Assembly: GCA_947495975.1 (NCBI GenBank)
Contig: CANMBE010000003.1
Span: 62,001-126,000, forward strand
Direction: 5' to 3'
Length of the DNA: 64,000 nucleotides
Source of the DNA: Ignavibacteria bacterium
GTDB lineage: Bacteria; Bacteroidota; Ignavibacteria; Kapaibacteriales; Kapaibacteriaceae
Shown: positions 1 to 64,000 of the stretch, one piece after another
Layout of the letters: the number at the start of each line of letters is the position of its first letter
How positions within the stretch are numbered: the stretch's first letter is position 1
Position numbers and translations under genes: made by a program
Notes under the pieces: generated by a model
What the model saw: the letters and a program-made list of their open reading frames with translations, nothing else
Told to the model about the DNA's origin: nothing
The model's database searches: none

Positions 1-30
1 ACGTCTCACCGTCGTAAACCTGGAGTTTTC

Positions 31-1803
31 ATGTTCGTCCGCATCGCTGTAGCGATTTGCCTTGTCTTTATGGCATCGGTCCCCGGTATTGCTCAGCTTT
101 CACTCATTACTTTCCTTCATAATAGTGCGGAACCAGAACTTCGTACAGCAGACTTGTATGTAACTCAAGTTGGTTCAACAACAAAGATTGAAGACATCAA
201 TTTTCAGAGTGCAGACAACTTGAACTCTGCTTTTATCTTCGGCGACATCGAGGTGACATTTGCTATAGCACCTAGCTCTAGTATTAACGCTGGTGAGGCA
301 ATCGTTGAATACACTTTTATGCCTGCTCCCGATAAGGGATACGTGGTGGTTCTCAATGGTGTAAAAACTCCAGCGTCGTACGTTGTGAATCCTAACGGAA
401 AAGATATCGGCCTATCACTCATTTCGTTCTTGGTAGACGCCGACGTTGCAGATCCGAATAAGTCAGGATTGTATTTCGTACATGGCTCAACTGATCTTGA
501 AGGGGGCGATATCTGGATTCGCGGAGCAACGAAAGCAGCTGTTGCTGGCATCCCTTATGGCGATCGTAGTCTTACTGCAACAATTGCAGATCGCAAGCAA
601 ACAACGATTGACTTTACAAAAACTGGCGACAAAACGAAGGTGATTGCATCCTTCGGTGTAGACTTTGCATCGCTTGGTAGTTCAATTGTGGTATGTGTAA
701 TTAGTGGATTTAAAACTCCAGAAGCAAATGCAGCAAGTACCGACACACTTGCTCTCTTAGCCATCCTCGAGGATGGCAGAGTTGTGAAGTCGCCATTAAT
801 TGCTGGCTCTCAAACAAGCCGCGTGCAGTTTGTGCACAACGCCGCAGATCCCGCGCTCACAACAATTGATGTGTGGGTAAACGGCGTAAAGACATACGAC
901 AACATTGGTTTCCGCAAGTCATTTGCGTTCTCGAGTATACCTGCGAACACGCCCGTTGTGATAGGCTTTGCACCTGCAACATCGTCTGCATATCGCGACA
1001 CCTTGGGAACGATTACACTCGATCCCTTGCGTCCGGGCCGTACATATTCCCTTATCGCTTCGGGCGTGCGAGACTCCTCAAAGTTTCGTCGCAATCCCAC
1101 TGGCGCACCAATCAATTTGAACATTGCCGTTCTCGAAGGCGCTCTTGAACAATCTTCTGAGACCGGAAAAACCGCTGTTCGTGTTGGACACTATTCCACT
1201 GACACACGAAATTTTACACTGTCGAGCAGAACGGCCATTTACGGCACGCAGCTTTCGTACGGAGTGGCGTCTGCGAGCTATAATTTTGTGGCGCCTGCAT
1301 TGGATACCGTCTGGGTTTTAGACTCAGGGTCCATAAGAACGAAAGGCTACGTCTGCGACTTTCGTGGAATGAACAAGGCATTCTTACTCCTCGCTTCCGG
1401 ATTTGATAGCCCCGATTCTAACATGACAGGGCCCGCGTTCAAGCTCATCCTGGTTGATGCAAGCGGCGCTGTAAATTCTAATCTGCAAGAAATCCTCCCC
1501 GGACCTGTTTCTGTTCAGGATGAATTTGGCATCGCAGCTACATGGTCGATTGGCCCAAATCCTCTGCGTGATGTCCTCAATGTTTCCATTCCAGCAGACA
1601 TTTTCCCAAACCAAGGGCTGATGAAAGCCGAATTGATCTCCATGACTGGCTTGGTTGTGGGAAGTGCAGATTTGACAAGCACCGGCTCCTCATATACAGC
1701 AGCTATTGCAGCTACAAGCCTTGCTAGTGGCACCTACCGCCTTCGTGTGGTGGCAAATAATGGTTCAATTCTTGGCTCTCAGGGGCTTGTGGTGACAAGA
1801 TGA
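31..1803 (+). CDS. DUF4397-repeat secreted protein with type IX-like C-terminal sorting domain
   Basis: Secreted or cell-surface protein of 590 aa; biochemical role unknown. Residues 1-21 form a signal peptide (hydrophobic run ending at GIAQ). Four related segments with an F/V-x-H-x-S/A pattern, near residues 25, 145, 265 and 382, look like DUF4397 repeats; the third (VQFVHNAADPALTTIDVWV) is the clearest. From about residue 505 the protein has a module typical of T9SS cargo (WSIGPNPLRDVLNVSI, then LASGTYRLRVV near the end). Established knowledge: such C-terminal domains direct export through the type IX system and surface attachment. CTGGAG lies about 6 nt before the ATG. The gene is followed after 31 nt by ffh on the same strand, which has its own promoter-like box. 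The domain family is fairly sure; the function is not. Confidence 0.85.
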   Translation: MFVRIAVAICLVFMASVPGIAQLSLITFLHNSAEPELRTADLYVTQVGSTTKIEDINFQSADNLNSAFIFGDIEVTFAIAPSSSINAGEAIVEYTFMPAPDKGYVVVLNGVKTPASYVVNPNGKDIGLSLISFLVDADVADPNKSGLYFVHGSTDLEGGDIWIRGATKAAVAGIPYGDRSLTATIADRKQTTIDFTKTGDKTKVIASFGVDFASLGSSIVVCVISGFKTPEANAASTDTLALLAILEDGRVVKSPLIAGSQTSRVQFVHNAADPALTTIDVWVNGVKTYDNIGFRKSFAFSSIPANTPVVIGFAPATSSAYRDTLGTITLDPLRPGRTYSLIASGVRDSSKFRRNPTGAPINLNIAVLEGALEQSSETGKTAVRVGHYSTDTRNFTLSSRTAIYGTQLSYGVASASYNFVAPALDTVWVLDSGSIRTKGYVCDFRGMNKAFLLLASGFDSPDSNMTGPAFKLILVDASGAVNSNLQEILPGPVSVQDEFGIAATWSIGPNPLRDVLNVSIPADIFPNQGLMKAELISMTGLVVGSADLTSTGSSYTAAIAATSLASGTYRLRVVANNGSILGSQGLVVTR

Positions 1804-1815
1804 TTCGTATATTTG
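1787..1815 (+). promoter_or_regulatory. Promoter of ffh, Bacteroidota type
   Basis: TATATTTG at 1808-1815 matches the TAnnTTTG -7 box of Bacteroidota sigma factors, and a TTG at 1787-1789 lies 18 nt upstream in the -33 position. The ffh ATG follows 19 nt after the box. The identical octamer precedes the SRP RNA gene. Confidence 0.5.
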
Positions 1816-1834
1816 CGGTTCTCCGGAAACTGCA

Positions 1835-3178
1835 ATGTTTGAATCACTCAGCGATAAACTAGACTACGCCCTCAAGGCCATTCGCGGTCAGAACAAACTG
1901 ACAGACGACAACGTGAATGAAGCCTTGGCCGAGGTGCGTCGTGCATTGCTTGATGCTGATGTGAACTTCAACGTCACAAAGAAGTTCATAGACGATGTAA
2001 AAGAGAAGTCTCTTGGTCTAGAGGTTAAAGGAAATCTCCTCCCTGGTCAGCTCATGATCAAGCTCATTCATGATGAGCTTGTAACGCTGATGGGTGCTTC
2101 TAAATCTGATCTTGTGATGTCTTCGCAAGCTCCAACGATCATCATGGTCGCTGGTCTTCAAGGTTCTGGCAAGACAACGTTCTGTGGCAAACTCGCAAAC
2201 AGTCTCATGAAGAAGGGCCGTCAGCCCCTTCTCGTAGCATGCGATATCTATCGTCCGGCAGCTATTGATCAACTACGAATGCTTGGGCAGTCGATTTCAT
2301 TGCCTGTCTTTTCAAAAGAGGATGCAACGCCAACGCAGATTGCTGCAGACGCGCTTGTCTACGCAAAGAAGTATGGCCGTGATGTTGTCATCGTAGATAC
2401 GGCAGGTCGTCTCACGATTGACGAAGAAATGATGCAAGAAGCAGCTGACCTAAAGTCGCTGCTCAAACCTCACGAGATTCTGTTTGTCTGTGATGCGATG
2501 ACTGGTCAAGACGCAGTGAACACTGCTCTTGCGTTTCACGAGCGTCTCGAGCTTACTGGCGTTGTTCTAACGAAGATTGACGGCGATACACGTGGCGGTG
2601 CAGCACTCTCGATTAGAGCAGTAGTAGGCAAGCCAATCAAGTTTGTTGGTACTGGCGAAAAGATTGACGCGCTCGAGCCGTTTTATCCTGAGCGTATCGC
2701 ATCTCGCATCCTTGGCATGGGAGACATTGTAACCCTTGTTGAAAAGGCTCAATCCCAGATCGATGACAAGGAAGCAGAACGCCTCGAAGAAAAACTCAAA
2801 AAGAATCAGTTCACGTTCGAAGACTTTCTCGATCAAATGAAGATCATTAAGAAGATGGGCTCGTTGCGCGATCTGTTGGGCATGATCCCAGGCGTAGACC
2901 GTGCTTTAAGAGACGTGCAGATTGATGACAAGGCGTTTGGTCGTGTGGAAGCAATCATACTTTCGATGACGATGGACGAACGTGGTAATCCACGTGTTCT
3001 TAACGGAAGTCGTCGCAAGCGTATTGCTGCCGGAAGTGGCACATCTATTCAAGACGTGAACCGACTAATCAAACAATTCGAAGACATGCAGAAGATGATG
3101 AAGAACATGACCAAGGGGAAAATGGCCAACATGATGGGCGGCCGTCAACAACAAGCTTCCCTCGGTACAAGACGATGA
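1835..3178 (+). CDS. ffh: Signal recognition particle GTPase Ffh
   Basis: SRP54-family GTPase (447 aa, normal length) that binds the SRP RNA and signal sequences of nascent membrane proteins and docks with FtsY. The N-terminal helical bundle starts at MFESLSDKLDYALKAIRG. The G domain carries the P-loop GLQGSGKTTFCGKLA (about residue 107), then DTAGR and TKIDGDTRGG. The methionine-rich M domain at the C-terminus includes GRRKRIAAGSGTSIQDVNRLIKQF followed by a Met/Lys-rich helix, the RNA- and signal-binding part. It lies 55 nt upstream of rpsP, a common ffh-rpsP arrangement, and its RNA partner is encoded at 50.7 kb. Identification is secure. Confidence 0.98.
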   Translation: MFESLSDKLDYALKAIRGQNKLTDDNVNEALAEVRRALLDADVNFNVTKKFIDDVKEKSLGLEVKGNLLPGQLMIKLIHDELVTLMGASKSDLVMSSQAPTIIMVAGLQGSGKTTFCGKLANSLMKKGRQPLLVACDIYRPAAIDQLRMLGQSISLPVFSKEDATPTQIAADALVYAKKYGRDVVIVDTAGRLTIDEEMMQEAADLKSLLKPHEILFVCDAMTGQDAVNTALAFHERLELTGVVLTKIDGDTRGGAALSIRAVVGKPIKFVGTGEKIDALEPFYPERIASRILGMGDIVTLVEKAQSQIDDKEAERLEEKLKKNQFTFEDFLDQMKIIKKMGSLRDLLGMIPGVDRALRDVQIDDKAFGRVEAIILSMTMDERGNPRVLNGSRRKRIAAGSGTSIQDVNRLIKQFEDMQKMMKNMTKGKMANMMGGRQQQASLGTRR

Positions 3179-3233
3179 CAATGACGAATTCAATTCCTTT
3201 TTTTTCATACCTAACGTCCCTTAAGGAGACAAC

Positions 3234-3764
3234 ATGGTAAAACTCCGCTTGCGTCGCCGCGGTCGTAAGAAGCATCCCTTCTATGACATCGTTGCGATCG
3301 ACGGACGCGCTCGTCGTGACGGCGCTTCGATCGAAAGGGTCGGCTATATCGACCCAATGACCAAACCGAAACACGTTGTTATTGACGTCTCACGAGCCAT
3401 CTATTGGCTCAGTGTAGGCGCCCAACCAACAGACATTGTTCACCAGATTCTCAGCCGCGAAGGAATTCTCTTGCGTCGTCACCTTGGATTTAAGGGCAAG
3501 ACAGACGAAGAGATCGATTCAGCAGTACTCCAGCATAAGGAAGTGTCTCAGGCACGTCACGACAGGCTTAAGCAGCGCCGTGCGGATCGCGACAAGGCTC
3601 GTGCAGAAGCAGCAAAGGCACCTGTTGTTGAAGAAGAAGCACCAGCACCTGTTGTTGCCGAAGAAGCACCAGCTCCTGTTGTTGTTGTTGTTGAAGAAGA
3701 AGCACCAGCTCCTGTTGTTGCCGAAGAACCTGCCGCTGATGCAGCTCCTGAAGAAGCTGAATAA
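3234..3764 (+). CDS. rpsP: 30S ribosomal protein S16 with long acidic tail
   Basis: Small-subunit ribosomal protein. The first ~85 residues are the conserved S16 fold (MVKLRLRRRGRKKHPFYDIV, then IERVGYIDP). Residues 86-125 form a basic/charged helix, and 126-176 form a low-complexity tail of Ala, Pro, Val and Glu built from imperfect repeats around EEAPAPVV. Total length is 176 aa against roughly 80-90 in E. coli; C-terminally extended S16 is known in Bacteroidota. An excellent Shine-Dalgarno (AAGGAG) stands about 7 nt before the ATG. It is downstream of ffh and followed by a strong hairpin terminator. rimM, trmD and rplS, which often follow, are absent here. Confidence 0.97.
   Translation: MVKLRLRRRGRKKHPFYDIVAIDGRARRDGASIERVGYIDPMTKPKHVVIDVSRAIYWLSVGAQPTDIVHQILSREGILLRRHLGFKGKTDEEIDSAVLQHKEVSQARHDRLKQRRADRDKARAEAAKAPVVEEEAPAPVVAEEAPAPVVVVVEEEAPAPVVAEEPAADAAPEEAE
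3618..3761 (+). repeat. Imperfect in-frame repeats coding for the S16 tail
   Basis: A unit of about 30-45 nt around GAAGAAGCACCAGCTCCTG followed by a run of GTT codons is repeated about three times. One copy has five GTT triplets in a row near 3679-3693, which could change in number by slippage without breaking the frame. Confidence 0.7.
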
Positions 3765-3786
3765 CATTGCTTAAGAAGTAGACGAC

Positions 3787-3825
3787 AAAAGCGCGTTCAT
3801 CGAAAGATGGACGCGCTTTTTCATT
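3787..3825 (+). terminator. Intrinsic terminator after rpsP
   Basis: A perfect 10-bp stem (AAAAGCGCGT at 3787-3796 with ACGCGCTTTT at 3811-3820) continues through TCATC/GATGG with one wobble pair to a GAAA tetraloop at 3802-3805. The stem ends in T residues. The A-tract on the other side makes it usable in both directions. Confidence 0.9.
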
Positions 3826-3873
3826 AAATGTAGCAGCGGCATCACACCTCCATTCCTGAATCTCATTATCACG

Positions 3874-3881
3874 TATTTTTG
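3874..3881 (+). promoter_or_regulatory. -7 box directly before the small membrane protein gene
   Basis: TATTTTTG matches TAnnTTTG and is separated from the ATG at 3885 by only three bases, which implies a leaderless or nearly leaderless transcript. No Shine-Dalgarno is present. No clear -33 element was seen. Confidence 0.5.
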
Positions 3882-3884
3882 AGA

Positions 3885-4310
3885 ATGCTTCACCCCTCAA
3901 TTGCAGAACGATATGTTCAACACCGCACCATATACACACGGCTGCTGCGGTTGTGCTTCAGCTTTGCTGGACTCTATTGGATAGCCATCTACATGCTCCC
4001 GCTGGAAAAGCATGCAACGCTGCGTGCGGGACAGTCCGTTATCTACTTCATCCTCATGACGCTTTGGGGACTCGACTACTTACGTGAACAACGAAGACTA
4101 GCAGTGATCATCAAAGCGGCAAACGTAAAAGAGATAAGCCCAATTGCTGTTGAGTACTCGGATGTGGTTGCGTACGACGCACTTTTCACAATGGTCGCCT
4201 TTCGAAGTGGATTCTGGGGTGTTTTTGTCCCGCTGCTATTCGGCGTCGGCCTAGCAACATCCATTGTCTTGATTGTTCTGCAATACGCTCGTCTGGTAGT
4301 ATCATTCTAG
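3885..4310 (+). CDS. Small membrane protein of unknown function
   Basis: I do not recognise a family. The 141-aa product has a basic N-terminus, two hydrophobic segments at about residues 22-40 and 47-65 (the first contains FSFAGLYWIAIYMLP), a polar middle of about 40 residues, and a final hydrophobic segment (VFVPLLFGVGLATSIVLIVLQYA) ending four residues from the C-terminus. It is probably an inner-membrane protein. The ATG at 3885 is preferred because an upstream in-frame TTG at 3879 lies inside the -7 box. It follows the rpsP terminator and precedes the FG-GAP gene by 17 nt, so those two may share a transcript. Confidence 0.65.
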   Translation: MLHPSIAERYVQHRTIYTRLLRLCFSFAGLYWIAIYMLPLEKHATLRAGQSVIYFILMTLWGLDYLREQRRLAVIIKAANVKEISPIAVEYSDVVAYDALFTMVAFRSGFWGVFVPLLFGVGLATSIVLIVLQYARLVVSF

Positions 4311-4327
4311 TTTGAAAGAGGGTAAAG

Positions 4328-7300
4328 ATGAAACATCGTTCGTTTGTGTTGTGTATTTGCTTAACAGTGCTGTTCCTCAACTCTACCATCGCATCAGCTC
4401 GTATAGATACTGTGGGACGAGACAACGGCTCTCCGGGCCCAACAAATCCTATCCGAAATCAATGGGAAGAATCGGTAATTCTTAGTCCGGGCAGACCATG
4501 CATCCTGAAGAAGATCCTCGTGTACTATGGAGCAGGCACCGGTACAGATGAGATACGCATCACAGGAGACGCTTCAGAAGGCACCATACCACCTTCACAA
4601 TTCTGTTTCTCGTATAACACGCTTGCAGTCTTGCCCGTGTCTGTTGTTGGCACCGGATGGATGGAGATCGATGTACGCGCTCATGGTATCATCATCGGTG
4701 GCTACGATCGAATCGTGGTACAACATCTCATGAGGACCGGTGGACCGGTATGGTCACAAGACAACAACAGTCAAACTGACATCACGTCCTTCGTCTATGA
4801 CCCCATCACTCCCAACCCGAATTTCTTTAATATCCCAGGCATCTACTATCGGTCTACGGGCGATTACATGGTCCGCCTCGTTGTAGAAAACGAATACGAT
4901 TTCCGTCCCGCCCCCGTGATCACCGATGTCTCAAAAGCTATGGGGCTTATCAATACCGACGGCTCGGCTATCGCTGCCGATCATGCCAGCATTGTTGATT
5001 GGGACAACGATGGATATGATGATGTGTGCATTGGATCTTTGTTCTTTCATAACGAACGGGGCGAACGCTTTGCGCGCGCGCCGCTCCCGATGCAAGGAGG
5101 CCCAACATCGTGGGCCGATGCCGACAACGATGGAGACATGGATTGCTTTGTTGCAGCCGGGAACACGAATGACAAGCTTTGGCGTAATGACGGCAACGGG
5201 ACATTTGTAGACGCTACTGCTACGTCGAGAATCACCAATGATGCACCCACCGTTACTGCACTGTGGTTTGACATGGATCATGATGGCGATCTCGATCTCT
5301 TCCTTGGCAACGGTCGCCGAGAAGTAAGCGGCCAGGAAACCTACTTTCAAGACAAGCTGTGGCGTAATGATGGTGGCATGGTCTTCGCGGACGTTACTAC
5401 TCCGTCGGGAATCGCTGCGGGAGAGCCAAGCCCCTTCTATGATACATGGGGCTCATCGTTGTGTGACTTCAATGACGACGGTTGGACGGACATCTTTGTA
5501 GCTACCTATCGCCTCGCACCGGACAGGCTCTATCGCAACAACAAGAACGGGACGTTCACCGAAGTCTCCCGGCAAACAGGCGCAATTGGGATACCGACAA
5601 CGCAGCCCGACTATTTTGGACATGGTATGGGAAGTGATTGGGCAGACATCGACAACGATGGCGACCTCGATTTGGCCGTTGGTAATCTTGGCCACCCAGA
5701 TTCACGTGCCCAATACTCTAACCCATCACTCATCCTCCGCAACACCGGTACGAACGCCAGTCCAACGTTTACACATTGGTATAGCACAGACGCACAAGGC
5801 ACCCTCCGATGGCATGGCGTAAAGTTCCGAGAGATGAATGCAGGAATGTGCTTTGGAGATCTAGATCTGGATGGAAGTGCGGATCTCTGGCACGGGCAGA
5901 TCTCGTATGAAGCCTTCGGTGCAGGCGCCACCCGCTATGCCCACCTATACTTTGGTTCACCCATACCAAGTACTTCCTATGTTGATCGTGCCTGGGAGAC
6001 TGGCCTTTTTATCCATGGCGCATGGACAGCTGTTCGCTTGGATGTTGACCGCGACGGAGATCTCGATCTTCTTTGTTCCAGTGGTACAGAGAATGTAAAG
6101 CTCTTCCGGAACGATGTACCGAAGTTGGGCAACGGCATTACGCTCCGCCTACACGACGTATCTGCCGGAGCTCATCACGATGCGTATGGTGCGCACGCGT
6201 TTGTCTATGCAGGGGGCAAGCAGTTCCACAGGTGGATGCCGGGCACCGTCTCTGGTGGACGGATGTCGCAGATGTCGCATGATCTGCATTTCGGCATCGG
6301 AAGAAGCACCGTTGATAGTGTTGTGGTGCGATGGCCCAATGGCAGCATCACGCGCTTTACCAATGCCACCGAAAACAACGCTTGGATTCTCTCAAGTAGC
6401 GGAGCCGCCGTACTTCTATCGCAAGGACGCGCATTGCAGATTTCCCCTGCAACAGGATCCATCAATCATGCATCACCTGTCACTATGCAGTGGGCCGGAC
6501 CTCGTGGTTCTCTATACGATGTCCGGATTGGTCGCACACCCAACATTGAGCAGCCTCTTCGCGATGTAATGGGTCACACTAGCGACACGCTCATGTTCAC
6601 CAACGGGACTCTCGGTGCCACCTATTTTTGGCAGGTCCGTCTCAGCGGACAGCAATGGTCGCCAGTCTGGAACTTCACCATTGGTGAACCAGCAGAGCTG
6701 CCCGTGCTTCTCGATGCGCCCTCAAACCAAGCCATCAACGTCTCAATGAACGTATCACTCGTTTGGCACAGAGCAGTATATCCGGGAACGCTCTCACTTC
6801 CAGTAACGTATACCGTTGAGCTTGCATCCGATCCCAACTTCACTGTGCTACTCCAACGCTTCACCGGTGTGAGTGAAAGCGAACCAACCGTCAGAGCCGC
6901 AGGCATAGGTGCTGCAAGCCTAGTGTATTGGCGTGTTCGTGCCGACAATCAATGGCAAAACGGAAACTGGTCAGAGGTTCGCCGGTTTACCACCTACAAT
7001 GCGCCCTCGCCCGTTACTCTTGTCTTTCCGGAAAACAATGCCACAAATGTTACTATGCGTCCACGTTTTTCATGGACGCGCATGCCCGAGGTTGACAAAG
7101 GCTACGAACTAGAAGTAGATACGTTGCCAACGTTTGCAACGGCCATCAAACGTAAGGCAGGCGATACCTCTTACACCATGAGCCCGCCTCTCAAGCCATC
7201 GAAGCAATACCACTGGCGTGTTCGTGGCGTCAATCTTGCAGGTCCAGGTGTAGACAGTGAGGTCTCCGTGTTTACAACAACAACAGCAACGTCCGTACAG

Positions 7301-7486
7301 GACTTCGTTTGGAACGATGATGCACTCGCGGAAACAATTGAGATCTACGATGTGCTCGGAAGGCAGATCGCCGCTGGGCCTATAACCCAACGCGACGTTT
7401 TACTTGGGCGCGCCACTGGGCTCGTCTTCTGTGTTGAACGCTCTCGGTGGGGCAGAGTCACTGCCGTAGCACGTGTAACCCTGTAA
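4328..7486 (+). CDS. Secreted FG-GAP/ASPIC protein with fibronectin-like modules
   Basis: Large surface protein (1052 aa). Signal peptide at 1-24. Residues ~195-610 contain many FG-GAP/VCBS repeats with calcium-loop motifs such as DADNDGDMD, DMDHDGDLD and DIDNDGDLD, predicted to form a beta-propeller. An ASPIC/UnbV domain follows (VVVRWPNGSITRF near residue 660). Three fibronectin-III-like modules occupy about 700-985, each with a W/Y-x-R-V-R motif. The C-terminus (EIYDVLGRQIAAG) resembles a short type IX sorting domain. This is the CRTAC1-like family seen in environmental Bacteroidota and Planctomycetota; the ligand is unknown. AGAGGGTAAAG precedes the ATG. Probably adhesive or scaffolding, with Ca2+ likely structural (inference). 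Confidence 0.88.
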   Translation: MKHRSFVLCICLTVLFLNSTIASARIDTVGRDNGSPGPTNPIRNQWEESVILSPGRPCILKKILVYYGAGTGTDEIRITGDASEGTIPPSQFCFSYNTLAVLPVSVVGTGWMEIDVRAHGIIIGGYDRIVVQHLMRTGGPVWSQDNNSQTDITSFVYDPITPNPNFFNIPGIYYRSTGDYMVRLVVENEYDFRPAPVITDVSKAMGLINTDGSAIAADHASIVDWDNDGYDDVCIGSLFFHNERGERFARAPLPMQGGPTSWADADNDGDMDCFVAAGNTNDKLWRNDGNGTFVDATATSRITNDAPTVTALWFDMDHDGDLDLFLGNGRREVSGQETYFQDKLWRNDGGMVFADVTTPSGIAAGEPSPFYDTWGSSLCDFNDDGWTDIFVATYRLAPDRLYRNNKNGTFTEVSRQTGAIGIPTTQPDYFGHGMGSDWADIDNDGDLDLAVGNLGHPDSRAQYSNPSLILRNTGTNASPTFTHWYSTDAQGTLRWHGVKFREMNAGMCFGDLDLDGSADLWHGQISYEAFGAGATRYAHLYFGSPIPSTSYVDRAWETGLFIHGAWTAVRLDVDRDGDLDLLCSSGTENVKLFRNDVPKLGNGITLRLHDVSAGAHHDAYGAHAFVYAGGKQFHRWMPGTVSGGRMSQMSHDLHFGIGRSTVDSVVVRWPNGSITRFTNATENNAWILSSSGAAVLLSQGRALQISPATGSINHASPVTMQWAGPRGSLYDVRIGRTPNIEQPLRDVMGHTSDTLMFTNGTLGATYFWQVRLSGQQWSPVWNFTIGEPAELPVLLDAPSNQAINVSMNVSLVWHRAVYPGTLSLPVTYTVELASDPNFTVLLQRFTGVSESEPTVRAAGIGAASLVYWRVRADNQWQNGNWSEVRRFTTYNAPSPVTLVFPENNATNVTMRPRFSWTRMPEVDKGYELEVDTLPTFATAIKRKAGDTSYTMSPPLKPSKQYHWRVRGVNLAGPGVDSEVSVFTTTTATSVQDFVWNDDALAETIEIYDVLGRQIAAGPITQRDVLLGRATGLVFCVERSRWGRVTAVARVTL

Positions 7487-7495
7487 CCATGTATG

Positions 7496-7527
7496 ACAGA
7501 GAGTGACGCCATGGCGTCACTCTCTGT
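7496..7527. terminator. Perfect 32-bp palindrome after the FG-GAP gene
   Basis: ACAGAGAGTGACGCCA at 7496-7511 is followed at once by its exact reverse complement to 7527. In RNA the stem could form about 14 pairs around a small loop. It lies 10 nt after a stop codon and 29 nt before the next likely start. No U-tract follows, so it is either a non-canonical bidirectional terminator or a protein-binding site. Confidence 0.55.
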
Positions 7528-7555
7528 ATCTCCGCATCTGCGTACATTCGTTTCC

Positions 7556-8381
7556 ATGTTCAATGCGATTTCAACAGTCCGCCATATCATTCGCCCAATA
7601 CTGCGGCGCGATGCGCCACAGTACGCATCTACCATCTCGCTGTTTGTCTGTATCGCCCTTGCCATAATTTCTCTCGTGATCGGGTTGTCTCAACGGTCAC
7701 TTATTGTACAAACAAGCTGTGATCATTTTTCAGAGTCCGCCTGAAAACCGAAACACGTTTCTTCTGCTTGCATGGAGCGCAATCTCCTTCTTTGTGATGC
7801 GCATCACTGGCCGACTGCTAGAGAAATATGCGAATCGATTTCACATGCCCATGCTTCGCTATGATGCAGAGCTGTGGCGTGTTGACTCGTGGATGGAGAT
7901 AGGGGTATTTGCCAGTCTCATTCTAAGCGGCTTGTTGCAATTCACTGGTCGTTTTGCCTATGCGGCCATATTCGACGGAGTTATTTCTATTGGGTTGCTA
8001 CTTGCCGCAATACAGGTACCCCTCAAACATGGCAAGGAAGCCTTCCGGCAATTGCTTGATCGCACTCTACCCGATGAAATGCAGTATGAGATCCTTGCTG
8101 TGATTGCTGAGAATCACGACCGCTTGTGTGAATTCAAAAGTGTACACACACGGCAGTCGGGCAAGGACATCTTCATTGAGATCGACCTCGTGATGCCCTT
8201 CGACTACACCCTAGAGCATTTGTATTTCTTAGAAGCCGATATACTCAAGGGGCTTCATGGGAAATTTCCTACTGCTATCCCACGCGTGTACGTAACACCG
8301 TGCGATCACCAATGCGAGCGTGCGGGTGAAACCACGTGTCCAGTAAAGATGTCCTTACAGCCCCCTACCTCCCTCTCTTAA
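7556..8381 (+). pseudogene. CDF-type cation efflux transporter, frameshifted
   Basis: Two overlapping reading frames make one protein of the cation diffusion facilitator superfamily (Zn/Fe/Mn efflux). The first frame, from ATG 7556, encodes a basic start and transmembrane helix 1 (ASTISLFVCIALAIISLVIG) and runs to a stop at 7742-7744. The second frame, open from about 7704 to 8381, encodes the remaining membrane helices and a cytoplasmic dimerisation-like domain (LPDEMQYEILAVIAEN onward). The frames join at the T5 run in CATTTTTCAG (about 7727-7731): one T fewer gives a continuous ORF through CDHFQSPPENRNTF. This is a sequencing indel, a real inactivating mutation or, less likely, slippage. 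The family call rests on overall layout and the C-terminal half; classical HxxxD ligands are not obvious. The 3' end overlaps the convergent OmpA gene by 17 nt. Confidence 0.6.
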
Positions 8382-10506
8382 CTTCGATCTGTACCGTTCT
8401 GCTTAGGAATCGCTCTTCTGGCGTGATGTAGGATTCAATGCCCGGCGGGAATCTGTCTGTGCGAATTTCATTGCACTGCAACTCAACCTTCCTCGTAATG
8501 TGCTGTTTGATTGTTGCACAAACAGCATCAGCGCGTTTTTGTGAAAGCTTACGATTGAATTCAGCGTTACCCAGCAAGTCTGCGTAACCGCGTACAATCA
8601 CGGTTGAACCTGCGGGCACGTTTGCTACAAACAACCTGATCTGCTCTGCTGAAATGGGAGTGATCTCATCACTTGCAACATCGAAGAGTGTAAGCGTCAA
8701 GCGCTCGAGTTCAATCGTTGTTGTATCCTTCTTCACAACAAGTTGCGTTGTTGCAGTTGCGCTTACGTTTCTAATCGCGTTTACACGCAGCTTTACATCC
8801 ACGGGTCTACCGTCGTTCATGAGGTCTGCAGTGGCAGGTGTGAGCACCTGAGTAATCTGCCCAGGTACACCCTTGCCGGATTGCGAGAATACAACAACAG
8901 AGCCCGATGTTGCTTCAAGCGTCCAATCCGTGAGGTACTTCTGACTCGTTCCAAAAGGGTCAAACAGAATCTTGGGAGGATCCACTGTCTGTGCCTCATT
9001 GAAGCGGCGTTTTGCAACGGAAGCCAAAAGCTCAAGATCATTTGTCAAGATTTCTACACGTCGGTTCTCAGAATATCCTTCTTCACTTTGCTGACGCGTT
9101 ATACGCTCTGGCGCGCAGGAGCCGCTTCCTGTTTCAATGGCAATGCGATCATCACTAATGCCCCATATTCGCGTGAGATAGTCTTTCACGGCCCCAGCAC
9201 GTTTACGCGCGAGTTCACAGTCAGATCCTTCTGTTGTTGGATCTGCAGTTCCACGAAGCCGTATCGATGTATTTGGCAATCGCCGCATTCTATCGCCAAC
9301 AAGATTCAAAATTTCTCGGTGAACAGAAATCGTGCGTGTGCCAATTGCATCAAGATTGTATGCCTGTGCATCTGCAATCTGCCGGTAGCGGAACGACAAC
9401 GAAATTGATTGAGCTTCAAAGAACACTACTGGGAGAATTGGAAGTGCCTCAGTAATGAACTGGGTTGTAACGTTGATCGTGAAAACATCCTTCAGTGCCC
9501 CAGATGGCAACACTGCGCGCGCTGCTATCTTGGCAACAATAACTGGAAGGGGCGGACTGTAAACAGTATCGGTACGGTAAGCCCTGTCTGTAATTGTCAC
9601 AAGGTCAGTGGTCACAATGGTGTCCGTTACAATTCGCTCTGGGCCATCAACACGACGCCTTTCGGCATCTGGTGCTACGTCCACAAACACAGAGTCAACG
9701 AACACTTCTCGCCTACGCTCAACAGGTGTTGGCGGCTCCGGGGCATTCAAAGAGAGTGCAATGCTGGCGCCCACACGAAGCATATTTGCCTTCCACTGCT
9801 GACTTTCAATGACGCTGCCAAGTGCAATGGTGTAGAGGACCTCAGGTGTAAGAACAACTGAATGATTTTCAGTGAGCGGGATATCAAAACCTAGTCCAAC
9901 AACGGCACCAAGTTGTGGAGTGGTAAGCCCCTTCATCGATTCATTTGTTGTTTCGTTTCGCACTCTTCTGCCATTTTCAAACGTGCCCGTGCCGGGAAGA
10001 ATAAGTGTTTCCTTCTGCGTGAAAGATGTCTGAGCCATAATCCCCGCAGATGCACCCACCATGAGTCGCACTGGATCAACCACACGGATATCTACCAGGA
10101 ATTCTCCACCGAGCCAATTCATTCGTGCATCAAGAGAGTGGCGCGTTACCCCGGGTGCGGCATTCGTTACAAAGATGTTTTCGTCAGTTTCAAACGATCC
10201 ATTATACGAGGCAAAGGTGCCTCTCAGCGTCAGGCGAAAAGTCTTTGTTACTTCTTGTCGAACAAATGCGGATATGGCGGGACCAAAGCTGAGTGCGCTC
10301 GTATATCCAACACAGCATGTTGGCGCTTGGGGAAGAATAAAATCTCCACTATGCATCGCCATATCAAGATCTGCACTCATGCCAATTTGAAACAGCCAAA
10401 CATCTTCTGGTCTGGTTACCTTCCACCATTGAGCGTGCGCAACACTCGGACAAATGCTCAGACACGAAAAGACGATGATAACAATACGGAGGAAAGAAGT
10501 ACTCAT
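8365..10506 (-). CDS. Outer-membrane protein with two OmpA-like domains
   Basis: Protein of 713 aa. Signal peptide at 1-26 (IVIIVFSCLSICPSVAHAQ). Residues ~35-255 look like an outer-membrane beta-barrel. Two C-terminal modules resemble the peptidoglycan-binding OmpA domain: one near 370-490 (IRLRGTADPTTEGSDCELARKRAGAVKDYL, then ENRRVEIL) and one near 620-710 (VIVRGYADLLGNAEFNRKLSQKRADAV, then LSRTVQIEV). A double OmpA module is unusual. The start overlaps the stop of the upstream WD40 gene by 4 nt (ATGA), so the two are translationally coupled. Likely role: linking the outer membrane or a surface assembly to peptidoglycan. Confidence 0.82.
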   Translation of the reverse strand: MSTSFLRIVIIVFSCLSICPSVAHAQWWKVTRPEDVWLFQIGMSADLDMAMHSGDFILPQAPTCCVGYTSALSFGPAISAFVRQEVTKTFRLTLRGTFASYNGSFETDENIFVTNAAPGVTRHSLDARMNWLGGEFLVDIRVVDPVRLMVGASAGIMAQTSFTQKETLILPGTGTFENGRRVRNETTNESMKGLTTPQLGAVVGLGFDIPLTENHSVVLTPEVLYTIALGSVIESQQWKANMLRVGASIALSLNAPEPPTPVERRREVFVDSVFVDVAPDAERRRVDGPERIVTDTIVTTDLVTITDRAYRTDTVYSPPLPVIVAKIAARAVLPSGALKDVFTINVTTQFITEALPILPVVFFEAQSISLSFRYRQIADAQAYNLDAIGTRTISVHREILNLVGDRMRRLPNTSIRLRGTADPTTEGSDCELARKRAGAVKDYLTRIWGISDDRIAIETGSGSCAPERITRQQSEEGYSENRRVEILTNDLELLASVAKRRFNEAQTVDPPKILFDPFGTSQKYLTDWTLEATSGSVVVFSQSGKGVPGQITQVLTPATADLMNDGRPVDVKLRVNAIRNVSATATTQLVVKKDTTTIELERLTLTLFDVASDEITPISAEQIRLFVANVPAGSTVIVRGYADLLGNAEFNRKLSQKRADAVCATIKQHITRKVELQCNEIRTDRFPPGIESYITPEERFLSRTVQIEVKRGR

Positions 10507-12587
10507 CGTGTACCTTCCAAAAGGAGAGTACTTGTGCTCTGCGTTTCAGTGGTGACGTTTAAAACAGAAACTCCGCTGAGGATGTCTCGCGGAATGATAC
10601 GCTCCACAAAGCGTGCAGATTCTTCGTTCACGGTTGATGTGCTGCTCCAGAGATTCTTGCCACGCAGGTCATACACGATCATCGATATGGGTCCTGATTC
10701 CGCAAGGTTTACGTTAACACGTATCCCTTCAGCCGCTGGCACAGCCTGCACGGACAGAGGTGTACCTAGTGACGTGTACATGCGTGGGCCACCCCCTAAC
10801 CTGCATATGCCCCGCACCAAAATAGGAGTGCTTCGAGTCTCTACGCGCATCCCTGGGCCGGCTCCCATTTGATCCACGCGGATAATGTCGAGAGCAGTAA
10901 CACTGTCCTGACCCAAAGTCCCTTGAAACGCAACTGTCAACAGGTCTGCATTAACGAGCGGCAGTGGCACTGCTATCTCAAAATATTGTCTGCTTCTTCT
11001 AATTCCGTTTGAATCAATAATCACATCGTTGATGACGTTTTCAAGTGGAAGTGAAGCTGCGGTCTGGAAAAGAATGGACGGGTCATAGGAGAATCGTAGC
11101 CGCACACTATCGATCTGTGAAAGTTCGAGAAACTGTGCGCCTTCAAGCGAAACCGTAATCGTAGTAAACGCTTGAATATCAATCGTGTCTCCAGTGGCAA
11201 CGAATCGTGCAAAGGCGGGGGGCGGCGGGGAAATTGAGAAAGTTCTGCTCGTGTCTGACTGAAGTACAATTTCTCGGATTTGCCAAATACGTGCCGTGCC
11301 ATCATTTGATGTAGTGAGAAGTCTATCACCCTCATCATTCCATCGCACAACTTTTACGTCATCATTGTGTTGAAGATTTCGAATAGTTGTATTCGTTGCA
11401 AGCTCGTGGATGCGTGCGAAATTATCATCAGAGGCGCCGGCAAGGAGCGAACCATTGGGCGAGAATGCAACCATACGAACAGCGCCACTGTATCCACCAA
11501 ACTGTGATTGCCGAAGTCCAGTTGCAACATTCCACACAGTGATAGTTGAATCGGACATGCCAACGGCAACCAGTGTACCATCAGGAGAGAATGTTACGCT
11601 GCGAACACCTTCTTGCGGATCATTCACATTCCATAACTGCACAGCCGTGGAAGCTCTCCAGAGCCGGATTGTAGCGTCTCCACCCACTGTGCAGACCTTT
11701 GTGCCGTCTGGACTATATGCACCTGAGATCACGCCAACACCATGACCAGCATATGCTAGCGGCAAGCCAACAGTTCTTCCATAAATGCGTGCTTCACTGG
11801 CGCAAAGCAGAACCTTTGTGCCGTCTGCATTGATGGCAATGTCATCTAATGTAGACCCCGCACTTTGCGTGGCCCTTACAAGTGTATTTGGGAGATTGAA
11901 CACCCTTACGCGATTGTCATCACACTTTGTAAAGAGCCACAAACCCGTTGGGTCGATTTCTACTTTCGATACCGTATTGGGATGTGTGAGTGTTTGCGAC
12001 ACTGTGTTGGTAGCAACATCAATAACGCGAGCCGTGTTATCATCTGAGCCCGTGTAGATCTTGGTGCTATCCCTGCTCCATCGCACGCTATAATATGTAG
12101 CTCGAGGAACAGACACAACTACGAGCGGTACCGCGCTACTTTGTTGGGCATCCCAGATGTGAGCATCAGCCGCAACGCTCACTACCCTATCAAAGGACGG
12201 GGACCACCATGCGTCTCGCACGGGGCTTCCGTGACCACTATAGATCACATTGTCCGCGGCACCGGGAGGACGAAGCTGTAAAACACGCACTACGTATGAT
12301 GATGTTGGGGCTAATCCTCTAATATTCCATGCGAATTGACAACCGAAGGCACTATCTGCCATTTTTGACCACGTGCGTCCGTCATCAGGTGAATATTCGA
12401 GCCGAACCTTTACGGTATCATCCACGCCAGTCCAACGCACGATTACTATTGTATCACGCGTGGTGTAGTATATCTGGCCCCCTACAGGGTTTACCAGCGT
12501 CAGTGTAGTATCCTGAGCGGCCACTGGTACAACAATGCAAAGGAGTGCTAGGGCAATTGCAAATGCCCATTGATGTGCTTTCTTCAA
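10503..12587 (-). CDS. Secreted WD40 beta-propeller protein
   Basis: Protein of 694 aa from a TTG start at 12587. This start is chosen because it is followed by a clean signal peptide (KKAHQWAFAIALALLCIVVPVAAQ) and preceded 9 nt upstream by AAGGGA; an upstream ATG at 12644 would add 19 residues that spoil the signal. About residues 110-440 hold seven or eight WD40 repeats (FSPDGTLVAVGMSDSTITVWNVATG is the clearest), predicted to form a propeller. The C-terminal region resembles a T9SS sorting domain (MIVYDLRGKNLW). It is coupled by 4-nt overlap to the OmpA-domain gene, suggesting a common envelope complex (inference). The ligand is unknown. Confidence 0.8.
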   Translation of the reverse strand: MKKAHQWAFAIALALLCIVVPVAAQDTTLTLVNPVGGQIYYTTRDTIVIVRWTGVDDTVKVRLEYSPDDGRTWSKMADSAFGCQFAWNIRGLAPTSSYVVRVLQLRPPGAADNVIYSGHGSPVRDAWWSPSFDRVVSVAADAHIWDAQQSSAVPLVVVSVPRATYYSVRWSRDSTKIYTGSDDNTARVIDVATNTVSQTLTHPNTVSKVEIDPTGLWLFTKCDDNRVRVFNLPNTLVRATQSAGSTLDDIAINADGTKVLLCASEARIYGRTVGLPLAYAGHGVGVISGAYSPDGTKVCTVGGDATIRLWRASTAVQLWNVNDPQEGVRSVTFSPDGTLVAVGMSDSTITVWNVATGLRQSQFGGYSGAVRMVAFSPNGSLLAGASDDNFARIHELATNTTIRNLQHNDDVKVVRWNDEGDRLLTTSNDGTARIWQIREIVLQSDTSRTFSISPPPPAFARFVATGDTIDIQAFTTITVSLEGAQFLELSQIDSVRLRFSYDPSILFQTAASLPLENVINDVIIDSNGIRRSRQYFEIAVPLPLVNADLLTVAFQGTLGQDSVTALDIIRVDQMGAGPGMRVETRSTPILVRGICRLGGGPRMYTSLGTPLSVQAVPAAEGIRVNVNLAESGPISMIVYDLRGKNLWSSTSTVNEESARFVERIIPRDILSGVSVLNVTTETQSTSTLLLEGTR

Positions 12588-12649
12588 AGAATAGATTCCC
12601 TTATGTTGAAATGGTAATCTACGATGAACGAGCCCAAACACCAACGAAG

Positions 12650-14110
12650 TTAAAACGCTGATTTACCCTCTGGGAGTAAACCCGTTTCAGGCGGAGAGTC
12701 AAAGGCGTCGCGGTTGAACGAAAGGTCGTGGAATGCAGCCAGTTCCTTCTGGTAATAGAGCCTCACATCACCTGTGGGGCCGTTTCTCTGCTTACCAACA
12801 ATGATTTCTGCAACATTCTCCGTGGACCTGCCATCTTCGAACTGGGCGATCTTGTAATATTCTGGGCGGTGAATGAACATCACAACGTCTGCATCTTGCT
12901 CAATTGAGCCCGATTCCCGCAGGTCAGATAGCATTGGGCGTTTGTCTGCGCGTGCTTCAAGTGTACGATTGAGTTGCGAGAGAGCAACAATCGGAATCTG
13001 AAGTTCCTTAGCAACGGCCTTCAATGTGTGTGAGATCATCGAAATCTCGCGCTCACGGCTCTCTGCTTTTGGTGCGTGCATAAGCTGCAGGTAGTCTACA
13101 ATCACAAGATCGATCTTGTGCTCTACCTTCATGCGTCTACATTTTGCACGTAACTCAACTGGCGTAAGCGCAGCAGAATCGTCTATGAATATCTGAGCAT
13201 TCATGAGACTATCAACACGAGTTACGATCTCGTGCATTTCCGTGTTTGAGAGTCGACCACTTCGAAGCGCCTGAAGTCCAACTTGTGCATCGGCAGAAAT
13301 GAGACGCAGTACAAGTTGCTGTGCCGACATTTCGAGCGAAAAGATGCCAACGGATTTTCCACGGCGTGATGCTGCACGAGCAACTGACAATGCGAATGCA
13401 GTTTTACCCATCGATGGGCGCGCTGCAACAATCACGAGATCAGACGGCTGGAGTCCACTCAATAGTTGATCGAGCTGCGTAAACCCAGTTGGTACGCCCG
13501 TTACGCCATCACCATCGCCCGAGGCAATGGCGAAGATTTTCTCAATTGCTTCCTTTGTGAGTTTCTTCATGCCCGAATACGAGCGACGAAGTCTCTTTTC
13601 GGCTACTTCAAAGATTCGCTGTTCGGCACGATCAACTTCATCGAGTGCGTCCGTTGTATCGTCATAACAATCACCAATAATCTCACCCGCTACTCGGATG
13701 AGCTGACGCTTGAGATATCGTTCCAACACGATACGTGCATGATGTTCAACGTTTGCTGCCGAGACTGTGCGTACGCTAATCTCCGTGAGCGCAAACATTC
13801 CGCCTACACGTTCAAGGGTACCTTCACGTTGCAGTTGATCGGTAAGCGACACAAGATCAATTGTAACGCCCCGTTCAAACATGGCCATCATGGCCTTGAA
13901 GATCAACACGTGTTTGTCATGATAGAAACACTCGGCATCGAGCACTTCTATGACCTTTGCCACGGCGTCTTTATCGATAAGCATCGCACCAAGAACAGCT
14001 ACTTCAGCATCTGTTGAATGGGGCGGGATGTTACCAACAACTTCGTCGATCGGTAAAACTTGGGAGCGGTTTGAAGAAGAGCGCTGATCTCTTTTAGGTT
14101 GCGATGACAT
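12650..14110 (-). CDS. dnaB: Replicative DNA helicase DnaB
   Basis: Hexameric 5'-3' replicative helicase, 486 aa. The N-terminal DnaB domain starts near residue 27 (IPPHSTDAEVAVLGAMLID). The RecA-like motor has Walker A RPSMGKTAFALSVA and a DnaB C-terminal signature (DLRESGSIEQDADVVMFIHRP). No intein or insertion is seen and the length is normal. The gene lies just upstream of the WD40 gene, with a TAnnTTCG-like box for the latter near the dnaB stop. Identification is secure. Confidence 0.98.
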   Translation of the reverse strand: MSSQPKRDQRSSSNRSQVLPIDEVVGNIPPHSTDAEVAVLGAMLIDKDAVAKVIEVLDAECFYHDKHVLIFKAMMAMFERGVTIDLVSLTDQLQREGTLERVGGMFALTEISVRTVSAANVEHHARIVLERYLKRQLIRVAGEIIGDCYDDTTDALDEVDRAEQRIFEVAEKRLRRSYSGMKKLTKEAIEKIFAIASGDGDGVTGVPTGFTQLDQLLSGLQPSDLVIVAARPSMGKTAFALSVARAASRRGKSVGIFSLEMSAQQLVLRLISADAQVGLQALRSGRLSNTEMHEIVTRVDSLMNAQIFIDDSAALTPVELRAKCRRMKVEHKIDLVIVDYLQLMHAPKAESREREISMISHTLKAVAKELQIPIVALSQLNRTLEARADKRPMLSDLRESGSIEQDADVVMFIHRPEYYKIAQFEDGRSTENVAEIIVGKQRNGPTGDVRLYYQKELAAFHDLSFNRDAFDSPPETGLLPEGKSAF

Positions 14111-14190
14111 ATGAGCAATCTAGGTAATCAGCCCGCTTTGTTATCCAAGCATTACTAACGCATTATCCCCATGCTCGTGGGTTAATCAGT

Positions 14191-15189
14191 TTACGGTAGA
14201 ACGATTTCGCGCTTTAACTCAGCGCTGGCGTAGAGCGCCTCTACAACCTTCATACGCTCCACTGCTTCGTCTATCGTAGAAATCATTGGTACAAGTCCGC
14301 GCACGGCATTAAAAAAGTGTTTGAACTCTGATTCATAACTCTTCTTGTAAATTTCAAGCTGCGTTTTCTTCTGAGGCGAAGTTGTGCTTGAAATATTTGC
14401 TCCGCTTTTGCGAACCAGACGATAAGGATTGATGTATGCGCTGCCTTTTTTTCCAAAAACGTTGCAGTAGTAGAGATCTTCTGCTCTAACGAGCGACCAG
14501 CTTGTCTCGATAGTTGCCACCGCGCCATTTTCGAATTGAAGCATGGCTACAACTACATCTTCTACAGTTTTTGTTTCGTGGTGGAATGTTGACGCTGTTA
14601 CACTACGCACTCTACCAAAATCAAAAACGTGCAGAATCATATCCAATACGGCTATCCCAAGGTCAACAAGTACACCCCCTCCCGACATATCGGCATTGGC
14701 CAACCATCGGGCGTCTGTAGAGCGCTGCTTAACCCAACCCGCCTTAACGTAGTACGCATTCCCAATCTCGCCGCGGTCAACGGCATTCTTCATATTTGCT
14801 ACATCTGGCCGGAACCGATGATTCATTCCTACCATGACGTGAACCCCATAGCGCTCAGCGAGAGTCTTCATCTCCATTGTTTCTTGCAACGTACGCGCTG
14901 CTGGCCGCTCCACAAACACATGCTTTCCTGCGGCAATCGCCAGCATTGCAACGGCAGCGTGAGCATCGGTGCTGGTTGTCACGAACACGGCGTCTGCGTC
15001 CGGCAGGTGCAGAGCCTCTTCAAGGGTGCGGAACGCATGCGGCACGTTGTATTTCTCGGCAAGAATGCGAGCTTTTGATATCTGCCGATCACAAATAGCC
15101 ACAATGCGCACTCCGCTTGCAGCAGTTAAGAGCGGGAGGTGAATTCCTTGGGCAATATTGCCGGCACCGACGAGAATAATTCCAATCAT
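14191..15189 (-). CDS. Gfo/Idh/MocA-family NAD(P)-dependent oxidoreductase
   Basis: 332-aa oxidoreductase. The Rossmann NAD(P) site is at the N-terminus (GIILVGAGNIAQGIH), and the usual EKP motif near residue 95 appears as VERPAART, a conservative change. The C-terminal alpha/beta domain follows (MNHRFRPDVANMK onward). Family members act on sugars, inositols or nucleotide sugars; the substrate cannot be told from sequence. It lies 27 nt downstream of a GT9 glycosyltransferase on the same strand, so a role in making a sugar for lipopolysaccharide or another glycan is plausible (inference). Confidence 0.9.
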   Translation of the reverse strand: MIGIILVGAGNIAQGIHLPLLTAASGVRIVAICDRQISKARILAEKYNVPHAFRTLEEALHLPDADAVFVTTSTDAHAAVAMLAIAAGKHVFVERPAARTLQETMEMKTLAERYGVHVMVGMNHRFRPDVANMKNAVDRGEIGNAYYVKAGWVKQRSTDARWLANADMSGGGVLVDLGIAVLDMILHVFDFGRVRSVTASTFHHETKTVEDVVVAMLQFENGAVATIETSWSLVRAEDLYYCNVFGKKGSAYINPYRLVRKSGANISSTTSPQKKTQLEIYKKSYESEFKHFFNAVRGLVPMISTIDEAVERMKVVEALYASAELKREIVLP

Positions 15190-15216
15190 GAAAAATGCAA
15201 AGCAACAATCATGCCG

Positions 15217-16245
15217 TCAGATTAAAGCTGCGAGCGCAGAGAGAACTTGCTCTGTTTCGATGGATACCATACACAAGAAATGACCCTTCGGACATGAAGC
15301 TCGTCCAATGTGCGAACATGGCCGGCACGACACGTTGTGTTCAACAATTTTGAATGGCACGGCATACGGCGCAAAGCCAAACTCTTGCACCGTAGATCCA
15401 AAAATGGCCACAATTGGCAGCCGGCGTGCCGATGCCAGATGCATCACACCGGAATCATTTGTGATAATCGCCTGGCATGTGTCGAGCGCACGGACGGTGG
15501 ATTCAACGGAAAGCGAGCCATCCGCCCGCAAAACGTCCACCCCAGATGCCTCAGCAACAGCACTACAGATATCTACATCTGCTGGGCCCCCTATCAGTAC
15601 AATCTCTTTGTTACCGCGCACTGTTAGTTCTCGTACGAGCTGGGCATACTTCGCTATTGGCCAACGCTTTGTGGCATGTTGTGCGCCCGGGGCTATTGCT
15701 ATTCTATGCAGAGCGCCACGCGCCGGCTGTGCGTTGAGGTAGACTCCATCACGGCGCTCCTCAGGCAACCACACCTCACACGGCTCAATATCACCTACAA
15801 GAGGCAGATGTTCAAGGAGCTTGCGGTAGCGCGAGACGATTGACTGCGTTTTTGCTGGCCGTTTCTTAAGCCACACGAGGGCTAACTTCTCAAGTCGGTG
15901 CTTTGGAGCAAGCACAACTGTTGACCCTAAGCCATGGCGCAGGGCGGCCGAGCGGAGGTTGTGCTGCAGGTCAACGATAAGATCATATTGCCCACCACAT
16001 TCTCCCGACAGCGATTCAAGTATTTTCAACTTTATCTCGTCGCTCGTGGCGTCAGTTGCGCTCGTTGTGAGAATGGGCCATACATGTGCAACTCGCGGAT
16101 TGTTCTGCCACACTCCGGCAAATCTGGAGCTCACGGCCACATCGATACGTGCGCGTGGATAGGTACGGTGTAATTGCCGCACCAAGGGTGTGGCAAGGAC
16201 AACGTCTCCTAAAGAAGACAATCTGATGATCAGTATAGATCGCAT
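15217..16245 (-). CDS. Glycosyltransferase family 9 (heptosyltransferase-like)
   Basis: 342 aa from ATG 16245, chosen because MRSILIIRLSSLGDVVLATP is the canonical GT9 N-terminus; an upstream ATG at 16284 adds 13 unrelated residues and crowds the divergent STAS gene. The second Rossmann domain has IAIAPGAQHATKRWP and the acceptor/donor-binding block ITNDSGVMHLASA, followed by IFGSTVQEFGFAP. ADP-heptose:LPS heptosyltransferases (WaaC/WaaF/WaaQ) belong here; which one this is cannot be settled. Role: lipopolysaccharide core assembly at the cytoplasmic face of the inner membrane. Likely co-transcribed with the Gfo/Idh gene. Confidence 0.9.
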   Translation of the reverse strand: MRSILIIRLSSLGDVVLATPLVRQLHRTYPRARIDVAVSSRFAGVWQNNPRVAHVWPILTTSATDATSDEIKLKILESLSGECGGQYDLIVDLQHNLRSAALRHGLGSTVVLAPKHRLEKLALVWLKKRPAKTQSIVSRYRKLLEHLPLVGDIEPCEVWLPEERRDGVYLNAQPARGALHRIAIAPGAQHATKRWPIAKYAQLVRELTVRGNKEIVLIGGPADVDICSAVAEASGVDVLRADGSLSVESTVRALDTCQAIITNDSGVMHLASARRLPIVAIFGSTVQEFGFAPYAVPFKIVEHNVSCRPCSHIGRASCPKGHFLCMVSIETEQVLSALAALI

Positions 16246-16299
16246 TGGTACGAAGTTTGCGATCTTTGCGACATCACCAACCACTTTGATGTAAAGAAC

Positions 16300-16641
16300 A
16301 TGAGATTTTCCGTGGAACAGGACGACGAACTCGTTGTCTTTACGATCAAAGAGCCCATGCTCGACTCAACAAATGCCCCAGAGGTGAAGGGCGAGCTCTT
16401 GATTTTGTGCCAGCCTTCGGTAAAGGCATTGGTGATAGACCTTTCTCTGGTCCACTTCTGTGATTCGCAAGGCCTATCTTCACTTCTTCTGGCACATCGC
16501 CAGATGAAGGACCATGAAGGATTTGTGATCCTCGTTGGGCTACAAGAGCAGGTACGCAACCTGTTCCGGATTTCGCAGATCGAATATCTCTTCGAATTCC
16601 AGCCAACCATAGCCGACGCTGTAGCGTGGCTGCAGAGCTAA
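16300..16641 (+). CDS. STAS-domain anti-sigma-factor antagonist
   Basis: A single STAS domain of 113 aa, like SpoIIAA/RsbV. These small proteins are switched by phosphorylation of a conserved serine and bind anti-sigma kinases. The motif around the expected site is FCDSQGLSSLLLAH (about residues 51-64), with Ser in the D-S-x-G-L position. No kinase or sigma factor is adjacent, so the partner is unknown. It is divergent from the GT9 gene and convergent with nuoC. Confidence 0.88.
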   Translation: MRFSVEQDDELVVFTIKEPMLDSTNAPEVKGELLILCQPSVKALVIDLSLVHFCDSQGLSSLLLAHRQMKDHEGFVILVGLQEQVRNLFRISQIEYLFEFQPTIADAVAWLQS

Positions 16642-16660
16642 GCCCCGTGCTGGCTTTTTA
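16640..16660 (+). terminator. Weak hairpin between STAS gene and nuoC
   Basis: AAGCC (16640-16644) can pair with GGCTT (16652-16656), followed by TTT. An alternative hairpin, GGCTT-TTT-AAGCC, overlaps it on the downstream side. It sits in the 22-nt gap between convergent stops and could serve both genes. Confidence 0.35.
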
Positions 16661-16663
16661 AGC

Positions 16664-17170
16664 CTAGTCTTTTGGCGGAAGTGGAAGTGACCCCGGAATT
16701 CCCATAAGCGGAAAATCTTTGCGCAATGGGTAAAGGGGCGTTCCATGTTCATCCATGAAATCTTCCGGCATGTAAAACCTGCGCAGGTCTGGATGACCGT
16801 CAAAGATGATGCCGTACATATCGTACGTCTCACGCTCGTACCAGTTTGCGGCCTCCCACACATCTACGGATGTAGGAAGGTGCAATGCGTCTTCGTGCAC
16901 GCCCACCTTTACACGCAAACGAGCAGCGTTTGCGAGAGAGCTTAGGAAATACACAACCTCATAACGCTCGCCTGGCTTTGCCCAATCGATTGCTGTGATG
17001 TCTATCAATAAATTAAACGTCGTTCGCGGGTTGTCCTTTAGCTCATACAGCACGTCAAGCAAATCCGCAGCTTTCACAACGAGCGTCAAGTCTCCGTGGT
17101 GTTCCACTACACTTACGTCAGCAGCCACAGCCTTTGCCACCTGAATGATATCGTTGTTGCTCAAAGCCAT
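16664..17170 (-). CDS. nuoC: NADH-quinone oxidoreductase subunit C (30-kDa subunit)
   Basis: Complex I peripheral-arm subunit, 168 aa. The signature lies near residues 105-145: WYERETYDMYGIIFDGHPDLRRFYMPEDF, then YPLRKDFP. It is not fused to NuoD, and no other nuo gene is in the window, so nuoC is detached from the rest of complex I here. The ATG follows the stop of the fatty-acid hydroxylase gene after one base (TAATATG), showing co-transcription and probable translational coupling with a lipid enzyme. Confidence 0.95.
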   Translation of the reverse strand: MALSNNDIIQVAKAVAADVSVVEHHGDLTLVVKAADLLDVLYELKDNPRTTFNLLIDITAIDWAKPGERYEVVYFLSSLANAARLRVKVGVHEDALHLPTSVDVWEAANWYERETYDMYGIIFDGHPDLRRFYMPEDFMDEHGTPLYPLRKDFPLMGIPGSLPLPPKD

Positions 17171-17171
17171 A

Positions 17172-17831
17172 TTATTTGCCTACGGATTGCGACACTGGTT
17201 TTGTGACTGTACGTTTACGACGCGCCCACTCTGGCACCGTATTAAACACATAATCCCACATTGGATTGCTCACGCCAAAAGCCGTGTGCTCATCTATAAA
17301 GTGGTGTTTCATGTGATATTCTTTGATGAACCGGCCTACTCTATTGGTCATCGGGAAGTGGTGTGTTGCATAGTGAATGCTGTCATAGGCCACGTACCCT
17401 GCAAGAAATCCAGCATACAACGCATAATGATGGGGCGATGCGAAACCCTTGAAGAGCCAGAAAAATACTATGGCCAGCGGGACGCTGACAAGAAGCGGCA
17501 TTACAAGTCTGGTTGAATCTCGCGGGTAATCATGATGAATACCATGGACAAGGAAATGCAACTTCTTACCAAGACTCGTTGTGGGGACAATGTGGAATGC
17601 CCATCTGTGGATGGTGTATTCAGTTAACGTCCATGCTATTACGCCCACCACAAAGAAAAGGATGGCCGCCCAAACAGCTACTGTTCCAAGGCTGAGGATC
17701 ATCATCCACACAATTACCGGCACGAATACTACGATTGGCGTAACGGGATGTATGTGCGAGAAGAACTCAAGAATTGGATTCTTGAAGAGTCTTACCGTTT
17801 CGTCTTGATTTGAAACAAACATCGCGCACAT
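17172..17831 (-). CDS. Fatty acid hydroxylase superfamily membrane enzyme
   Basis: 219-aa integral membrane di-iron enzyme related to fatty acid 2-hydroxylase and sterol desaturases. Histidine clusters that bind iron are visible: HRWAFH (about residue 75), HGIHHDYP (about 95), HYATHH (about 150) and HMKHHF (about 170). Four hydrophobic segments surround them. Expected role: oxygen-dependent hydroxylation of a lipid acyl chain in the inner membrane. It is followed after one base by nuoC. Two ATGs (17831, 17822) are possible; the first is listed. TATTTTAG about 37 nt upstream is a possible -7 box. Confidence 0.87.
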   Translation of the reverse strand: MCAMFVSNQDETVRLFKNPILEFFSHIHPVTPIVVFVPVIVWMMILSLGTVAVWAAILFFVVGVIAWTLTEYTIHRWAFHIVPTTSLGKKLHFLVHGIHHDYPRDSTRLVMPLLVSVPLAIVFFWLFKGFASPHHYALYAGFLAGYVAYDSIHYATHHFPMTNRVGRFIKEYHMKHHFIDEHTAFGVSNPMWDYVFNTVPEWARRKRTVTKPVSQSVGK

Positions 17832-17880
17832 AAGAATCAGCCTTGTTAAATCAGTCAGCTTCTAAAATACGGTGCAGGCG

Positions 17881-18381
17881 TCATTTTAGCCCTAGTGCTC
17901 GGTGCATATCATCGCCGTAGTCAGTCAGGATCTCATCTCCTACTTTAATCTTCTTGATGGCAACGATCCAGATCCGGCTGCCAAAATTTACGTACTCGGC
18001 ATTGGATTTCTTGCCAGACCCGTGAAAATCGCAAGCATAACGGGCAACTCCACTACTTGTAAGGTGAGCGTCTATGACGAATTTCTCGGAGAGCTGAATT
18101 CCATAGGAACCCATCGAATCTTTGTCGTATCGACGGTCATATTGGTCTGTTGTGAGCTTTTCACCCGAATATTCCACTATTCGGTCGTCTATGGCGAATG
18201 GCTTTTCAGCAAAAAGTCCAAGCCCGGCCTGAGGAATATTGCTTTTGCGTACCGAAATGCCCAAATGCTCTTTTGTGTGTTGACCGCAGAAAGGGTGCGT
18301 TATCATCGTCATTCGTTTGCATCGCCCTTTGTCGCCAACATGCGCACATCGGCGAGTAACGTTCGTTGAGTGTCGTTTCAT
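17881..18381 (-). CDS. SET-domain protein with zinc-finger-like N-terminus
   Basis: 166 aa. Residues ~11-35 hold a Cys/His pattern (CAHVGDKGRC then PFCGQH) resembling the small C3H finger of the 'potential DNA-binding' zf-C3Hc3H type. Residues ~40-160 form a SET domain: ISVRKSNIPQAGLGLFAEKP at its start, then IVEYSGEKL, ARYACDFHGSGKKSNAEY where SET proteins usually have RFxNHSCxPN, and DEILTDYGDD at the end. SET domains transfer methyl groups from S-adenosylmethionine to lysines; the bacterial substrate is unknown. The loss of the NHSC motif could mean altered or absent activity. A TATATTCG box stands six bases before the ATG. Possible horizontal transfer from a eukaryote or another bacterium cannot be judged here. 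Confidence 0.8.
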   Translation of the reverse strand: MKRHSTNVTRRCAHVGDKGRCKRMTMITHPFCGQHTKEHLGISVRKSNIPQAGLGLFAEKPFAIDDRIVEYSGEKLTTDQYDRRYDKDSMGSYGIQLSEKFVIDAHLTSSGVARYACDFHGSGKKSNAEYVNFGSRIWIVAIKKIKVGDEILTDYGDDMHRALGLK

Positions 18382-18424
18382 AGGTTGCGAATATAGGCCT
18401 TCTGCCTGGCGTAGTCTCTATTGT

Positions 18425-20737
18425 TTAGAGCCTAACGTTGAGCACCACGGCAAAATTCCGTGTTGCTTGAACAAAATACGTGGGCACAGTAGCCCCTTGA
18501 ACATATCCAACTCCGCCATTTGTTATCACGTATGCATTTGTAATATTATTGGCCATTACACCCAGCCTATGGGCGCCTGCAAAAGCCCACCAGAGCTGCA
18601 CATCTACTTGCGTAAAGGATGGCAGCACAAGTGATGCCTCGTTTGAAAGATCAGTGAAAGACTGTGCCACGTGCCGCAGGCTTGCGTTTACATCTATTGA
18701 TGCTAGAGGCTTGCAACGCAATGTAGCCATTACGTGATATGATGGCGTAAGCACAGGTGTTACGTTGGAGTAGACTGTATCGCGACCAATATTTTCAGGT
18801 ATGTATTGGTCAATCGTTGCCTTCATGAGGGTACCTGTGAGGTCTAACCAAAGGTTGTCTGTTACGTGCAGCGAACCCTCAACCTCAATACCAAGGCGCT
18901 TACTGGAGCTCACGTTTTTCCGAAGCTGCACAAATTGTTGTTCAATGTATTGACCTATTGGCGCGATTTCATCGGTGAACATCATGGCAAATCCTGTCAC
19001 GTTCAGGTATCCGTATGGCGCTTGGAACCGAGCACCAATTTCGAGGTCGTTCACATATTCAGGACGAACGGTTCCGGGGTTTTGCAAGACGAAGAGGTTG
19101 GCTGAATTGATCTGAGTAGAACCAAGAAGATCAAATCGTGTGGGCTCCCTGCCAGTCCGTCCAAACGACGTATAGACGTCTATACCATCAACAATGGAAT
19201 ATCTAAGTCCAAGACGTGGATTAACAAAGAGCCACGTGTGGACCGGAACCGAAACGTTTGCTCCAACCGTGCGGGCATCTGGTTGAAAGTTGAGTCGCAC
19301 GGAGCGAATCTGCACGTCACCAAACGCTTCAAATTTTCCGATACGATATTTTGCTCTCGCAAATCCACTGACTTCTTGTTTCGACGTCTTGTCATCGTAA
19401 TACGGACGTTGCGCTTCGGGCGAAACGTACTCCCAATTGCGCCTGCTAAAAGTATAGGCATGAATACCCACCGTTCCTTTGAAACCTGGAATCACGTCAT
19501 ACACGTCCAACGTAGTCATACCTCCAACATGCTGGTTTTGAAGCGGATAGTTGATCTGTGTAAGCAACCCAGACGTGTCGCGATAACCAGCAAAGAAGTC
19601 GCCCCCTGCCATGCCGTAATACAGCGATGATGTCAGAGTGATATTCTCTGAAAATGCGTGGCTATGCTGAAGTTGAGCAAGCTGCTGCCCAAAGTCATCT
19701 ACGTCGGTTCTATCATTGAGATTGGTGCGTGGATTGAAATCTGCTAGATATTTTGGTACCGGCACGTATCCAAGTTCGTTCTGCGTACTACCCCATACTA
19801 CAGTCAACTTCACTACATCTGATGGTCCAAACCATGCGGCTGATGCATACAATGAGTTTGCAACGGTGCCGGTGTGATCGCGATATCCATTTGAGCGGAG
19901 AGATGTAAATCGTGCAAAGACGCTGACATTATTTTCCATACGCCCGGTAGCTACTGCGGCGCTAGCGCGCAGTAGCCCAAAAGTGCCTGCCGAAAGCTGC
20001 AGATCCGCAGATGGCGCATTGCTGTTGAGTGGAACGCCTTCAAAATTCACAGAGCCTGCGAATGACGCTGTACCATTCGTGCTCATTCCTGTGCCGCGTT
20101 GCACCTGAACTGATCGCATGCCGTTTGTGAGATCGCCCATGTTGGAGAAAAATACACCCTGGTCAATCATGTCATTGAGCGGAGTTCCGTCTAGCGTAAC
20201 ATTCACCCGTGTCTGGTCAATGCCACGCACACGAAACGTGCCGTAGTTAGAAACGGATGTTCCTGACTCTGAGAATGCGATGACAGACGGTACGGTGCGC
20301 TCAAGGACGTATTGCGGATCTTGGCCAATGTAGATTTGATCAATAATCTCTTTTGATACCGTTGTCTGTGTTACTGGGTCGAGCGCACCAGCACGGTAAC
20401 TCGTAACATTGATACCGGTGGACAATAGTGACGTTTCTTGGAGCACAACCTCACCGATGTTGCTGGCGCCTTGACCAATGAGTACAACTCTTGATTCATA
20501 GCCAATGCATGAGATGGTTATGTGCGCAGTATCGGAAGCAATGTCATCAATACGAAAGTGACCTCGTACGTCGGAAAAGGCACCTCGTTGAGTGCCGTTG
20601 AGCTTTATCGTGGCCCGAACAATTGGCTGAGACCTGGCGTCTAGCACTGTTCCGGAGATTCCATGAGGGAAGGGCACTGCAACGCTTGATAGGCAGCAGG
20701 CCAAAAAGCAAACAACAAGAACGCGAACGTAGGGCAT
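18425..20737 (-). CDS. TonB-dependent outer-membrane receptor under TPP riboswitch control
   Basis: 770 aa from ATG 20737; an in-frame ATG at 20764 lies inside the riboswitch and is rejected. Signal peptide at 1-22. Residues ~27-105 are a carboxypeptidase-regulatory-like domain (ISGTVLDARSQPIVRATIKL), then a plug (TFRVRGIDQTRVNVTLDGTPL) and a 22-strand-type barrel ending in a C-terminal aromatic/hydrophobic strand (NFAVVLNVRL). Such receptors import scarce nutrients across the outer membrane using TonB. The TPP riboswitch directly upstream strongly suggests thiamin or a thiamin precursor as substrate, as predicted for similar Bacteroidota receptors. No other thiamin gene is nearby. Confidence 0.95.
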   Translation of the reverse strand: MPYVRVLVVCFLACCLSSVAVPFPHGISGTVLDARSQPIVRATIKLNGTQRGAFSDVRGHFRIDDIASDTAHITISCIGYESRVVLIGQGASNIGEVVLQETSLLSTGINVTSYRAGALDPVTQTTVSKEIIDQIYIGQDPQYVLERTVPSVIAFSESGTSVSNYGTFRVRGIDQTRVNVTLDGTPLNDMIDQGVFFSNMGDLTNGMRSVQVQRGTGMSTNGTASFAGSVNFEGVPLNSNAPSADLQLSAGTFGLLRASAAVATGRMENNVSVFARFTSLRSNGYRDHTGTVANSLYASAAWFGPSDVVKLTVVWGSTQNELGYVPVPKYLADFNPRTNLNDRTDVDDFGQQLAQLQHSHAFSENITLTSSLYYGMAGGDFFAGYRDTSGLLTQINYPLQNQHVGGMTTLDVYDVIPGFKGTVGIHAYTFSRRNWEYVSPEAQRPYYDDKTSKQEVSGFARAKYRIGKFEAFGDVQIRSVRLNFQPDARTVGANVSVPVHTWLFVNPRLGLRYSIVDGIDVYTSFGRTGREPTRFDLLGSTQINSANLFVLQNPGTVRPEYVNDLEIGARFQAPYGYLNVTGFAMMFTDEIAPIGQYIEQQFVQLRKNVSSSKRLGIEVEGSLHVTDNLWLDLTGTLMKATIDQYIPENIGRDTVYSNVTPVLTPSYHVMATLRCKPLASIDVNASLRHVAQSFTDLSNEASLVLPSFTQVDVQLWWAFAGAHRLGVMANNITNAYVITNGGVGYVQGATVPTYFVQATRNFAVVLNVRL

Positions 20738-20744
20738 AATATTT

Positions 20745-20831
20745 CCGTTTTCCTTCGCCGGCATTATCCGGATCAGGTTCCAAGAGTGTAATCTCAGCCG
20801 TTGAACTCAACGGCACCTCTAACGGGGAGCG
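20745..20831 (-). promoter_or_regulatory. TPP (thiamin pyrophosphate) riboswitch
   Basis: On the minus strand the conserved thi-box elements appear in order: GAGGTGCC, AACGGCTGAGATTACACTC, then GGAACCTGATCCGGATAATG and CCGGCGAAGGAAA. CTGAGA, GAACCTGATC and GATAATGCCGGCGAAGG match the aptamer core; GAG/CTC can form helix P2. The aptamer ends about 8 nt before the receptor ATG, so its 3' end overlaps the ribosome-binding region, consistent with translational repression when TPP binds. Confidence 0.95.
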
Positions 20832-20839
20832 CGAATATA
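20832..20839 (-). promoter_or_regulatory. -7 box for the TPP-riboswitch transcript
   Basis: TATATTCG on the minus strand (TAnnTTTG with one change) would start RNA near 20825, right at the aptamer 5' end. It lies 16 nt from the opposite-strand murA box, so the two divergent promoters nearly touch. Confidence 0.4.
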
Positions 20840-20855
20840 GCAACTGCCTGCCTCC

Positions 20856-20863
20856 TATCTTTG
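20856..20863 (+). promoter_or_regulatory. -7 box of murA
   Basis: TATCTTTG fits TAnnTTTG exactly and is only three bases from the murA ATG at 20867, implying a leaderless transcript. The same octamer occurs upstream of purH. Confidence 0.5.
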
Positions 20864-20866
20864 TGC

Positions 20867-22129
20867 ATGGATAAATTTATCGTCGAAGGAGGCGTACGCC
20901 TCAAAGGCACAGTCGCAATCAGCGGTGCCAAGAACGCCTCACTTGCATTAATGCCCGCCTGCCTTTTAGCGCCAGGCACATTTACTTTAAACAACACGCC
21001 GAATAACAGAGACCTCTGGACGATGAGTCGCTTGTTAGGCAGCATGGGTGTGCAAACAGATTTGCAGGGAGATGTGTTAACTCTTGATGCATCACATCTT
21101 ACCAGCCATGAAGCCCCTTACGATTATGTGAAGCAGATGCGCGCATCGATCTACGTGCTTGGGCCGCTCATCGCACGATATGGTGAGGCCCGTGTGTCAT
21201 TGCCTGGCGGATGCAACTTCGGCCCGCGTCCTGTTGATCTCCACCTAAAAGGTTTAGAAAAACTCGGAGCACAAATTGAAGTAGAAGGGGGCTATATCAT
21301 TGCAAAGTGTCCGCGATTGCAAGGCGCACACTTTCACTTTGATGTTTCGAGTGTTGGTGCATCAGTGAACATCCTTATGGCTGCCGTCCTTGCCAAGGGT
21401 CACACTACACTTACGAACGTTGCGCTAGAGCCCGAAGTAATGTCGGTAGTTCATATGCTCTCGCTTATGGGTGCAAGAATTGAAGGTACCGGCACGACAA
21501 CGCTAGAGATTGATGGCGTTGATGAGTTGCATGCCGTAGAGTTTGCAACTATCCCTGACAGAATTGAAGCCGCAACCTTTCTCATTGGTGCAGCGATGAC
21601 AAAGGGAGATGTAACACTTACCAATGTTGAGCCAGAGCATCTCACTGCCGTCATTCAAAAAATGGAGAAGGCTGGCTGCGAACTAGAAGTTGGCACTTCA
21701 ACCATCCGCGTTGTGATGGATGACAACCCAGAGCCCGTTGACATAACAGCCAGAACGTATCCTGGCTATCCAACAGATTCACAAGCGCAGTGGGCCGCGT
21801 TTATGCTCACATCAAAGGGGGCTTCAACAATCAAGGATACGATCTACCCTACGAGATTTGGGTACGTGCCGGAATTGCAGCGTCTTGGCGCGGACATCGA
21901 AACGGGTGATGGCTATTGCATAGTGAAAGGCGGAGCCCACCTTAGTGGCGCCACTGTTATGTCCAGCGATCTGCGCGCAAGTGCAAGTCTTGTTATGGCG
22001 GCACTTGTGGCAGAAGGCAGAACAGAAATCTTGCGCGTGTATCACTTAGATCGTGGGTATGAAGCGCTCGAAAAGAAATTGGGCTCGTTGGGCGCAGTCA
22101 TTGAACGAGAGACAACCGAAGACTTCTGA
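20867..22129 (+). CDS. murA: UDP-N-acetylglucosamine 1-carboxyvinyltransferase MurA
   Basis: First committed step of peptidoglycan synthesis: transfer of enolpyruvate from PEP to UDP-GlcNAc in the cytosol. 420 aa from ATG 20867, matching the family N-terminus MDKFIVEGGVRLKGTVAISGAKNASLALMPA; an upstream in-frame ATG at 20801 lies in the divergent riboswitch region. The catalytic cysteine is Cys115 in LPGGCNFGPRPVDLH, the residue modified by fosfomycin. It is followed by an EnvC-like gene overlapping its stop codon, linking wall synthesis and wall splitting. Confidence 0.97.
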   Translation: MDKFIVEGGVRLKGTVAISGAKNASLALMPACLLAPGTFTLNNTPNNRDLWTMSRLLGSMGVQTDLQGDVLTLDASHLTSHEAPYDYVKQMRASIYVLGPLIARYGEARVSLPGGCNFGPRPVDLHLKGLEKLGAQIEVEGGYIIAKCPRLQGAHFHFDVSSVGASVNILMAAVLAKGHTTLTNVALEPEVMSVVHMLSLMGARIEGTGTTTLEIDGVDELHAVEFATIPDRIEAATFLIGAAMTKGDVTLTNVEPEHLTAVIQKMEKAGCELEVGTSTIRVVMDDNPEPVDITARTYPGYPTDSQAQWAAFMLTSKGASTIKDTIYPTRFGYVPELQRLGADIETGDGYCIVKGGAHLSGATVMSSDLRASASLVMAALVAEGRTEILRVYHLDRGYEALEKKLGSLGAVIERETTEDF

Positions 22130-23334
22130 AGACTGTTGTAACGATACTCTCGGTTCTTTTTTGCTTGACAGCTATGGCGTCAGGCCAAACGTCGATTTCA
22201 GCAACACAAAACGAATTGTCGCGGCTCCGTAAGTCTATCGACCAGACCCGTGCGCGCATTGAGGCTCTAAGCAACAGAGAATCATCTGCAATGAATTCAC
22301 TTAGTTCATTTCAGCGCAAGCGGCACAACCTTTCTGTTTTTATCAATCAGCTTGAGGCAGATCTTTCTCGTTTGCAAGACACAGCTCGAGTTGTTGAGTC
22401 ACGGATTACCGATACGCAGTCTGCACTATCCCGCGCGGAAGGCTCATGGCGCAACGCTTCCCAGAGCATGATCATGTACCGCCGCGAGCACCGAGGCCAG
22501 CCCCCTGCATCATTGCGCATTGATGCCGTCTACAAAGCGACAACCACGTCTTTGGCGAATTACAGAAGTGAAATGCTTACACTGAAAGACTCACTTTCAT
22601 CTCAGAAGCAACTTCTGCTTGACGTATCTACAACGCAAGAGAAAATTATTTCTGCGAAGGAGCGCGAGCGTTCATCACTCGTTGTTACTATAACGAAGAG
22701 TCAGCAAGAGTTACAGCGACTTCGATCGAACAAGAAGACTTTAGTTGCAGAATTGCAAAAGAAGCAACAGAGCGCGCGGCGTGTGAGATCCCTCATCGGT
22801 GATCTTGTTGCCAAGCAACGTGCAAAGGAAGAAGAACGACGTCGTCTTTCGCGTGCGAAGAAGTCAGACGCTGCTTCTAGGGGTAGCACAGTAGACACAC
22901 CTCAAAGCGATGTGCGAACTGGTGCAACACCGGAGCGCGAAGGTTTTCGTTCAAATTCACTGCCGTGGCCAACATCGTCTACTTCGCTTTTGCACGGCTA
23001 TGGTATGTACCGAAACCCCGAAACAGGGACTACGTTGGAGAATCCAGGCATTGATATAAAGGCGCCGCTCGGTACACGCGTTACGTGCGTTGCAAAAGGC
23101 CAAGTCTCATCCGTTACGTGGTTGCCTGGATATGGATCGTTGGTGATCGTAGATCACGAAAATGGTTTTCGCACTGTGTATGCGAACCTTGCGACAGTTG
23201 CAGTGAAAAATGGCGGCGCGGTAACCACTGGCACAACAGTTGGTTCGAGTGGTGAGAACATCGACGGTAAACTTGTACACTTCGAGATATGGTTTGGCCG
23301 AGACAGGCACAACCCTCTTACTTACTTGCGTTAA
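22126..23334 (+). CDS. EnvC-like coiled-coil protein with degenerate LytM (M23) domain
   Basis: About 402 aa if started at CTG 22126. No ATG, GTG or TTG in this frame gives a full signal peptide; from CTG the start reads (M)KTVVTILSVLFCLTAMASGQ, a classical one. The next candidates, TTG 22165 and ATG 22174, would cut it off. Residues ~25-215 are coiled coil (Arg/Gln/Ser/Leu-rich heptads). Residues ~285-400 are a LytM/M23 fold (LENPGIDIKAPLGTRV to LVHFEIWFGRDRHNP). The metal-binding His of the first motif is Asn-Pro here and the HxH motif reads VHFE, so it is probably inactive and activates an amidase, like E. coli EnvC. CTG overlaps the murA TGA. Confidence 0.85.
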   Translation: MKTVVTILSVLFCLTAMASGQTSISATQNELSRLRKSIDQTRARIEALSNRESSAMNSLSSFQRKRHNLSVFINQLEADLSRLQDTARVVESRITDTQSALSRAEGSWRNASQSMIMYRREHRGQPPASLRIDAVYKATTTSLANYRSEMLTLKDSLSSQKQLLLDVSTTQEKIISAKERERSSLVVTITKSQQELQRLRSNKKTLVAELQKKQQSARRVRSLIGDLVAKQRAKEEERRRLSRAKKSDAASRGSTVDTPQSDVRTGATPEREGFRSNSLPWPTSSTSLLHGYGMYRNPETGTTLENPGIDIKAPLGTRVTCVAKGQVSSVTWLPGYGSLVIVDHENGFRTVYANLATVAVKNGGAVTTGTTVGSSGENIDGKLVHFEIWFGRDRHNPLTYLR

Positions 23335-24532
23335 CCCTGTTGTCTAGGGCTATATAGTCCTGTATTTGCTTCACTGCGTTGGCATTCTTCATACGTCGGT
23401 GTGAGGATACCAGCATGCTACACAAACGGTCGCGATAGTGCAGGCGCCTGGTAGGATCTGACACCTGCAGCCATGCGCGCTGCTCAAATGGCCTTCTCAA
23501 GAGTCGGACTACACTACTAGCAGAGCGCGCACTATCTGCTGCCGCACGTTCAATGAGCTTCGCAAATCGGCGTTCATATGTCTCTTGATTTATAGGAATG
23601 CTATCGAGACCAAGCTTTCCAATTCTATGGGTTATCTGCTTGTTGATCTCACCAACATTTGCTGAGTCAAACGCATACACCTTGAGTTTTGCGATGAGGG
23701 CAGGCTTCATTCGTACCCAGATTCGTGCTGGGTTCTCAGAATGAAAGCCATGACTTCTCAGATCATTCAATATCTGCTCGCAGGCATCATAGGTCATGTT
23801 GGTTTCTACAACCGAAAGTGATGCACGAAGCGCAAGTTCACCTACGATGTTGTCCGTATTGTCAAAAGCACGCAGCATCACCTGACGGATAAATTGACCC
23901 TGATTATAGACCCGTTGAAAGTCGCCCGCGCTATATGCCTGCCTAGATCGCAACACTCGTAGTGTTGATGACGCATTGTCCTTATATCCCATTAGCTCAA
24001 GCAAGCCAATGGCTTGTGAGAATCCAAGCTCTACCCAATAGTCTATTTTTTGCACGCCGGCAATCTCGCAGATCGCCTTGAGGTATGTTGCACGGCCACG
24101 ATTTGCGCGCACGTTTGTAAGCTTGTTGAGCCCTGTGGTATCTTCAAATCCTGCGTCTGACGGAGTGTCTCGTGGAATTGAAATGATCTCTACACAGCCA
24201 GAGTCCACAAAGAACCGGACGAGGTGATTTGCATCTGCGTGTCCCATGGGATCGCCAAGACGCGAGTCCACACCAGTGATCATCACATTAATGACTCTGC
24301 CAAGGGGCGCCGGGAAACCGCTCGACTTCAGTGTAACCGTGGAGTCCGTTACATGAAACGAAACTGTATCAATGCCGTCCGCATTAAGGTGCGCCGCACC
24401 CTTTGAAACAATAGCGGTGGTGGTTGAATTTGTCTCGATTTTTTGCCCGGCTGGCGTATCGTCCGCGCTCTTCTCGCAACTAGCCAGTGCCACACACAGA
24501 AAAACCATCCAGCATGTGCGTGGAACTATCAA
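23318..24532 (-). CDS. LytR-CpsA-Psr (LCP) family lipoprotein
   Basis: 404 aa. A lipoprotein signal ends at ALASC (Cys about residue 19). The LCP domain begins near residue 80 with INVMITGVDSRLGDPMGHADANHL and EIISIPRDT, and includes LRSRQAYSAGDFQRVYNQGQFI. LCP enzymes attach polyprenyl-linked glycans to peptidoglycan in Gram-positives; in Gram-negatives the acceptor is unclear. Arg and Asp residues that hold the pyrophosphate are present (DSR, PRD). It overlaps mazG by 4 nt (ATGA) and its 3' end overlaps the EnvC-like gene by 17 nt. A lipid anchor instead of the usual N-terminal transmembrane helix is noteworthy. Confidence 0.82.
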   Translation of the reverse strand: MIVPRTCWMVFLCVALASCEKSADDTPAGQKIETNSTTTAIVSKGAAHLNADGIDTVSFHVTDSTVTLKSSGFPAPLGRVINVMITGVDSRLGDPMGHADANHLVRFFVDSGCVEIISIPRDTPSDAGFEDTTGLNKLTNVRANRGRATYLKAICEIAGVQKIDYWVELGFSQAIGLLELMGYKDNASSTLRVLRSRQAYSAGDFQRVYNQGQFIRQVMLRAFDNTDNIVGELALRASLSVVETNMTYDACEQILNDLRSHGFHSENPARIWVRMKPALIAKLKVYAFDSANVGEINKQITHRIGKLGLDSIPINQETYERRFAKLIERAAADSARSASSVVRLLRRPFEQRAWLQVSDPTRRLHYRDRLCSMLVSSHRRMKNANAVKQIQDYIALDNRVNASK

Positions 24533-25329
24533 AGCCCCTTTCCCTTCGCTTCGTCCCAGTACGCGTCCATTTCTTCTAGCGTCATGGTATGTAAATCTTT
24601 TCCTGCTTCTATCGCCCTGCGCTCTATGTGCTGAAATCTACGCATAAACTCATTCGTTGTGCTGTGCATTGAATCCTCTGCAATCACACCTTCATGCCGC
24701 GCAGCATTCACAAGTGCAAAGAACACGTCACCGAATTCTCGTCTCGTTCCTTCGATATTATTCGTGTCAATCTCGTGTTTGAGTTCCGCAATCTCTTCAT
24801 CAACCTTTGCCCACACGTCTCGCCGATCTTTCCAATCAAAGCCAACGTTGGCGGCTTTCTCTTGCACACGCTGCGCACGTAAGGCGGCTGGCAGTGCGCG
24901 CGGGACGCCGTCAAGAACTGATGTGCGACCTTCGTTCATCTTCAATCGCTCCCAATTCTGGAGAACAGCATCTTCAGTAACGGCAGTTGCATCAGCAAAA
25001 ATGTGGGGGTGACGGTTGACTAATTTTTTGAACTCGTTGTCAATCACGGTACGCAAATCAAAGGCACCGCGCTGCTCAGCCATCACACTATGCATAACAA
25101 CGTGCAGCAGAATGTCTCCTAGTTCTTTGCTCAATTCCGCATCATCACCTGCAGCAATTGCATCTACTGTCTCGTACGCCTCCTCAATAAGGAGGTGAGA
25201 AATTGATGCGTGCGTTTGTTTTACATCCCACGGACATTCTTCACGCAAAATCCTTACTAGACGGATAAAAGCATCTAGATAAGACAGCGCGTCTGTAGGA
25301 TCAATGGGAAAAGGGATTGGAGTTGGCAT
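24529..25329 (-). CDS. mazG: Nucleoside triphosphate pyrophosphohydrolase MazG
   Basis: 266 aa from ATG 25329, which overlaps the paaA stop by one base (TAATG); an ATG upstream at 25386 would sit inside paaA. Cleaves NTPs to NMP and pyrophosphate, cleaning damaged nucleotides or tuning stress signals. MazG hallmarks: EECPWDVKQTHASISHLLIEEAYETVDAI and the metal-binding E-L-G-D in ELGDILLHVV, with a second copy of the fold in the C-terminal half (EFGDVFFALVNAARH). Length equals E. coli MazG. It sits between paaA and the LCP gene, coupled on both sides. Confidence 0.95.
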   Translation of the reverse strand: MPTPIPFPIDPTDALSYLDAFIRLVRILREECPWDVKQTHASISHLLIEEAYETVDAIAAGDDAELSKELGDILLHVVMHSVMAEQRGAFDLRTVIDNEFKKLVNRHPHIFADATAVTEDAVLQNWERLKMNEGRTSVLDGVPRALPAALRAQRVQEKAANVGFDWKDRRDVWAKVDEEIAELKHEIDTNNIEGTRREFGDVFFALVNAARHEGVIAEDSMHSTTNEFMRRFQHIERRAIEAGKDLHTMTLEEMDAYWDEAKGKGL

Positions 25330-26312
25330 TACGCCAGCGGCACCACGTATTCGTCCGATGGACGAGCAAGTGCCGCGCGTACCCAACGTCCATTTTCCTC
25401 TGCCATTCTACGCACTGCAAGGCGCTCCTTATTACACGGACCATCACCGTTGATCACGCGCTTGAACTCAGCCCAATCGGGATCACCATACGTCCATTTG
25501 CCCGTTACGGGATCTTTCGTGAGCTCTTGATCCGGAACCGTTAACCCTAATTCCCAAATCTTCGGCACGTATTGATTAAAGAACTGCTGACGCATATCGT
25601 CATTAGTAGCCATCTTCACCTTCCACTTCATGAGCTTTTCAGTGTGTTGGCTTGCGATATCGGGTGGTCCAAAGAAGTGCATGATTGGGCGCCACCATCT
25701 GTTCAACGCTTCCTGCACCATCTGGCGCTGTGTTGGTGTACCTGTTGCGAGCACAACAACATTGTCATACCCATACTTGAGATGAAATGCCTCTTCTTGA
25801 CAAATACGTTCAAGCGCTCTGCAGTAAGGGGCGTATGACCCCTTCGAATTTGCAACCTGATTAATAATGGCCGATGCATCTATGAGCCAAGCGATCACCG
25901 CAGTGTCAGCCCACGTGATTGCTGGGTAGTTGAAAACATTCGAATACTTCGACTTGCCCGTCAGCAAATCATCAATCATTTTTTCTCGCGGCTTGCCAAG
26001 AGTTTCGGCTGCGCTATACAGAAGTTGAGCGTGGCCCACTTCGTCCTGCACCTTAGCCATCAATGCAATTTTTCTTTTGAAGCCTGGCGCGCGTGTAATC
26101 CACGTACCTTCTGGCAACGAGCCAATGATCTCGGAATGCGCATGCTGTTCGATCATTCGAATGAGCTGCCTGCGGTATTCGAACGGCATCCAATCGTGCG
26201 GTTCAATCTTCTCACCACGAACGATCTTGGCCTCGAACTCTGCAAGCTTCACAGGATCATCTGCTACTTGATCAGATGGTGGGCCTTCGATAATGCTAAT
26301 GTTTCCGTACAT
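25329..26312 (-). CDS. paaA: Phenylacetyl-CoA epoxidase subunit PaaA
   Basis: Catalytic di-iron subunit of the phenylacetyl-CoA 1,2-epoxidase (327 aa). Iron ligands are in two E-x-x-H motifs: [10 protein letters not shown] (about residue 93) and [11 protein letters not shown] (about 172). The sequence [23 protein letters not shown] and a [16 protein letters not shown] tail match the family closely. The enzyme normally needs PaaC and the PaaBDE partners; none are in the window. hmgA at 51 kb also points to aromatic or amino-acid ring degradation. Its neighbours are mazG (one-base overlap) and the HmuY gene (9 nt upstream). Confidence 0.95.
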
Positions 26313-26321
26313 GGATGTCTC

Positions 26322-26930
26322 CTATTGTCTCAAATTTGCATAGCGGAAATGATAGAATCCAATAGGTGACGCCTGCGTTGGTGTTGCAGGAGCCCCTTCA
26401 TAGATACTCGTAAACTGAAACTTCACCAGCCGACCCTTGCGGGTCTTGATTGCGATTATTTTGTCTGGGCTAGGTGCAAGGGTATGGTTAGGAGCACCTT
26501 GATACACCCATACAGGGTCTATGCCTACGAACATGATCACTGGGGCCAACGTATCATCGTTTCGCAGCGCAGTGCCCGCAGGTAACGTAGAAAGATTTTC
26601 AAATCGAGATGCAATGACCGCACCCTTTGTACTTCCAACTCCAGCATTTCCGGAGTTTAAGCGAATCAATATATTGCGCGTGTTGCCACAGCATCGTAGG
26701 TAGCTCAACCTAATGTCCCATGCGCTTGTTGCCGTGCTATCGGGTGGTGCAATTGAATCACCATCGATAGAATAATACACAAAGCCCAAAGCACTATCGG
26801 CTCGGATATCACTCCGCACAACAACAGTAGTGTCAACAGGAGTTGATGGGCTTATTACTTCCGCTCCACAACCAGATAGGAGCATCAAGACGAAAACAAG
26901 AATAACTGCGAAAGAGAATAGTCTGTTCAT
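26322..26930 (-). CDS. HmuY-family lipoprotein
   Basis: 202 aa from ATG 26930, giving a lipoprotein signal MNRLFSFAVILVFVLMLLSGC; an earlier in-frame start at 26975 lies inside the haloperoxidase gene. The fold is HmuY-like: the VYYSIDGD strand, then WDIRLSYLRCCGNTRNILIRLNSG and GRLVKFQFTSIYEG. HmuY proteins bind haem or other ligands at the outer-membrane surface; the haem His ligands of Porphyromonas HmuY are not evident here, so the ligand is open. It is immediately downstream of a vanadium haloperoxidase gene. Confidence 0.8.
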   Translation of the reverse strand: MNRLFSFAVILVFVLMLLSGCGAEVISPSTPVDTTVVVRSDIRADSALGFVYYSIDGDSIAPPDSTATSAWDIRLSYLRCCGNTRNILIRLNSGNAGVGSTKGAVIASRFENLSTLPAGTALRNDDTLAPVIMFVGIDPVWVYQGAPNHTLAPSPDKIIAIKTRKGRLVKFQFTSIYEGAPATPTQASPIGFYHFRYANLRQ

Positions 26931-26946
26931 TAACGTTTGCAAGTTT

Positions 26947-28248
26947 TTATGGTTTGTGAACACGAACACGATCAATAACTGCCTTTCCGATCATCATCCC
27001 ATGCTCACTGCCGGCTTCACATCCACGGCGGTAATGGATGCCGCCATACATACGGCTCACCGACGCTTCAGCGGCTGCTTCACGAAAGTTTGCAAAAGAT
27101 CTCGGCGCCCAACCGAATGGCACCTCGGTGCTGTCCACGAATTCCATGTTGCCAAAAAGATGAGTCAGCACTTCTGACGCTGCACCAGTAATTGTTGAGT
27201 GTCCACTGGCATGTTCAGGAAACGGTGGAGTCTGCAGTAATGGTTCCCAGCTCTTGTCAATGTAAGAGTTGATATAGGTAACAGGTCGGATAAGGTTGCC
27301 CCGGTACTTTTCTGCCCAGCAGGCGGTGAAACCATCGAAGAGAGAAAATGCGGTCATCGAATACACTTCCAGGGATCGCACCATTGAGGCGTTCTTATCC
27401 CTCAAAACTCTTTCAGCAATATTCATCCAATGTCCGCCAGGAGAGATCTGTCGCGAGTTAAAGATAAAGTGGCCGTGATAGTTGGTCAGAACTGGGTTGT
27501 CATTCCAAAAATTGGCTATCTGGCGTTGCTCATCTGTTAGACTCTTGTTGGTGGAAATCACTTCAAGAGCGGCATTGTAAAAGGGCGAACCTTTTTTCAC
27601 ACTAAACGGAATACTTGGTGGGACAGGAAACTCATTTGGCCCCGTAAGAACAATAGTCCGCACTCGCCCACAGTATGGGGAAAGGGGCTTTGCATAATTT
27701 GGCGGTGTTGGCACCCAACAGGAATCGCAGCGTGGCCATTCGTAATCTGGCAGTCCCTGTGTTCGCGCGTAGCCATCACCTTTTGCATAGGCAATGATCG
27801 CATTGCCTATATCCGTTCCGAACTCTTTGGATCTCGCAAAGACGTCCGCAGGTACTTCGTTTGAGAGTGCTACGAAATGCACGGCTGCAAGACTATCTGA
27901 AATGGAAACCCTATAGAGCAGCTTGCTGCATGCAACCTGGAGTGATGCAACCGCTGCTACGCGGTAATCATAGACGAGGTTGGGCTTTGGAACTGGACAG
28001 CTGGTAAAGCCATTGAGCATTCCAACCATAGAGGCGTATCCGGGCTCAGAATAGAAAGATGCTTGATAGCCGGCTAGGTTCGAATATGCATGTATACGTG
28101 CAGCAATGGGAGGTCCAAAACCATCTTCCATAATTACTCCAATCACACATCTGTTCCACTGATGTATGATTTGTGCGCCGTCAAGCGTTTGCGCCAAAAT
28201 TGCTTGGCTATATGCAACAACCAGAAGAAGAAAAAGCAGTCTTTTCAT
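26947..28248 (-). CDS. Vanadium-dependent haloperoxidase / PAP2-type protein
   Basis: 433 aa with a signal peptide (1-19, ILAQ). The vanadate/phosphate pocket is visible: KYRGNLIRPVTYIN (K and R), FPEHASGHSTI, and SRMYGGIHYRRGCEAG (R and H). These motifs are shared by vanadium haloperoxidases and PAP2 acid phosphatases; overall length and C-terminal motif order fit the haloperoxidase-related family common in marine and soil Bacteroidota. The protein should be periplasmic or exported. A perfect TAnnTTTG box lies five bases before the ATG. Whether it oxidises halides cannot be read from sequence. Confidence 0.88.
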   Translation of the reverse strand: MKRLLFLLLVVAYSQAILAQTLDGAQIIHQWNRCVIGVIMEDGFGPPIAARIHAYSNLAGYQASFYSEPGYASMVGMLNGFTSCPVPKPNLVYDYRVAAVASLQVACSKLLYRVSISDSLAAVHFVALSNEVPADVFARSKEFGTDIGNAIIAYAKGDGYARTQGLPDYEWPRCDSCWVPTPPNYAKPLSPYCGRVRTIVLTGPNEFPVPPSIPFSVKKGSPFYNAALEVISTNKSLTDEQRQIANFWNDNPVLTNYHGHFIFNSRQISPGGHWMNIAERVLRDKNASMVRSLEVYSMTAFSLFDGFTACWAEKYRGNLIRPVTYINSYIDKSWEPLLQTPPFPEHASGHSTITGAASEVLTHLFGNMEFVDSTEVPFGWAPRSFANFREAAAEASVSRMYGGIHYRRGCEAGSEHGMMIGKAVIDRVRVHKP

Positions 28249-28253
28249 AAGTC

Positions 28254-28261
28254 CAAAAATA
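28254..28261 (-). promoter_or_regulatory. -7 box of the haloperoxidase gene
   Basis: TATTTTTG on the minus strand, followed by GACTT and the ATG at 28248. The five-base spacing implies an mRNA with almost no leader. Probably the promoter for the leftward haloperoxidase-HmuY-paaA-mazG-LCP run. Confidence 0.5.
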
Positions 28262-28286
28262 CGGCGGATTGTTGACTATTCAGCGA

Positions 28287-31200
28287 TCACTTCTCGGGAG
28301 GGAGGTGAAAAAGCCGAGGTGCGCGTCCGTTCACGGCAACACACAGGATATCTGACGCGCCAGCGATAGGCAGTATTGCCATTTGTCTTACTTCATACGG
28401 AGCAGTAAATCCACTTTCTTGTGGTCCTAGTGGGGTTAGAGAGCCCCTTCCGTCATTTATCAGAACAAGACCAATGCCGGCATCATAGGCAATGTTGTCG
28501 CCATCTGCCGTCTTTGTGTTGCCAGCTACAACAACATCCATATCTCCATCAGCATCCAAATCACGAGTAATAATTGCCGTAATGGGAGATATCTGTGCAA
28601 GGTCTGGAAGTGATTGTGCCGTAAACCGACCCTTCTGATTTATAAACACGCACGATGCAAACTCCCGAGCAACAAGAGCACGTGCGCTGTCCTTGCGTCC
28701 GGATGGAATGATATCATCAATCCCTGCAACGGCAAACTGAGCATAGGTATTGAATTTGCGTGTTAGCGCTGGCATGTGTTGCATGAGCGTCTGTCTTCCG
28801 CGCGTCGGCACGCGCTTGCCATCCACAACGTAGGTAACGATGGGATCAATAGAGCCGTTATCGTCAAAGTCATCAACGTAGCAGATAAGAGGCTTGCCAG
28901 GCTCAGGGGCAAACCGACAATTGAGTCCAACATTGCCAGCAATGAGATCAAGGTCTCCATCGTTGTCGATGTCAACTGCATGAACTGCAGACCACCAACC
29001 TTCATGGTCACTCATACCCCATTCATCGCTTGCATCTTTGAATCTACCTTTTGTGTTTATCCAGATGCGTGGCGTCATCCATTCACCAACCACAATAAGA
29101 TCTGCGTCTTTATCGCCGTCAATATCTGCCCAGATAGCACGCGTTGTCATTCCTACGAGAGATAGACCCGGGGCCATTTCATCTGTGACGTCTTTGAACT
29201 TGCCTTTATCATTTCGGTAGAGAATGCTTCGAGCTAGATGAGGGAATTTCCCTGGCGTAATGCGTCCACCAATGAAGAGGTCTGCATCACCATCAAGATC
29301 ATAGTCGTTAACCTCAACGCATGAGCCAGATATATTTCCACCAGGCAATCCTCCTACTACACGTTTGAATTGCCCCTTACCATCATTTCGGTAGAGTCTA
29401 TCTTCTAGCTCAGGATCATCTTCATCAAACTCGGAACCGCCTGAGATCACAACTAGGTCTAAGTCTTTATCTCCGTCTATGTCTACCAACGCCACATCAA
29501 CATCTTCTGCTTCTACAACATCGTCTATACCACATGCAAAAGCTTCAAATTTCTCGTTCGGTCTTTGAAGAAAACATTGCGTGGCTTGATATTTGGGTCC
29601 GGTCACTATCACGTCTGCAAATCCATCCCCGTTAATATCTCCTACTGCTAATCCAGGTCCATCCTTCGAGAATCGATATGGAAGGAGTCTCTCTCGCTTA
29701 AAGTCGTCATACGAATTTTCTTGGTGCCGAAATGGAATCGTTGCTTCACGCAGCTTCCCCATGATCGTGGGCTTCTTGGCAGGGGGCAACCATGTTGGAG
29801 AATCCGAAGGCATGGTTATTGTTGTGTATGATTTTGCGATAAGCTTTGTGTGCTTGCTTACAGTTCCCGTAGGCCACCGTACAACAATAGAATCAACAAC
29901 ATCTTGCTTGGACAACCCAATATGTATGCGCGTATCCGATGTAGAAAGGAAACCTCGTGCCGCCATTACTTCGCGCACGATAGTTGCGCCCCCTGAATAC
30001 ACGGTTACGCGCGCTCCTATTGCCGTATAATTGGCGCTACCACCGCGAAGAGAAACACCTATCCAATTAGCCGAGTGATCGAATGGCTGAATAGTTCGGT
30101 TCATGAACACAGTGGCGGTTGTGTCTGTGTTGTTAACGATGAGATCTACGTCGCCATCGTTATCAAGATCTGCCATTGCTGCGCCGTTTGACACTTCGGG
30201 ATCTGAGACTCCGCCAACAGCCGTTACATCCGAGAAGCGAAACCCACCAACGTTTCGAAAGAGAAAGTTTGAAAGCTTACTCTTTGGCATTTGTTTATAA
30301 GCATCAGTTTGCGCTGCGTCTGATTTGGCAAAGAGATTGTTTGCATAGTCCTGATCGCCCAAGTCTCTCTTTGTACCATTCGTGATAAAGAGATCTTGTC
30401 GGCCATCGAGATCAAAGTCCCCCGCAAGAACACACCAGCTCCAATCCGTGGCGGCCACGCCCGCCATGTAACACACATTGGAAAATCTGCCGTTGCCCCG
30501 ATTCAAGTGCAATGCATTGTGTACACGCTGAGTTGAGTCGAAAAACGGACCGTAGATGGACATGCCACCTAACTGGGTCTGCCTTCTATAGTTTTCTCTT
30601 GGCAACATGTCAAGAGTGATCACATCTACCAAACCGTCTCCATCTAGGTCTGCTATATCACTGCCCATCGATGCCCAAGACATATTTGCCATTGCATTTG
30701 CAGAAGAGTCACCAAACGTACCGTCGCCAGAATTCATCCACACCTTATCACGTTCTTCAAAATCATTAGTAACGAATACATCTAACCAGCCATCATTGTT
30801 GAGGTCGCCAATGCTAGCACTCAGGCCATACCCCTTATCTAAAATTCCAGCACTCGCGGTTACATCAGCAAACACGCCATTGCCATCATTGCGGAAGAGT
30901 CGATCTGACACACCAGGGTTGAGATAACCTTGACGCCGCGGTTCGCCGCTATTAACGAGGAACACATCTAAGTCGCCGTCTCGGTCATAGTCAAATGCGT
31001 ACGCACTTGTTGAAAAGACAGCAACGCTTAATGCTGAGCCAATTGACCTGTCAGCGAACGTACCGTTGCCGTTATTGACAAATAGTCTATTTGGTTCATA
31101 CCTACGACAAATGTAAACGTCTGCGTAACTATCTCCGGTTAGGTCCGCGATGAGGATACCAGTATTGATCTTGGAGTCAAGAATTTGAAGTCCACTCTTT

Positions 31201-31490
31201 GAGCTCACATCTTCAAATCGCATTCCGCCTTTGTTTCGGTAATGCGTAATGCCCGATGACGTGCTCGTGAACACTACATCAAGTAAGCCGTCACTGTCTA
31301 AATCTCCAACGCCTACACCGCCGCCATTGTATGCATAAAAATCTGTTAGGACATTATAAGAGTTTGACTCAACGATATCATTGCGGAACGCAATGCCAGA
31401 TCGCATTGGATCTATTCGCTCAAACATTTGAGCGTGCAGTCCGACCGAAGCATAAAGTGTTATGCATGCTACAACGAGCAATACCGTCAC
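28287..31490 (-). CDS. Large secreted FG-GAP/ASPIC-UnbV protein
   Basis: 1067 aa from a GTG at 31490, supported by GAGG seven bases upstream and a signal peptide (VTVLLVVACITLYASVGLHAQ). Residues ~40-470 are FG-GAP/VCBS repeats with many Ca-loop motifs (DLDSDGLLD, DYDRDGDLD, DLNNDGWLD). An ASPIC/UnbV domain lies near 475-560 (IVVRWPTGTVSKHTK). A second series of repeats fills 600-1060 (DINGDGFAD, DYDLDGDAD, DLDADGDMD). No obvious type IX sorting domain is seen at the C-terminus (FHLPPEK), unlike the other large exported proteins. It is the last gene of a five-gene leftward run, 32 nt after the LptF/G gene. Confidence 0.88.
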   Translation of the reverse strand: MTVLLVVACITLYASVGLHAQMFERIDPMRSGIAFRNDIVESNSYNVLTDFYAYNGGGVGVGDLDSDGLLDVVFTSTSSGITHYRNKGGMRFEDVSSKSGLQILDSKINTGILIADLTGDSYADVYICRRYEPNRLFVNNGNGTFADRSIGSALSVAVFSTSAYAFDYDRDGDLDVFLVNSGEPRRQGYLNPGVSDRLFRNDGNGVFADVTASAGILDKGYGLSASIGDLNNDGWLDVFVTNDFEERDKVWMNSGDGTFGDSSANAMANMSWASMGSDIADLDGDGLVDVITLDMLPRENYRRQTQLGGMSIYGPFFDSTQRVHNALHLNRGNGRFSNVCYMAGVAATDWSWCVLAGDFDLDGRQDLFITNGTKRDLGDQDYANNLFAKSDAAQTDAYKQMPKSKLSNFLFRNVGGFRFSDVTAVGGVSDPEVSNGAAMADLDNDGDVDLIVNNTDTTATVFMNRTIQPFDHSANWIGVSLRGGSANYTAIGARVTVYSGGATIVREVMAARGFLSTSDTRIHIGLSKQDVVDSIVVRWPTGTVSKHTKLIAKSYTTITMPSDSPTWLPPAKKPTIMGKLREATIPFRHQENSYDDFKRERLLPYRFSKDGPGLAVGDINGDGFADVIVTGPKYQATQCFLQRPNEKFEAFACGIDDVVEAEDVDVALVDIDGDKDLDLVVISGGSEFDEDDPELEDRLYRNDGKGQFKRVVGGLPGGNISGSCVEVNDYDLDGDADLFIGGRITPGKFPHLARSILYRNDKGKFKDVTDEMAPGLSLVGMTTRAIWADIDGDKDADLIVVGEWMTPRIWINTKGRFKDASDEWGMSDHEGWWSAVHAVDIDNDGDLDLIAGNVGLNCRFAPEPGKPLICYVDDFDDNGSIDPIVTYVVDGKRVPTRGRQTLMQHMPALTRKFNTYAQFAVAGIDDIIPSGRKDSARALVAREFASCVFINQKGRFTAQSLPDLAQISPITAIITRDLDADGDMDVVVAGNTKTADGDNIAYDAGIGLVLINDGRGSLTPLGPQESGFTAPYEVRQMAILPIAGASDILCVAVNGRAPRLFHLPPEK

Positions 31491-31522
31491 AAATCCACCT
31501 CGTGTACGTGGAATATCAACAA

Positions 31523-32605
31523 CTACGAACGCGTCCTAGCAACTATCACTAAGCCCACGAGAAAAAATATGCAATTCGCACCCCACCCTACTACATCTAC
31601 AGGCAAATCCATAGAAACTCCTATTGCCTGGCTCACCTTTGTGAAGGCAATGTACGTAATCGTAATAACCATTGCAGCGGCTATGTTCACGGCCATCCCA
31701 CCCTTTCGGCGCACCGATGCAAAGGGCACGGAGATAAGCACTACAATGATGTTCACAAAAGGGAAAGCCCACTGTCCAGAAAGATCGATCTCCTGCCTAC
31801 GCGTGTCCTTACCGCCTCGCTTCATCGTTGCAATGTAGTCCTCCATTTCGTTGAAGGTCATCTCTTCTTCGTTGAGCTGCAACTTTGATATCTGGTCGTG
31901 ACGAATAGTAAAGGGAGCTTTCTGTTGTGCCACTCGCTCTGCTGTAACGCTGTCCTTGTAGAAAGTGCGTTTTGTGCCGGACACAATAATCCATGACGCA
32001 CCAACGGCGTCCCACTTCATCGTATCAGCATCAATTCGCCATTGAAGCCGAGGCACTGTTTCTGATCCAAATTCTTCGATAGCCACGCCGACTGCCAACA
32101 TTCTCTTTGCATCATAACGGTGAAGTGAAATGTTCATCGATGGACTCTCACGAAAGTATAGGTCGTTGAGGCTTGATCTACCACCTGTACCCGTGAGATA
32201 CTCCCGTTCAATGTCCAAGCGCACTGTTGCCGCTTCTGGTGCGAACCAACCGTTAAAGTATACCTGACCCACGCTAACCATAAATGCAAAAATGAGAATT
32301 GGTGCAAGGAAACGCATGGAGCTTTGTCCACTTGCTCGCATTGCAGTAATCTCATTGTTGTTGCTTAGTCTTCCTACGGAAAACAGTCCAGCAAGCATGA
32401 GTGATACAGGTATCAGTATCTCTAGTATGCTTGGTACATAGGCAAGGTAGAATAAGAGGATTTGTTCAACCGGGGTTTTCCGGTCGATGAAGACATCAAG
32501 CCGGCCAAACAGATCAATGATGATGAAAATTGTGCACAGCGCTCCAGTTGCAAAGAGGAACGTTACAATGAACTGGCGAAGCGCATATCTATCGAGGATT
32601 GTCAT
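31523..32605 (-). CDS. LptF/LptG-family LPS-export permease
   Basis: 360 aa from ATG 32605, which overlaps the ftsX stop by 4 nt (ATGA); an upstream ATG at 32761 would lie within ftsX. Members of the YjgP/YjgQ family form, with LptB, the inner-membrane transporter that extracts lipopolysaccharide. Six membrane helices are expected: three before residue ~105 (MTILDRYALRQFIVTFLF at the start) and three near the C-terminus (FPFVNIIVVLISVPFASVRRKGG), separated by a periplasmic beta-jellyroll. LptF and LptG cannot be told apart; its partner is not in the window. Confidence 0.92.
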   Translation of the reverse strand: MTILDRYALRQFIVTFLFATGALCTIFIIIDLFGRLDVFIDRKTPVEQILLFYLAYVPSILEILIPVSLMLAGLFSVGRLSNNNEITAMRASGQSSMRFLAPILIFAFMVSVGQVYFNGWFAPEAATVRLDIEREYLTGTGGRSSLNDLYFRESPSMNISLHRYDAKRMLAVGVAIEEFGSETVPRLQWRIDADTMKWDAVGASWIIVSGTKRTFYKDSVTAERVAQQKAPFTIRHDQISKLQLNEEEMTFNEMEDYIATMKRGGKDTRRQEIDLSGQWAFPFVNIIVVLISVPFASVRRKGGMAVNIAAAMVITITYIAFTKVSQAIGVSMDLPVDVVGWGANCIFFLVGLVIVARTRS

Positions 32606-33477
32606 CGGGTTCGCGTAGCCCCCTTTACAGAAGCGATAGATTGCCACCAACACAACAACAGACCAAGAAACACAATTGCGCATGCTCCAATAAAAATCTC
32701 GTTCAAAGAGACATTGCCTAACCATACCCACTGCGTGAGCATGGTGGGACGAGCAATACAAAGTATTCCTAATCCAAGCACTAAACCCACGGCTCCCGCA
32801 ACACTACCTACCAGCAGATGTGGCGCAGCAATCCAGGCGTTGGGTGCGCCAAGCAGAGCGGCAACTTTTAGGTCAGACCCAGCGCGATGAATCTCTGCTC
32901 TAAACGCATACGTTAGTGCCCAAAGGAAGAGAACGAGACTCAACAATCCTGCCACACTACCAAAAATTATCACGTTCGCCCTGCCGGCATCCAACATCTC
33001 TACGTACGGCCTCGGCCATACAATGCGCGCCGTTGCTTCGGGATACATGTCTACTAGCGAACGAACAAATTTCTCTGTGGCAGACAGTGAAACCATAGGT
33101 GGACGTAGCTGAATTCTCAAGATTGACGGCACTGCAGCAACCTCACGTAGGTCGTCGGACTCCAAATGCATTTCATTTGCAAACTCACTCCACACTTGAT
33201 CACTCGTCAAAACCTGTACGCTTTTAACCGACGGCCTGCGCCGCATGTCTTGCGCCATAGCACGTATCGCCTGATTGGTGCTGTCCGCAGGACCGATAAT
33301 ATCAATCGACATTTGCTCTGCCCGTCTGTCAAGATCACGCCACACTGCTACACCCCACATTCCACCTGCCAAACACCACAGTGTACCAACCGCAGCAACA
33401 ACTACCATCCGTGCAACCGGCCCTTTGCGTCGAGCTAAGAGGCGAGAAGACCCCTGAATATGAAACCAAATGTTCAT
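32602..33477 (-). CDS. ftsX: FtsX-like cell-division permease
   Basis: 291 aa with FtsX topology: a short cytoplasmic N-terminus, one helix (~24-46), a periplasmic domain of about 110 residues (PSVKSVQVLTSDQVWSEF, then PSILRIQLRP), and three C-terminal helices. In E. coli FtsX with FtsE controls EnvC and amidases at the septum; an EnvC-like gene is at 22 kb. ftsE is not adjacent, as often in Bacteroidota. Two bases separate it from the flippase gene, and it overlaps the LptF/G gene. Confidence 0.88.
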   Translation of the reverse strand: MNIWFHIQGSSRLLARRKGPVARMVVVAAVGTLWCLAGGMWGVAVWRDLDRRAEQMSIDIIGPADSTNQAIRAMAQDMRRRPSVKSVQVLTSDQVWSEFANEMHLESDDLREVAAVPSILRIQLRPPMVSLSATEKFVRSLVDMYPEATARIVWPRPYVEMLDAGRANVIIFGSVAGLLSLVLFLWALTYAFRAEIHRAGSDLKVAALLGAPNAWIAAPHLLVGSVAGAVGLVLGLGILCIARPTMLTQWVWLGNVSLNEIFIGACAIVFLGLLLCWWQSIASVKGATRTR

Positions 33478-33479
33478 GG

Positions 33480-34781
33480 TTACGCTCTACTCTTTCTGTT
33501 TACAACCGCACTCTTCACATCTGTAAATATTCTGCCAAATGAGCTAAACGGAAAATGGAGTTCTCTCTTTACGTGCATTGTGCACAGAGTACCTACAACT
33601 ATTGTGTTGACAACTAGCCCTAGGCCCACGAGAAGAGGTTGTCCAAGCTCACCAACAACAAAGAGCACGCCCCCTGCCACAAGAAGTCCAACGGCACTAA
33701 ACTTCACAATAACCGTGCTGCGCCCCATTGCGGCAATGATGCTGCTCATAAGCACAAAAGGCATTCCAAGTGCTGCTAGTGAAAGCACGTTGAAGTGATC
33801 AACAGCAGCAGCATATTTTTGTCCAAGTATTGGGATTAGAAGCCGACTCAAACCTAGCTCAAGGGCAATCACAACAATAACCGTTGGTATGAGCGTTACA
33901 CTTATTGCTTTTGTAACAAGTATCTGCAGGTCTTCCATTCTATTTTGTGAATACATCCGCACCGCCGCCGGGTAGAGTAGCGTTGTTACGGCATCAAATG
34001 CTTGCTCAAAGAATCGGTAGAGATTTTTTGCCGGGTTGTACACGCCTACAACACCAACACCGAAGTATGCCGCAATGACGTATACATCAAGCTGGCGAGG
34101 TGCGGAGTTCAATGCAGTTGCCATGGCAAGGGGCACTCCATAGCGCAGGTATGTAGCCAGGGAGATTGTTCCTGACCATCCAAAGATCAGATCCTTGCGC
34201 GTGAGAGCCATGGTTGCAAGTGAGCTTGCAGCCATACCAGCAAAATCTATAAGCACGATGTCATTGAGTGTATGCAAAGTGTCATTAGATATAGCCCAAA
34301 ACGTAAGAATTGTTCGTACACCAAACCAGATTGCATCCGCCACAAAAAGATCTTTCATCCGCATCTCGCGGTAGATGATCTTGAGGCAGAACATCCGCGG
34401 AAGCGAAAGCAAACAATACAGAGGAAGCAATGCGGCAACAGTGGCGAATTGCTCTACGCGGAAAAAATGAACAAGTGTATCTCTAAAAAGATATATCCCG
34501 CCGGCAGCAATACTCACAACGATGGTGTGAATAATTAACGCCATGAGGTTCACTCTCTTACGTTCCTCTGGGTGCACACCATATTGAATGATGCCGGCAA
34601 GAGCCGATCCATCTGATACAATCATGATCCAGGTGTTAAGCGCTACCAACAACGTGAATACACCGTACACCTCGGCTGGCAATGCTGCAATCTGAACAAA
34701 TTGCACAAGTCCAAAGGCCACATAGAGAACCTTATCTGCCAACGACCACGTGATTTTTCCGAGATGCGCCGTGAGTTTCAT
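33480..34781 (-). CDS. Polysaccharide flippase (Wzx/MATE-like)
   Basis: 433-aa membrane protein of the oligosaccharide flippase superfamily with about 12 hydrophobic helices, an N-terminal LADKVLYVAFGLVQFVQIAALPAEVYGVFTLL and a central YFGVGVVGVYNPAKNLYRFFEQAFDAVTTLLYPA block. It should move lipid-linked glycan repeat units across the inner membrane. It follows the heparinase-like gene by 9 nt and precedes ftsX by 2 nt, so it is in a compact operon with a glycan lyase-like protein and LPS-export and division membrane proteins. Confidence 0.88.
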   Translation of the reverse strand: MKLTAHLGKITWSLADKVLYVAFGLVQFVQIAALPAEVYGVFTLLVALNTWIMIVSDGSALAGIIQYGVHPEERKRVNLMALIIHTIVVSIAAGGIYLFRDTLVHFFRVEQFATVAALLPLYCLLSLPRMFCLKIIYREMRMKDLFVADAIWFGVRTILTFWAISNDTLHTLNDIVLIDFAGMAASSLATMALTRKDLIFGWSGTISLATYLRYGVPLAMATALNSAPRQLDVYVIAAYFGVGVVGVYNPAKNLYRFFEQAFDAVTTLLYPAAVRMYSQNRMEDLQILVTKAISVTLIPTVIVVIALELGLSRLLIPILGQKYAAAVDHFNVLSLAALGMPFVLMSSIIAAMGRSTVIVKFSAVGLLVAGGVLFVVGELGQPLLVGLGLVVNTIVVGTLCTMHVKRELHFPFSSFGRIFTDVKSAVVNRKSRA

Positions 34782-34790
34782 AGTGCGAAG

Positions 34791-36542
34791 TTAGGGATTA
34801 GTCAGTAGGACGAGAGTCCAATGAACACTCTTTGTTCGCAGGCGTAAACATTGAGATAACTCTGTCCTACCAAACGTGGGCGCGGCCGTTATCGGCTCTA
34901 TGCTCATATCACCGGCAGACCATGTTAGCTTCACAGTAGCAGTTGAGCTTCTTAAAATAGCGGTATCATGATTGAGCGCAACCTCTACGCTCATTGCTAG
35001 TGGAAAGACAACTTCTACATGTTCACCACGAGCTGCAGGATGCCTGTATTCATCGTGGCACTCAATGCCATTGGGGACAAATGTAATTCGTCGGCTATGA
35101 CTTCTTCCAGACGCGTGCTCAACAATTCCATGCCATTCTAGATTTGTATTCGCAATCATTCTTAGGCGCGTCTCATCTTGGAGCATCCAAAACAATCCTT
35201 CTTCTCCATGAGGAGAAGAACATTGTTCGGCTATTGTTGACCACATGGTAGCATGAGAGCTCACAGACCGTTCACGATTACGTTGCTTACAATCCGATGT
35301 ATAGCATGATGTACCCGGATCTACAATGAGTGGAGAGCCCCCTACTGACACAGTGATCGAGTTTTGATCATTGTGGGCATGGCCACCCTTTCCGAATTGT
35401 CCAACGGGTCCGTTTCTCAGTGTAATAATGAAGCCCGCATGTTGGCGAATTGTAAGACCAAAATCTGGCAGAATGCTGTTGGTACTTTTGGTATCGATTG
35501 GTCCACAGGTGCGAGCGGCAACATCATAGAGGTAGGACAGGTCCGGCGCAAACCCCGAGAGTTTCATTGCGAGCCCGTCATCATTGTCACCGATAAGGGG
35601 CATGCCTATATGCTCAATCAACCTACAGCACTCTACTGCTTTCAGTATCCGTTGGCGGTGTTCAGGTGTGAACGTCATGAGGGAAGACGCCTGCACAAAA
35701 ATATCCGTCACCTGCCGATGATACCCAGTGCTTGCCTCATTTGCCATACCATCAGGCAAAATCTGCCGAATCAATTCCTTTTGGAGTTCACGAGTTGCCA
35801 GATCTTGCCATGAGACTGCACTCTGATGGCCGTCGATATAGCATCCAGCAGCAAGAATCCCCAAGAGGTTGGCTGCATAGTGCGAGGTAGAAAGTCCACC
35901 ACGCGATTCTCTGCGCGCAACCACATTCGCTGCATGGTCAGCGGCATATTCCATCATGCAATTGTCGGCCTGGATATCGCTCCAGCCACTCCGTCTGGCC
36001 CAATCCCACGCAACAAGCATTGAGTGCAGTCGCAGCGCCGTCCCCATCGGAAACTCCCAATGCACGCCAATCTCTGCAGGTGAGGTGCGCATGAACGTTT
36101 CAATCTCTTCATACAGCAGCTGGCACCACATATCACGCCGATCAGCGTCTATGTGCGATGCAAGAGCATAGGCGCACCAATGATGCATGCGGCTGAGCTC
36201 GTGAACTGAGCGAACATCAACATTTGCGGGTTCGTCTTGTCCCACGCGCCAGTGTTCTACACTATAGGCATCAACCGATCCTTCACGCATGCGCTCTGCA
36301 AAACCCAAAACATCTGCGCTGTGTTGCGCAAACCAGCTCTCTGAAGGCAGTGGGGTTATGCCTGCGCGGAGACTGACGCCATCCGCAGTGTTGACGGGTA
36401 AGAGCGAGCGTAACCGAGACCTCAATATTCGCTCGCGAATGGCATCTCGGACCTTCAACAGCAAGAATGGGCGCATTGGCCCAATGAGTATTCGCACTTT
36501 CCACGGGAGCTTCATACGCACAATGTACTTCTTCGCATTCAA
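34791..36542 (-). CDS. Heparinase II/III-like polysaccharide protein
   Basis: 583 aa. An alpha/alpha-toroid N-terminal half (YSVEHWRVGQDEPANVDVRSVHELSRMHHW) is followed by the heparinase II/III-like beta-sandwich with FGKGGHAHNDQNSITVSVGGSPLIVDPGTSCYTSD. Family enzymes cleave or modify acidic polysaccharides. No signal peptide is seen, so it may work in the cytosol or on precursors as in exopolysaccharide clusters. The listed TTG start at 36542 lacks a good ribosome site; ATG 36515 (MKLPWKV) is the alternative. Only 20 nt separate it from the divergent asnB. Confidence 0.87.
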   Translation of the reverse strand: MNAKKYIVRMKLPWKVRILIGPMRPFLLLKVRDAIRERILRSRLRSLLPVNTADGVSLRAGITPLPSESWFAQHSADVLGFAERMREGSVDAYSVEHWRVGQDEPANVDVRSVHELSRMHHWCAYALASHIDADRRDMWCQLLYEEIETFMRTSPAEIGVHWEFPMGTALRLHSMLVAWDWARRSGWSDIQADNCMMEYAADHAANVVARRESRGGLSTSHYAANLLGILAAGCYIDGHQSAVSWQDLATRELQKELIRQILPDGMANEASTGYHRQVTDIFVQASSLMTFTPEHRQRILKAVECCRLIEHIGMPLIGDNDDGLAMKLSGFAPDLSYLYDVAARTCGPIDTKSTNSILPDFGLTIRQHAGFIITLRNGPVGQFGKGGHAHNDQNSITVSVGGSPLIVDPGTSCYTSDCKQRNRERSVSSHATMWSTIAEQCSSPHGEEGLFWMLQDETRLRMIANTNLEWHGIVEHASGRSHSRRITFVPNGIECHDEYRHPAARGEHVEVVFPLAMSVEVALNHDTAILRSSTATVKLTWSAGDMSIEPITAAPTFGRTELSQCLRLRTKSVHWTLVLLTNP

Positions 36543-36549
36543 CTTCCCG

Positions 36550-36557
36550 TAGATTTG
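36550..36557 (+). promoter_or_regulatory. -7 box of asnB
   Basis: TAGATTTG, a perfect TAnnTTTG, five bases before the ATG at 36563. Any -33 contact would fall inside the divergent heparinase-like gene. Confidence 0.5.
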
Positions 36558-36562
36558 ACGCT

Positions 36563-38398
36563 ATGTGTGGAATTGCTGGACTTGTGGATGAACGCCTAGG
36601 CACATCGGATATTGCCGATATAGGCGAGCGGATGTTAGGGATCATGGCCCATCGCGGCCCTGATCATACGGGTGTGTGGGCTAGACCACCAGTATTTCTG
36701 GGGCACAATCGCCTTAGCATTATCGACCTGTCTCGTGCAAATGATCAGCCCTTTGCCTATCGCGGGCTCACCATGACGTACAATGGCGAGGTTTACAACT
36801 ACCTAGAACTTCGTACCGAACTTGAGCGAGACGGATATACGTTCTCCACAAGCGGCGACACCGAAGTTATCCTTGCAGCATATCACCGTTGGGGCGCATC
36901 ATGCGTTGAGCGATTTATTGGGATGTGGGCCTTGGCCATTTGGGACGAGTCCAAGGAAGAACTTTTTTGTTCGAGAGACCACTTTGGCATCAAGCCATTT
37001 CACTACATCGAGCGCGATGGTCGCCTACATTTTGCATCTGAGATCAAGGGGCTTCGTGTTTCGCCACTCTTTCGTGGAGCGATCAATGAATCGCAAGTTG
37101 CCCGCGGGTTGTACTTAGGATGGATGCAACATTGGGATGAAACATATTTTGTTGACATCAAAGCCCTACCTGCTTCGCACAATCTTACGTGGCACAAAGG
37201 CACCGTTCGCGTGTGGGCATATGCAGACATCGATACGATGGTGCGCAACGAGAATACGTTCGAAGAAAATAGTGAGGCGTTTCGAGAACTCTTCATTGAC
37301 TCTGTGCGGCTCACCGCACGCCGAGATGTGCCCATGGGTGTATGCTTAAGTGGGGGTCTAGACTCTACATCCATAACGAGCGTTCTTGCGTCTTCAACCG
37401 ATGAACATCAGATTAAAACGTTTACAGCGTATTACACGGGTGCCGGCAACGTAGATGAACGGCCATACATCAATCACGTACTTGCACAGTATCCTCAGGT
37501 CACACCGCATTACATTTCACCATCCGATACTGATGTTGCAAGCGCACTAGATAGAATAACATGGATGATGGATGCTCCTATGCCTTCCTCATCTTACATC
37601 TCTCAATACTTCGTGATGGAGCTTGCTGCAAAGCACGGAGTAAAGGTTGTGCTAGATGGTCAAGGGGCGGATGAGATCATGGGCGGATACATGCATTCCA
37701 TGTATCGAGTTGTGGCAGACCATATTCGCGCAGGCAGATTAACGCAGGCCTTGGCTGAGATCAATGCCCATTCGCAACGTCAATCATATTCAATGAAGAG
37801 ACGTTTTGATGTAATGGCGAAGAGCATACTTGCATCATCGCGGGATGAGATTGCACTCTACGGAATTGAATTCGCTCGCACCTATCCATGGATAATGACA
37901 AAGCCGAGCTCCCGTTATCCAATCCACGTAGAGGTGCCATCTGGTCCGCGGCTCAACGCGTTCTTGTACAATCTTCTGCGTGTTACATTGTTGCCAACAT
38001 TGTTACATACTGAAGATCTTAACGCAATGGCGTTTAGTATTGAATCGCGTGTGCCGTTTCTTGATCATAGACTTGTGCAGCTTTGCTTCTCAATGCCGAA
38101 TGATCACAAGATCTATCGTGGTGAAACGAAGCGTATTCTGCGTGCCGGAATGCGGGGTATTGTTCCCGATGCAGTACTCGATAGAAAAGACAAGACGGGA
38201 TTTATTACTCCGGGCCATGTGTCGTGGTTGCGTGGAGCATTGTCACACCTTCTTGACGGCAACTGGGACGAACTAGATGGTTACGTTGTCAAGTCAGAAT
38301 TGAAGACGGTACTTGACGCCTATCGCAAGGGCGATAACAGCAACGCCCTTTTTGTGTGGCGCCTTGTAATGCTGCGTAAGTTCTTACAATCCTTGTAA
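36563..38398 (+). CDS. asnB: Glutamine-hydrolysing asparagine synthase
   Basis: 611 aa. The glutaminase domain starts MCGIAGLVDE with catalytic Cys2, then MAHRGPDHTGVW and YNGEVYNYLELR. The synthetase domain (from ~residue 230) has the ATP-binding loop GVCLSGGLDSTSI and LDGQGADEIMGGY. The enzyme forms asparagine from aspartate, ATP and glutamine; AsnB paralogues in surface-glycan clusters may amidate sugars or other acceptors instead. It sits between glycan genes, so such a role is possible (inference). The start has no Shine-Dalgarno and is probably leaderless. Its stop is 5 nt from the convergent LytTR gene. Confidence 0.94.
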   Translation: MCGIAGLVDERLGTSDIADIGERMLGIMAHRGPDHTGVWARPPVFLGHNRLSIIDLSRANDQPFAYRGLTMTYNGEVYNYLELRTELERDGYTFSTSGDTEVILAAYHRWGASCVERFIGMWALAIWDESKEELFCSRDHFGIKPFHYIERDGRLHFASEIKGLRVSPLFRGAINESQVARGLYLGWMQHWDETYFVDIKALPASHNLTWHKGTVRVWAYADIDTMVRNENTFEENSEAFRELFIDSVRLTARRDVPMGVCLSGGLDSTSITSVLASSTDEHQIKTFTAYYTGAGNVDERPYINHVLAQYPQVTPHYISPSDTDVASALDRITWMMDAPMPSSSYISQYFVMELAAKHGVKVVLDGQGADEIMGGYMHSMYRVVADHIRAGRLTQALAEINAHSQRQSYSMKRRFDVMAKSILASSRDEIALYGIEFARTYPWIMTKPSSRYPIHVEVPSGPRLNAFLYNLLRVTLLPTLLHTEDLNAMAFSIESRVPFLDHRLVQLCFSMPNDHKIYRGETKRILRAGMRGIVPDAVLDRKDKTGFITPGHVSWLRGALSHLLDGNWDELDGYVVKSELKTVLDAYRKGDNSNALFVWRLVMLRKFLQSL

Positions 38399-38403
38399 GC
38401 CCC

Positions 38404-39156
38404 TTACCGCCTGCGTACTATATTAAGTGCATCGAACAGGCCTTCGCGGTATTTGTCAGATACCTCAATTTCATCGCCATTGCTCATAAGAATGCGAGCG
38501 AACTTGCCTCGCATGAGACGGCGTACGTGAGACAGATTTACAAGATGCGATCTGTGGACGCGTAGGAAGCCGGCTCGCTGAAGCACGTGCTCAAAGTCGC
38601 CAATCGTACGCGAGAGCAGGATTGCAGGTTCATGATCAAAGATCACCTTGGTATAGTTGCCTTCTCCATGTACATGCACAATGTTTTCGCAATTGCGAAC
38701 TTCAATGCCCGATGCAACAGGTAGTGCAACAACATTTGCATGATATGCAAACTCCGGACCTCGTTCTGCCAGATGCATGTGTTGAGACCTACGTGCCATG
38801 CGACGTGCGCACCTGTCAAGAGCCAGCGATAGGACTGTATGCGTACATCTATCCATGAGATAGTGTGCAGCGCCAGCCTCGAATGCCATCTGTGCATAGG
38901 CTGCCTCGCTTGACCAACATATGAGAACTGGCATCAGGCCAATTTCTGCCTGCCAGGTGATGAGTAGCTCACCGTTGTCAAGCGATGGGTCATAAAACAC
39001 GAGATCAGGCCGCGTTGATTTGGTCAATGTGCGTACGTCACTTACACGCTGCGACGAGCCTACGATTACTACATCATGCGTTGTGCATGCTAACGTCATC
39101 GCCCGTGCCATCTCAGCATCGGGCTCACGAAGGATACAAAGTGCACGTACTTGCAT
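38404..39156 (-). CDS. LytTR response regulator with degenerate receiver
   Basis: 250 aa. The start at 39156 follows GGAGGT at ideal spacing; a further upstream ATG (39174) is part of that Shine-Dalgarno region. Residues ~1-115 are receiver-like (RPDLVFYDPSLDN carries the candidate Asp), but the first acidic cluster is incomplete (LREPDAE) and the invariant Lys after beta-5 is replaced (HYLMDRC). Residues ~150-250 are a LytTR DNA-binding domain (IVHVHGEGNYTKVIF, FLRVHRSHLVNLSHV). No histidine kinase is adjacent. It may be a phosphorylation-independent or atypically controlled regulator. Confidence 0.85.
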   Translation of the reverse strand: MQVRALCILREPDAEMARAMTLACTTHDVVIVGSSQRVSDVRTLTKSTRPDLVFYDPSLDNGELLITWQAEIGLMPVLICWSSEAAYAQMAFEAGAAHYLMDRCTHTVLSLALDRCARRMARRSQHMHLAERGPEFAYHANVVALPVASGIEVRNCENIVHVHGEGNYTKVIFDHEPAILLSRTIGDFEHVLQRAGFLRVHRSHLVNLSHVRRLMRGKFARILMSNGDEIEVSDKYREGLFDALNIVRRR

Positions 39157-39265
39157 GAGGACCTCCATATACAACCATCGCTATGATCTGAAACCAACGT
39201 ATGACTGTAGATGGCAGAGTACTATTACATAAATCTCAGGGGGTTACATCGTATGTTAGGCTCCT

Positions 39266-40192
39266 ATGATGAGTACAGTATTCGCAACGCTTGGCATTTT
39301 AGTCCTCTGTGGTATTGTCTACCGTCGCATCCCCGGCGTACCCGACCCACTCATTGTGCGGCGCGTCATAGGGTCTATCGTGCTCAATGTTTTTGTACCA
39401 CTCTTGACCTTTGGCGTGGTGTCTACCACACCATTGAGCAGCGATCTTTGGTCCGTGCCACTTGTGTCCATCACCTCTGTTGTTCTTGGATTTGCGATGT
39501 CGTGGGTTGTGTTTGCGCGACTTCTGCGATCGCGGCTTGCAACTGAAACCATTGGTGCACTCATCATCGCTTCAACATGGTGCAACGCGATGTATCTCGG
39601 TCTTCCAATTACGACTGCAATCGTTGGCTACCACGTAGGACACGTACCAATTCTTTATGACTATCTGGGAATGACGCCACTCTTGTTCATACTTGGTACG
39701 GTGGTAGCGGTAGAATATGGACGGCGCGGAGAGAAGCACACGTTACGTGCAGGTCTTATGCAGGCGCTGCAGATGCCCCCTACCATTGCCGTCGGACTTG
39801 GTGTGCTGATGAACGTGGCACAGATTCCCATTGCCCCGTTTATACTTGACGTGTGTGCAAGTGCCGGAAAGACTGTTGCACCACTCATGCTTTTCAGCAT
39901 TGGGCTTGCCCTACACTTTCCGCGACTATCAACATTGCCAATACTAGCGCCCGTTGCGCTTATTCGTTGCATCCTTGTGCCCATTGCGGTCTACCCCTTC
40001 ATTGGCGCTGTGAGCTCGTCGCATGATGTGGCGAGAGCTGTGGTGCTCGAGTCCGCCATGCCCACAATGATGCTCACAATGGTTTTTGCGGAGCGGTATG
40101 GACTCGATGAGTCAGCCTTGGCTCAGGCCATACTTGTCACTACACTGGTCTCAGTTGCAACACTCCCGTTTGTAGCACAATGGCCGTTCTAA
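39266..40192 (+). CDS. AEC-family transporter (auxin efflux carrier type)
   Basis: 308-aa inner-membrane carrier with ten predicted helices; AEC family features include FVPLLTFGVVSTTPL in the first half and the central NAMYLGLPITTAIVG stretch. Bacterial members move carboxylates or amino-acid-like anions; the substrate here is unknown. Two consecutive ATGs (39266, 39269) are possible starts. TATGTTAG, near the TAnnTTTG box, is six bases upstream. Its last 13 nt overlap the start of the DUF1835 gene. Confidence 0.87.
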   Translation: MMSTVFATLGILVLCGIVYRRIPGVPDPLIVRRVIGSIVLNVFVPLLTFGVVSTTPLSSDLWSVPLVSITSVVLGFAMSWVVFARLLRSRLATETIGALIIASTWCNAMYLGLPITTAIVGYHVGHVPILYDYLGMTPLLFILGTVVAVEYGRRGEKHTLRAGLMQALQMPPTIAVGLGVLMNVAQIPIAPFILDVCASAGKTVAPLMLFSIGLALHFPRLSTLPILAPVALIRCILVPIAVYPFIGAVSSSHDVARAVVLESAMPTMMLTMVFAERYGLDESALAQAILVTTLVSVATLPFVAQWPF

Positions 40193-40965
40193 CTCTGCAC
40201 ATTGCTCATGGCGATATGGAAGTGCCGCGCTTGCGTGCACTTGGGTATGACCACGTGGTACCATGGCGAGAAGCACTTGCAGACGGTCCGGTCAGGCCAC
40301 GCTCAATCGACCTTGTCAATCTTCGCCGAGACTTCGTAGAAAGAGCATATAGTTCATCAGCTGAGGAATATGACATCGCAATAGTAGGCGTGCTTGAGCA
40401 AATCATGAGCGGCACATGGAAAGAAGTTGTTCTGCACTTTGATAAAGACCTCTTCTGTTGTGTGAACTTCATGTTTCTTGTTTCAGTCCTCGGTAGCATG
40501 CCGCGCCTTGTTTGGGATGTTGGCGCAGCTCCGTTCGTCCTAAGCACGATGGACCGCGCTTATATCACGTCGTGCTGGCGCGCGTATGCTAGCGCAGACC
40601 CACGAATGTTAGAAGACCTCATCCTGCAGTCCCCACCTTCACTCATTGCGCTCACCGATGCATTGCGCGCGCACCTCGTGCGCTTTCCGAGTACACAATC
40701 CGGATATGGTCGGCCACAAGAACTCGTTCTAGAGATTCTCGATAGGGGGCTTACTGAAACCGAAGACCTTGTACAGGCATTCATTGCACTAGACCAAAAT
40801 GTATATGGATGGGGCGATGTACAAATCATTCGCGAGAGAAAACTTGCTTCCGCAATTCAAGCAGGCCATGCAACAATGGATTTGGGCGGCCTCACACAAA
40901 CAATAACGGGTCCACACTGGCAGTGGGACCCGTTAAAACAAAAGCTTCGCTGGTCTGAAGAGTGA
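40180..40965 (+). CDS. DUF1835-domain protein
   Basis: 261 aa. The N-terminal ~110 residues fit DUF1835 (LHIAHGDMEVPRLRALGYDHVVPWREALADGPV, where many members have HI.nGD..., W.D.L..GP). The C-terminal half is an undefined region ending in WQWDPLKQKLRW. Function unknown; no signal peptide or membrane helix, so cytosolic. The ATG lies within the last codons of the AEC transporter gene (overlap 13 nt), indicating translational coupling. Confidence 0.8.
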   Translation: MAVLTLHIAHGDMEVPRLRALGYDHVVPWREALADGPVRPRSIDLVNLRRDFVERAYSSSAEEYDIAIVGVLEQIMSGTWKEVVLHFDKDLFCCVNFMFLVSVLGSMPRLVWDVGAAPFVLSTMDRAYITSCWRAYASADPRMLEDLILQSPPSLIALTDALRAHLVRFPSTQSGYGRPQELVLEILDRGLTETEDLVQAFIALDQNVYGWGDVQIIRERKLASAIQAGHATMDLGGLTQTITGPHWQWDPLKQKLRWSEE

Positions 40966-40968
40966 CTC

Positions 40969-43065
40969 TTAGCGGGCAATGATCAGCGGTACACTATATG
41001 CGCCTTTTATATCCTTAATGAGCATCCGGTAGGCTCCATTTCCAAGTGTCAGGAGTGGGATTGTTACATCACAACTCCCTGCTGGCAGGACAAACGACAA
41101 AGCTGCATTTCCTCGCAGATCATAAACCGTGCACCACTGATCGCATTGCGCTGATGTTGGTACTTTCAGCACGGCAGCATCTTGTGAAGGTGTCGGCAAT
41201 ATCATAGGTGAAGAAATGGCTGGTGCATTGAATTCTCCTGCTACCGTTGAAACCAAACTGCGGCATCCGCTAAGCTGCAATGAGAGCAGTTCGTGAATTT
41301 CTGAAGCAAACCCTGTTGACGACGTAAATCCAATCCAGGCTGCGCCATCTTGCCCAAGCCGTAGCAACTCACTTATGTTTATGCCCTCAACAACAAGTGC
41401 AGGTGTATTATTTATTGAATACTTTGAACAATACACCTTGAGCATTGTGCCTTCAAGCGTTACACGTGCATGATAAACCGAACCATCTGCAACAAATGGA
41501 GGGAATCCAGTAGTTGTGATACCCTTGAGATATGGCGGTACATGCCACGGACGTAGGATTGCACCATCTCCAACCTGAACCGCTATGTGGCTACCTGATG
41601 GGTCAGTGAATGCCGCGTTCAGGTAGGAGTCAAATTCGATAGCGATACCATGGGGGATCTCATTATATCCGATCCCATCACCTGGCTTACCAAGGGCAGT
41701 AGCATTTTCGTTTTGAATCACGAGTGCAATACCATCAGCCCCTTGTGGTCCACCGTCAATCTGATCGTTGTCATTGCCATTGGCGATTCTGAATGAAAAG
41801 GAGATGTCAAATCCTCCTGCTACAGAAACACGATCACGCATCCATGCAGCACCTGCTTGATATGTTAGCGCGGATGTGAGTTGGATGCCAGGTGTCGATT
41901 GTGCCGAAGAACCCACGAGAATCACATCATCCGACGCCAAATTTACCGTTCGGTCTCCACCTGTACACTCCGATAGTTCCTCGATCGAGCTCGTAGCCCC
42001 ACTATTCTGTTGTCCTCCAATTGCTACTGCTACCGGAACATTTGCCGCATCTAGCAGCATAACAGATCTGAAATAACGGCGCTCATTATTGAGCGAAGGC
42101 GCCATCGTCGATTGGCCTGTTGCAACGTCTACAAACTCGCATGAAGTATATGAAACGGACGCGTTATTCATTCCGCCGATCACGAGCAATCGATCTTGAC
42201 CGTATTGAATAGTGGAGTGTCCTGCCCTCTCATAGCGCATATTCCCCATGCACTGGAATGAGCTGCCAGATAGCTGCTGAACATCAGTGGAGAACGATCC
42301 TCCAGCATTCGTCTCAGCAAATGATCCTCCGGTTAGAAATATTGATCTATCAACAAGTTGTGTCACGGAAGGGTAGTACATTTTAAAACACATCGTTCCT
42401 GCAACCACCCATGTGTTGCTGGCTATATCATATCGATGAATTGTTTCGGTTCGAAATGATTTTGGCCCATCTACTCTTCCAGAAAATGCAAGAATCTCAT
42501 TCGAACTGCTGAGCAGTAGCTTCCCAAAAGTATTGATGTAGGGGAAGGAAGCAACTGTTCGCCCCCTCTTGGTAGAGACATCGTAAACTTCGCATTCAGT
42601 TCGCCCGTTTCTTCCTCCTACGATCAGAATTTCATGATCATTTATAAGCAGAGCAGAATGTTGCCATCTACCATAGAGCAGATTGCCACCGCTCGACCAA
42701 ATATTTGTTTTGGGATCAAATATCTCTATAGATTTTGAATTGCCAACGCCATCCTGCGAGCCGCCGCAAACCCATATTTGACCATCTGGGAGTCGAACAG
42801 ATGCAAAAGCGTAACGAGGCTCTCTCATTGGTGCCACTTGCGTACAAGACTTTGTTCGAGCGTCGTAGTATTCAACGGAGGCCGTTACGCCTGTGCCAGA
42901 CATGCCTCCAATTATAAGTACCTGATAATCATTGAGCGCCTGCGATTCAAAGAAGTAACGACCAACTGTCATTTGTGCGGTGATGTTCCACGCGTCTTGA
43001 GCTGGGCCATTCACCGAAGCTAAAAAGGTAAAAACGAATATCATCGAGAGCAGATTGCGTATCAT
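40969..43065 (-). CDS. Secreted kelch-propeller / legume-lectin-like protein
   Basis: 698 aa. Signal peptide at 1-22 (MIRNLLSMIFVFTFLASVNGPAQ). Residues ~30-370 contain kelch-like repeats (QVLIIGGMSGTGVTASVEYYD, EILIVGGRNGRTECEVYDV, and RLLVIGGMNNASVSYTSCEFVD), predicted to form a propeller. Residues ~385-610 resemble an L-type (legume) lectin fold (FDISFSFRIANGNDNDQIDGGPQGADGIALVIQN and GIAIEFDSYLNA). The end (VYDLRGNAALSF) looks like a T9SS sorting domain. Likely a surface glycan-binding protein. Its 5' end overlaps slightly with the first possible start of the divergent methyltransferase. Confidence 0.83.
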   Translation of the reverse strand: MIRNLLSMIFVFTFLASVNGPAQDAWNITAQMTVGRYFFESQALNDYQVLIIGGMSGTGVTASVEYYDARTKSCTQVAPMREPRYAFASVRLPDGQIWVCGGSQDGVGNSKSIEIFDPKTNIWSSGGNLLYGRWQHSALLINDHEILIVGGRNGRTECEVYDVSTKRGRTVASFPYINTFGKLLLSSSNEILAFSGRVDGPKSFRTETIHRYDIASNTWVVAGTMCFKMYYPSVTQLVDRSIFLTGGSFAETNAGGSFSTDVQQLSGSSFQCMGNMRYERAGHSTIQYGQDRLLVIGGMNNASVSYTSCEFVDVATGQSTMAPSLNNERRYFRSVMLLDAANVPVAVAIGGQQNSGATSSIEELSECTGGDRTVNLASDDVILVGSSAQSTPGIQLTSALTYQAGAAWMRDRVSVAGGFDISFSFRIANGNDNDQIDGGPQGADGIALVIQNENATALGKPGDGIGYNEIPHGIAIEFDSYLNAAFTDPSGSHIAVQVGDGAILRPWHVPPYLKGITTTGFPPFVADGSVYHARVTLEGTMLKVYCSKYSINNTPALVVEGINISELLRLGQDGAAWIGFTSSTGFASEIHELLSLQLSGCRSLVSTVAGEFNAPAISSPMILPTPSQDAAVLKVPTSAQCDQWCTVYDLRGNAALSFVLPAGSCDVTIPLLTLGNGAYRMLIKDIKGAYSVPLIIAR

Positions 43066-43105
43066 CGCTACTAAACTCAGTTACAGTGAAAACGGGGATC
43101 ATATT

Positions 43106-43930
43106 TTGAGCATCGAAAAACATGACGAGTCGGAGCTCATTCGGCAAAATATCTATCTGCATGAAAAAATTGCTATCAGTTATGATACACGTCACAACGA
43201 GATCTATAATGATCACGAGCAAAAGCGGCTGAGGCTATCCTTACAGGACGCTGTAGCGTCGATACGATCACCAGGCGCAAGGGCTATGGACTATGGCTGT
43301 GGGGCCGGAAATTTAACGAGCCATTTGGTAGAGCTTGGAATGGATGTTGTTGCTGCTGACGTAACACCGAGTTTTGCAAGAATTACTGTTTCCTTGGCAC
43401 CGGATCACGTTGAACCGTTCATTCTTAATGGCAGAGACCTCGAGGGGGTCAATGACGACTCATTTGATCTCATTGCAACCTATAGCGTACTGCATCACAT
43501 TCCTGACTATCTCACTGCAATTCGCGAAATGGCCCGAGTCGTTAAGCCAGGCGGCATCATCTATCTTGATCATGAGGCATCCAACGAACACTGGAACCCC
43601 TCGCTAGCACTTGCAGAATTCAGATCTCTGGTGAAGAAACATCATTCCCTATCGTGGTATTTAGGTAGGCTCGCATCTCCTTCATGGTGGTTAAAGAAAG
43701 TGCAAAAGACAATTAACCCAAAGTATGCGGAAGAGGGAGATATTCATGTTTGGCCTGACGATCACATTGAGTGGTTGGCAATACGGAATGTCTTTGCGGA
43801 ACTGAATATTGAAATAATTCGCGATGAGTCCTATCTCCTCTATCAGCCGCATTATGGCATAGAGGAGTATTCGAAATACAAAGGGCAATGTTCGGATATG
43901 CACGTCCTTGTTGGGCGGAAGCATCAATGA
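43106..43930 (+). CDS. SAM-dependent methyltransferase (glycan locus)
   Basis: About 274 aa from TTG 43106, chosen because CGGGGAT stands about 7 nt upstream and the divergent kelch gene is then not overlapped; an in-frame TTG at 43055 is the alternative. Class I methyltransferase core: MDYGCGAGNLTSHL (SAM loop), ADVTPSFARI and LIATYSVLHHIPDYLTAIREMARVVKPGGIIYLD. Substrate unknown; the glycosyltransferase right behind it (4-nt overlap) suggests a sugar or lipid-linked glycan. Confidence 0.85.
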   Translation: MSIEKHDESELIRQNIYLHEKIAISYDTRHNEIYNDHEQKRLRLSLQDAVASIRSPGARAMDYGCGAGNLTSHLVELGMDVVAADVTPSFARITVSLAPDHVEPFILNGRDLEGVNDDSFDLIATYSVLHHIPDYLTAIREMARVVKPGGIIYLDHEASNEHWNPSLALAEFRSLVKKHHSLSWYLGRLASPSWWLKKVQKTINPKYAEEGDIHVWPDDHIEWLAIRNVFAELNIEIIRDESYLLYQPHYGIEEYSKYKGQCSDMHVLVGRKHQ

Positions 43931-44985
43931 TCCGCATTCTCGGACCTTTCCCACCTCCGTATGGTGGCGTAGCTTTGCATTGCGTTCGTCTTCTTGAAGC
44001 ACTCCGCGGCAAGGGGCTGAATGTATGCGCAACATCACTTGGAGGAGTACCGTCAGGAATTGTTGGCGTTTCAAAATGGAGACCGTGGACGATGTTATCT
44101 CGCTCACCCGTCCATTATCACACGGATGAGGGTAATCACCGATGGATGCGATTGTTCTCTAGAATATGGGGTTTGACGCGTACACCGTACATCGTTACTG
44201 TGCACTCTTTTCGTCATCGTCCAGAGTTTCGTGATGCACGAACGGTGAGTTCTCTTGCATCTGCTTACACTAATGCCTCTGCGATCATAGCAATCAGCAA
44301 TGAGGTTGCAGCCTCTCTTGCTTCAACACTAGGACTACATCGCAAGAACCTGCACGTCATCCCATCGAATCTGCCGCTCAGCTCGTGGGAACTTGCTGCC
44401 GTGCTTCCGCCATCTGTTGCCAAGAACTGGAGAAACGCGTCTATTCGGATTTTGGCCAATGCCGGACGTGTGGTATCATACAACGGACGTGATCTCTACG
44501 GAATAGACGTGCTCATCGACGCATTTACGTTGATCGACGACGTAGATGCGAAACTCTGCATAGCGGTTGGCGACGTGGTTGATGAAGCTCTCTGGAATAA
44601 TCACGAGCAACGCATCGGGTCTGATCCACGTATCACAATAGTTCGCAACCTTGCAAGTCCTCTCGCGCCCCTTGTGAAGCACGCCCATGTCGTTGTGCGC
44701 CCTACCCGCACCGAGGGTGGACCTTCATTAACACTAAGTGAAGCAATTGAGCTTGGTCGCATTGCAATAGGTTCAGATGCTGTGCCTCGCCCAGATGGAA
44801 CAGATCTCTTTAGAAATGGGGATCATGTAGATCTTGCACGAGTTCTACGTGAGTCAATCGTAAAGGCGCGCGCAGGACGCCTGCCGATATCACACGCACA
44901 ATATTCTGACATTGCAGATCAGATTGTTAAAGTTTACGAGCGCTCCGGCTTCGTTAGCACAACGCACACGCCGGCTGAAGTATAA
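43927..44985 (+). CDS. GT4-type glycosyltransferase
   Basis: 352 aa from ATG 43927, which overlaps the methyltransferase stop by 4 nt (ATGA). N-terminal acceptor domain: IRILGPFPPPYGGVALHCVRLLEAL. The C-terminal donor domain carries the E-x7-E signature region RPTRTEGGPSLTLSEAIELG (about residues 258-277). It should transfer a sugar from a nucleotide donor during surface-glycan assembly in the cytosol. The 3' end overlaps the convergent methyltransferase gene by 52 nt. Confidence 0.88.
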   Translation: MIRILGPFPPPYGGVALHCVRLLEALRGKGLNVCATSLGGVPSGIVGVSKWRPWTMLSRSPVHYHTDEGNHRWMRLFSRIWGLTRTPYIVTVHSFRHRPEFRDARTVSSLASAYTNASAIIAISNEVAASLASTLGLHRKNLHVIPSNLPLSSWELAAVLPPSVAKNWRNASIRILANAGRVVSYNGRDLYGIDVLIDAFTLIDDVDAKLCIAVGDVVDEALWNNHEQRIGSDPRITIVRNLASPLAPLVKHAHVVVRPTRTEGGPSLTLSEAIELGRIAIGSDAVPRPDGTDLFRNGDHVDLARVLRESIVKARAGRLPISHAQYSDIADQIVKVYERSGFVSTTHTPAEV

Positions 44986-45776
44986 ATCTTCATACCGGAC
45001 ATCGAAACTGGCGTGTTTCGGTAGCTACCGTGTAGAAGTGCATGCTTAACAGTGTTCATCTGTAAGAGTGTACGTTTGATTTTGTCGAGACCGCTCTTGT
45101 CAACGATTCTATCGTTGAAGAATGGCTCTTCATAGTCGCCAAAATAAACGCGCTCGCGCTCGGTGAGTTCTGACGCTTGCACAATGCGCCTATTGAATGA
45201 AGCCACGTCATAATGACGCTGAAAGAAAACAGGTTCTGTAGTAAACTTTTCGCCGTAAACGTCTTGCTGCAAGAACCAATCGCGGGCGTAACCTTCGTTC
45301 AATGGTGTTGTAAGCAGATACATGCCGCCTGGCTTTAACAGCCGCGCACTTTTCTCCATTGCAACTGAGTCTAGTGCACCTTCAAAATGTTCTATAACGC
45401 TGATGTTCGTGATTACATCAAAAGACTCTGGCTCTAACTCGGCTTCAAGAAAATCACGAACCACAACATGAAATCTCTTTGGATCTAATCCAAGTTTCTT
45501 GGCGTATTCGTTTTGCTTTTTTACCCAGTCAAATTTATCGAGGCACGTTACATCCCACTGCGTTTTCGATGCTACCCATGATGGGAATATCGATGGCCCT
45601 GTTCCTATATCGAGATAGCGAAGGGGCTTATCAAACAACGGCTGAAGCTTCTCTGCCAACAATGGCAGCTCGATTGCGCGTTCGTAACCAAACCCTTTTA
45701 TGCGATAGAGAAATTGTAGACGCTTCGCATGCGCGTCGATATTGTAAAGCAGCTCGGCATTGATACTTGAATTCAC
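44934..45776 (-). CDS. SAM-dependent methyltransferase downstream of surE
   Basis: Class I methyltransferase fold: RYLDIGTGPSIFPSWVAS (SAM loop), then DVITNISVIEHFEGALDSVAMEKSARLLKPGGMYLLTTP. About 280 aa from GTG 45776, with GAGAG just upstream; a TTG at 45806 overlapping the surE stop by 8 nt is the alternative. Substrate unknown. It ends the leftward rng-dxr-rseP-surE run, while its tail overlaps the GT4 gene by 52 nt on the other strand. Confidence 0.83.
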   Translation of the reverse strand: MNSSINAELLYNIDAHAKRLQFLYRIKGFGYERAIELPLLAEKLQPLFDKPLRYLDIGTGPSIFPSWVASKTQWDVTCLDKFDWVKKQNEYAKKLGLDPKRFHVVVRDFLEAELEPESFDVITNISVIEHFEGALDSVAMEKSARLLKPGGMYLLTTPLNEGYARDWFLQQDVYGEKFTTEPVFFQRHYDVASFNRRIVQASELTERERVYFGDYEEPFFNDRIVDKSGLDKIKRTLLQMNTVKHALLHGSYRNTPVSMSGMKIYTSAGVCVVLTKPERS

Positions 45777-45798
45777 GTGACTCTCTGTTTGGGTGTTT

Positions 45799-46554
45799 CT
45801 ACACAAACGTTGTTTTCAGCATTTCTAATACCGCAAAGTTTGTGAGCTCGTAATGAATTGGCGTTATTGCAGCCCAGCCATCCTTCACTACAAGATCATC
45901 TGCGTCCTCAACTTCCCGCACTGTAACGAACTCTCCTGTAAGCCAATAATATGGTTTTCCCTGAGGATCTGTGCGCACGTCGTAGGCATCCTTCCACTCG
46001 CTGCGACCTTGACGCGTGACTCGAAGTCCCTTAAAATCTACACGCGCGATAGGTGGGACGTTTACGTTCAACAGCGTGCCCGCAGGTAACTGCAAATCAA
46101 ACAACCGCGATGCAACATCATAAGCAACCTCTGCAGCCAATGCCATATCCGCAGTTACATCAAAGGTTGCCAGAGAAACTGCCATGGAAGGGATGCCCAT
46201 CAATGTGCCCTCCGTTGCAGCACTCACAGTGCCGGAGTAGATGGCGTTGACGCTGGTGTTAGAACCGTGATTAATTCCACTGACAACCATGTCTGGACGA
46301 TGATCTAACAATGTGCTCACACCAAGCTTCACACAATCTGCTGGCGTACCATTGATAGCCCATCCATAAAATGATCCATCGCGGTGGACCTTCGTTGCGC
46401 GTAAGGGACTTGCCACTGTGAGGGCATGTCCAACAGCACTTTGTTGTCTATCGGGAGCTACAACAACAACGTCTCCAAGCCGACGCATGGCCTGCACAAG
46501 GGCATAAATTCCGGCTGAATCAATGCCATCATCGTTTGTAACAAGAATTCGCAT
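45799..46554 (-). CDS. surE: 5'/3'-nucleotidase SurE
   Basis: 251 aa. Metal-dependent phosphatase acting on nucleoside monophosphates. The active-site opening MRILVTNDDGIDSAGIYAL holds the metal-binding Asp pair, and VVSGINHGSNTSVNAIYSGTV is the second conserved block. Length and start match the family. It lies 14 nt after rseP and just before the methyltransferase. Confidence 0.96.
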   Translation of the reverse strand: MRILVTNDDGIDSAGIYALVQAMRRLGDVVVVAPDRQQSAVGHALTVASPLRATKVHRDGSFYGWAINGTPADCVKLGVSTLLDHRPDMVVSGINHGSNTSVNAIYSGTVSAATEGTLMGIPSMAVSLATFDVTADMALAAEVAYDVASRLFDLQLPAGTLLNVNVPPIARVDFKGLRVTRQGRSEWKDAYDVRTDPQGKPYYWLTGEFVTVREVEDADDLVVKDGWAAITPIHYELTNFAVLEMLKTTFV

Positions 46555-46568
46555 TATGGTGGAGCCCC

Positions 46569-47945
46569 TTATCGAGTAAGGTCGAGATAGAATACAAATA
46601 CCATCAACCCTAACAACAACGCAATGCCCACTTGCTGAAAGCGAATCTTGATATTCGTGGAAATCTCTCTGCGAATAACAGATTCAATCGCAACAAATAC
46701 CAGATGCCCACCATCGAGTCCAGGCAGTGGCAAGAGGTTCATAACGCCAAGTGAAATCGATATCAGAGCCATAAAACGCAGAAATGATTCTAGTCCAAGC
46801 TCAGAACTACGCGAAGCCATTTTGGCGATCTGAATTGGTCCACCAAAACTTTGCTTCACAGACACTGTCCCACGAAACACATGCGCCACCGATGCGCCGA
46901 TCATTGCAATGGTATTGCCAGTCTCTTTAAAGGCCATTCCCAATGATTCGAAAACAGCAAACGATTCATTATGCCGGGCACCCACATATAATCCCTCGAG
47001 TTGCACGCCGATGGTTGAGTCGGCACCCACTGTGAGGTTTATTGGCATGGTCTTTCCACCACGCTCTATATGAAGCGTGATGGGTTTGCCGGCATGGCTG
47101 CGAACATAGCGTTGGAATTGTGGCAGTGCTCTTACGGGGAGAGAATCCACGGCAAGCACAACATCGGAAGCCTTAGCGCCGGCCCGGCCGGCTGGAGATA
47201 GCGTAACGACGCCTCCAAAGGAGATTTGAATATCCGATGGATAGAGTCCAAGACCAACACCTTGCGCCATCGAACGAATGATGTCTTCGCTTGAGATTTG
47301 TAGAGATTTCTTTTCTCCGTTGCGCATGACGTCTACATTGCGAATCCCTGCTTTGCTCGACATTCCAAGTTCTTCAGAAAGATCTTCCCACGTTGCTACC
47401 CGTACTCCATCAACAGTGATGACTTTATCACCCGGCGCAATACCTGCTCTGTACATGCCAGATGAAGGGTCTACCCACGCCACCCGTGTAGTAGCCATTT
47501 CTTCGTGACCATAAAACAACGGCAATAGCCAGAATACCAGAATGGCGAGAATGAAGTTCATGATAACACCGGCGCTCAACACAAATGCTTTCTGCCAATT
47601 CTTCTTCGACCGAAATTCATACGGCTGAGGTGGAAGTCCAGCAAAGTCTGTGTCCATTGACTCATCAACCATGCCCAGGATCTTTACGTATCCACCAATA
47701 GGAAGCGCGCAGAGTCGGTAATCGGTGCCACCGTGTAGATCAAGATCAGCCGGAACCTTCCCAAAGGTGAAGCCAAGCTTACGGTTCCATCCAAACACAC
47801 GCGGGCCCATTCCAATAGCAAACACGTCGGCACGCATGCCAGTCCATTTTGCCGCAAGGAAGTGTCCAAGCTCGTGTACGAACACGAGCACGCCGATGAC
47901 GATGATAAAGGCAATTGTCGGTTGTATGATGTCCATGACGTTCAA
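46569..47945 (-). CDS. rseP: Site-2 protease RseP
   Basis: 458-aa inner-membrane zinc protease of regulated intramembrane proteolysis. The catalytic HELGH motif is at about residues 24-28 (VHELGHFLAAKW) and the partner motif LLPLPGLDGGH lies in the C-terminal membrane region. Two PDZ-like segments are in between, near 130-225 and 235-315 (DKVITVDGVRVATWEDLSEEL; GAKASDVVLAVDSLPV). In the classical dxr-rseP pairing it follows dxr by 7 nt. Confidence 0.96.
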   Translation of the reverse strand: MNVMDIIQPTIAFIIVIGVLVFVHELGHFLAAKWTGMRADVFAIGMGPRVFGWNRKLGFTFGKVPADLDLHGGTDYRLCALPIGGYVKILGMVDESMDTDFAGLPPQPYEFRSKKNWQKAFVLSAGVIMNFILAILVFWLLPLFYGHEEMATTRVAWVDPSSGMYRAGIAPGDKVITVDGVRVATWEDLSEELGMSSKAGIRNVDVMRNGEKKSLQISSEDIIRSMAQGVGLGLYPSDIQISFGGVVTLSPAGRAGAKASDVVLAVDSLPVRALPQFQRYVRSHAGKPITLHIERGGKTMPINLTVGADSTIGVQLEGLYVGARHNESFAVFESLGMAFKETGNTIAMIGASVAHVFRGTVSVKQSFGGPIQIAKMASRSSELGLESFLRFMALISISLGVMNLLPLPGLDGGHLVFVAIESVIRREISTNIKIRFQQVGIALLLGLMVFVFYLDLTR

Positions 47946-47952
47946 CGGAAAT

Positions 47953-49125
47953 TCAGCAAGTGAGGGTAAAATCTAAGGCAATCCTACGCGATTCTGCGTC
48001 TATCGCGATGATGTGATCGATTGACGGATGACTTACGTGTTCCATGTGTTCGAGTGTGTATTCAATTGTTGATGCGATGGCCGCAAAGGCAATTCGCTCA
48101 TCCAAAAAGGCCGCAACAGCCACCTCGTTTGCTGCGTTAACCACGGCTCCTGCAGAGCCCCCTACCCTCAATACTTCGTAAGCTATACGCAAACACGGAA
48201 AACGCTCCACGTCGGGCGCTTCAAACGTCAACTGTCCAAGAGCGGCTAAGTCTAACCTCTCTGTGGCTAGGGGCTTACGGTGCGGATACGTAAGCGCATA
48301 CTGAATGGGCAGCAGCATTGTGGGGAGACCCAACTGTGCCTTCACTGACCCATCAATAAATTCAACCATTGAGTGGACAATGGACTGGGGATGAACCAAT
48401 ACGCTGATCTTTTCTCCAGGCACATCGAACAACCACCGCGCTTCAATTACTTCAAATCCTTTATTCATGAGCGTTGCAGAATCAATGGTGATTTTTGAAC
48501 CCATTGACCAGTTGGGATGCTTCAATGCCATTGCCCGCGTAACAGTCTTCATTTCTTCAGTACTGAGGCTGCGGAATGGTCCACCAGATGCAGTGATGAT
48601 GAATCGTTCCACATCTTCAGCACGTTCTCCCAGAAGACACTGCAAGATTGCGCTATGTTCAGAATCGATTGCAATCAGCGAAGCATTGTGGCTAGACGCT
48701 GCAGGAATAAGTATTGACCCCGCGCTTACCAGTGACTCTTTGTTTGCTAGACCTATAACGTGCCCCGCACGAATTGCAGCCAATGTTGGCAACACGCCAC
48801 TAAATCCAACCATTGCCGAGAGTACTACATCGTTCTCTCCATCTGCTGCTGCATCACAGATACCTTGCTCACCACACAACACTGGACCAACAAATTCTGG
48901 CACCTCATCCTTAAATGCTTTCCATGCTGCTTCCTCGCGCAAAGCCACTCCGTATGGCTTATACGTGCGCACACATTCAGCCAGGTCCTGCCATCGTGTG
49001 TTACACGTGATCCAACGAAGAGAGAAAGAATCAGAATTCTGTTGAATAATGTTGAGTGCCTGTCTTCCGATTGAGCCCGTAGACCCGAGGACGGACACTT
49101 GGCGTAGCGATGTTGAACGCATCAC
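47953..49125 (-). CDS. dxr: 1-deoxy-D-xylulose-5-phosphate reductoisomerase
   Basis: Second step of the MEP isoprenoid pathway: NADPH-dependent conversion of DXP to MEP, 390 aa. NADPH site VLGSTGSIGRQALNII; substrate/metal motifs IDSEHSAILQCL, SGGPF and SMGSKITIDSATLMNKGFE. The ATG overlaps the rng stop by 4 nt (49122-49125). Supplies precursors for the prenyl quinone made by enzymes such as the UbiA protein at 56 kb. Confidence 0.97.
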   Translation of the reverse strand: MMRSTSLRQVSVLGSTGSIGRQALNIIQQNSDSFSLRWITCNTRWQDLAECVRTYKPYGVALREEAAWKAFKDEVPEFVGPVLCGEQGICDAAADGENDVVLSAMVGFSGVLPTLAAIRAGHVIGLANKESLVSAGSILIPAASSHNASLIAIDSEHSAILQCLLGERAEDVERFIITASGGPFRSLSTEEMKTVTRAMALKHPNWSMGSKITIDSATLMNKGFEVIEARWLFDVPGEKISVLVHPQSIVHSMVEFIDGSVKAQLGLPTMLLPIQYALTYPHRKPLATERLDLAALGQLTFEAPDVERFPCLRIAYEVLRVGGSAGAVVNAANEVAVAAFLDERIAFAAIASTIEYTLEHMEHVSHPSIDHIIAIDAESRRIALDFTLTC

Positions 49126-50717
49126 AAATATTGACGCGAAATATCCTTCGTGCCCGAGCCGGCGTAGCAGCGAAACTCTCCTGCTTCGATGGTGTCGTCC
49201 TCACGAAGGGTTACGGAGAGGAAATACGTTCGCATCCATTTGCGCAAAGTGAGCGCCTTGTTACGCTCGATGTAGTGCACGATGTATGGATGTGTTGCAA
49301 CCGTTACTCGCACGCCCCACGTCTGAGCCCGATAGTTTCGCAGCCAACGGTCAATACTTGCAACTGTACTTGAAGCCGACAGAACGCGGCCTGTTCCGAG
49401 ACAGAATGGGCATTCCTCACTCGTGCGCTCGGCCATACTCTGGCGTATACGCTGACGTGTGATCTGCATGATGCCGAGCTGTGTTATGGGATAGACAATT
49501 GTTTTTGCCCTATCTCGAGACGTTTCTCGCTTCATCTCGTTGAGAAGCTTGCGTCTATTCTCTTCTTGCTGCATATCGATGAAGTCTACGAGAACCATTC
49601 CGCCGATATCACGCAGTCGCAGTTGCTTTGCAACTTCCTTCATTGCTTCAAAGTTGGTTTTCACCGCGTTGGCCTCTTGCGTGCGTTCATTTGAAGCACG
49701 TCCAGAGTTCACATCAACAACAACCATAGCTTCGGTATGATCAATGATCAACGAACCGCCGCTTGGTAAAGGCACCCGTCTGGAATGAGTGAGGTGCACA
49801 TCGCGTTCAATGCCAAAGACATCGAACATCGGCTTTGTATCAGCAAAGAATTCCAGTTTCCCATCAAGATGCGGCGCTGTTCGCAGTACGTACGTTTTGA
49901 GGTCTCGGAATAGCTTCCGATCATCAACGACAACTTGAGATACATCATCTTTAAAAAGATCGCGAATCACACTGTGTGCAACACTTGCTTCTTGTAGAAG
50001 CAACATTGGACCCTTTGCGTTGCGAATCTCTGTTTCCATCTCGCGCCAGTCTTCTAAGAGCGACGAAAAGTCGCGCTGCACATCGTCACTCGGGAGTCCT
50101 GAGGCCGCTGTTCTGATGATACATCCGATGCCCTCAGGCAATATCTCTCGCGCTATCCCACGAAGTCTCTTGCGCTCTTTTACTGAGAAGATCTTTCGCG
50201 AAACACCAACGGCTTCTTCAAACGGAAGCAGCACTACATTCCGTCCGGTCAAACCAACCTTTGTTGTTACGCGCACACCCTTCTGGTGGTATGCCTCACG
50301 CGTTACTTGTACAACAACCATCTGCTTCGCCTGCAGATTGATCGTTACTTGACCACTTCGCTTCGTGGTAAACGTTGGGAGCTTTTTGTTTGACCCTGCC
50401 TTTGACGTGCGAAGTGCAACATCGGCTGTTTCAACTGCTAACGATACTGGACGGTCATCTTCATCATCGTCAGTAGCAACGTCTTCCATCGTGGAGTCTA
50501 CATCGCTAAAGTGCAGGAATGCGTCCTGTTCAAGTCCGATATTCACGAACGCCGCATTCATCCCTTGGATGATCTTTGTTACGCGGCCGAGGTAAATATT
50601 ACCAACGTGATGTTCGGTATCTGGCGTTTCAGTGAAGAGCTCAACAAGCTTTCCATCCTCCGTGATCGCAATCCGGAGGTGAGCTGTTGTTGCACTGATG
50701 AGAATTCGACGAACCAT
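49122..50717 (-). CDS. rng: Ribonuclease E/G family endoribonuclease
   Basis: 531 aa, RNase G-like length. N-terminal RRILISATTAHLRIAITEDGKL, an S1 RNA-binding insert (VGNIYLGRVTKIIQGMNAAFVNIG), catalytic metal site region VDVNSGR and GGMVLVDFIDM, and the zinc-link cysteines CPFCLGTGRV near residue 436. It processes rRNA and decays mRNA. The ATG at 50717 is preceded by GTATTTTTTA, i.e. the U-tract of the SRP RNA terminator, with no Shine-Dalgarno. First protein gene of the rng-dxr-rseP-surE operon. Confidence 0.95.
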   Translation of the reverse strand: MVRRILISATTAHLRIAITEDGKLVELFTETPDTEHHVGNIYLGRVTKIIQGMNAAFVNIGLEQDAFLHFSDVDSTMEDVATDDDEDDRPVSLAVETADVALRTSKAGSNKKLPTFTTKRSGQVTINLQAKQMVVVQVTREAYHQKGVRVTTKVGLTGRNVVLLPFEEAVGVSRKIFSVKERKRLRGIAREILPEGIGCIIRTAASGLPSDDVQRDFSSLLEDWREMETEIRNAKGPMLLLQEASVAHSVIRDLFKDDVSQVVVDDRKLFRDLKTYVLRTAPHLDGKLEFFADTKPMFDVFGIERDVHLTHSRRVPLPSGGSLIIDHTEAMVVVDVNSGRASNERTQEANAVKTNFEAMKEVAKQLRLRDIGGMVLVDFIDMQQEENRRKLLNEMKRETSRDRAKTIVYPITQLGIMQITRQRIRQSMAERTSEECPFCLGTGRVLSASSTVASIDRWLRNYRAQTWGVRVTVATHPYIVHYIERNKALTLRKWMRTYFLSVTLREDDTIEAGEFRCYAGSGTKDISRQYL

Positions 50718-50728
50718 TAAAAAATACA

Positions 50729-50822
50729 GCCAAGTTGACCGTGGCGCTTCGTACGCATGCTGACCGTTGCTTCCTTCCGGACCTGGCGGGATTGGGCTTG
50801 GTACGATCGCACGGGACTTGGC
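50729..50822 (-). ncRNA. ffs: Small bacterial SRP RNA (4.5S type)
   Basis: On the minus strand the invariant SRP core CAGGTCCGGAAGGAAGCAAC occupies about 50760-50780. The ends pair: GCCAAGT (50822-50816) with ACTTGGC (50735-50729), and CCCGTG with CACGGT further in, giving a long hairpin of the compact type without an Alu domain. TATTTTTT follows as terminator. Partner of Ffh encoded at 1.8 kb. The primary transcript may start further upstream, near 50845. Confidence 0.96.
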
Positions 50823-50850
50823 CGTGTTGTTCGCATTTCTAATTGAGCCA

Positions 50851-50858
50851 CAAATATA
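50851..50858 (-). promoter_or_regulatory. -7 box of the SRP RNA gene
   Basis: TATATTTG on the minus strand matches TAnnTTTG and is identical to the ffh box at 1808. RNA would begin near 50845, some 20 nt before the predicted mature end. Confidence 0.5.
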
Positions 50859-52142
50859 CTAGGGTTTTTTGAATTCGGGCACTAATCCCTGCCAGCATTC
50901 CCAATAATCGCGTTGGAGTTCTGCCGCAGACATAGCAAAGGCAGTTGGCCTTGCTACGAAACGCGTCTCAAACATAAACGCCATCGTATCCTCTAGGCGA
51001 GTCGGCTGAAGGTCCGCTTGCGTGGACCTCTTGTAGGTTTCGGCATCTGGGCCGTGTCCGCTCATGCAATTGTGCAACGAAGACCCTCCAGGTATAAACC
51101 CACCACCTTCTTTGGCATCGTAGACGCCAGCGATAAGCCCCATATACTCATTCATGAAGTTGCGATGAAACCATGGTGGGCGGAAGGTGTGTTCGGCAAC
51201 CAACCAACGTGGAGGGAAAATCGCAAAATCAACATTTGCTGTGCCAAGGGTGTCTCCCGGCGACGTAAGTACGGTGTAAATCGAAGGATCCGGATGGTCG
51301 AACGTAACCGTATTGATGCACTGAAACCTGCGCAGGTCATACTTGTACGGCGCGTAATTACCGTGCCATGCCACTACATTCAGGGGCGAATGGTCATACG
51401 TGCCACGCCATAGATTTCCCTGAAACTTTGTGATTACTTCAAATTCGCCTGTACGCTCTTCGAACCACGCCTCAGGAATGAGGAAGTCGCGAGGATATGC
51501 AAGGCCATTTGCGCCAATTGGGCCCAGATCTGGCAGTCTGAGGTAGGCGCCGTAGTTCTCAAGCATATATCCACGCACATCGCCGCTTACTTCAACGCGA
51601 AACTTGATTCCTCGTGGTATCACGCATATTTCTTGAGGCTCTACATCAATAATCCCCATTTCCGTAAGGATTCTCAGCGAGCCTAGCTGCGGTACAATGA
51701 GAAGCTCACCATCGGCATTATAAAAGAAGCTATCTGTCATCGACGTGTTCGCTGCGTATACATGCAGCGCAACTCCCGTGTGAGTTGTGAGGTCTCCATT
51801 GCCTGCCATCGTCACTATGCCTTGCACAAATGTTGTGGGCTTTGTAGGCAACGGTAAGGGGCTCCAGCGGAGCTGGTTTGGCGTGGTTTCTACTTCATGA
51901 AACGGCGTAGAACGTATGAGCCCATTATCGATTCGCTCATACGGCTGGTGCACAACGGACGGGCGGATGCGATACATCCACGACCGCTTATTTTGTGCTC
52001 GAACGGCGGTAAATGCCGTTCCATTGATCTGCTCAGCATACAGACCAAGAGGGGGTTTTTGCGGGGAATTCTGCCCAAAAGGGAGAGCCCCTTTCACTGC
52101 CTCTGTTGCAACGTCGTTACCGAAGCCACTCATATACCCCAT
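50859..52142 (-). CDS. hmgA: Homogentisate 1,2-dioxygenase
   Basis: 427-aa iron dioxygenase that opens the ring of homogentisate in tyrosine/phenylalanine breakdown. N-terminus [21 protein letters not shown] matches the family's SGFGNx(F/H)xSEA start; iron ligands lie in [20 protein letters not shown] and [16 protein letters not shown]. fahA and maiA are not adjacent. Together with paaA it indicates aromatic amino-acid use and aerobic metabolism. Confidence 0.96.
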
Positions 52143-52176
52143 GACAGACCCCTTTGAAGAACTACAAATCGTTCTG

Positions 52177-52250
52177 TGCGCCCAGCAGGAATCGAACCTG
52201 CGGCCCGCAGCTTAGAAGGCTGCTGCTCTATCCATCTGAGCTATGAGCGC
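52177..52250 (-). tRNA. tRNA-Arg (anticodon UCU)
   Basis: The minus strand folds as a cloverleaf: acceptor GCGCTCA pairs with TGGGCGC, anticodon stem GCAGC/GCTGC surrounds loop CTTCTAA with TCT in the anticodon position, and GGTTCGATTCC forms the T arm. Discriminator base is A; CCA is not encoded. Confidence 0.97.
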
Positions 52251-52257
52251 AATGGCT

Positions 52258-52265
52258 CAAAGTTA
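52258..52265 (-). promoter_or_regulatory. -7 box of tRNA-Arg
   Basis: TAACTTTG on the minus strand, seven bases before the tRNA 5' end. This spacing fixes where transcription starts relative to the box and so helps interpret the other boxes in the window. Confidence 0.55.
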
Positions 52266-52314
52266 AACAATTGGTAACTAGGGCACAGTCCTGCGTCCTT
52301 CGTACCAAGCCATC

Positions 52315-52563
52315 TCAAGAAGGAATGATCTCGAAAGAGGTAAGTGCTTCGTCTATGACAAGGCGCACTGAACCATGAGGGGTAGGCAGGAGATCTGGGT
52401 CGCCAATCTCGCCTCCAGAGAGGAAGTGCGACTCTCTCCGAATATCAGAAAGCCAAGCATAGAGGTCCGCAGATACGGCTACCTCGCGAGGCGCCTGCCC
52501 GTTTTCCTCAACATACCGTTCGATTGAGGTCATTAACTCCTCGAATGCATCGAACCATTCCAT
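52315..52563 (-). CDS. Small acidic protein of unknown function
   Basis: 82 aa, no family recognised. The sequence MEWFDAFEELMTSIERYVEENGQ starts with an amphipathic helix; the rest (AVSADLYAWLSDIRRE, VRLVIDEALTSFEII) suggests a mixed alpha/beta fold. No signal peptide or membrane segment. AGAGG lies six bases before the ATG, supporting real translation. It stands alone between tRNA-Arg and rpsA. Confidence 0.6.
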   Translation of the reverse strand: MEWFDAFEELMTSIERYVEENGQAPREVAVSADLYAWLSDIRRESHFLSGGEIGDPDLLPTPHGSVRLVIDEALTSFEIIPS

Positions 52564-52687
52564 TGCAGCCTCTTTAGGTGAAACTCAGACTATTATGATA
52601 AACAGGAAATGTCGTGCCAAAGTTACAGGGTGTATGAATAATCCTTAGAAGGGGCTCAGGGTGATGCGGATAAATGATCGTTTTCCG

Positions 52688-52790
52688 TATTTTAGCCGTC
52701 TTCCACTGGCCCAAACTTTGTTTCACTTTCCCTTAGCAGGTCAACTCGATGGCGGAGGGCCGCGCCAACGTTTTGATAGGAGTACATATG
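52688..52790 (+). promoter_or_regulatory. rpsA leader with Shine-Dalgarno
   Basis: A strong AGGAG (52779-52783) precedes ATG 52788. A TAnnTTTG-like box (TATTTTAG, 52688-52695) would give a leader of about 85 nt. Leaders of rpsA are commonly autoregulated by S1; no specific structure is claimed. Confidence 0.4.
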
Positions 52791-54689
52791 TCAGAAGAAA
52801 TTCCCGTAACAGAAGGCGACATCTCTATGGAGACTGTTGCTGCTGCCGCGGCTCAACCAGTACAATCGGTGTTAGCCGAACAGTCACCAAAACGTATGAC
52901 TGTTGCCGCCCTATTAGGCGGCGAACTTGATTCTGCAGCAATGAATGATGATGCATTTCTCAAGTTGTTCGACACAAAGGTGTCTACACTGAAAGCAGAT
53001 GATCTTGTTCATGGAACTGTGGTGTCTGTTACAAAGGACGAGATCCTTGTAGACATCGGATTTAAATCTCTTGGTGTAGTTCCACGTGCTGAATTCGTTG
53101 GCGCCGAACTCCTTGCACCAGGCGAAACGGTAGATGTTTTTGTTGAGAAGATTGAAGACGGCGAAGGTCGTCTCATGCTCAGCCGTCGCCGTGCAGACTT
53201 CATGAAGACCTGGGACGAAATTCTCAAGCTTTCTGAAACACAAACAGTTACACAAGTACGCATCCTTCGCCGTATCAAGGGCGGCATGGTTGTAGACCTT
53301 CTGGGTATCGAAGCGTTTCTTCCTGGGTCGCAGATCGATGTGCGCCCAGTACGTGACTTTGATGCATGGGTTAGCCGCACGATTGACGTTCGCGTTGTGA
53401 AGGTAAATCACCCAAGTGAGAACGTTGTTGTTTCGCACAAGGTGTTGCTCGAAGAGCAACTCACGGAGCAGCGTGGCAAGATTCTCGAATTGCTCGAGAA
53501 GGGTCTCGTACTCGAAGGCACTGTAAAGGCAATCTCAGACTTCGGTGTGTTTGTAGACCTTGGTGGCGTGGACGGACTTGTGCACATCACAGACCTTTCA
53601 TGGGGCCGCGTTGCACACCCAAGCGAAATCGTACAACTCGATCAACAAGTCAAGGTTGTGGTCCTCGATTTCGACGAAAATCGCAAGCGCATTTCCCTTG
53701 GTATGAAGCAGCTCACATCCCATCCGTGGGATCAAATTGCAGATAAGTACGAAGCAGGTGCCAGCGTTAGCGGTAAAGTTGTATCGCTTACAGACTACGG
53801 TGCATTCATTGAAATCGAAAAGGGTGTTGAAGGTCTCATTCACATCAGCGAGATGTCATGGACTCAGCACGTGAAGCACCCATCACAAGTAGTATCTCTT
53901 GGTCAAGTGGTAGAAGCGGTTGTTCTCAACATCGACAAGGGCGATCGCAAGCTTGCTCTTGGCATGAAACAACTCGAGCCTGATCCATGGAATGATCTTA
54001 TGGCGAAGTACCCTATTGGGTCGGTTCATAAGGGCGACGTGCGGAACCTCACAAACTTTGGTGTCTTCATCGAACTCGAGCCAGGCGTTGATGGCCTCGT
54101 GCACATCTCCGATCTCTCGTGGACAAAGAAGATCCGTCACCCGGGTGAGTTTGTGAAGAAGGGCGACGATATTCAGGTTGTTGTTCTTGCAGTTGACAAC
54201 GAGCATCGCCGCATCTCTCTTGGACACAAGCAAATCAACGAAAATCCATGGGATGTGTTCGAAGGTGAATTCGGTGTTGGCACTGAGACGGAAGGCAAGA
54301 TTGTACGCTTGATAGATAAGGGTATTATCGTTGAAATGCCACAGGGTGTTGACGGTTTTGTTCCTGTCTCTCAACTATCATTTGCTCCTGTTCGCACTAT
54401 TGCAGACTTCTTTAACGTTGGAGACAATCTTCCGTTGAAGGTTGTTGAGTTCGACAAAGAGCAAAAGAAAATTGTCCTTTCTGTTGTAGAATATTTGCGC
54501 GGACGTTCTGATGACGAAGTGGCTACGTACAACGTAAACCACCCAGTCCCGAATGCTGACAAATACGATGCAGATGGCTCGGCAAATCCAAACACAACAA
54601 TAGAAGACTTAGAAGACAGCGAGCCTACTGAGCCTACTGAGTCTACTGAGTCTACTGAGTCTACTGAGTCTACTGAGTCTACTGAGTAA
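52788..54689 (+). CDS. rpsA: 30S ribosomal protein S1 with repeat tail
   Basis: 633 aa from ATG 52788; an in-frame ATG at 52749 is rejected because AGGAG stands before 52788. Six S1 RNA-binding repeats are visible: the later copies show GKVVSLTDYGAFIEIEKGVEGLIHISEMSWT-type cores at regular spacing of about 85 residues. S1 captures mRNAs at the 30S subunit, important in a group with weak Shine-Dalgarno use. The last ~24 residues are EPT/EST triplets coded by 9-nt tandem repeats. A strong terminator follows. Confidence 0.97.
   Translation: MSEEIPVTEGDISMETVAAAAAQPVQSVLAEQSPKRMTVAALLGGELDSAAMNDDAFLKLFDTKVSTLKADDLVHGTVVSVTKDEILVDIGFKSLGVVPRAEFVGAELLAPGETVDVFVEKIEDGEGRLMLSRRRADFMKTWDEILKLSETQTVTQVRILRRIKGGMVVDLLGIEAFLPGSQIDVRPVRDFDAWVSRTIDVRVVKVNHPSENVVVSHKVLLEEQLTEQRGKILELLEKGLVLEGTVKAISDFGVFVDLGGVDGLVHITDLSWGRVAHPSEIVQLDQQVKVVVLDFDENRKRISLGMKQLTSHPWDQIADKYEAGASVSGKVVSLTDYGAFIEIEKGVEGLIHISEMSWTQHVKHPSQVVSLGQVVEAVVLNIDKGDRKLALGMKQLEPDPWNDLMAKYPIGSVHKGDVRNLTNFGVFIELEPGVDGLVHISDLSWTKKIRHPGEFVKKGDDIQVVVLAVDNEHRRISLGHKQINENPWDVFEGEFGVGTETEGKIVRLIDKGIIVEMPQGVDGFVPVSQLSFAPVRTIADFFNVGDNLPLKVVEFDKEQKKIVLSVVEYLRGRSDDEVATYNVNHPVPNADKYDADGSANPNTTIEDLEDSEPTEPTESTESTESTESTESTE
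54621..54686 (+). repeat. 9-bp tandem repeat at the 3' end of rpsA
   Basis: Two GAGCCTACT units and five GAGTCTACT units plus a final GAG, immediately before the stop codon. Encodes (EPT)2(EST)5E. Copy-number change by slippage would alter tail length in steps of three residues without a frameshift. Confidence 0.95.
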
Positions 54690-54710
54690 CCGCACTAATC
54701 TGCAATCAAC

Positions 54711-54740
54711 AAAGGCCCGCCATTGGCGGGCCTTTTTTTT
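54711..54740 (+). terminator. Intrinsic terminator after rpsA
   Basis: AAAGGCCCGCC (54711-54721) pairs perfectly with GGCGGGCCTTT (54725-54735) around an ATT loop, followed by further T residues to 54740. Confidence 0.95.
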
Positions 54741-54751
54741 ATGTTACCGCA

Positions 54752-56029
54752 ATGAAACTGCAACCAATTCTAGATGAACTCTTTGCAATGACGTTTCACG
54801 CCGGCATCAAGCCCGGTTTAGAGCGCATAGAAGATCTATGCTTGGGTCTTAACAACCCTCATCTTCGCTATCCGATCATTCATGTTGCAGGCACGAATGG
54901 CAAGGGGTCTACGTGTTCTATTCTTGCATCTATTCTAACACGGGCTGGCTACAAGACCGGGCTGTATACTTCACCGCACATCATGCGATTTAATGAACGC
55001 ATACGTGTTGATGGTGTGACAATTTCGGATGAAGACGTAGTACGAATAGCGAGCCCCTTGATGGGAAAAGCCCGAGGAAATGGCGGCACGTTCTTCGAAG
55101 TGACAACTGCCATGGCATTCCAATATTTTGCGGAGCGCCGTGTTGATGTTGCAATCATTGAAACGGGGCTCGGTGGTCGCCTCGATGCCACAAACATTTG
55201 CCAACCGTTTCTGTCCATCATTACCCAGATCGATATAGATCACACCGAGTATCTCGGCACAACGTTAGAGTTGATAGCAGGTGAGAAGGCAGGCATCATC
55301 AAGCAAGGGGCGCCTGTTGTGATCGGCCACCGTGAGCCCCTTCCCATACTTCGAGGCGTTTTCGAACGCAAGGCAGAGAATGTGTACACGGAGATTCAGT
55401 TTGCCGAAGATGCAGTCTTTGTGGAGTTAGATACGATTCATCCCGACATGACGATGACTGTAAGTGTTGTTGGCAATGACGAGTTGCGCTACTACACCAC
55501 GGACCTTTGTGGTAAACATCAGACGATGAACATTGCAACGGCTATAGCTGCACTTCCATTCATACGCTCATTGTACTTCGTGGATGAAGAGCATGTGCGA
55601 GAAGGGCTGCAGAACGTTACGAAGATTTCAGGACTCTATGGTAGGTGCCAACTCATAGCCAACGATCCGTTCACGGTGCTTGACGTGTCACACAATCCTG
55701 CGGGCGTTGCAGCACTCTGCGAGACTCTCTTTGCATCGGGACGTGAGCAACAGAGCATGCAAGTTGTGTTTGGTGCGATGGCTGACAAAGACGTGGTCTC
55801 CATGCTAAAGGAAATAGTACCAATGGCGCACACAATTCACTTGTGCGCGCCCTCAATTGCACGATCAATGTCCGTTGAAAATCTCGCAAAAGTTGCAACT
55901 GCACAAGGCATCACAAATACCGCGCTCCATGAGAGTGTATCTCATGCATACCATGCAGCGCGCGCGCATGGCCCAACCGTTGTGTGCGGCAGCTTTCATG
56001 TTGCAGACGAAGTGATGCTCGTGCGTTAG
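54752..56029 (+). CDS. folC: Folylpolyglutamate synthase / dihydrofolate synthase
   Basis: 425 aa. Mur-ligase-like ATP enzyme that adds glutamate to folates. ATP loop HVAGTNGKGSTCSILASIL (about residue 45); YTSPHIMRFNERIRVDG; ETGLGGRLDATN; and DVSHNPAGVAAL. Bacterial FolC usually performs both dihydrofolate and folylpolyglutamate synthesis. It starts 12 nt after the rpsA terminator T-run and ends in a 4-nt overlap with the convergent PAS-UbiA gene. Confidence 0.96.
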   Translation: MKLQPILDELFAMTFHAGIKPGLERIEDLCLGLNNPHLRYPIIHVAGTNGKGSTCSILASILTRAGYKTGLYTSPHIMRFNERIRVDGVTISDEDVVRIASPLMGKARGNGGTFFEVTTAMAFQYFAERRVDVAIIETGLGGRLDATNICQPFLSIITQIDIDHTEYLGTTLELIAGEKAGIIKQGAPVVIGHREPLPILRGVFERKAENVYTEIQFAEDAVFVELDTIHPDMTMTVSVVGNDELRYYTTDLCGKHQTMNIATAIAALPFIRSLYFVDEEHVREGLQNVTKISGLYGRCQLIANDPFTVLDVSHNPAGVAALCETLFASGREQQSMQVVFGAMADKDVVSMLKEIVPMAHTIHLCAPSIARSMSVENLAKVATAQGITNTALHESVSHAYHAARAHGPTVVCGSFHVADEVMLVR

Positions 56030-57282
56030 AGTACCAGAGCGATTGCGAACAATACAGCAAACACTATCTGCAAATAGATGGTATGCACGTTGGCCTTTAC
56101 AAGGCTACGATTGTTGAGATGTTTTTTCATGTAGGAAAGAATCCAACCACCGTACCCAATAGCAAGAGCGGCAACGCCGAGGAGGAATGGTTTATGGTGA
56201 TACAATCCTAGCCAAACCGACACAAGTATCGCTGAGGCAAGAAAAAAGCCATAGAACCACACGGCTGCCTGCGGTCCGAAGGTTACAACAAGGTGATTCT
56301 TTCCCGTTACTGCATCGCCTTCTGCATCAGGCACTTGGTTGATTAATAAAATGTTTGTCGTCAGCAAACCAGTAGGTATTCCCACAATAAATGCGTCGAA
56401 GGAATAGACGCCCGTCATCACGTAATACATACCGAGTGTGATGAGCGGACCAAACGTCATTCCAATGATAACTTCGCCAAGACCTTTGCGAGCAACGAGC
56501 CGAAGTGGCGGCGCTGTATAGAAATAGCCAAGGGCTAGTCCACTGAGTCCAATAACAAGCACACCTAGACCAACAGCAAATGTTACATAGACTCCAATGC
56601 AAAGGGCAATTCCTGCCAAGCACAGAGCAACATTGCGCGTTCCCTTCAAATCAATGAGCCCCATCTCTATCGCACGTGAACCACCTGAATATTGTACAAA
56701 ATATTTGGTGTTGGCTTGGTCCGTGCCACTCTTCACATCGAAGTAATCATTGAACACATTGCTTGCAAGATGTAGCAGCGAAACTCCGAGGATGGCAAGC
56801 ACTGCATACATCCATGAAATAGGCAACCCAAGAACGCCCCCTACAAATGCGATACCGATGAAGCACGGAGTGATCGCGGCCGTTATAAATGGAGCCCTTG
56901 TGATCACCAGCCACGTAATTGCCTTCGTTGCACTTGTGATGGGGACATCTACCACCGCATCGAGCTCTTCTGTTACACCACAAAATCCAATCTGAACACC
57001 ATTTCTGAAGGTTGGAGTGATGCGGATTCTCGCTCCAAATAGGTCTCCATTCTTTCGCACAAAGTTGGTCTCACCTATCCACTCTCCTTCCCTGACGGCA
57101 GTGGACAACCATATACCAAGATTTTGCAGGACAATCTGTCCGGGCGAGAATGCACTTACGCGAAGCTTGTTGATTGTCTCAACTCGATCATATCCAAACA
57201 TCGCAACAGCACCGTCACTGAAGGTCTCAATGACGCCCTCCATGTCACAAGTGATCACAGATTTATCGAGTATAGTTGCCAC
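56026..57282 (-). CDS. PAS-domain / UbiA-family prenyltransferase fusion (MenA-like)
   Basis: About 418 aa from GTG 57282, supported by GGAG seven bases upstream; longer ATG-started readings reach into the divergent purH gene. Residues ~3-112 are PAS-like (VITCDMEGVIETFSDGAVAMFGYDR, NFVRKNGDLFGARIRITPTFRNG and FCGVTEELD). Residues ~120-418 are a UbiA prenyltransferase with eight or nine helices and two Asp-rich Mg-prenyl-diphosphate motifs: NVFNDYFDVKSGTD (about 179) and NQVPDAEGDAVTGK (about 317). GSRAIEMGLI and the overall layout favour 1,4-dihydroxy-2-naphthoate prenyltransferase (MenA) over haem or ubiquinone enzymes. The PAS part probably senses redox state or a ligand and controls quinone synthesis (inference). 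No kinase or output domain is present. Confidence 0.86.
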   Translation of the reverse strand: MATILDKSVITCDMEGVIETFSDGAVAMFGYDRVETINKLRVSAFSPGQIVLQNLGIWLSTAVREGEWIGETNFVRKNGDLFGARIRITPTFRNGVQIGFCGVTEELDAVVDVPITSATKAITWLVITRAPFITAAITPCFIGIAFVGGVLGLPISWMYAVLAILGVSLLHLASNVFNDYFDVKSGTDQANTKYFVQYSGGSRAIEMGLIDLKGTRNVALCLAGIALCIGVYVTFAVGLGVLVIGLSGLALGYFYTAPPLRLVARKGLGEVIIGMTFGPLITLGMYYVMTGVYSFDAFIVGIPTGLLTTNILLINQVPDAEGDAVTGKNHLVVTFGPQAAVWFYGFFLASAILVSVWLGLYHHKPFLLGVAALAIGYGGWILSYMKKHLNNRSLVKANVHTIYLQIVFAVLFAIALVL

Positions 57283-57335
57283 GGCATAACTCCGTTTTGA
57301 TGATAGAATAATCTCGTAGCAATAATAGCTATGAC

Positions 57336-57369
57336 CGACCTTTCGGTCGATACCTGAGCGGTATCTTTG
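57336..57369 (+). promoter_or_regulatory. purH promoter with two overlapping hairpins
   Basis: TATCTTTG (57362-57369) matches TAnnTTTG and is 37 nt before the purH ATG. It overlaps an inverted repeat GATACC-TGAGC-GGTATC (57349-57365), and just upstream lies CGACC-TTTC-GGTCG (57336-57349). The palindrome over the box is a candidate operator. Confidence 0.45.
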
Positions 57370-57406
57370 CTGTATTAAGCATTCCTGCATAAAACAAGCT
57401 CTCCAA

Positions 57407-58930
57407 ATGAACGCACTCTTATCCGTATCGGACAAAACCGGCCTCATTGAATTTGCCCACAGTCTACACGCATTTGGTGTAAAGATTATTTCTACTGGTG
57501 GCACGGCAAAAACCCTTGCCGATGCAGGTATCCCGGTTACGAAGGTTTCAGACATAACGGGTTTTCCGGAGGTGATGGATGGCCGTGTAAAGACCTTGCA
57601 TCCAAAGATTCATGGTGGCATCCTTGCAGTGCTCAACAATGATGAGCACGTCAAACAAATGCAAGACCATGGAATTGAAAAGATCGACATTGTTGTGGTG
57701 AACCTCTATCCGTTTGAGCAGACCGCTGCACGAGATGGTGTTTCATACGATGATATTATTGAGAACATTGATATTGGTGGTCCAGCTATGGTTCGTGCAT
57801 CAGCAAAGAATCATCGATTTACCACCATCGTTGTAAATCCAGCACATTATTCAACGGTGATAGCTCATCTTTTAACAGATGGTGGAGTACCAGTATCATT
57901 CCGTGAGCAATTGGCAATGGAGGCGTTCTCGCATACAGCACAATACGACGCTCGTATTGCAGGCTATTTTGCGCAACATCTTGGACGTACGTTTCCAGAC
58001 GAAACTGCTATTCCACTACGTATTGACCAGCCACTTCGTTATGGTGAGAATCCTCATCAACAGGCTGTGCTGTACGGCACATTCACGAGCATCTTCCGTC
58101 AGCTTCACGGCAAGGAGCTTTCGTATAACAACATTCTAGATATCGATGCTGCCGCCAGATTGAGTCTAGAGTTTGAAGAGCCAACTGTTGTGATCGTTAA
58201 GCATAACAATCCCTGCGGCGTAGGTTCCGGATCACATCTTGTAGAAGCATATCAGAAGGCATTTGCTACCGACAACGTTAGCCCCTTTGGTGGAATCATC
58301 GCAGTGAACAGGCCTATCGATGTTGCATTTGCAAACGAAGTGCATTCATTGTTTGCAGAGGTACTCATTGCTCCTTCGTTTGATGAAGATGCACTTGCCA
58401 TATTGGCCAAGAAGAAGGACCGTCGTCTCATGGTCGTGGACCCACAAAAACTTCGCAATGCATCTCGCTCAGACCTGCGTTCGGTGGCAGGGGGCTTCTT
58501 GGCGCAAGAATCAGATGCGATTTTATACAATCAAGCCGACGTGCGAGTTGTAACTACCATTAAGCCAACTGATGACCAACGCGATGCGATGCTGTATGCA
58601 TGGAAGATTGCGAAGCATGTAAAGAGTAATGCAATTGTGTATGCTTCTCATGACAGATCACTTGCAATTGGTGCGGGCCAAATGTCTCGCATTGATTCTG
58701 CTCGCATTGCCGTACGCAAAGCCCAAGACGCAGGCGTCGATCTTACCGGCTGTGCTGTTGCCTCAGACGCATTCTTTCCTTTTGCGGACGGACTCCTCCA
58801 AGCAGCAGAAGCCGGTGCAGCATGCGTTATTCAACCAGGTGGCTCTGTGCGTGATGAAGAAGTGATTGCGGCTGCTAACGATAAAGGCCTAGCAATGATG
58901 TTTACCGGTACAAGGCACTTTAGACACTAG
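57407..58930 (+). CDS. purH: Bifunctional AICAR formyltransferase / IMP cyclohydrolase
   Basis: 507 aa. Last two steps of purine synthesis in the cytosol. The cyclohydrolase part (to ~residue 190) has [36 protein letters not shown] and [13 protein letters not shown]. The transformylase part has [25 protein letters not shown] and the C-terminal [11 protein letters not shown] then GTRHFRH. Normal length, no fusion. Divergent from the PAS-UbiA gene. Confidence 0.97.
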
Positions 58931-59008
58931 CCGGATTAATGAGTTCGTGGATTAGTGGTACGTGTAAAGTCCCTTGCAAAGTGGCTCAGTGAGACGTTTA
59001 AAGAGCTT

Positions 59009-61432
59009 CTACCGATTCCTCGACGCTTCATGCAGCACATCAAGGTTCGATTGTACTTTGGCAAAGACGGTGCCTTCGGGGAACGTGCCATTCTTTGCGA
59101 TTCTTCCGGCAGGCATACCCATCATGAGCTCTACCGCTTCTTCCAATCTTGCAATAGGATAGATGGAGAACTTGCCATGCTTCACCGCATCAATAATTTC
59201 ATCGGACAACATGAGGTCTCCAACGTTCTGAATCGGCATAACTACACCCTGTGTGCCGGTGAGCCCCCTGTCCTTACATACTTCAAAGAAGCCGGTAATC
59301 TTTTCATTCAAACCACCCACGGCTTGAATATCGCCCTTCTGATTGATTGAGCCGGTGATTGCTCGGTCTTGTCTGATGGGCACGTTTGATAAAGCGCTCA
59401 GAAGTGCAACTATTTCTGCGGTGGAGGCACTATCTCCATCAATGCCGCCATACGATTGCTCAAAAGCAATACTTGCTGAGAACGAAATTGATTGTGCTCG
59501 GGAGAACAGTGCGCGTAGAAGACCCGATAGAATCAGCACTCCTTTTGAGTGTATGGGTCCGCTCATCTCAACTTCGCGTTCGATGTTGATGATGCCGGCA
59601 TTTCCAGCACTGACTGTTGTAGTAATGCGAGTAGGCTTACCAAAAGAGACAATTCCACTGCTATAAACAGAGAGTCCATTGATCTGACCTACGCGCTCAC
59701 CTTTTACATCAATAAGGAGCACGCCTTTGGCGATGCTCTGACGGATCTCTTCGTCAGCCCTACTGCTTCTGCGGTGTCGCATCTCAATCGCATGACGCAC
59801 ATGCTCTGCTCGCACAATGCGCGCCTTCTTTAGCAGCGCAAAGTGTGAAGCCTCGCGAAGCAGGTCCGCAGCATAACTGAATTGCAATGTGATCTTTTCT
59901 TTTGATTCTGTAAACGCCACGGCCCATTCGATGATCGCAGCAGCGGCACCTCTGTCACAGTGCAGAATTTTCTCTTCAGCAGCAATGAGTGAAATGAATC
60001 CGCAATAATGTCGGATCATTTCTGCTGTGCGTTTTGTGAGTGCATCAAACTCGGCATGCACCTTAAACATCTTGTGAAAGTCTTCATCTGCTGCCCACAA
60101 TGCGAGATAGACAGAAGGATCGCCAAGGAGAATAATCTTTACATCTATGTTGATGAAATCTGGTTTTAGATTGTTGAGCTGAAACTGCGAGTCCATCGAC
60201 TGAATATCGAGCCGACCATATAGCATCACCTTCTTGAGTGACATCCAGATGTTGGCATCAATCAACACATCCATCGCATTGAGCACGATATAGCCACCAT
60301 CGGCACGCAGCAGTGCACCTGCACGGATATGTGTGAAGTCGCTCACTGCAAATCCACGAGCATCAACTCTGCGTTCTATGGTACCAAAAAGCGAAGCATA
60401 CGTAGGTACAGTTTCTACCAAGATAGGCGCAACCTTTGCATCGTAGTTGTCAACGATGAGATTGACCGATGTTAGACGCTCGAGATGACGCGCAAGCTCT
60501 TCGATATTCTCATCTGCAATGCCACTGTGTTTTGTTTGATAAACCCGCACGTAGTCTTCAAGTCGCTCTAGAATATGTACCGTAACTCCGTTTAGGAATT
60601 CAGTTACACGGTCTCGCGGGAAGCTCGATCTGATATCATCGAAGATTGATTTCAGCAAAATGCCAACGGCAATTTGATCATGCTTCCCAAGTTCCTTGCG
60701 GAAATCCACCATCACACGCATTGATCTGCGGCTAATCTCTGAAAGCTCATCGCGGTGTGTTACGTAAGCATCACTAAGTGCCTGCGCTTGGTCCATGGTC
60801 ATCTTTCCTGCTTGCACAAGCGTATCGAGCTCATCGATTGCGAGTGGCTTCCCTTCGATCACGGCAAACACCTCAGTGCGAGAGGTGCCATCTTCGTCTT
60901 GTAGTTGTCCAACAATAAAGCCAGACGGACGAATCTTTGCATCAAACTCAGCGAGCAGTCTCTTTTCTTGCAATTGATGTCTCTGAATGATCTCCTTGCG
61001 CTCTGCCTGAAATGCTTCTTCTTCAAAAAGCTGTGGTATACGTCTGCGTACTACGATAAGCACATCAGACATCATTCTTGTGAATACACGTCCTTCGCCA
61101 GCAGTGAAACGAAGCAATACTGGTGCTTCGGGCTGCCTGAAATTGTGAACGTAAACAAAGTCATACAAATCTGCCTTCTCATGCTTCAGTGTATCAAGGA
61201 TCTGCCTGACGGTTGTCATACGCCCCGTACCAACAACCCCCGACGCCCAAATGTTATACCCTTTACTTCGTATGCGTGCACCAAGTTCGATCGCTTCAAC
61301 TGCTCGCTCTTGACCAACGATGCGGTTGAGCGGCTTCACTTCTTTTGTTGACAATTTGAAAGGGAGCGACGTAAGCGCGCACTTCCATCGCAGGTCAGAT
61401 GGAACTAACGGCTTAACTATGTGATTCTTCAT
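59009..61432 (-). CDS. Lon-family ATP-dependent protease (AAA_32 / LonH-like)
   Basis: 807 aa from ATG 61432, which overlaps the stop of the AddB-like gene by 4 nt and has GGGGAG five bases upstream. The P-loop region reads GVVGTGRMTTV with Arg in place of Lys, as in the YcbZ-like branch of Lon relatives. An internal coiled/helical insert spans ~150-330. The C-terminal Lon protease domain has the catalytic Ser in DGDSASTAEIVALLSAL (about residue 664) and Lys in NQKGDIQAVGGLNEKITGF (about 702). Cytosolic protein quality control; specific targets unknown. Confidence 0.92.
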   Translation of the reverse strand: MKNHIVKPLVPSDLRWKCALTSLPFKLSTKEVKPLNRIVGQERAVEAIELGARIRSKGYNIWASGVVGTGRMTTVRQILDTLKHEKADLYDFVYVHNFRQPEAPVLLRFTAGEGRVFTRMMSDVLIVVRRRIPQLFEEEAFQAERKEIIQRHQLQEKRLLAEFDAKIRPSGFIVGQLQDEDGTSRTEVFAVIEGKPLAIDELDTLVQAGKMTMDQAQALSDAYVTHRDELSEISRRSMRVMVDFRKELGKHDQIAVGILLKSIFDDIRSSFPRDRVTEFLNGVTVHILERLEDYVRVYQTKHSGIADENIEELARHLERLTSVNLIVDNYDAKVAPILVETVPTYASLFGTIERRVDARGFAVSDFTHIRAGALLRADGGYIVLNAMDVLIDANIWMSLKKVMLYGRLDIQSMDSQFQLNNLKPDFINIDVKIILLGDPSVYLALWAADEDFHKMFKVHAEFDALTKRTAEMIRHYCGFISLIAAEEKILHCDRGAAAAIIEWAVAFTESKEKITLQFSYAADLLREASHFALLKKARIVRAEHVRHAIEMRHRRSSRADEEIRQSIAKGVLLIDVKGERVGQINGLSVYSSGIVSFGKPTRITTTVSAGNAGIINIEREVEMSGPIHSKGVLILSGLLRALFSRAQSISFSASIAFEQSYGGIDGDSASTAEIVALLSALSNVPIRQDRAITGSINQKGDIQAVGGLNEKITGFFEVCKDRGLTGTQGVVMPIQNVGDLMLSDEIIDAVKHGKFSIYPIARLEEAVELMMGMPAGRIAKNGTFPEGTVFAKVQSNLDVLHEASRNR

Positions 61433-64000
61433 GCAGCTCCCCAATGATCAATTCTGCACAGTGCCGTATAGGCACAATATGTACAGGCATCTTTTGTTGG
61501 CCGAACAGGATAATCGCCACTACGTAGGTCAGTGATTGACGTTGAAATGACGCAGAGCGTATCTCGAACTTGTTCTGAGAGTGATTGTTTGGCATCTACC
61601 AATACAGCTTTTTGTTTTGTTTTTTCAGGCGACGATATAGCAGATCCGAATGCTCTATAAACTGCCTTCGCCGGTATAGCCAGAATATCTCGCTGTTGAA
61701 AGTACGATGTTGTGGCGGCTACATAGATCGGCATCTGTGTTACCTTTCCATCTCTGATGATTGGTGTTGTGAGATTAGCGCCAATCGTTGACTTGTAATC
61801 ATTAACAACAAACTCAAGTCCACCTTCCATCAGTTTTATGTCAATCCGATCAATACGCGTCTTTACACGCACCGGTTTTGTTCCATCACCAAACGGCACA
61901 TCAATCTCTGTCTCAATCTCCAGTTCAAACAGCACGGGTAAGAAGCCACTAATCTCTTGATCGTGTATCTCATACGCAAGCCATCTACGAAGGAGTCCAA
62001 CACGATCTGCCGTGCCGATAAGAGTGCGGACTTCAACATCCGTATACAGATAATCAAGATGCAACTCCCGCAGCAACTCCGATAGTATTGCACATAGTTT
62101 CTGCCAATGATATTCAAAAGAATCATTTCGCAAGTCTACACAACAAGCGGCAAGCGATACAGCGTTTGAGACATCAACGTTGCCCGATTGTTGATACGAT
62201 CTATAGAATCGCTGCACCAATTCATGTAGAAGATTTCCCCGCTCGATAGGTGTGAGTTTCGTGTCGTCCGACGCTTGATTGTCTAGGTGCAGCGTTTTTT
62301 GAGCGTGAAATTTATACGGACACTGAGCAATGATGTCAAGCTTTGAGGGACTTACAGGCTTTGCGATGTCTTCATCAAACAAAATGCGAGATTCCTCACC
62401 GAGCAAGTCTCTTACAATTCCGCGTTGCGATCTATCCATTGTAGGGGGCTCTGCAGAGCGCACTCGTCTGTCTCGCTCATCGAGCAAGATGCCGTAGGTA
62501 CGATCGAGTGATTGCCACTCTACCATAGGTTCAGAACGTGTAGCGATGCGATCTAGTAGAGAAGATGGGAGTGCTCGCGCGTCATCTATTGTCTCTGGAT
62601 ATGTGCAGAGAAGCAGCCCAGCCGACGTGACTGAATTACTAATATCGGCCATCGACTCTTGCGCAATCGCTGCTCGCAGTCCCGGCGTAAGATCTTCATC
62701 AAGCATGTCTTGTGATGTACGTGGAAACTCTCCTTCAACACAGCCCACAGCAACAACGATGTGCCAGTGCTGTCCTCGCAGTTCTGCTGGACGCACAATG
62801 GCAAGGCCCCGCCTGACACCATTTTCAATTGGCACGGTTGTAGCCTGCACAATGGTCCACCACGAGCGCACATGTTCAGAGAAGTGAACAGGCTTTAGCC
62901 GATGATCTTTTGCAACAGCTTGATATGAAGACAGTGATTCTTCAATAGCTGCAATTGCGGCCTTCTCAAATGATACTGCACGATCAAATATGTGGAGCCC
63001 CTTGCCAATGTTCTCAAGGACAATTGATGAAAATCTCTCGGCATCAATTGAATATGTAATCGGAATATCAAGCTTTTCACCAAGCGCCGATATTGCCCGG
63101 AGTGCTCTCTCGTAGCGCACTCGTTTTCTATTCCATTCTTCAGAATTCTCGGGGTCAGAAATTGCAAACTGATAGGCATCGAATCGTTTGTGTTCACATC
63201 GTTGGTGCCACGCGGACGGGCCCGTTCCGCCAATGATGCGGTCTTCACGTGCAACACGCAATAGATGCGAAACATCGGGAACTGCATCTCGCACGAGCGG
63301 ATCTCGGAGCAATCTTTCAACATCATTTCGCTGCCATTCACCTGCGATTACTAAGCAGGCAGAACGAATTGCCGAGGCAGTTCGAGAAGACGCAAGTGAA
63401 GTACCAGTCTCAAGGTCTAGCGGAACGCCGCCATCGCGTGCAAGCTCCGTAATGATACGCTCGTAGTCATTCAAGCCAGGAATACAGATAGCCATAGCAC
63501 GCAGGTCAATGCCACGAGCAACCCCCTCTTTCACTAAGGCCAGCGCTCGCCGCACTTCATCAGAGCGCGTTGGGAATGACCGCACAACAGCTTCAGCCGG
63601 GGCAGTTACTGAAGCAATGGTTTCAGTAGAAATCCACCCATGCGATACCAACCACATGTGATCTGTTCTTGTGCGAGACGGCGCTGACCCTTCGCGCCAA
63701 GGGAGCTCACGTGCGAATGCAATCGCAATGTCCCAATTGCACTTACAGAGGGAGTGTAGCAACATCTTATCTGTAAATGTCACACCATGTGTGTCAAGAA
63801 CAAGGACGCGGCGTACTACATCACCAGATGGTCGAACAAAATCTACATCGCCTCTGCGAGAGACTTCGTCTGCGACTCTACCAGCGTACGCTCCTCTATC
63901 ACATGCACGGCGTCCAATGAGGACATCATATTCAAACCACACAGATGCTAGCGATGCCAAGTGGCGTCTGCGGCGGTGTCCATCTGCGCTTTTCGAAAAT
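61429..64000 (-). CDS. AddB/RexB-like nuclease-helicase subunit, 5' end outside the window
   Basis: The frame stays open to the right edge, so the start lies beyond 64000; a TTG at 63960 is only the first candidate inside. At least 857 codons are visible. The N-terminal part matches inactivated UvrD-like helicase regions (VAVGCVEGEFPRTSQDMLDEDL is a conserved block). The C-terminal nuclease has SPSKLDIIAQCPYKFHAQ, then RIDRIDIKL and VNDYKS of the PD-(D/E)xK core. Cysteines in CPYKF and CTYCAYTALC fit the Fe-S cluster clamp of AddB. AddAB repairs double-strand breaks and responds to Chi sites. The upstream AddA partner is not visible. Confidence 0.85.
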   Translation of the reverse strand, partial: FSKSADGHRRRRHLASLASVWFEYDVLIGRRACDRGAYAGRVADEVSRRGDVDFVRPSGDVVRRVLVLDTHGVTFTDKMLLHSLCKCNWDIAIAFARELPWREGSAPSRTRTDHMWLVSHGWISTETIASVTAPAEAVVRSFPTRSDEVRRALALVKEGVARGIDLRAMAICIPGLNDYERIITELARDGGVPLDLETGTSLASSRTASAIRSACLVIAGEWQRNDVERLLRDPLVRDAVPDVSHLLRVAREDRIIGGTGPSAWHQRCEHKRFDAYQFAISDPENSEEWNRKRVRYERALRAISALGEKLDIPITYSIDAERFSSIVLENIGKGLHIFDRAVSFEKAAIAAIEESLSSYQAVAKDHRLKPVHFSEHVRSWWTIVQATTVPIENGVRRGLAIVRPAELRGQHWHIVVAVGCVEGEFPRTSQDMLDEDLTPGLRAAIAQESMADISNSVTSAGLLLCTYPETIDDARALPSSLLDRIATRSEPMVEWQSLDRTYGILLDERDRRVRSAEPPTMDRSQRGIVRDLLGEESRILFDEDIAKPVSPSKLDIIAQCPYKFHAQKTLHLDNQASDDTKLTPIERGNLLHELVQRFYRSYQQSGNVDVSNAVSLAACCVDLRNDSFEYHWQKLCAILSELLRELHLDYLYTDVEVRTLIGTADRVGLLRRWLAYEIHDQEISGFLPVLFELEIETEIDVPFGDGTKPVRVKTRIDRIDIKLMEGGLEFVVNDYKSTIGANLTTPIIRDGKVTQMPIYVAATTSYFQQRDILAIPAKAVYRAFGSAISSPEKTKQKAVLVDAKQSLSEQVRDTLCVISTSITDLRSGDYPVRPTKDACTYCAYTALCRIDHWGAA

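Follow-up and report, generated by a model that had tools for sequence, protein, structure and literature searches.

The window, a stretch of 64,000 nucleotides from an Ignavibacteria bacterium (contig CANMBE010000003.1), carries on its minus strand a short gene whose product joins a cysteine/histidine arm to a SET domain. The gene and its features are as follows.

17881..18381, minus strand: open reading frame for the zinc-knuckle SET protein, 166 amino acids, ATG start (SET profile, homologues, dN/dS)
18277..18348, minus strand: N-terminal C3H knuckle, C12, C21, C32 and H35, spaced C-x8-C-x10-C-x2-H (27-member alignment)
17914..18225, minus strand: SET domain, residues 53-156 (PF00856 at 3.4e-12, structure matches of the model)
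17989..18033, minus strand: altered NHSC-equivalent motif, residues 117-131 (CDFHGSGKKSNAEYV), with C117 at the Asn position (alignment of 29 members)
17914..17928, minus strand: C-terminal motif LTDYG, residues 152-156, with the catalytic-type Tyr155 kept and Thr153 at the aromatic-switch position (DYG in 29/29)

The gene and its N-terminal arm

The open reading frame is confirmed as a real gene for a SET-domain protein, and it is the sole SET gene detected in its own genome. The protein matches the whole Pfam SET profile (PF00856, positions 1-105 of 105) at E = 3.4e-12 and 47.1 bits, against a cut-off of 22.4, and its top match among PDB sequences in a phmmer search is KMT2D/MLL4 (6.8e-8), with the SET domains of MLL1 and EZH2 also among the closest. 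This score and the SET fold of a predicted model bear out the SET-domain call of the preliminary description, which had been made from the letters of the DNA. The zinc-knuckle SET protein is a modest clade-specific variant of a known enzyme type, the SET family. The same description had called bacterial SET proteins uncommon, and this was overstated: among 296 genomes sampled from the phylum, 27 are matched in a search with the window protein alone, and a 2014 review, in the portion available, puts the number of bacterial genomes with SET genes at more than 500 (PMC3980110).

Among the 27 homologues that cover the N-terminal arm, the three cysteines and the histidine are invariant, together with THP and a threonine after the histidine. 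The ligands are spaced C-x8-C-x10-C-x2-H in 19 members from the window's own family (f1), the window protein included, and in one member from a second Kapaibacteria-lineage family of the same order (f3); seven other f3 members have C-x9 as the first interval. From this ligand pattern, we infer that the arm would bind zinc. The C/H cluster that had been likened to zf-C3Hc3H stands, with four invariant ligands in 27/27, and the zf-C3Hc3H label falls: in scans at E up to 10, a depth limited by the HMMER filters, which discard most matches above about 0.1, PF13891 is absent from the Pfam matches of the whole protein, of N-terminal fragments and of the 27 members.

The WRC profile (PF08879) is matched at sub-threshold level in 8 of the 27 members, with a best value of 5.9e-4 and, for one of them (L009), 17.2 bits against a cut-off of 28.6; for the window protein's own N-terminal fragment, the Pfam scan lists no WRC match. 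Other sub-threshold Pfam matches to the arm are to SCA7 (4/27), DUF5061 (3/27), DUF5763 (2/27, best E 1.5) and two further profiles (one member each). WRC knuckles have the ligand spacing C-x9-C-x10-C-x2-H. The seven f3 members with C-x9 are alike in spacing to the WRC and DUF5763 (PF19067) knuckles, the other 20 members, with the window protein, having C-x8, and all matches lie under the Pfam cut-offs. To judge from these profiles, the closest resemblance of the arm is probably to WRC-type knuckles, at sub-threshold level, and not to zf-C3Hc3H. WRC is also present in some Medicago JMJ demethylases, according to excerpts of one paper (PMC8838541). A profile of the arm found no match among PDB sequences at E up to 10.

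Across the phylum sample, this profile matches 21 of 296 genomes; 12 of these matches fall on the zinc-knuckle SET genes themselves (at 5.5e-19 or better), and the other nine, in other genomes, stand at 4.5e-4 or weaker. Two genomes (G109 and G082) have one extra weak match each. Two of the weak matches, from other Bacteroidota (L235 and L236), are small stand-alone proteins with a C-terminal C-x8-C-x10-C-x2-H knuckle and a C-x2-C pair upstream.

Active-site motifs and predicted fold

Canonical SET domains carry the motifs RFINHxCxPN and ELxFDY, the latter with the catalytic tyrosine, as given in the part of the review at hand (PMC3980110). At the position of the former the window protein has RYACDFHGSGKKSN, and the canonical motif is absent; over residues 114-130 the altered motif reads RYACDFHGSGKKSNAEY, as the preliminary description had written it. 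The alteration is family-wide and not a local mutation: in all 29 members of the zinc-knuckle SET family, NHSC has become C-[DST]-[YF]-[HQ]-G, always with Cys at the Asn position, and the family consensus around the site is R[YF][AIV]-C-[DST]-[YF]-[HQ]-GS...N, plus DYG. Because C-[DST] replaces NH in 29/29, the protein is a variant within the SET family and not a canonical NHSC-type member. In the comparison set, NH is kept in 8/8 NH-type proteins and N-D is found in 10/10 proteins of what we call the ND type, a label coined in this analysis.

The remaining motifs are largely preserved. GxG is kept in 28/28 and DYG in 29/29 by pattern count, and YxG in 28/28 by alignment; the denominator is 28 for GxG and YxG because one member (L068) is a contig-edge fragment that lacks their region. 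ELxFDY is half kept, since DYG is retained but the F/Y position is taken by T (17 members), A (8), S (2), G (1) or V (1). This position, 153 (Thr in the window protein), is the one that we take to be the aromatic-switch site. The site holds a non-aromatic Ile in 6/8 NH-type comparison proteins, so the change there is not special by itself.

The usual zinc partner of the NHSC cysteine is the post-SET CxC cluster. A post-SET CxC...C pattern occurs in 0/29 members of the zinc-knuckle family, 5/8 of the NH type and 0/10 of the ND type, and its absence from the family partly explains the loss of the NHSC cysteine. The invariant Cys at the Asn position is the only cysteine between GxG and the C-terminus in 17 of 28 members.

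An AlphaFold2 model of the window protein, built from 10 sequences, has a mean pLDDT of 64 and a pTM of 0.60, with residues 1-38 below 50 and ten-residue blocks at 62-92 over residues 41-160. In fold comparison (Foldseek, VIA-align), the model resembles the SET domains of MLL, EZH2 and SET8 at Z 11.6-13.1 across the 50 PDB entries listed, the top Z among these being that of MLL1 (7u5v_A; Z 13.1, 113 residues, 2.5 A). With the zinc arm at a pLDDT below 50, the fold evidence covers the remainder of the protein. Because model confidence is modest, the zinc and SAM sites are not visible in the three-dimensional model.

Distribution, neighbourhood and selection

Used alone as the query against genome contigs, the protein gave nine loci at 62-84% identity; such a scan picks up close relatives only. 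Twelve of the 27 matching genomes in the phylum sample carry the zinc-knuckle type, all within f1 and f3. Among 123 genomes of the order searched at E up to 0.001, 32 match: 21 of 23 in f1, all eight f3 genomes and 3 of the 92 others. These three (G323, G350 and G383) have canonical NH-type proteins, and the zinc-arm type occurs in 0/92 order genomes outside f1 and f3. The two f1 genomes in which the gene was not detected are G304 (80% complete) and G310 (90%), and in G303 and G305 the f1 members are truncated at contig edges. One f3 genome (G208) has both a zinc-knuckle and a canonical NH-type SET gene. In the NCBI taxonomy, Kapaibacterium belongs to the Bacteroidota, class Eximiradiia.

In a SET tree of 52 rows, the zinc-knuckle (100/97), ND-type (95/89) and NH-type (99/93) proteins each lie on a single side of one branch. 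The tree is unrooted and was drawn from its midpoint, so the zinc-knuckle and ND proteins can be called adjacent groups, and sister groups only with a root on the NH side; long branches that meet at these joins were flagged by the program. The idea that f1 and f3 form a single clade that gained the gene once was set aside, as a one-gene DnaB tree does not unite the two families (one-clade test p-AU 0.048; weak inner support). The occurrence in f1 and f3 may reflect ancestry with losses, or transfer.

A role as phage or plasmid cargo was likewise rejected. The gene has no match in 50,697 phage records, and a scan of viral contigs, in which 31 stretches were matched by pattern, gave no confirmed relative. 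Plasmid records gave nine matches, all distant at 29-33% identity, and the three proteins read are of the canonical NH type.

Eighteen f1 loci were compared, two of which (L007 and L084) coincide. Upstream of the SET gene and on its strand, 17/18 have a TonB receptor gene, five of these receptors being distant (25-27% identical to that in the window); a hydroxylase-like gene is found in 17/18 (absent in L070), and nuoC in 17/18 (absent in L008, at a contig end). One f1 locus (L077) has a rearranged neighbourhood. This makes the SET gene an established part of the f1 chromosome. The six f3 loci have none of these f1 neighbours, and one of them has a weak GT9 match; the neighbours listed for two f3 loci are unrelated to those in f1. 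With the order fixed in f1 and unrelated in the six f3 loci, we dropped the attempt to read function from the neighbours. A promoter scan gave three promoter-like sites, where shuffled sequence had 1.5 on average (sd 1.4), and a terminator scan gave three terminator-like sites, where shuffled sequence had 0.7 (sd 0.8); none of the terminator-like sites follows the gene on its strand.

Two side observations concern individual f1-type loci. In G082, FKVQGSG-like repeats on both strands (L071:5140-6082 and 7751-8263) surround a gene between the hydroxylase and SET genes and overlap the 3' part of the SET gene region; they look like a DNA repeat element. Two contigs titled Bradyrhizobiaceae (L009) and Melioribacter roseus (L005) show the f1 gene order, so these labels of metagenome-assembled genomes look wrong.

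Seven homologue pairs were taken for dN/dS, of which two were resolvable, dS not being computable in the other five. The two gave 0.020 (L005/L007, dS 1.0) and 0.092 (L003/L006, dS 0.58), which means strong purifying selection on the SET gene in these pairs.

Substrate, rival readings and known systems

The window's own genome encodes an HU protein with an H1-like, lysine-rich C-terminal tail that ends in KKAAPKKAAPKKAAAKKKK (L085, G000:C8:63139-63408), plus a second HU. HU matches occur in 117 of the 123 order genomes, and the tails were examined at 92 loci among the matches listed, 91 of which were parsed (without L173; f1 without G312). All 22 f1 genomes examined have a lysine-rich tail, 14-30 residues long. 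It is also present in families that have no zinc-knuckle SET protein, namely in 4/4 parsed rows of f5, 6/6 of f51, 3/3 of f54 and 1/1 of f52, and in several rows of f2, f4 and f53. In f3 genomes with the SET gene, the tail has only 8-9 residues in 6/8. The HU tails differ widely among the families of the order, with a maximum of 63 residues in f2 (L149), where the repeats are of the KAAAKPAAKAAPV type. The HU tail is not supported as the specific substrate: co-occurrence in the order does not single HU out, and shared ancestry limits the comparison, the gene being confined to two families. HU in f1 is a possible substrate, not one that is singled out, and a DNA-associated protein, as suggested in the preliminary description, may be the target. 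A search of the own genome for Hc1 gave no match, and a search for histone folds gave two matches of 20.3 and 14.8 bits, both short of the 21.4-bit cut-off; the stronger of the two has an internal stop.

On three Paraburkholderia plasmids, a canonical SET gene has an HU gene in its vicinity, as the adjacent listed gene in two (L177 and L186) and about 2 kb away in the third (L190). These may possibly be partner pairs; the SET protein is of the other type, and the arrangement is not evidence for the zinc-knuckle protein. In the plasmid stretches H3, H4, H7, H8 and H9, HU is not listed, in a gene table that is incomplete and with flanks of only 600 bases for H1, H3 and H7. Five ND-type proteins (L023-L026 and L039) have lysine-rich C-terminal tails of their own, and could be self-methylated or bind DNA.

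The reading that we prefer, with confidence evenly balanced, is that the gene encodes an active, endogenous, SAM-dependent protein-lysine methyltransferase of the SET fold, which would work in the bacterium's own cytoplasm. The N-terminal knuckle would bind one zinc ion and dock the enzyme on nucleic acid or a basic protein, and SAM would be held by main-chain contacts although the Asn-His of NHSC is Cys-Asp/Ser/Thr. A lysine would then enter the channel and be methylated, and the small switch residue (T/A/S/G/V) would allow more than one methyl group to fit. The substrate would most likely be a lysine-rich endogenous protein, such as the nucleoid protein HU or a ribosomal protein, and not a host histone. 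We favour the active enzyme because the tyrosine, GxG and YxG are invariant, because SET homology and fold agree and the gene is under strong purifying selection in the two resolvable pairs, and because nearly every genome of two families (21/23 and 8/8) keeps it, in a fixed neighbourhood in f1, with no match in the phage records and no confirmed relative in the viral-contig scan. Prokaryotic precedents and the H1-like HU tail in the own genome point the same way: in the available text of the review, MC1-alpha, a chromosomal protein, is a methylation substrate of the archaeal Go1-SET, and Chlamydia Hc1 is one of cpnSET, but NUE of Chlamydia trachomatis did not methylate Hc1, which counts against the active-enzyme reading (PMC3980110). 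Further points against it are that the HU tail is common in families without this SET type and short in most f3 genomes, that the own genome has no Hc1 match and no histone-fold match over the cut-off, and that the neighbours are uninformative and differ between f1 and f3.

Another point against activity is that the Asn-His pair is missing in 29/29, because changes in NHSC can lower or abolish activity. In excerpts of the respective papers, SETMAR N223A lowers H3K36me2 (PMC8704517), and SMYD3 is described as needing NHSC and EEL for its activity, their deletion acting like silencing (PMC4537039). It is conceivable, if rather doubtful, that the protein is a pseudo-methyltransferase, whose SET fold would serve as a binding or scaffold module and whose knuckle and cleft would bind protein or nucleic acid with no methyl transfer. 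The precedent is yeast SET3, which has RRSCQPN in place of the motif and, as far as the consulted text goes, has no methyltransferase activity, yet is part of a histone deacetylase complex (PMC2474616). The replaced NH pair and the small residues at the switch position fit such a module; however, a dead enzyme need not keep an invariant Tyr (29/29) and GxG (28/28), and the ND-type relatives keep N-D with the same Tyr in 10/10.

The clade-specific changes fixed at both the NH and the switch positions could also mean that the altered pocket reflects an unusual acceptor, either a single lysine outside any histone-like tail or a different residue. SETD3, for example, methylates a histidine. The own genome, with no Hc1 match, no histone-fold match over the cut-off and an HU tail that is not correlated with the gene, is in line with this; but no such acceptor in particular is positively indicated, and Ile at the switch in 6/8 NH-type proteins means that this site alone says little. 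We regard the unusual acceptor as unlikely. If the protein were a nucleomodulin of the RomA or NUE kind, aimed at the chromatin of a eukaryotic host, this would fit a weak match to Legionella AnkI/LegAS4 (NF043024; 6.4e-8), which covers the SET domain only (residues 43-156). Its 31.8 bits are far under the equivalog cut-off of 550, however, and the gene lies amid ordinary chromosomal genes in nearly every genome of two families, which makes this reading highly improbable. Going beyond our preferred reading of an active endogenous enzyme, we may speculate, with little confidence, that the zinc-knuckle, Cys-for-Asn SET proteins of f1 and f3 are a distinct active subfamily that marks the bacterium's own nucleoid or translation machinery, with a cofactor site that dispenses with Asn-His and an invariant Cys that could make it redox-gated.

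Endogenous protein-lysine methylation would have a clean model in a gene like this one, which carries a zinc arm of its own and is retained in almost every genome of two bacterial families. If the protein is active, a whole clade can do without the Asn-His pair that is usually called essential; an inactive protein would be a bacterial counterpart of SET3-like binding modules. The bacterial SET proteins in the portion of the review consulted are mostly host-directed effectors (PMC3980110). Literature searches on SET domains in Kapabacteria/Kapaibacter and on bacterial SET proteins with WRC gave no description of a zinc-knuckle plus SET architecture, and a search combining WRC, zinc finger, SET domain and bacteria gave plant papers only.

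Compared with the SET lysine methyltransferases (PF00856) MLL/KMT2, EZH2 and SET8, the window family is alike in fold, GxG, YxG and D-Y, with 20-30% identity over 112-128 aligned residues across the 50 entries listed. It differs from them in Cys-[Asp/Ser/Thr] for Asn-His, a GSGKKxN loop, an N-terminal C3H knuckle of its own and a small aromatic-switch residue, and it lacks the post-SET zinc cluster. The ND-type SET proteins of other Bacteroidota (L023-L029, L031, L038 and L039) share one side of the unrooted tree with the zinc-knuckle group (split 99/93) and have also lost NHSC, with an inserted loop that ends in NN and a post-SET pattern in 0/10; unlike the zinc-knuckle group, they have N-D instead of C-[DST], a longer loop and no zinc knuckle, and several have lysine-rich C-terminal tails. 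The canonical NH-type bacterial SET proteins with a post-SET region (L069, L180, L181 and L182 from the same order; L177-L179 from Burkholderiaceae plasmids) share the SET fold, whereas they keep NH[SCA]C and the post-SET C-x-C-G...C-R and lie on the other side of the tree.

Follow-up and report, generated by a model that had tools for sequence, protein, structure and literature searches.

The sensor kinases ArcB and EvgS are membrane proteins with a cytosolic PAS domain that holds two cysteines and is under quinone-pool control; as described in PMC8174306, ArcB is controlled by quinones and EvgS requires ubiquinone, in both cases via PAS cysteines, and these PAS domains drive histidine kinases. 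In PAS domains that bind FAD, a tryptophan in helix F-alpha is given as the main determinant of binding (PMC10468136), and W70 of Aer stacks on FAD (PMC9668731). A published fusion of a UbiA enzyme is that with IspH, reported among the 'Rosetta stone' proteins (PMC4746011), in which the partner is a pathway enzyme and not a PAS domain. Known control of the menaquinone pathway includes feedback by DHNA on MenD (PMC9835592), and a 2026 survey notes that numerous lineages have no known quinone pathway and proposes that alternative routes exist (PMC13386864). Here, we describe a gene from a Kapaibacteriaceae genome that joins a PAS domain to a UbiA prenyltransferase in a single polypeptide, an arrangement for which no description was found in the open-access literature searched.

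A PAS domain and a UbiA enzyme in one reading frame

The window (the whole stretch of 64,000 nucleotides that was analysed) contains an open frame that runs on the minus strand from a GTG at 57282 to a stop at 56026 and encodes a product of 418 residues. The features of the locus are as follows:

56026..57282, minus strand: PAS-UbiA fusion gene (open frame; about 60 homologues share architecture and start)
57290..57293, minus strand: GGAG Shine-Dalgarno-like motif, 7 nt 5' of the GTG (read directly from the sequence)
56965..57261, minus strand: PAS domain, residues 8-106 (Pfam, AF2 topology, Foldseek matches 3lyx, 8dik and 2gj3)
57247..57249, minus strand: Cys12, first PAS strand, A-beta (57/57 rows covering the position; AF2 strand 7-13)
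57109..57111, minus strand: Trp58, helix F-alpha (58/58 rows; aligns with the FAD-stacking Trp70 of Aer and the Trp of NifL, 2gj3)
56980..56982, minus strand: Cys101, last PAS strand, I-beta (58/58 rows; AF2 strand 96-106)
56032..56910, minus strand: UbiA membrane prenyltransferase domain, residues 125-417 (Pfam; closest solved structure UBIAD1, 8djk)
56719..56760, minus strand: first Asp-rich motif NVFNDYFDVKSGTD, residues 175-188 (N175, N178, D179, D182 and D188 invariant in 58 rows)
56314..56340, minus strand: second Asp-rich motif NQVPDAEGD, residues 315-323 (N315, D319 and D323 invariant in 58 rows)
57407..58930, plus strand: purH, divergent neighbour (Pfam; synteny kept in the relatives L036-L044)
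54752..56029, plus strand: folC, convergent neighbour (Pfam Mur ligase domains; synteny)

With purH diverging from the fusion gene and folC converging on it, its stop overlapping the fusion gene by 4 nt, the window holds no operon evidence for the fusion gene, and neither a promoter/terminator scan nor a repeat scan of the intergenic stretch gave anything informative. Elsewhere in the window, 4328-7486 and 28287-31490 encode two large FG-GAP/ASPIC-UnbV secreted-type proteins of about 1,050 residues. An hmgA-like gene (homogentisate 1,2-dioxygenase, by eye) lies at 50859-52142 on the minus strand, about 4 kb from the fusion gene. In other organisms homogentisate may serve as a quinone head group; a homogentisate- or plastoquinone-like substrate, considered on account of this gene, was rejected on the poor match of the fusion protein to the homogentisate phytyltransferase profile (E 0.016).

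The N-terminal part of the protein belongs to the PAS domains by sequence profile and fold together. Pfam places PAS_9 at residues 8-98 (E 1.4e-5, 25.7 bits, just under the cut-off of 27), and the same profile is matched by 44 of the 45 aligned homologues with a best E of 1e-11, the UbiA profile being matched by all 45. The AF2 model built from the family alignment (mean pLDDT 86) shows an N-terminal PAS fold at residues 7-106 followed by the UbiA helices; its topology is classical, with strands at 7-13, 17-21, 68-75, 81-93 and 96-106 and a helix at 48-65, mostly at pLDDT 84-95. Foldseek returned the PAS structures 3lyx, Aer (8dik) and NifL (2gj3) for the N-terminus, and UBIAD1 (8djk) and A. 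fulgidus UbiA (4tq5) for the rest of the protein.

Cys12 and Cys101 are the sole cysteines of the PAS domain and sit in its first and last strands, which are adjacent in PAS folds. Both are invariant, as is Trp58, the archaeal-labelled relative included, and further invariant PAS residues are T72, F74, K77 and G102. With two invariant cysteines the domain is a candidate for a redox-active PAS domain of the ArcB/EvgS type; its own cysteines lie in A-beta and I-beta, whereas EvgS has C671 in H-beta and C683 in I-beta. It shares its fold with NifL and Aer, and Trp58 in F-alpha, aligned with their FAD-stacking tryptophan, is the residue expected of FAD-binding PAS domains of the NifL/Aer/MmoS type; the output of the fusion is an enzyme, whereas theirs are signalling proteins. 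The secondary His and Asn contacts to FAD seen in these domains are absent from the fusion, H53 of Aer being replaced by R41 and N85 by F74, and with R115 replaced by T104 one of the four Aer FAD contacts is kept. Since the other contacts are not kept, FAD binding by the fusion PAS is a possibility rather than an established property. The domain is not of the FMN-binding LOV type, as there is no photoactive cysteine in the E-alpha region and the only cysteines are C12 and C101.

The C-terminal part is a UbiA superfamily member by its Pfam match (PF01040, residues 139-387, E 2e-30, 106 bits against a cut-off of 34.2) and by its two Asp-rich motifs and helical bundle (AF2, Foldseek). Its nearest solved structure by both sequence and fold is UBIAD1, the human MK-4 synthase, at about 20% identity and without an N-terminal PAS domain. 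The UbiA fold and both Asp-rich motifs are shared with MenA, the 1,4-dihydroxy-2-naphthoate (DHNA) polyprenyltransferase that prenylates and decarboxylates DHNA (PRK06080/TIGR00751), and the top NCBIfam matches are MenA-type (E 1e-36), yet they lie under every MenA cut-off: TIGR00751 gave 62.5 bits against 102.15, and NF004751 gave 126.5 against 264. In the UbiA tree the fusion does not group with menD-linked MenA; a menD-adjacent MenA from a Saprospirales carrier (L220) joins the unfused MenA proteins (100/99), whereas PAS-UbiA lies on another branch. By these sequence criteria the protein is a UbiA enzyme from the MenA-like side of the superfamily, and its identity as MenA is not established. 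The initial annotation of this DNA, which described a PAS-like domain of about 110 residues joined in frame to a full UbiA enzyme with both Asp motifs intact, is borne out in this respect by Pfam, AF2, Foldseek and the homologues, well past anything that chance would give, and the lack of a PAS fold in residues 1-115, one of the two outcomes it had named as refuting, did not occur; its 'MenA/UbiA-type' label holds for a MenA-like UbiA enzyme but not for MenA proper, the protein failing the MenA cut-offs and standing apart from menD-linked MenA.

Homologues, descent and split-barrel fusions

Collecting the same fusion from related genomes, as had been advised at the outset, yielded about 60 homologues of 41-79% identity with the same architecture and start. 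Their first residue corresponds to position 1, 4 or 5 of this protein, which excludes a translation start near residue 115, inside the UbiA part, the event that the initial annotation had named as fatal to the fusion. The PAS core is the most conserved part of the protein, with a mean pairwise identity of 67% compared to 59% in the UbiA core and 37% in the C-terminal part. In the host family, 19 of 23 genomes carry the fusion including its PAS part (in one it is split between two contigs), and one further genome has just a piece of it where a contig stops. Scanning named genomes added about 60 more copies, full or partial, labelled Ignavibacteria/Kapaibacterium, Flavobacteriales, Flammeovirgaceae/Marinoscillum, Saprospirales and one Euryarchaeota MAG, labels that for MAGs may be wrong in individual cases. 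A plasmid search found distant unfused MenA only.

All PAS-fused forms make up one clade of the UbiA tree, from which the archaeal-labelled L091 branches first; with the clade supported at 99/95, PAS-UbiA traces to one fusion event. L091 (5665-7287) itself encodes a single chain that combines an EF-hand pair with PAS and UbiA, and thus possibly has a calcium input too. The neighbourhoods of the fusion gene across carriers are mostly not quinone operons; in L080 it lies directly 3' of ubiE, and the gene for L101, a close relative that lacks the fusion, overlaps one for a polyprenyl diphosphate synthase. At L089 and about seven related marine loci, a 4HBT-type thioesterase gene is found immediately 5' of PAS-UbiA on the same strand, and its product could be a DHNA-CoA-type thioesterase.

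MenA-like UbiA proteins with another N-terminal domain, a PNPOx-type split barrel, were identified by Pfam, a PDB profile and AF2/Foldseek at four loci (L028, L034, L100 and L103), and by the tree these fusions have at least two independent origins. L222 and L223 group with them by tree and N-terminal extension, and such forms occur in order-mates, a Dehalococcoidia MAG and a Euryarchaeota MAG. PNPOx-type split barrels usually bind FMN or F420. Like PAS-UbiA, the split-barrel proteins have a soluble, probably cofactor-binding domain at the N-terminus, but the folds are unrelated and the fusions independent. That split barrels recur in this position suggests that the enzyme benefits from having a redox or cofactor domain at its N-terminus, as a switch or as a chemical partner.

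Quinone genes in the host genome and other carriers

The host genome has four UbiA genes: a CtaB-like one (L001) adjoining a cytochrome-oxidase-assembly-like gene, a DPPR-synthase-like one (L004) adjoining a DprE1-like gene, both named from sequence and neighbours without a family scan, the fusion, and an unfused MenA. The latter, on contig 13, scores above the MenA cut-offs and lies beside ubiE, so that the second, unfused menA that the initial annotation had proposed looking for does exist. It ends a minus-strand run (L152, 8089-11140) of an FAD amine-oxidase/phytoene-desaturase-like gene, ubiE and menA. About nine members of the host family have both the fusion and MenA, and the menA-ubiE neighbourhood was seen in about nine members despite missing MenD, MenB and MqnC.

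The searches were made by marker genes rather than whole pathways, and divergent enzymes could escape them; on this basis the host genome and its family show no recognisable DHNA-producing pathway of the kind expected beside a MenA: MenD and MqnC were found in none of the 23 host-family genomes, and MenB over its cut-off in none of the 23, ordinary crotonases being the only matches. Another set, comprising 29 fusion carriers and one PNPOx-UbiA genome, gave a single MenD match, in a genome (G064) that also has a separate MenA beside menD, and two true matches to MqnC (G065 and G068). MenD, the target of DHNA feedback, is missing from most PAS-UbiA carriers, and 45 of 48 carrier genomes are without both MenD and MqnC, although these genomes are incomplete and mutually related drafts whose counts are not independent. 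The absence is not carrier-specific, since neither gene was recognised in 25 of 37 order-mates that do not have the fusion. With no recognisable MenD, MenB or MqnC in the genome family and a separate MenA present, the claim of the initial annotation that the fusion enzyme prenylates the menaquinone head group could not be retained as an assumption.

A futalosine-type head group was rejected, as MqnC is absent and only a divergent MqnA-like protein is present. This MqnA/MqnD-like protein (L151, 6492-7232, host contig 11; PF02621 25.8 bits, cut-off 26) is encoded between TrmH-like and transaldolase-like genes (by eye), and similar proteins occur in most of the host family although MqnC is absent.

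UbiE over its cut-off was found in 35 of 48 carriers, and several carriers show no ubiE. The UbiA complement of G001, G005, G008, G010 and G019 consists of a CtaB-class protein, the fusion and one DPPR-synthase-like protein, and these genomes retain ubiE; at least five carriers, complete or near-complete members of the family, thus have the fusion as their sole candidate quinone prenyltransferase. The small marine genomes G066, G071, G073, G074 and G076, whose completeness is uncertain, contain CtaB-class UbiA and the fusion only. The CtaB-class UbiA of most genomes suggests haem-copper respiration, which would bring with it a need for quinone.

Proposed mechanism and rival explanations

The explanation we place first, tentatively and a little short of calling it probable, is that the fusion protein is a quinone head-group prenyltransferase with the PAS domain as a redox switch and a head group that is salvaged or comes from an undescribed route. 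PAS-UbiA is in this explanation a distinct, anciently fused UbiA subfamily with a cytosolic PAS domain as an obligatory part. The UbiA half, in which the active site is intact and the fold MenA-like, would couple an aromatic quinone head group to polyprenyl diphosphate. The PAS half would act as a redox switch that works through the cysteine pair on neighbouring strands, through a bound flavin or quinone, or through both; judging from its anatomy, which makes a switch plausible, and from ArcB, EvgS, NifL and Aer, it may raise or lower prenylation as the quinone pool changes state. The allosteric control put forward in the initial annotation would be of this kind and stays a hypothesis. Because neither known menaquinone pathway is recognisable in most carriers, the head group is probably imported or comes from a pathway not yet described, and prenylation would then be the entry step and a natural control point. 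Speaking for this explanation are the single origin and conservation of the fusion, the PAS fold and its invariant Cys12, Cys101 and Trp58, the carriers that retain ubiE with no other candidate enzyme, the L080 and L101 neighbourhoods, and the 45 of 48 carriers without MenD and MqnC; speaking against it are the MenA of the host genome, the similar absence among order-mates, the carriers that show no ubiE, the replaced FAD contacts and the mostly non-quinone neighbourhoods. The fusion differs from MenA in its separate clade, its PAS domain and its occurrence mostly where MenD and MqnC are unrecognisable; in the host genome itself, which has its own MenA beside ubiE, the fusion may play a secondary part or act on a different substrate.

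A switch is ranked first because PAS domains are overwhelmingly regulatory. The PAS domain could instead be a flavin or redox partner that keeps a quinone-type substrate reduced (as hydroquinone) or otherwise acts on it beside the UbiA active site, an unlikely alternative that nonetheless comes second because conservation is strict and the split barrels offer a parallel. Different redox-type domains, PAS on the one hand and split barrels from at least two independent fusions on the other, occupy the same N-terminal place, and the strictly conserved PAS core fits a catalytic or obligatory role better than that of a sensor, which usually diverges. Against such a role, PAS domains are rarely catalytic, and a flavin is putative for both the split barrel and the PAS domain, in which just one of the four Aer FAD contacts is kept.

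Less probable again is that the enzyme prenylates some other aromatic or polyol lipid instead of a respiratory quinone head group, with the PAS domain in control of that product. The failed MenA cut-offs and the position outside the menD-linked MenA clade would fit this, as would the MenA-ubiE pair that could serve quinone synthesis in the host genome and the roughly nine family members with both enzymes. It is hard to reconcile with the five or more complete or near-complete family members that keep ubiE without any other quinone-type UbiA, with the small marine genomes that have just CtaB and the fusion, and with nearest relatives and structures that are MenA/UBIAD1-like.

An ordinary quinone prenyltransferase in which PAS is merely a structural or dimerisation module is improbable: PAS domains often dimerise and any ligand here is only putative, but the invariant internal residues C12, C101, W58, T72, F74, K77 and G102 point beyond a scaffold. 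That the fusion is an artefact, be it a misassembly or an internal or wrong start codon joining two unrelated frames, has no point in its support and is ruled out for practical purposes by the recurrence of this architecture across about 60 independent genomes and contigs.

Returning to the redox-switch explanation, if the PAS domain gates the enzyme, quinone assembly would be under direct redox control inside one polypeptide. A broader proposal, plausible but to be regarded with clear doubt, is that PAS-UbiA marks an undescribed respiratory-quinone route, either obligate salvage or a third pathway, in which a PAS redox switch on the enzyme's own chain directly gates prenylation, the committed membrane step; its users would be Kapabacteria-type organisms, many small-genome marine Bacteroidota and possibly some marine archaea. 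The distribution of the fusion points to the recognised gap of lineages without a known quinone pathway (PMC13386864), and an enzyme that is conserved, amenable to testing and placed last in an alternative route of this sort would provide a handle on the route itself.
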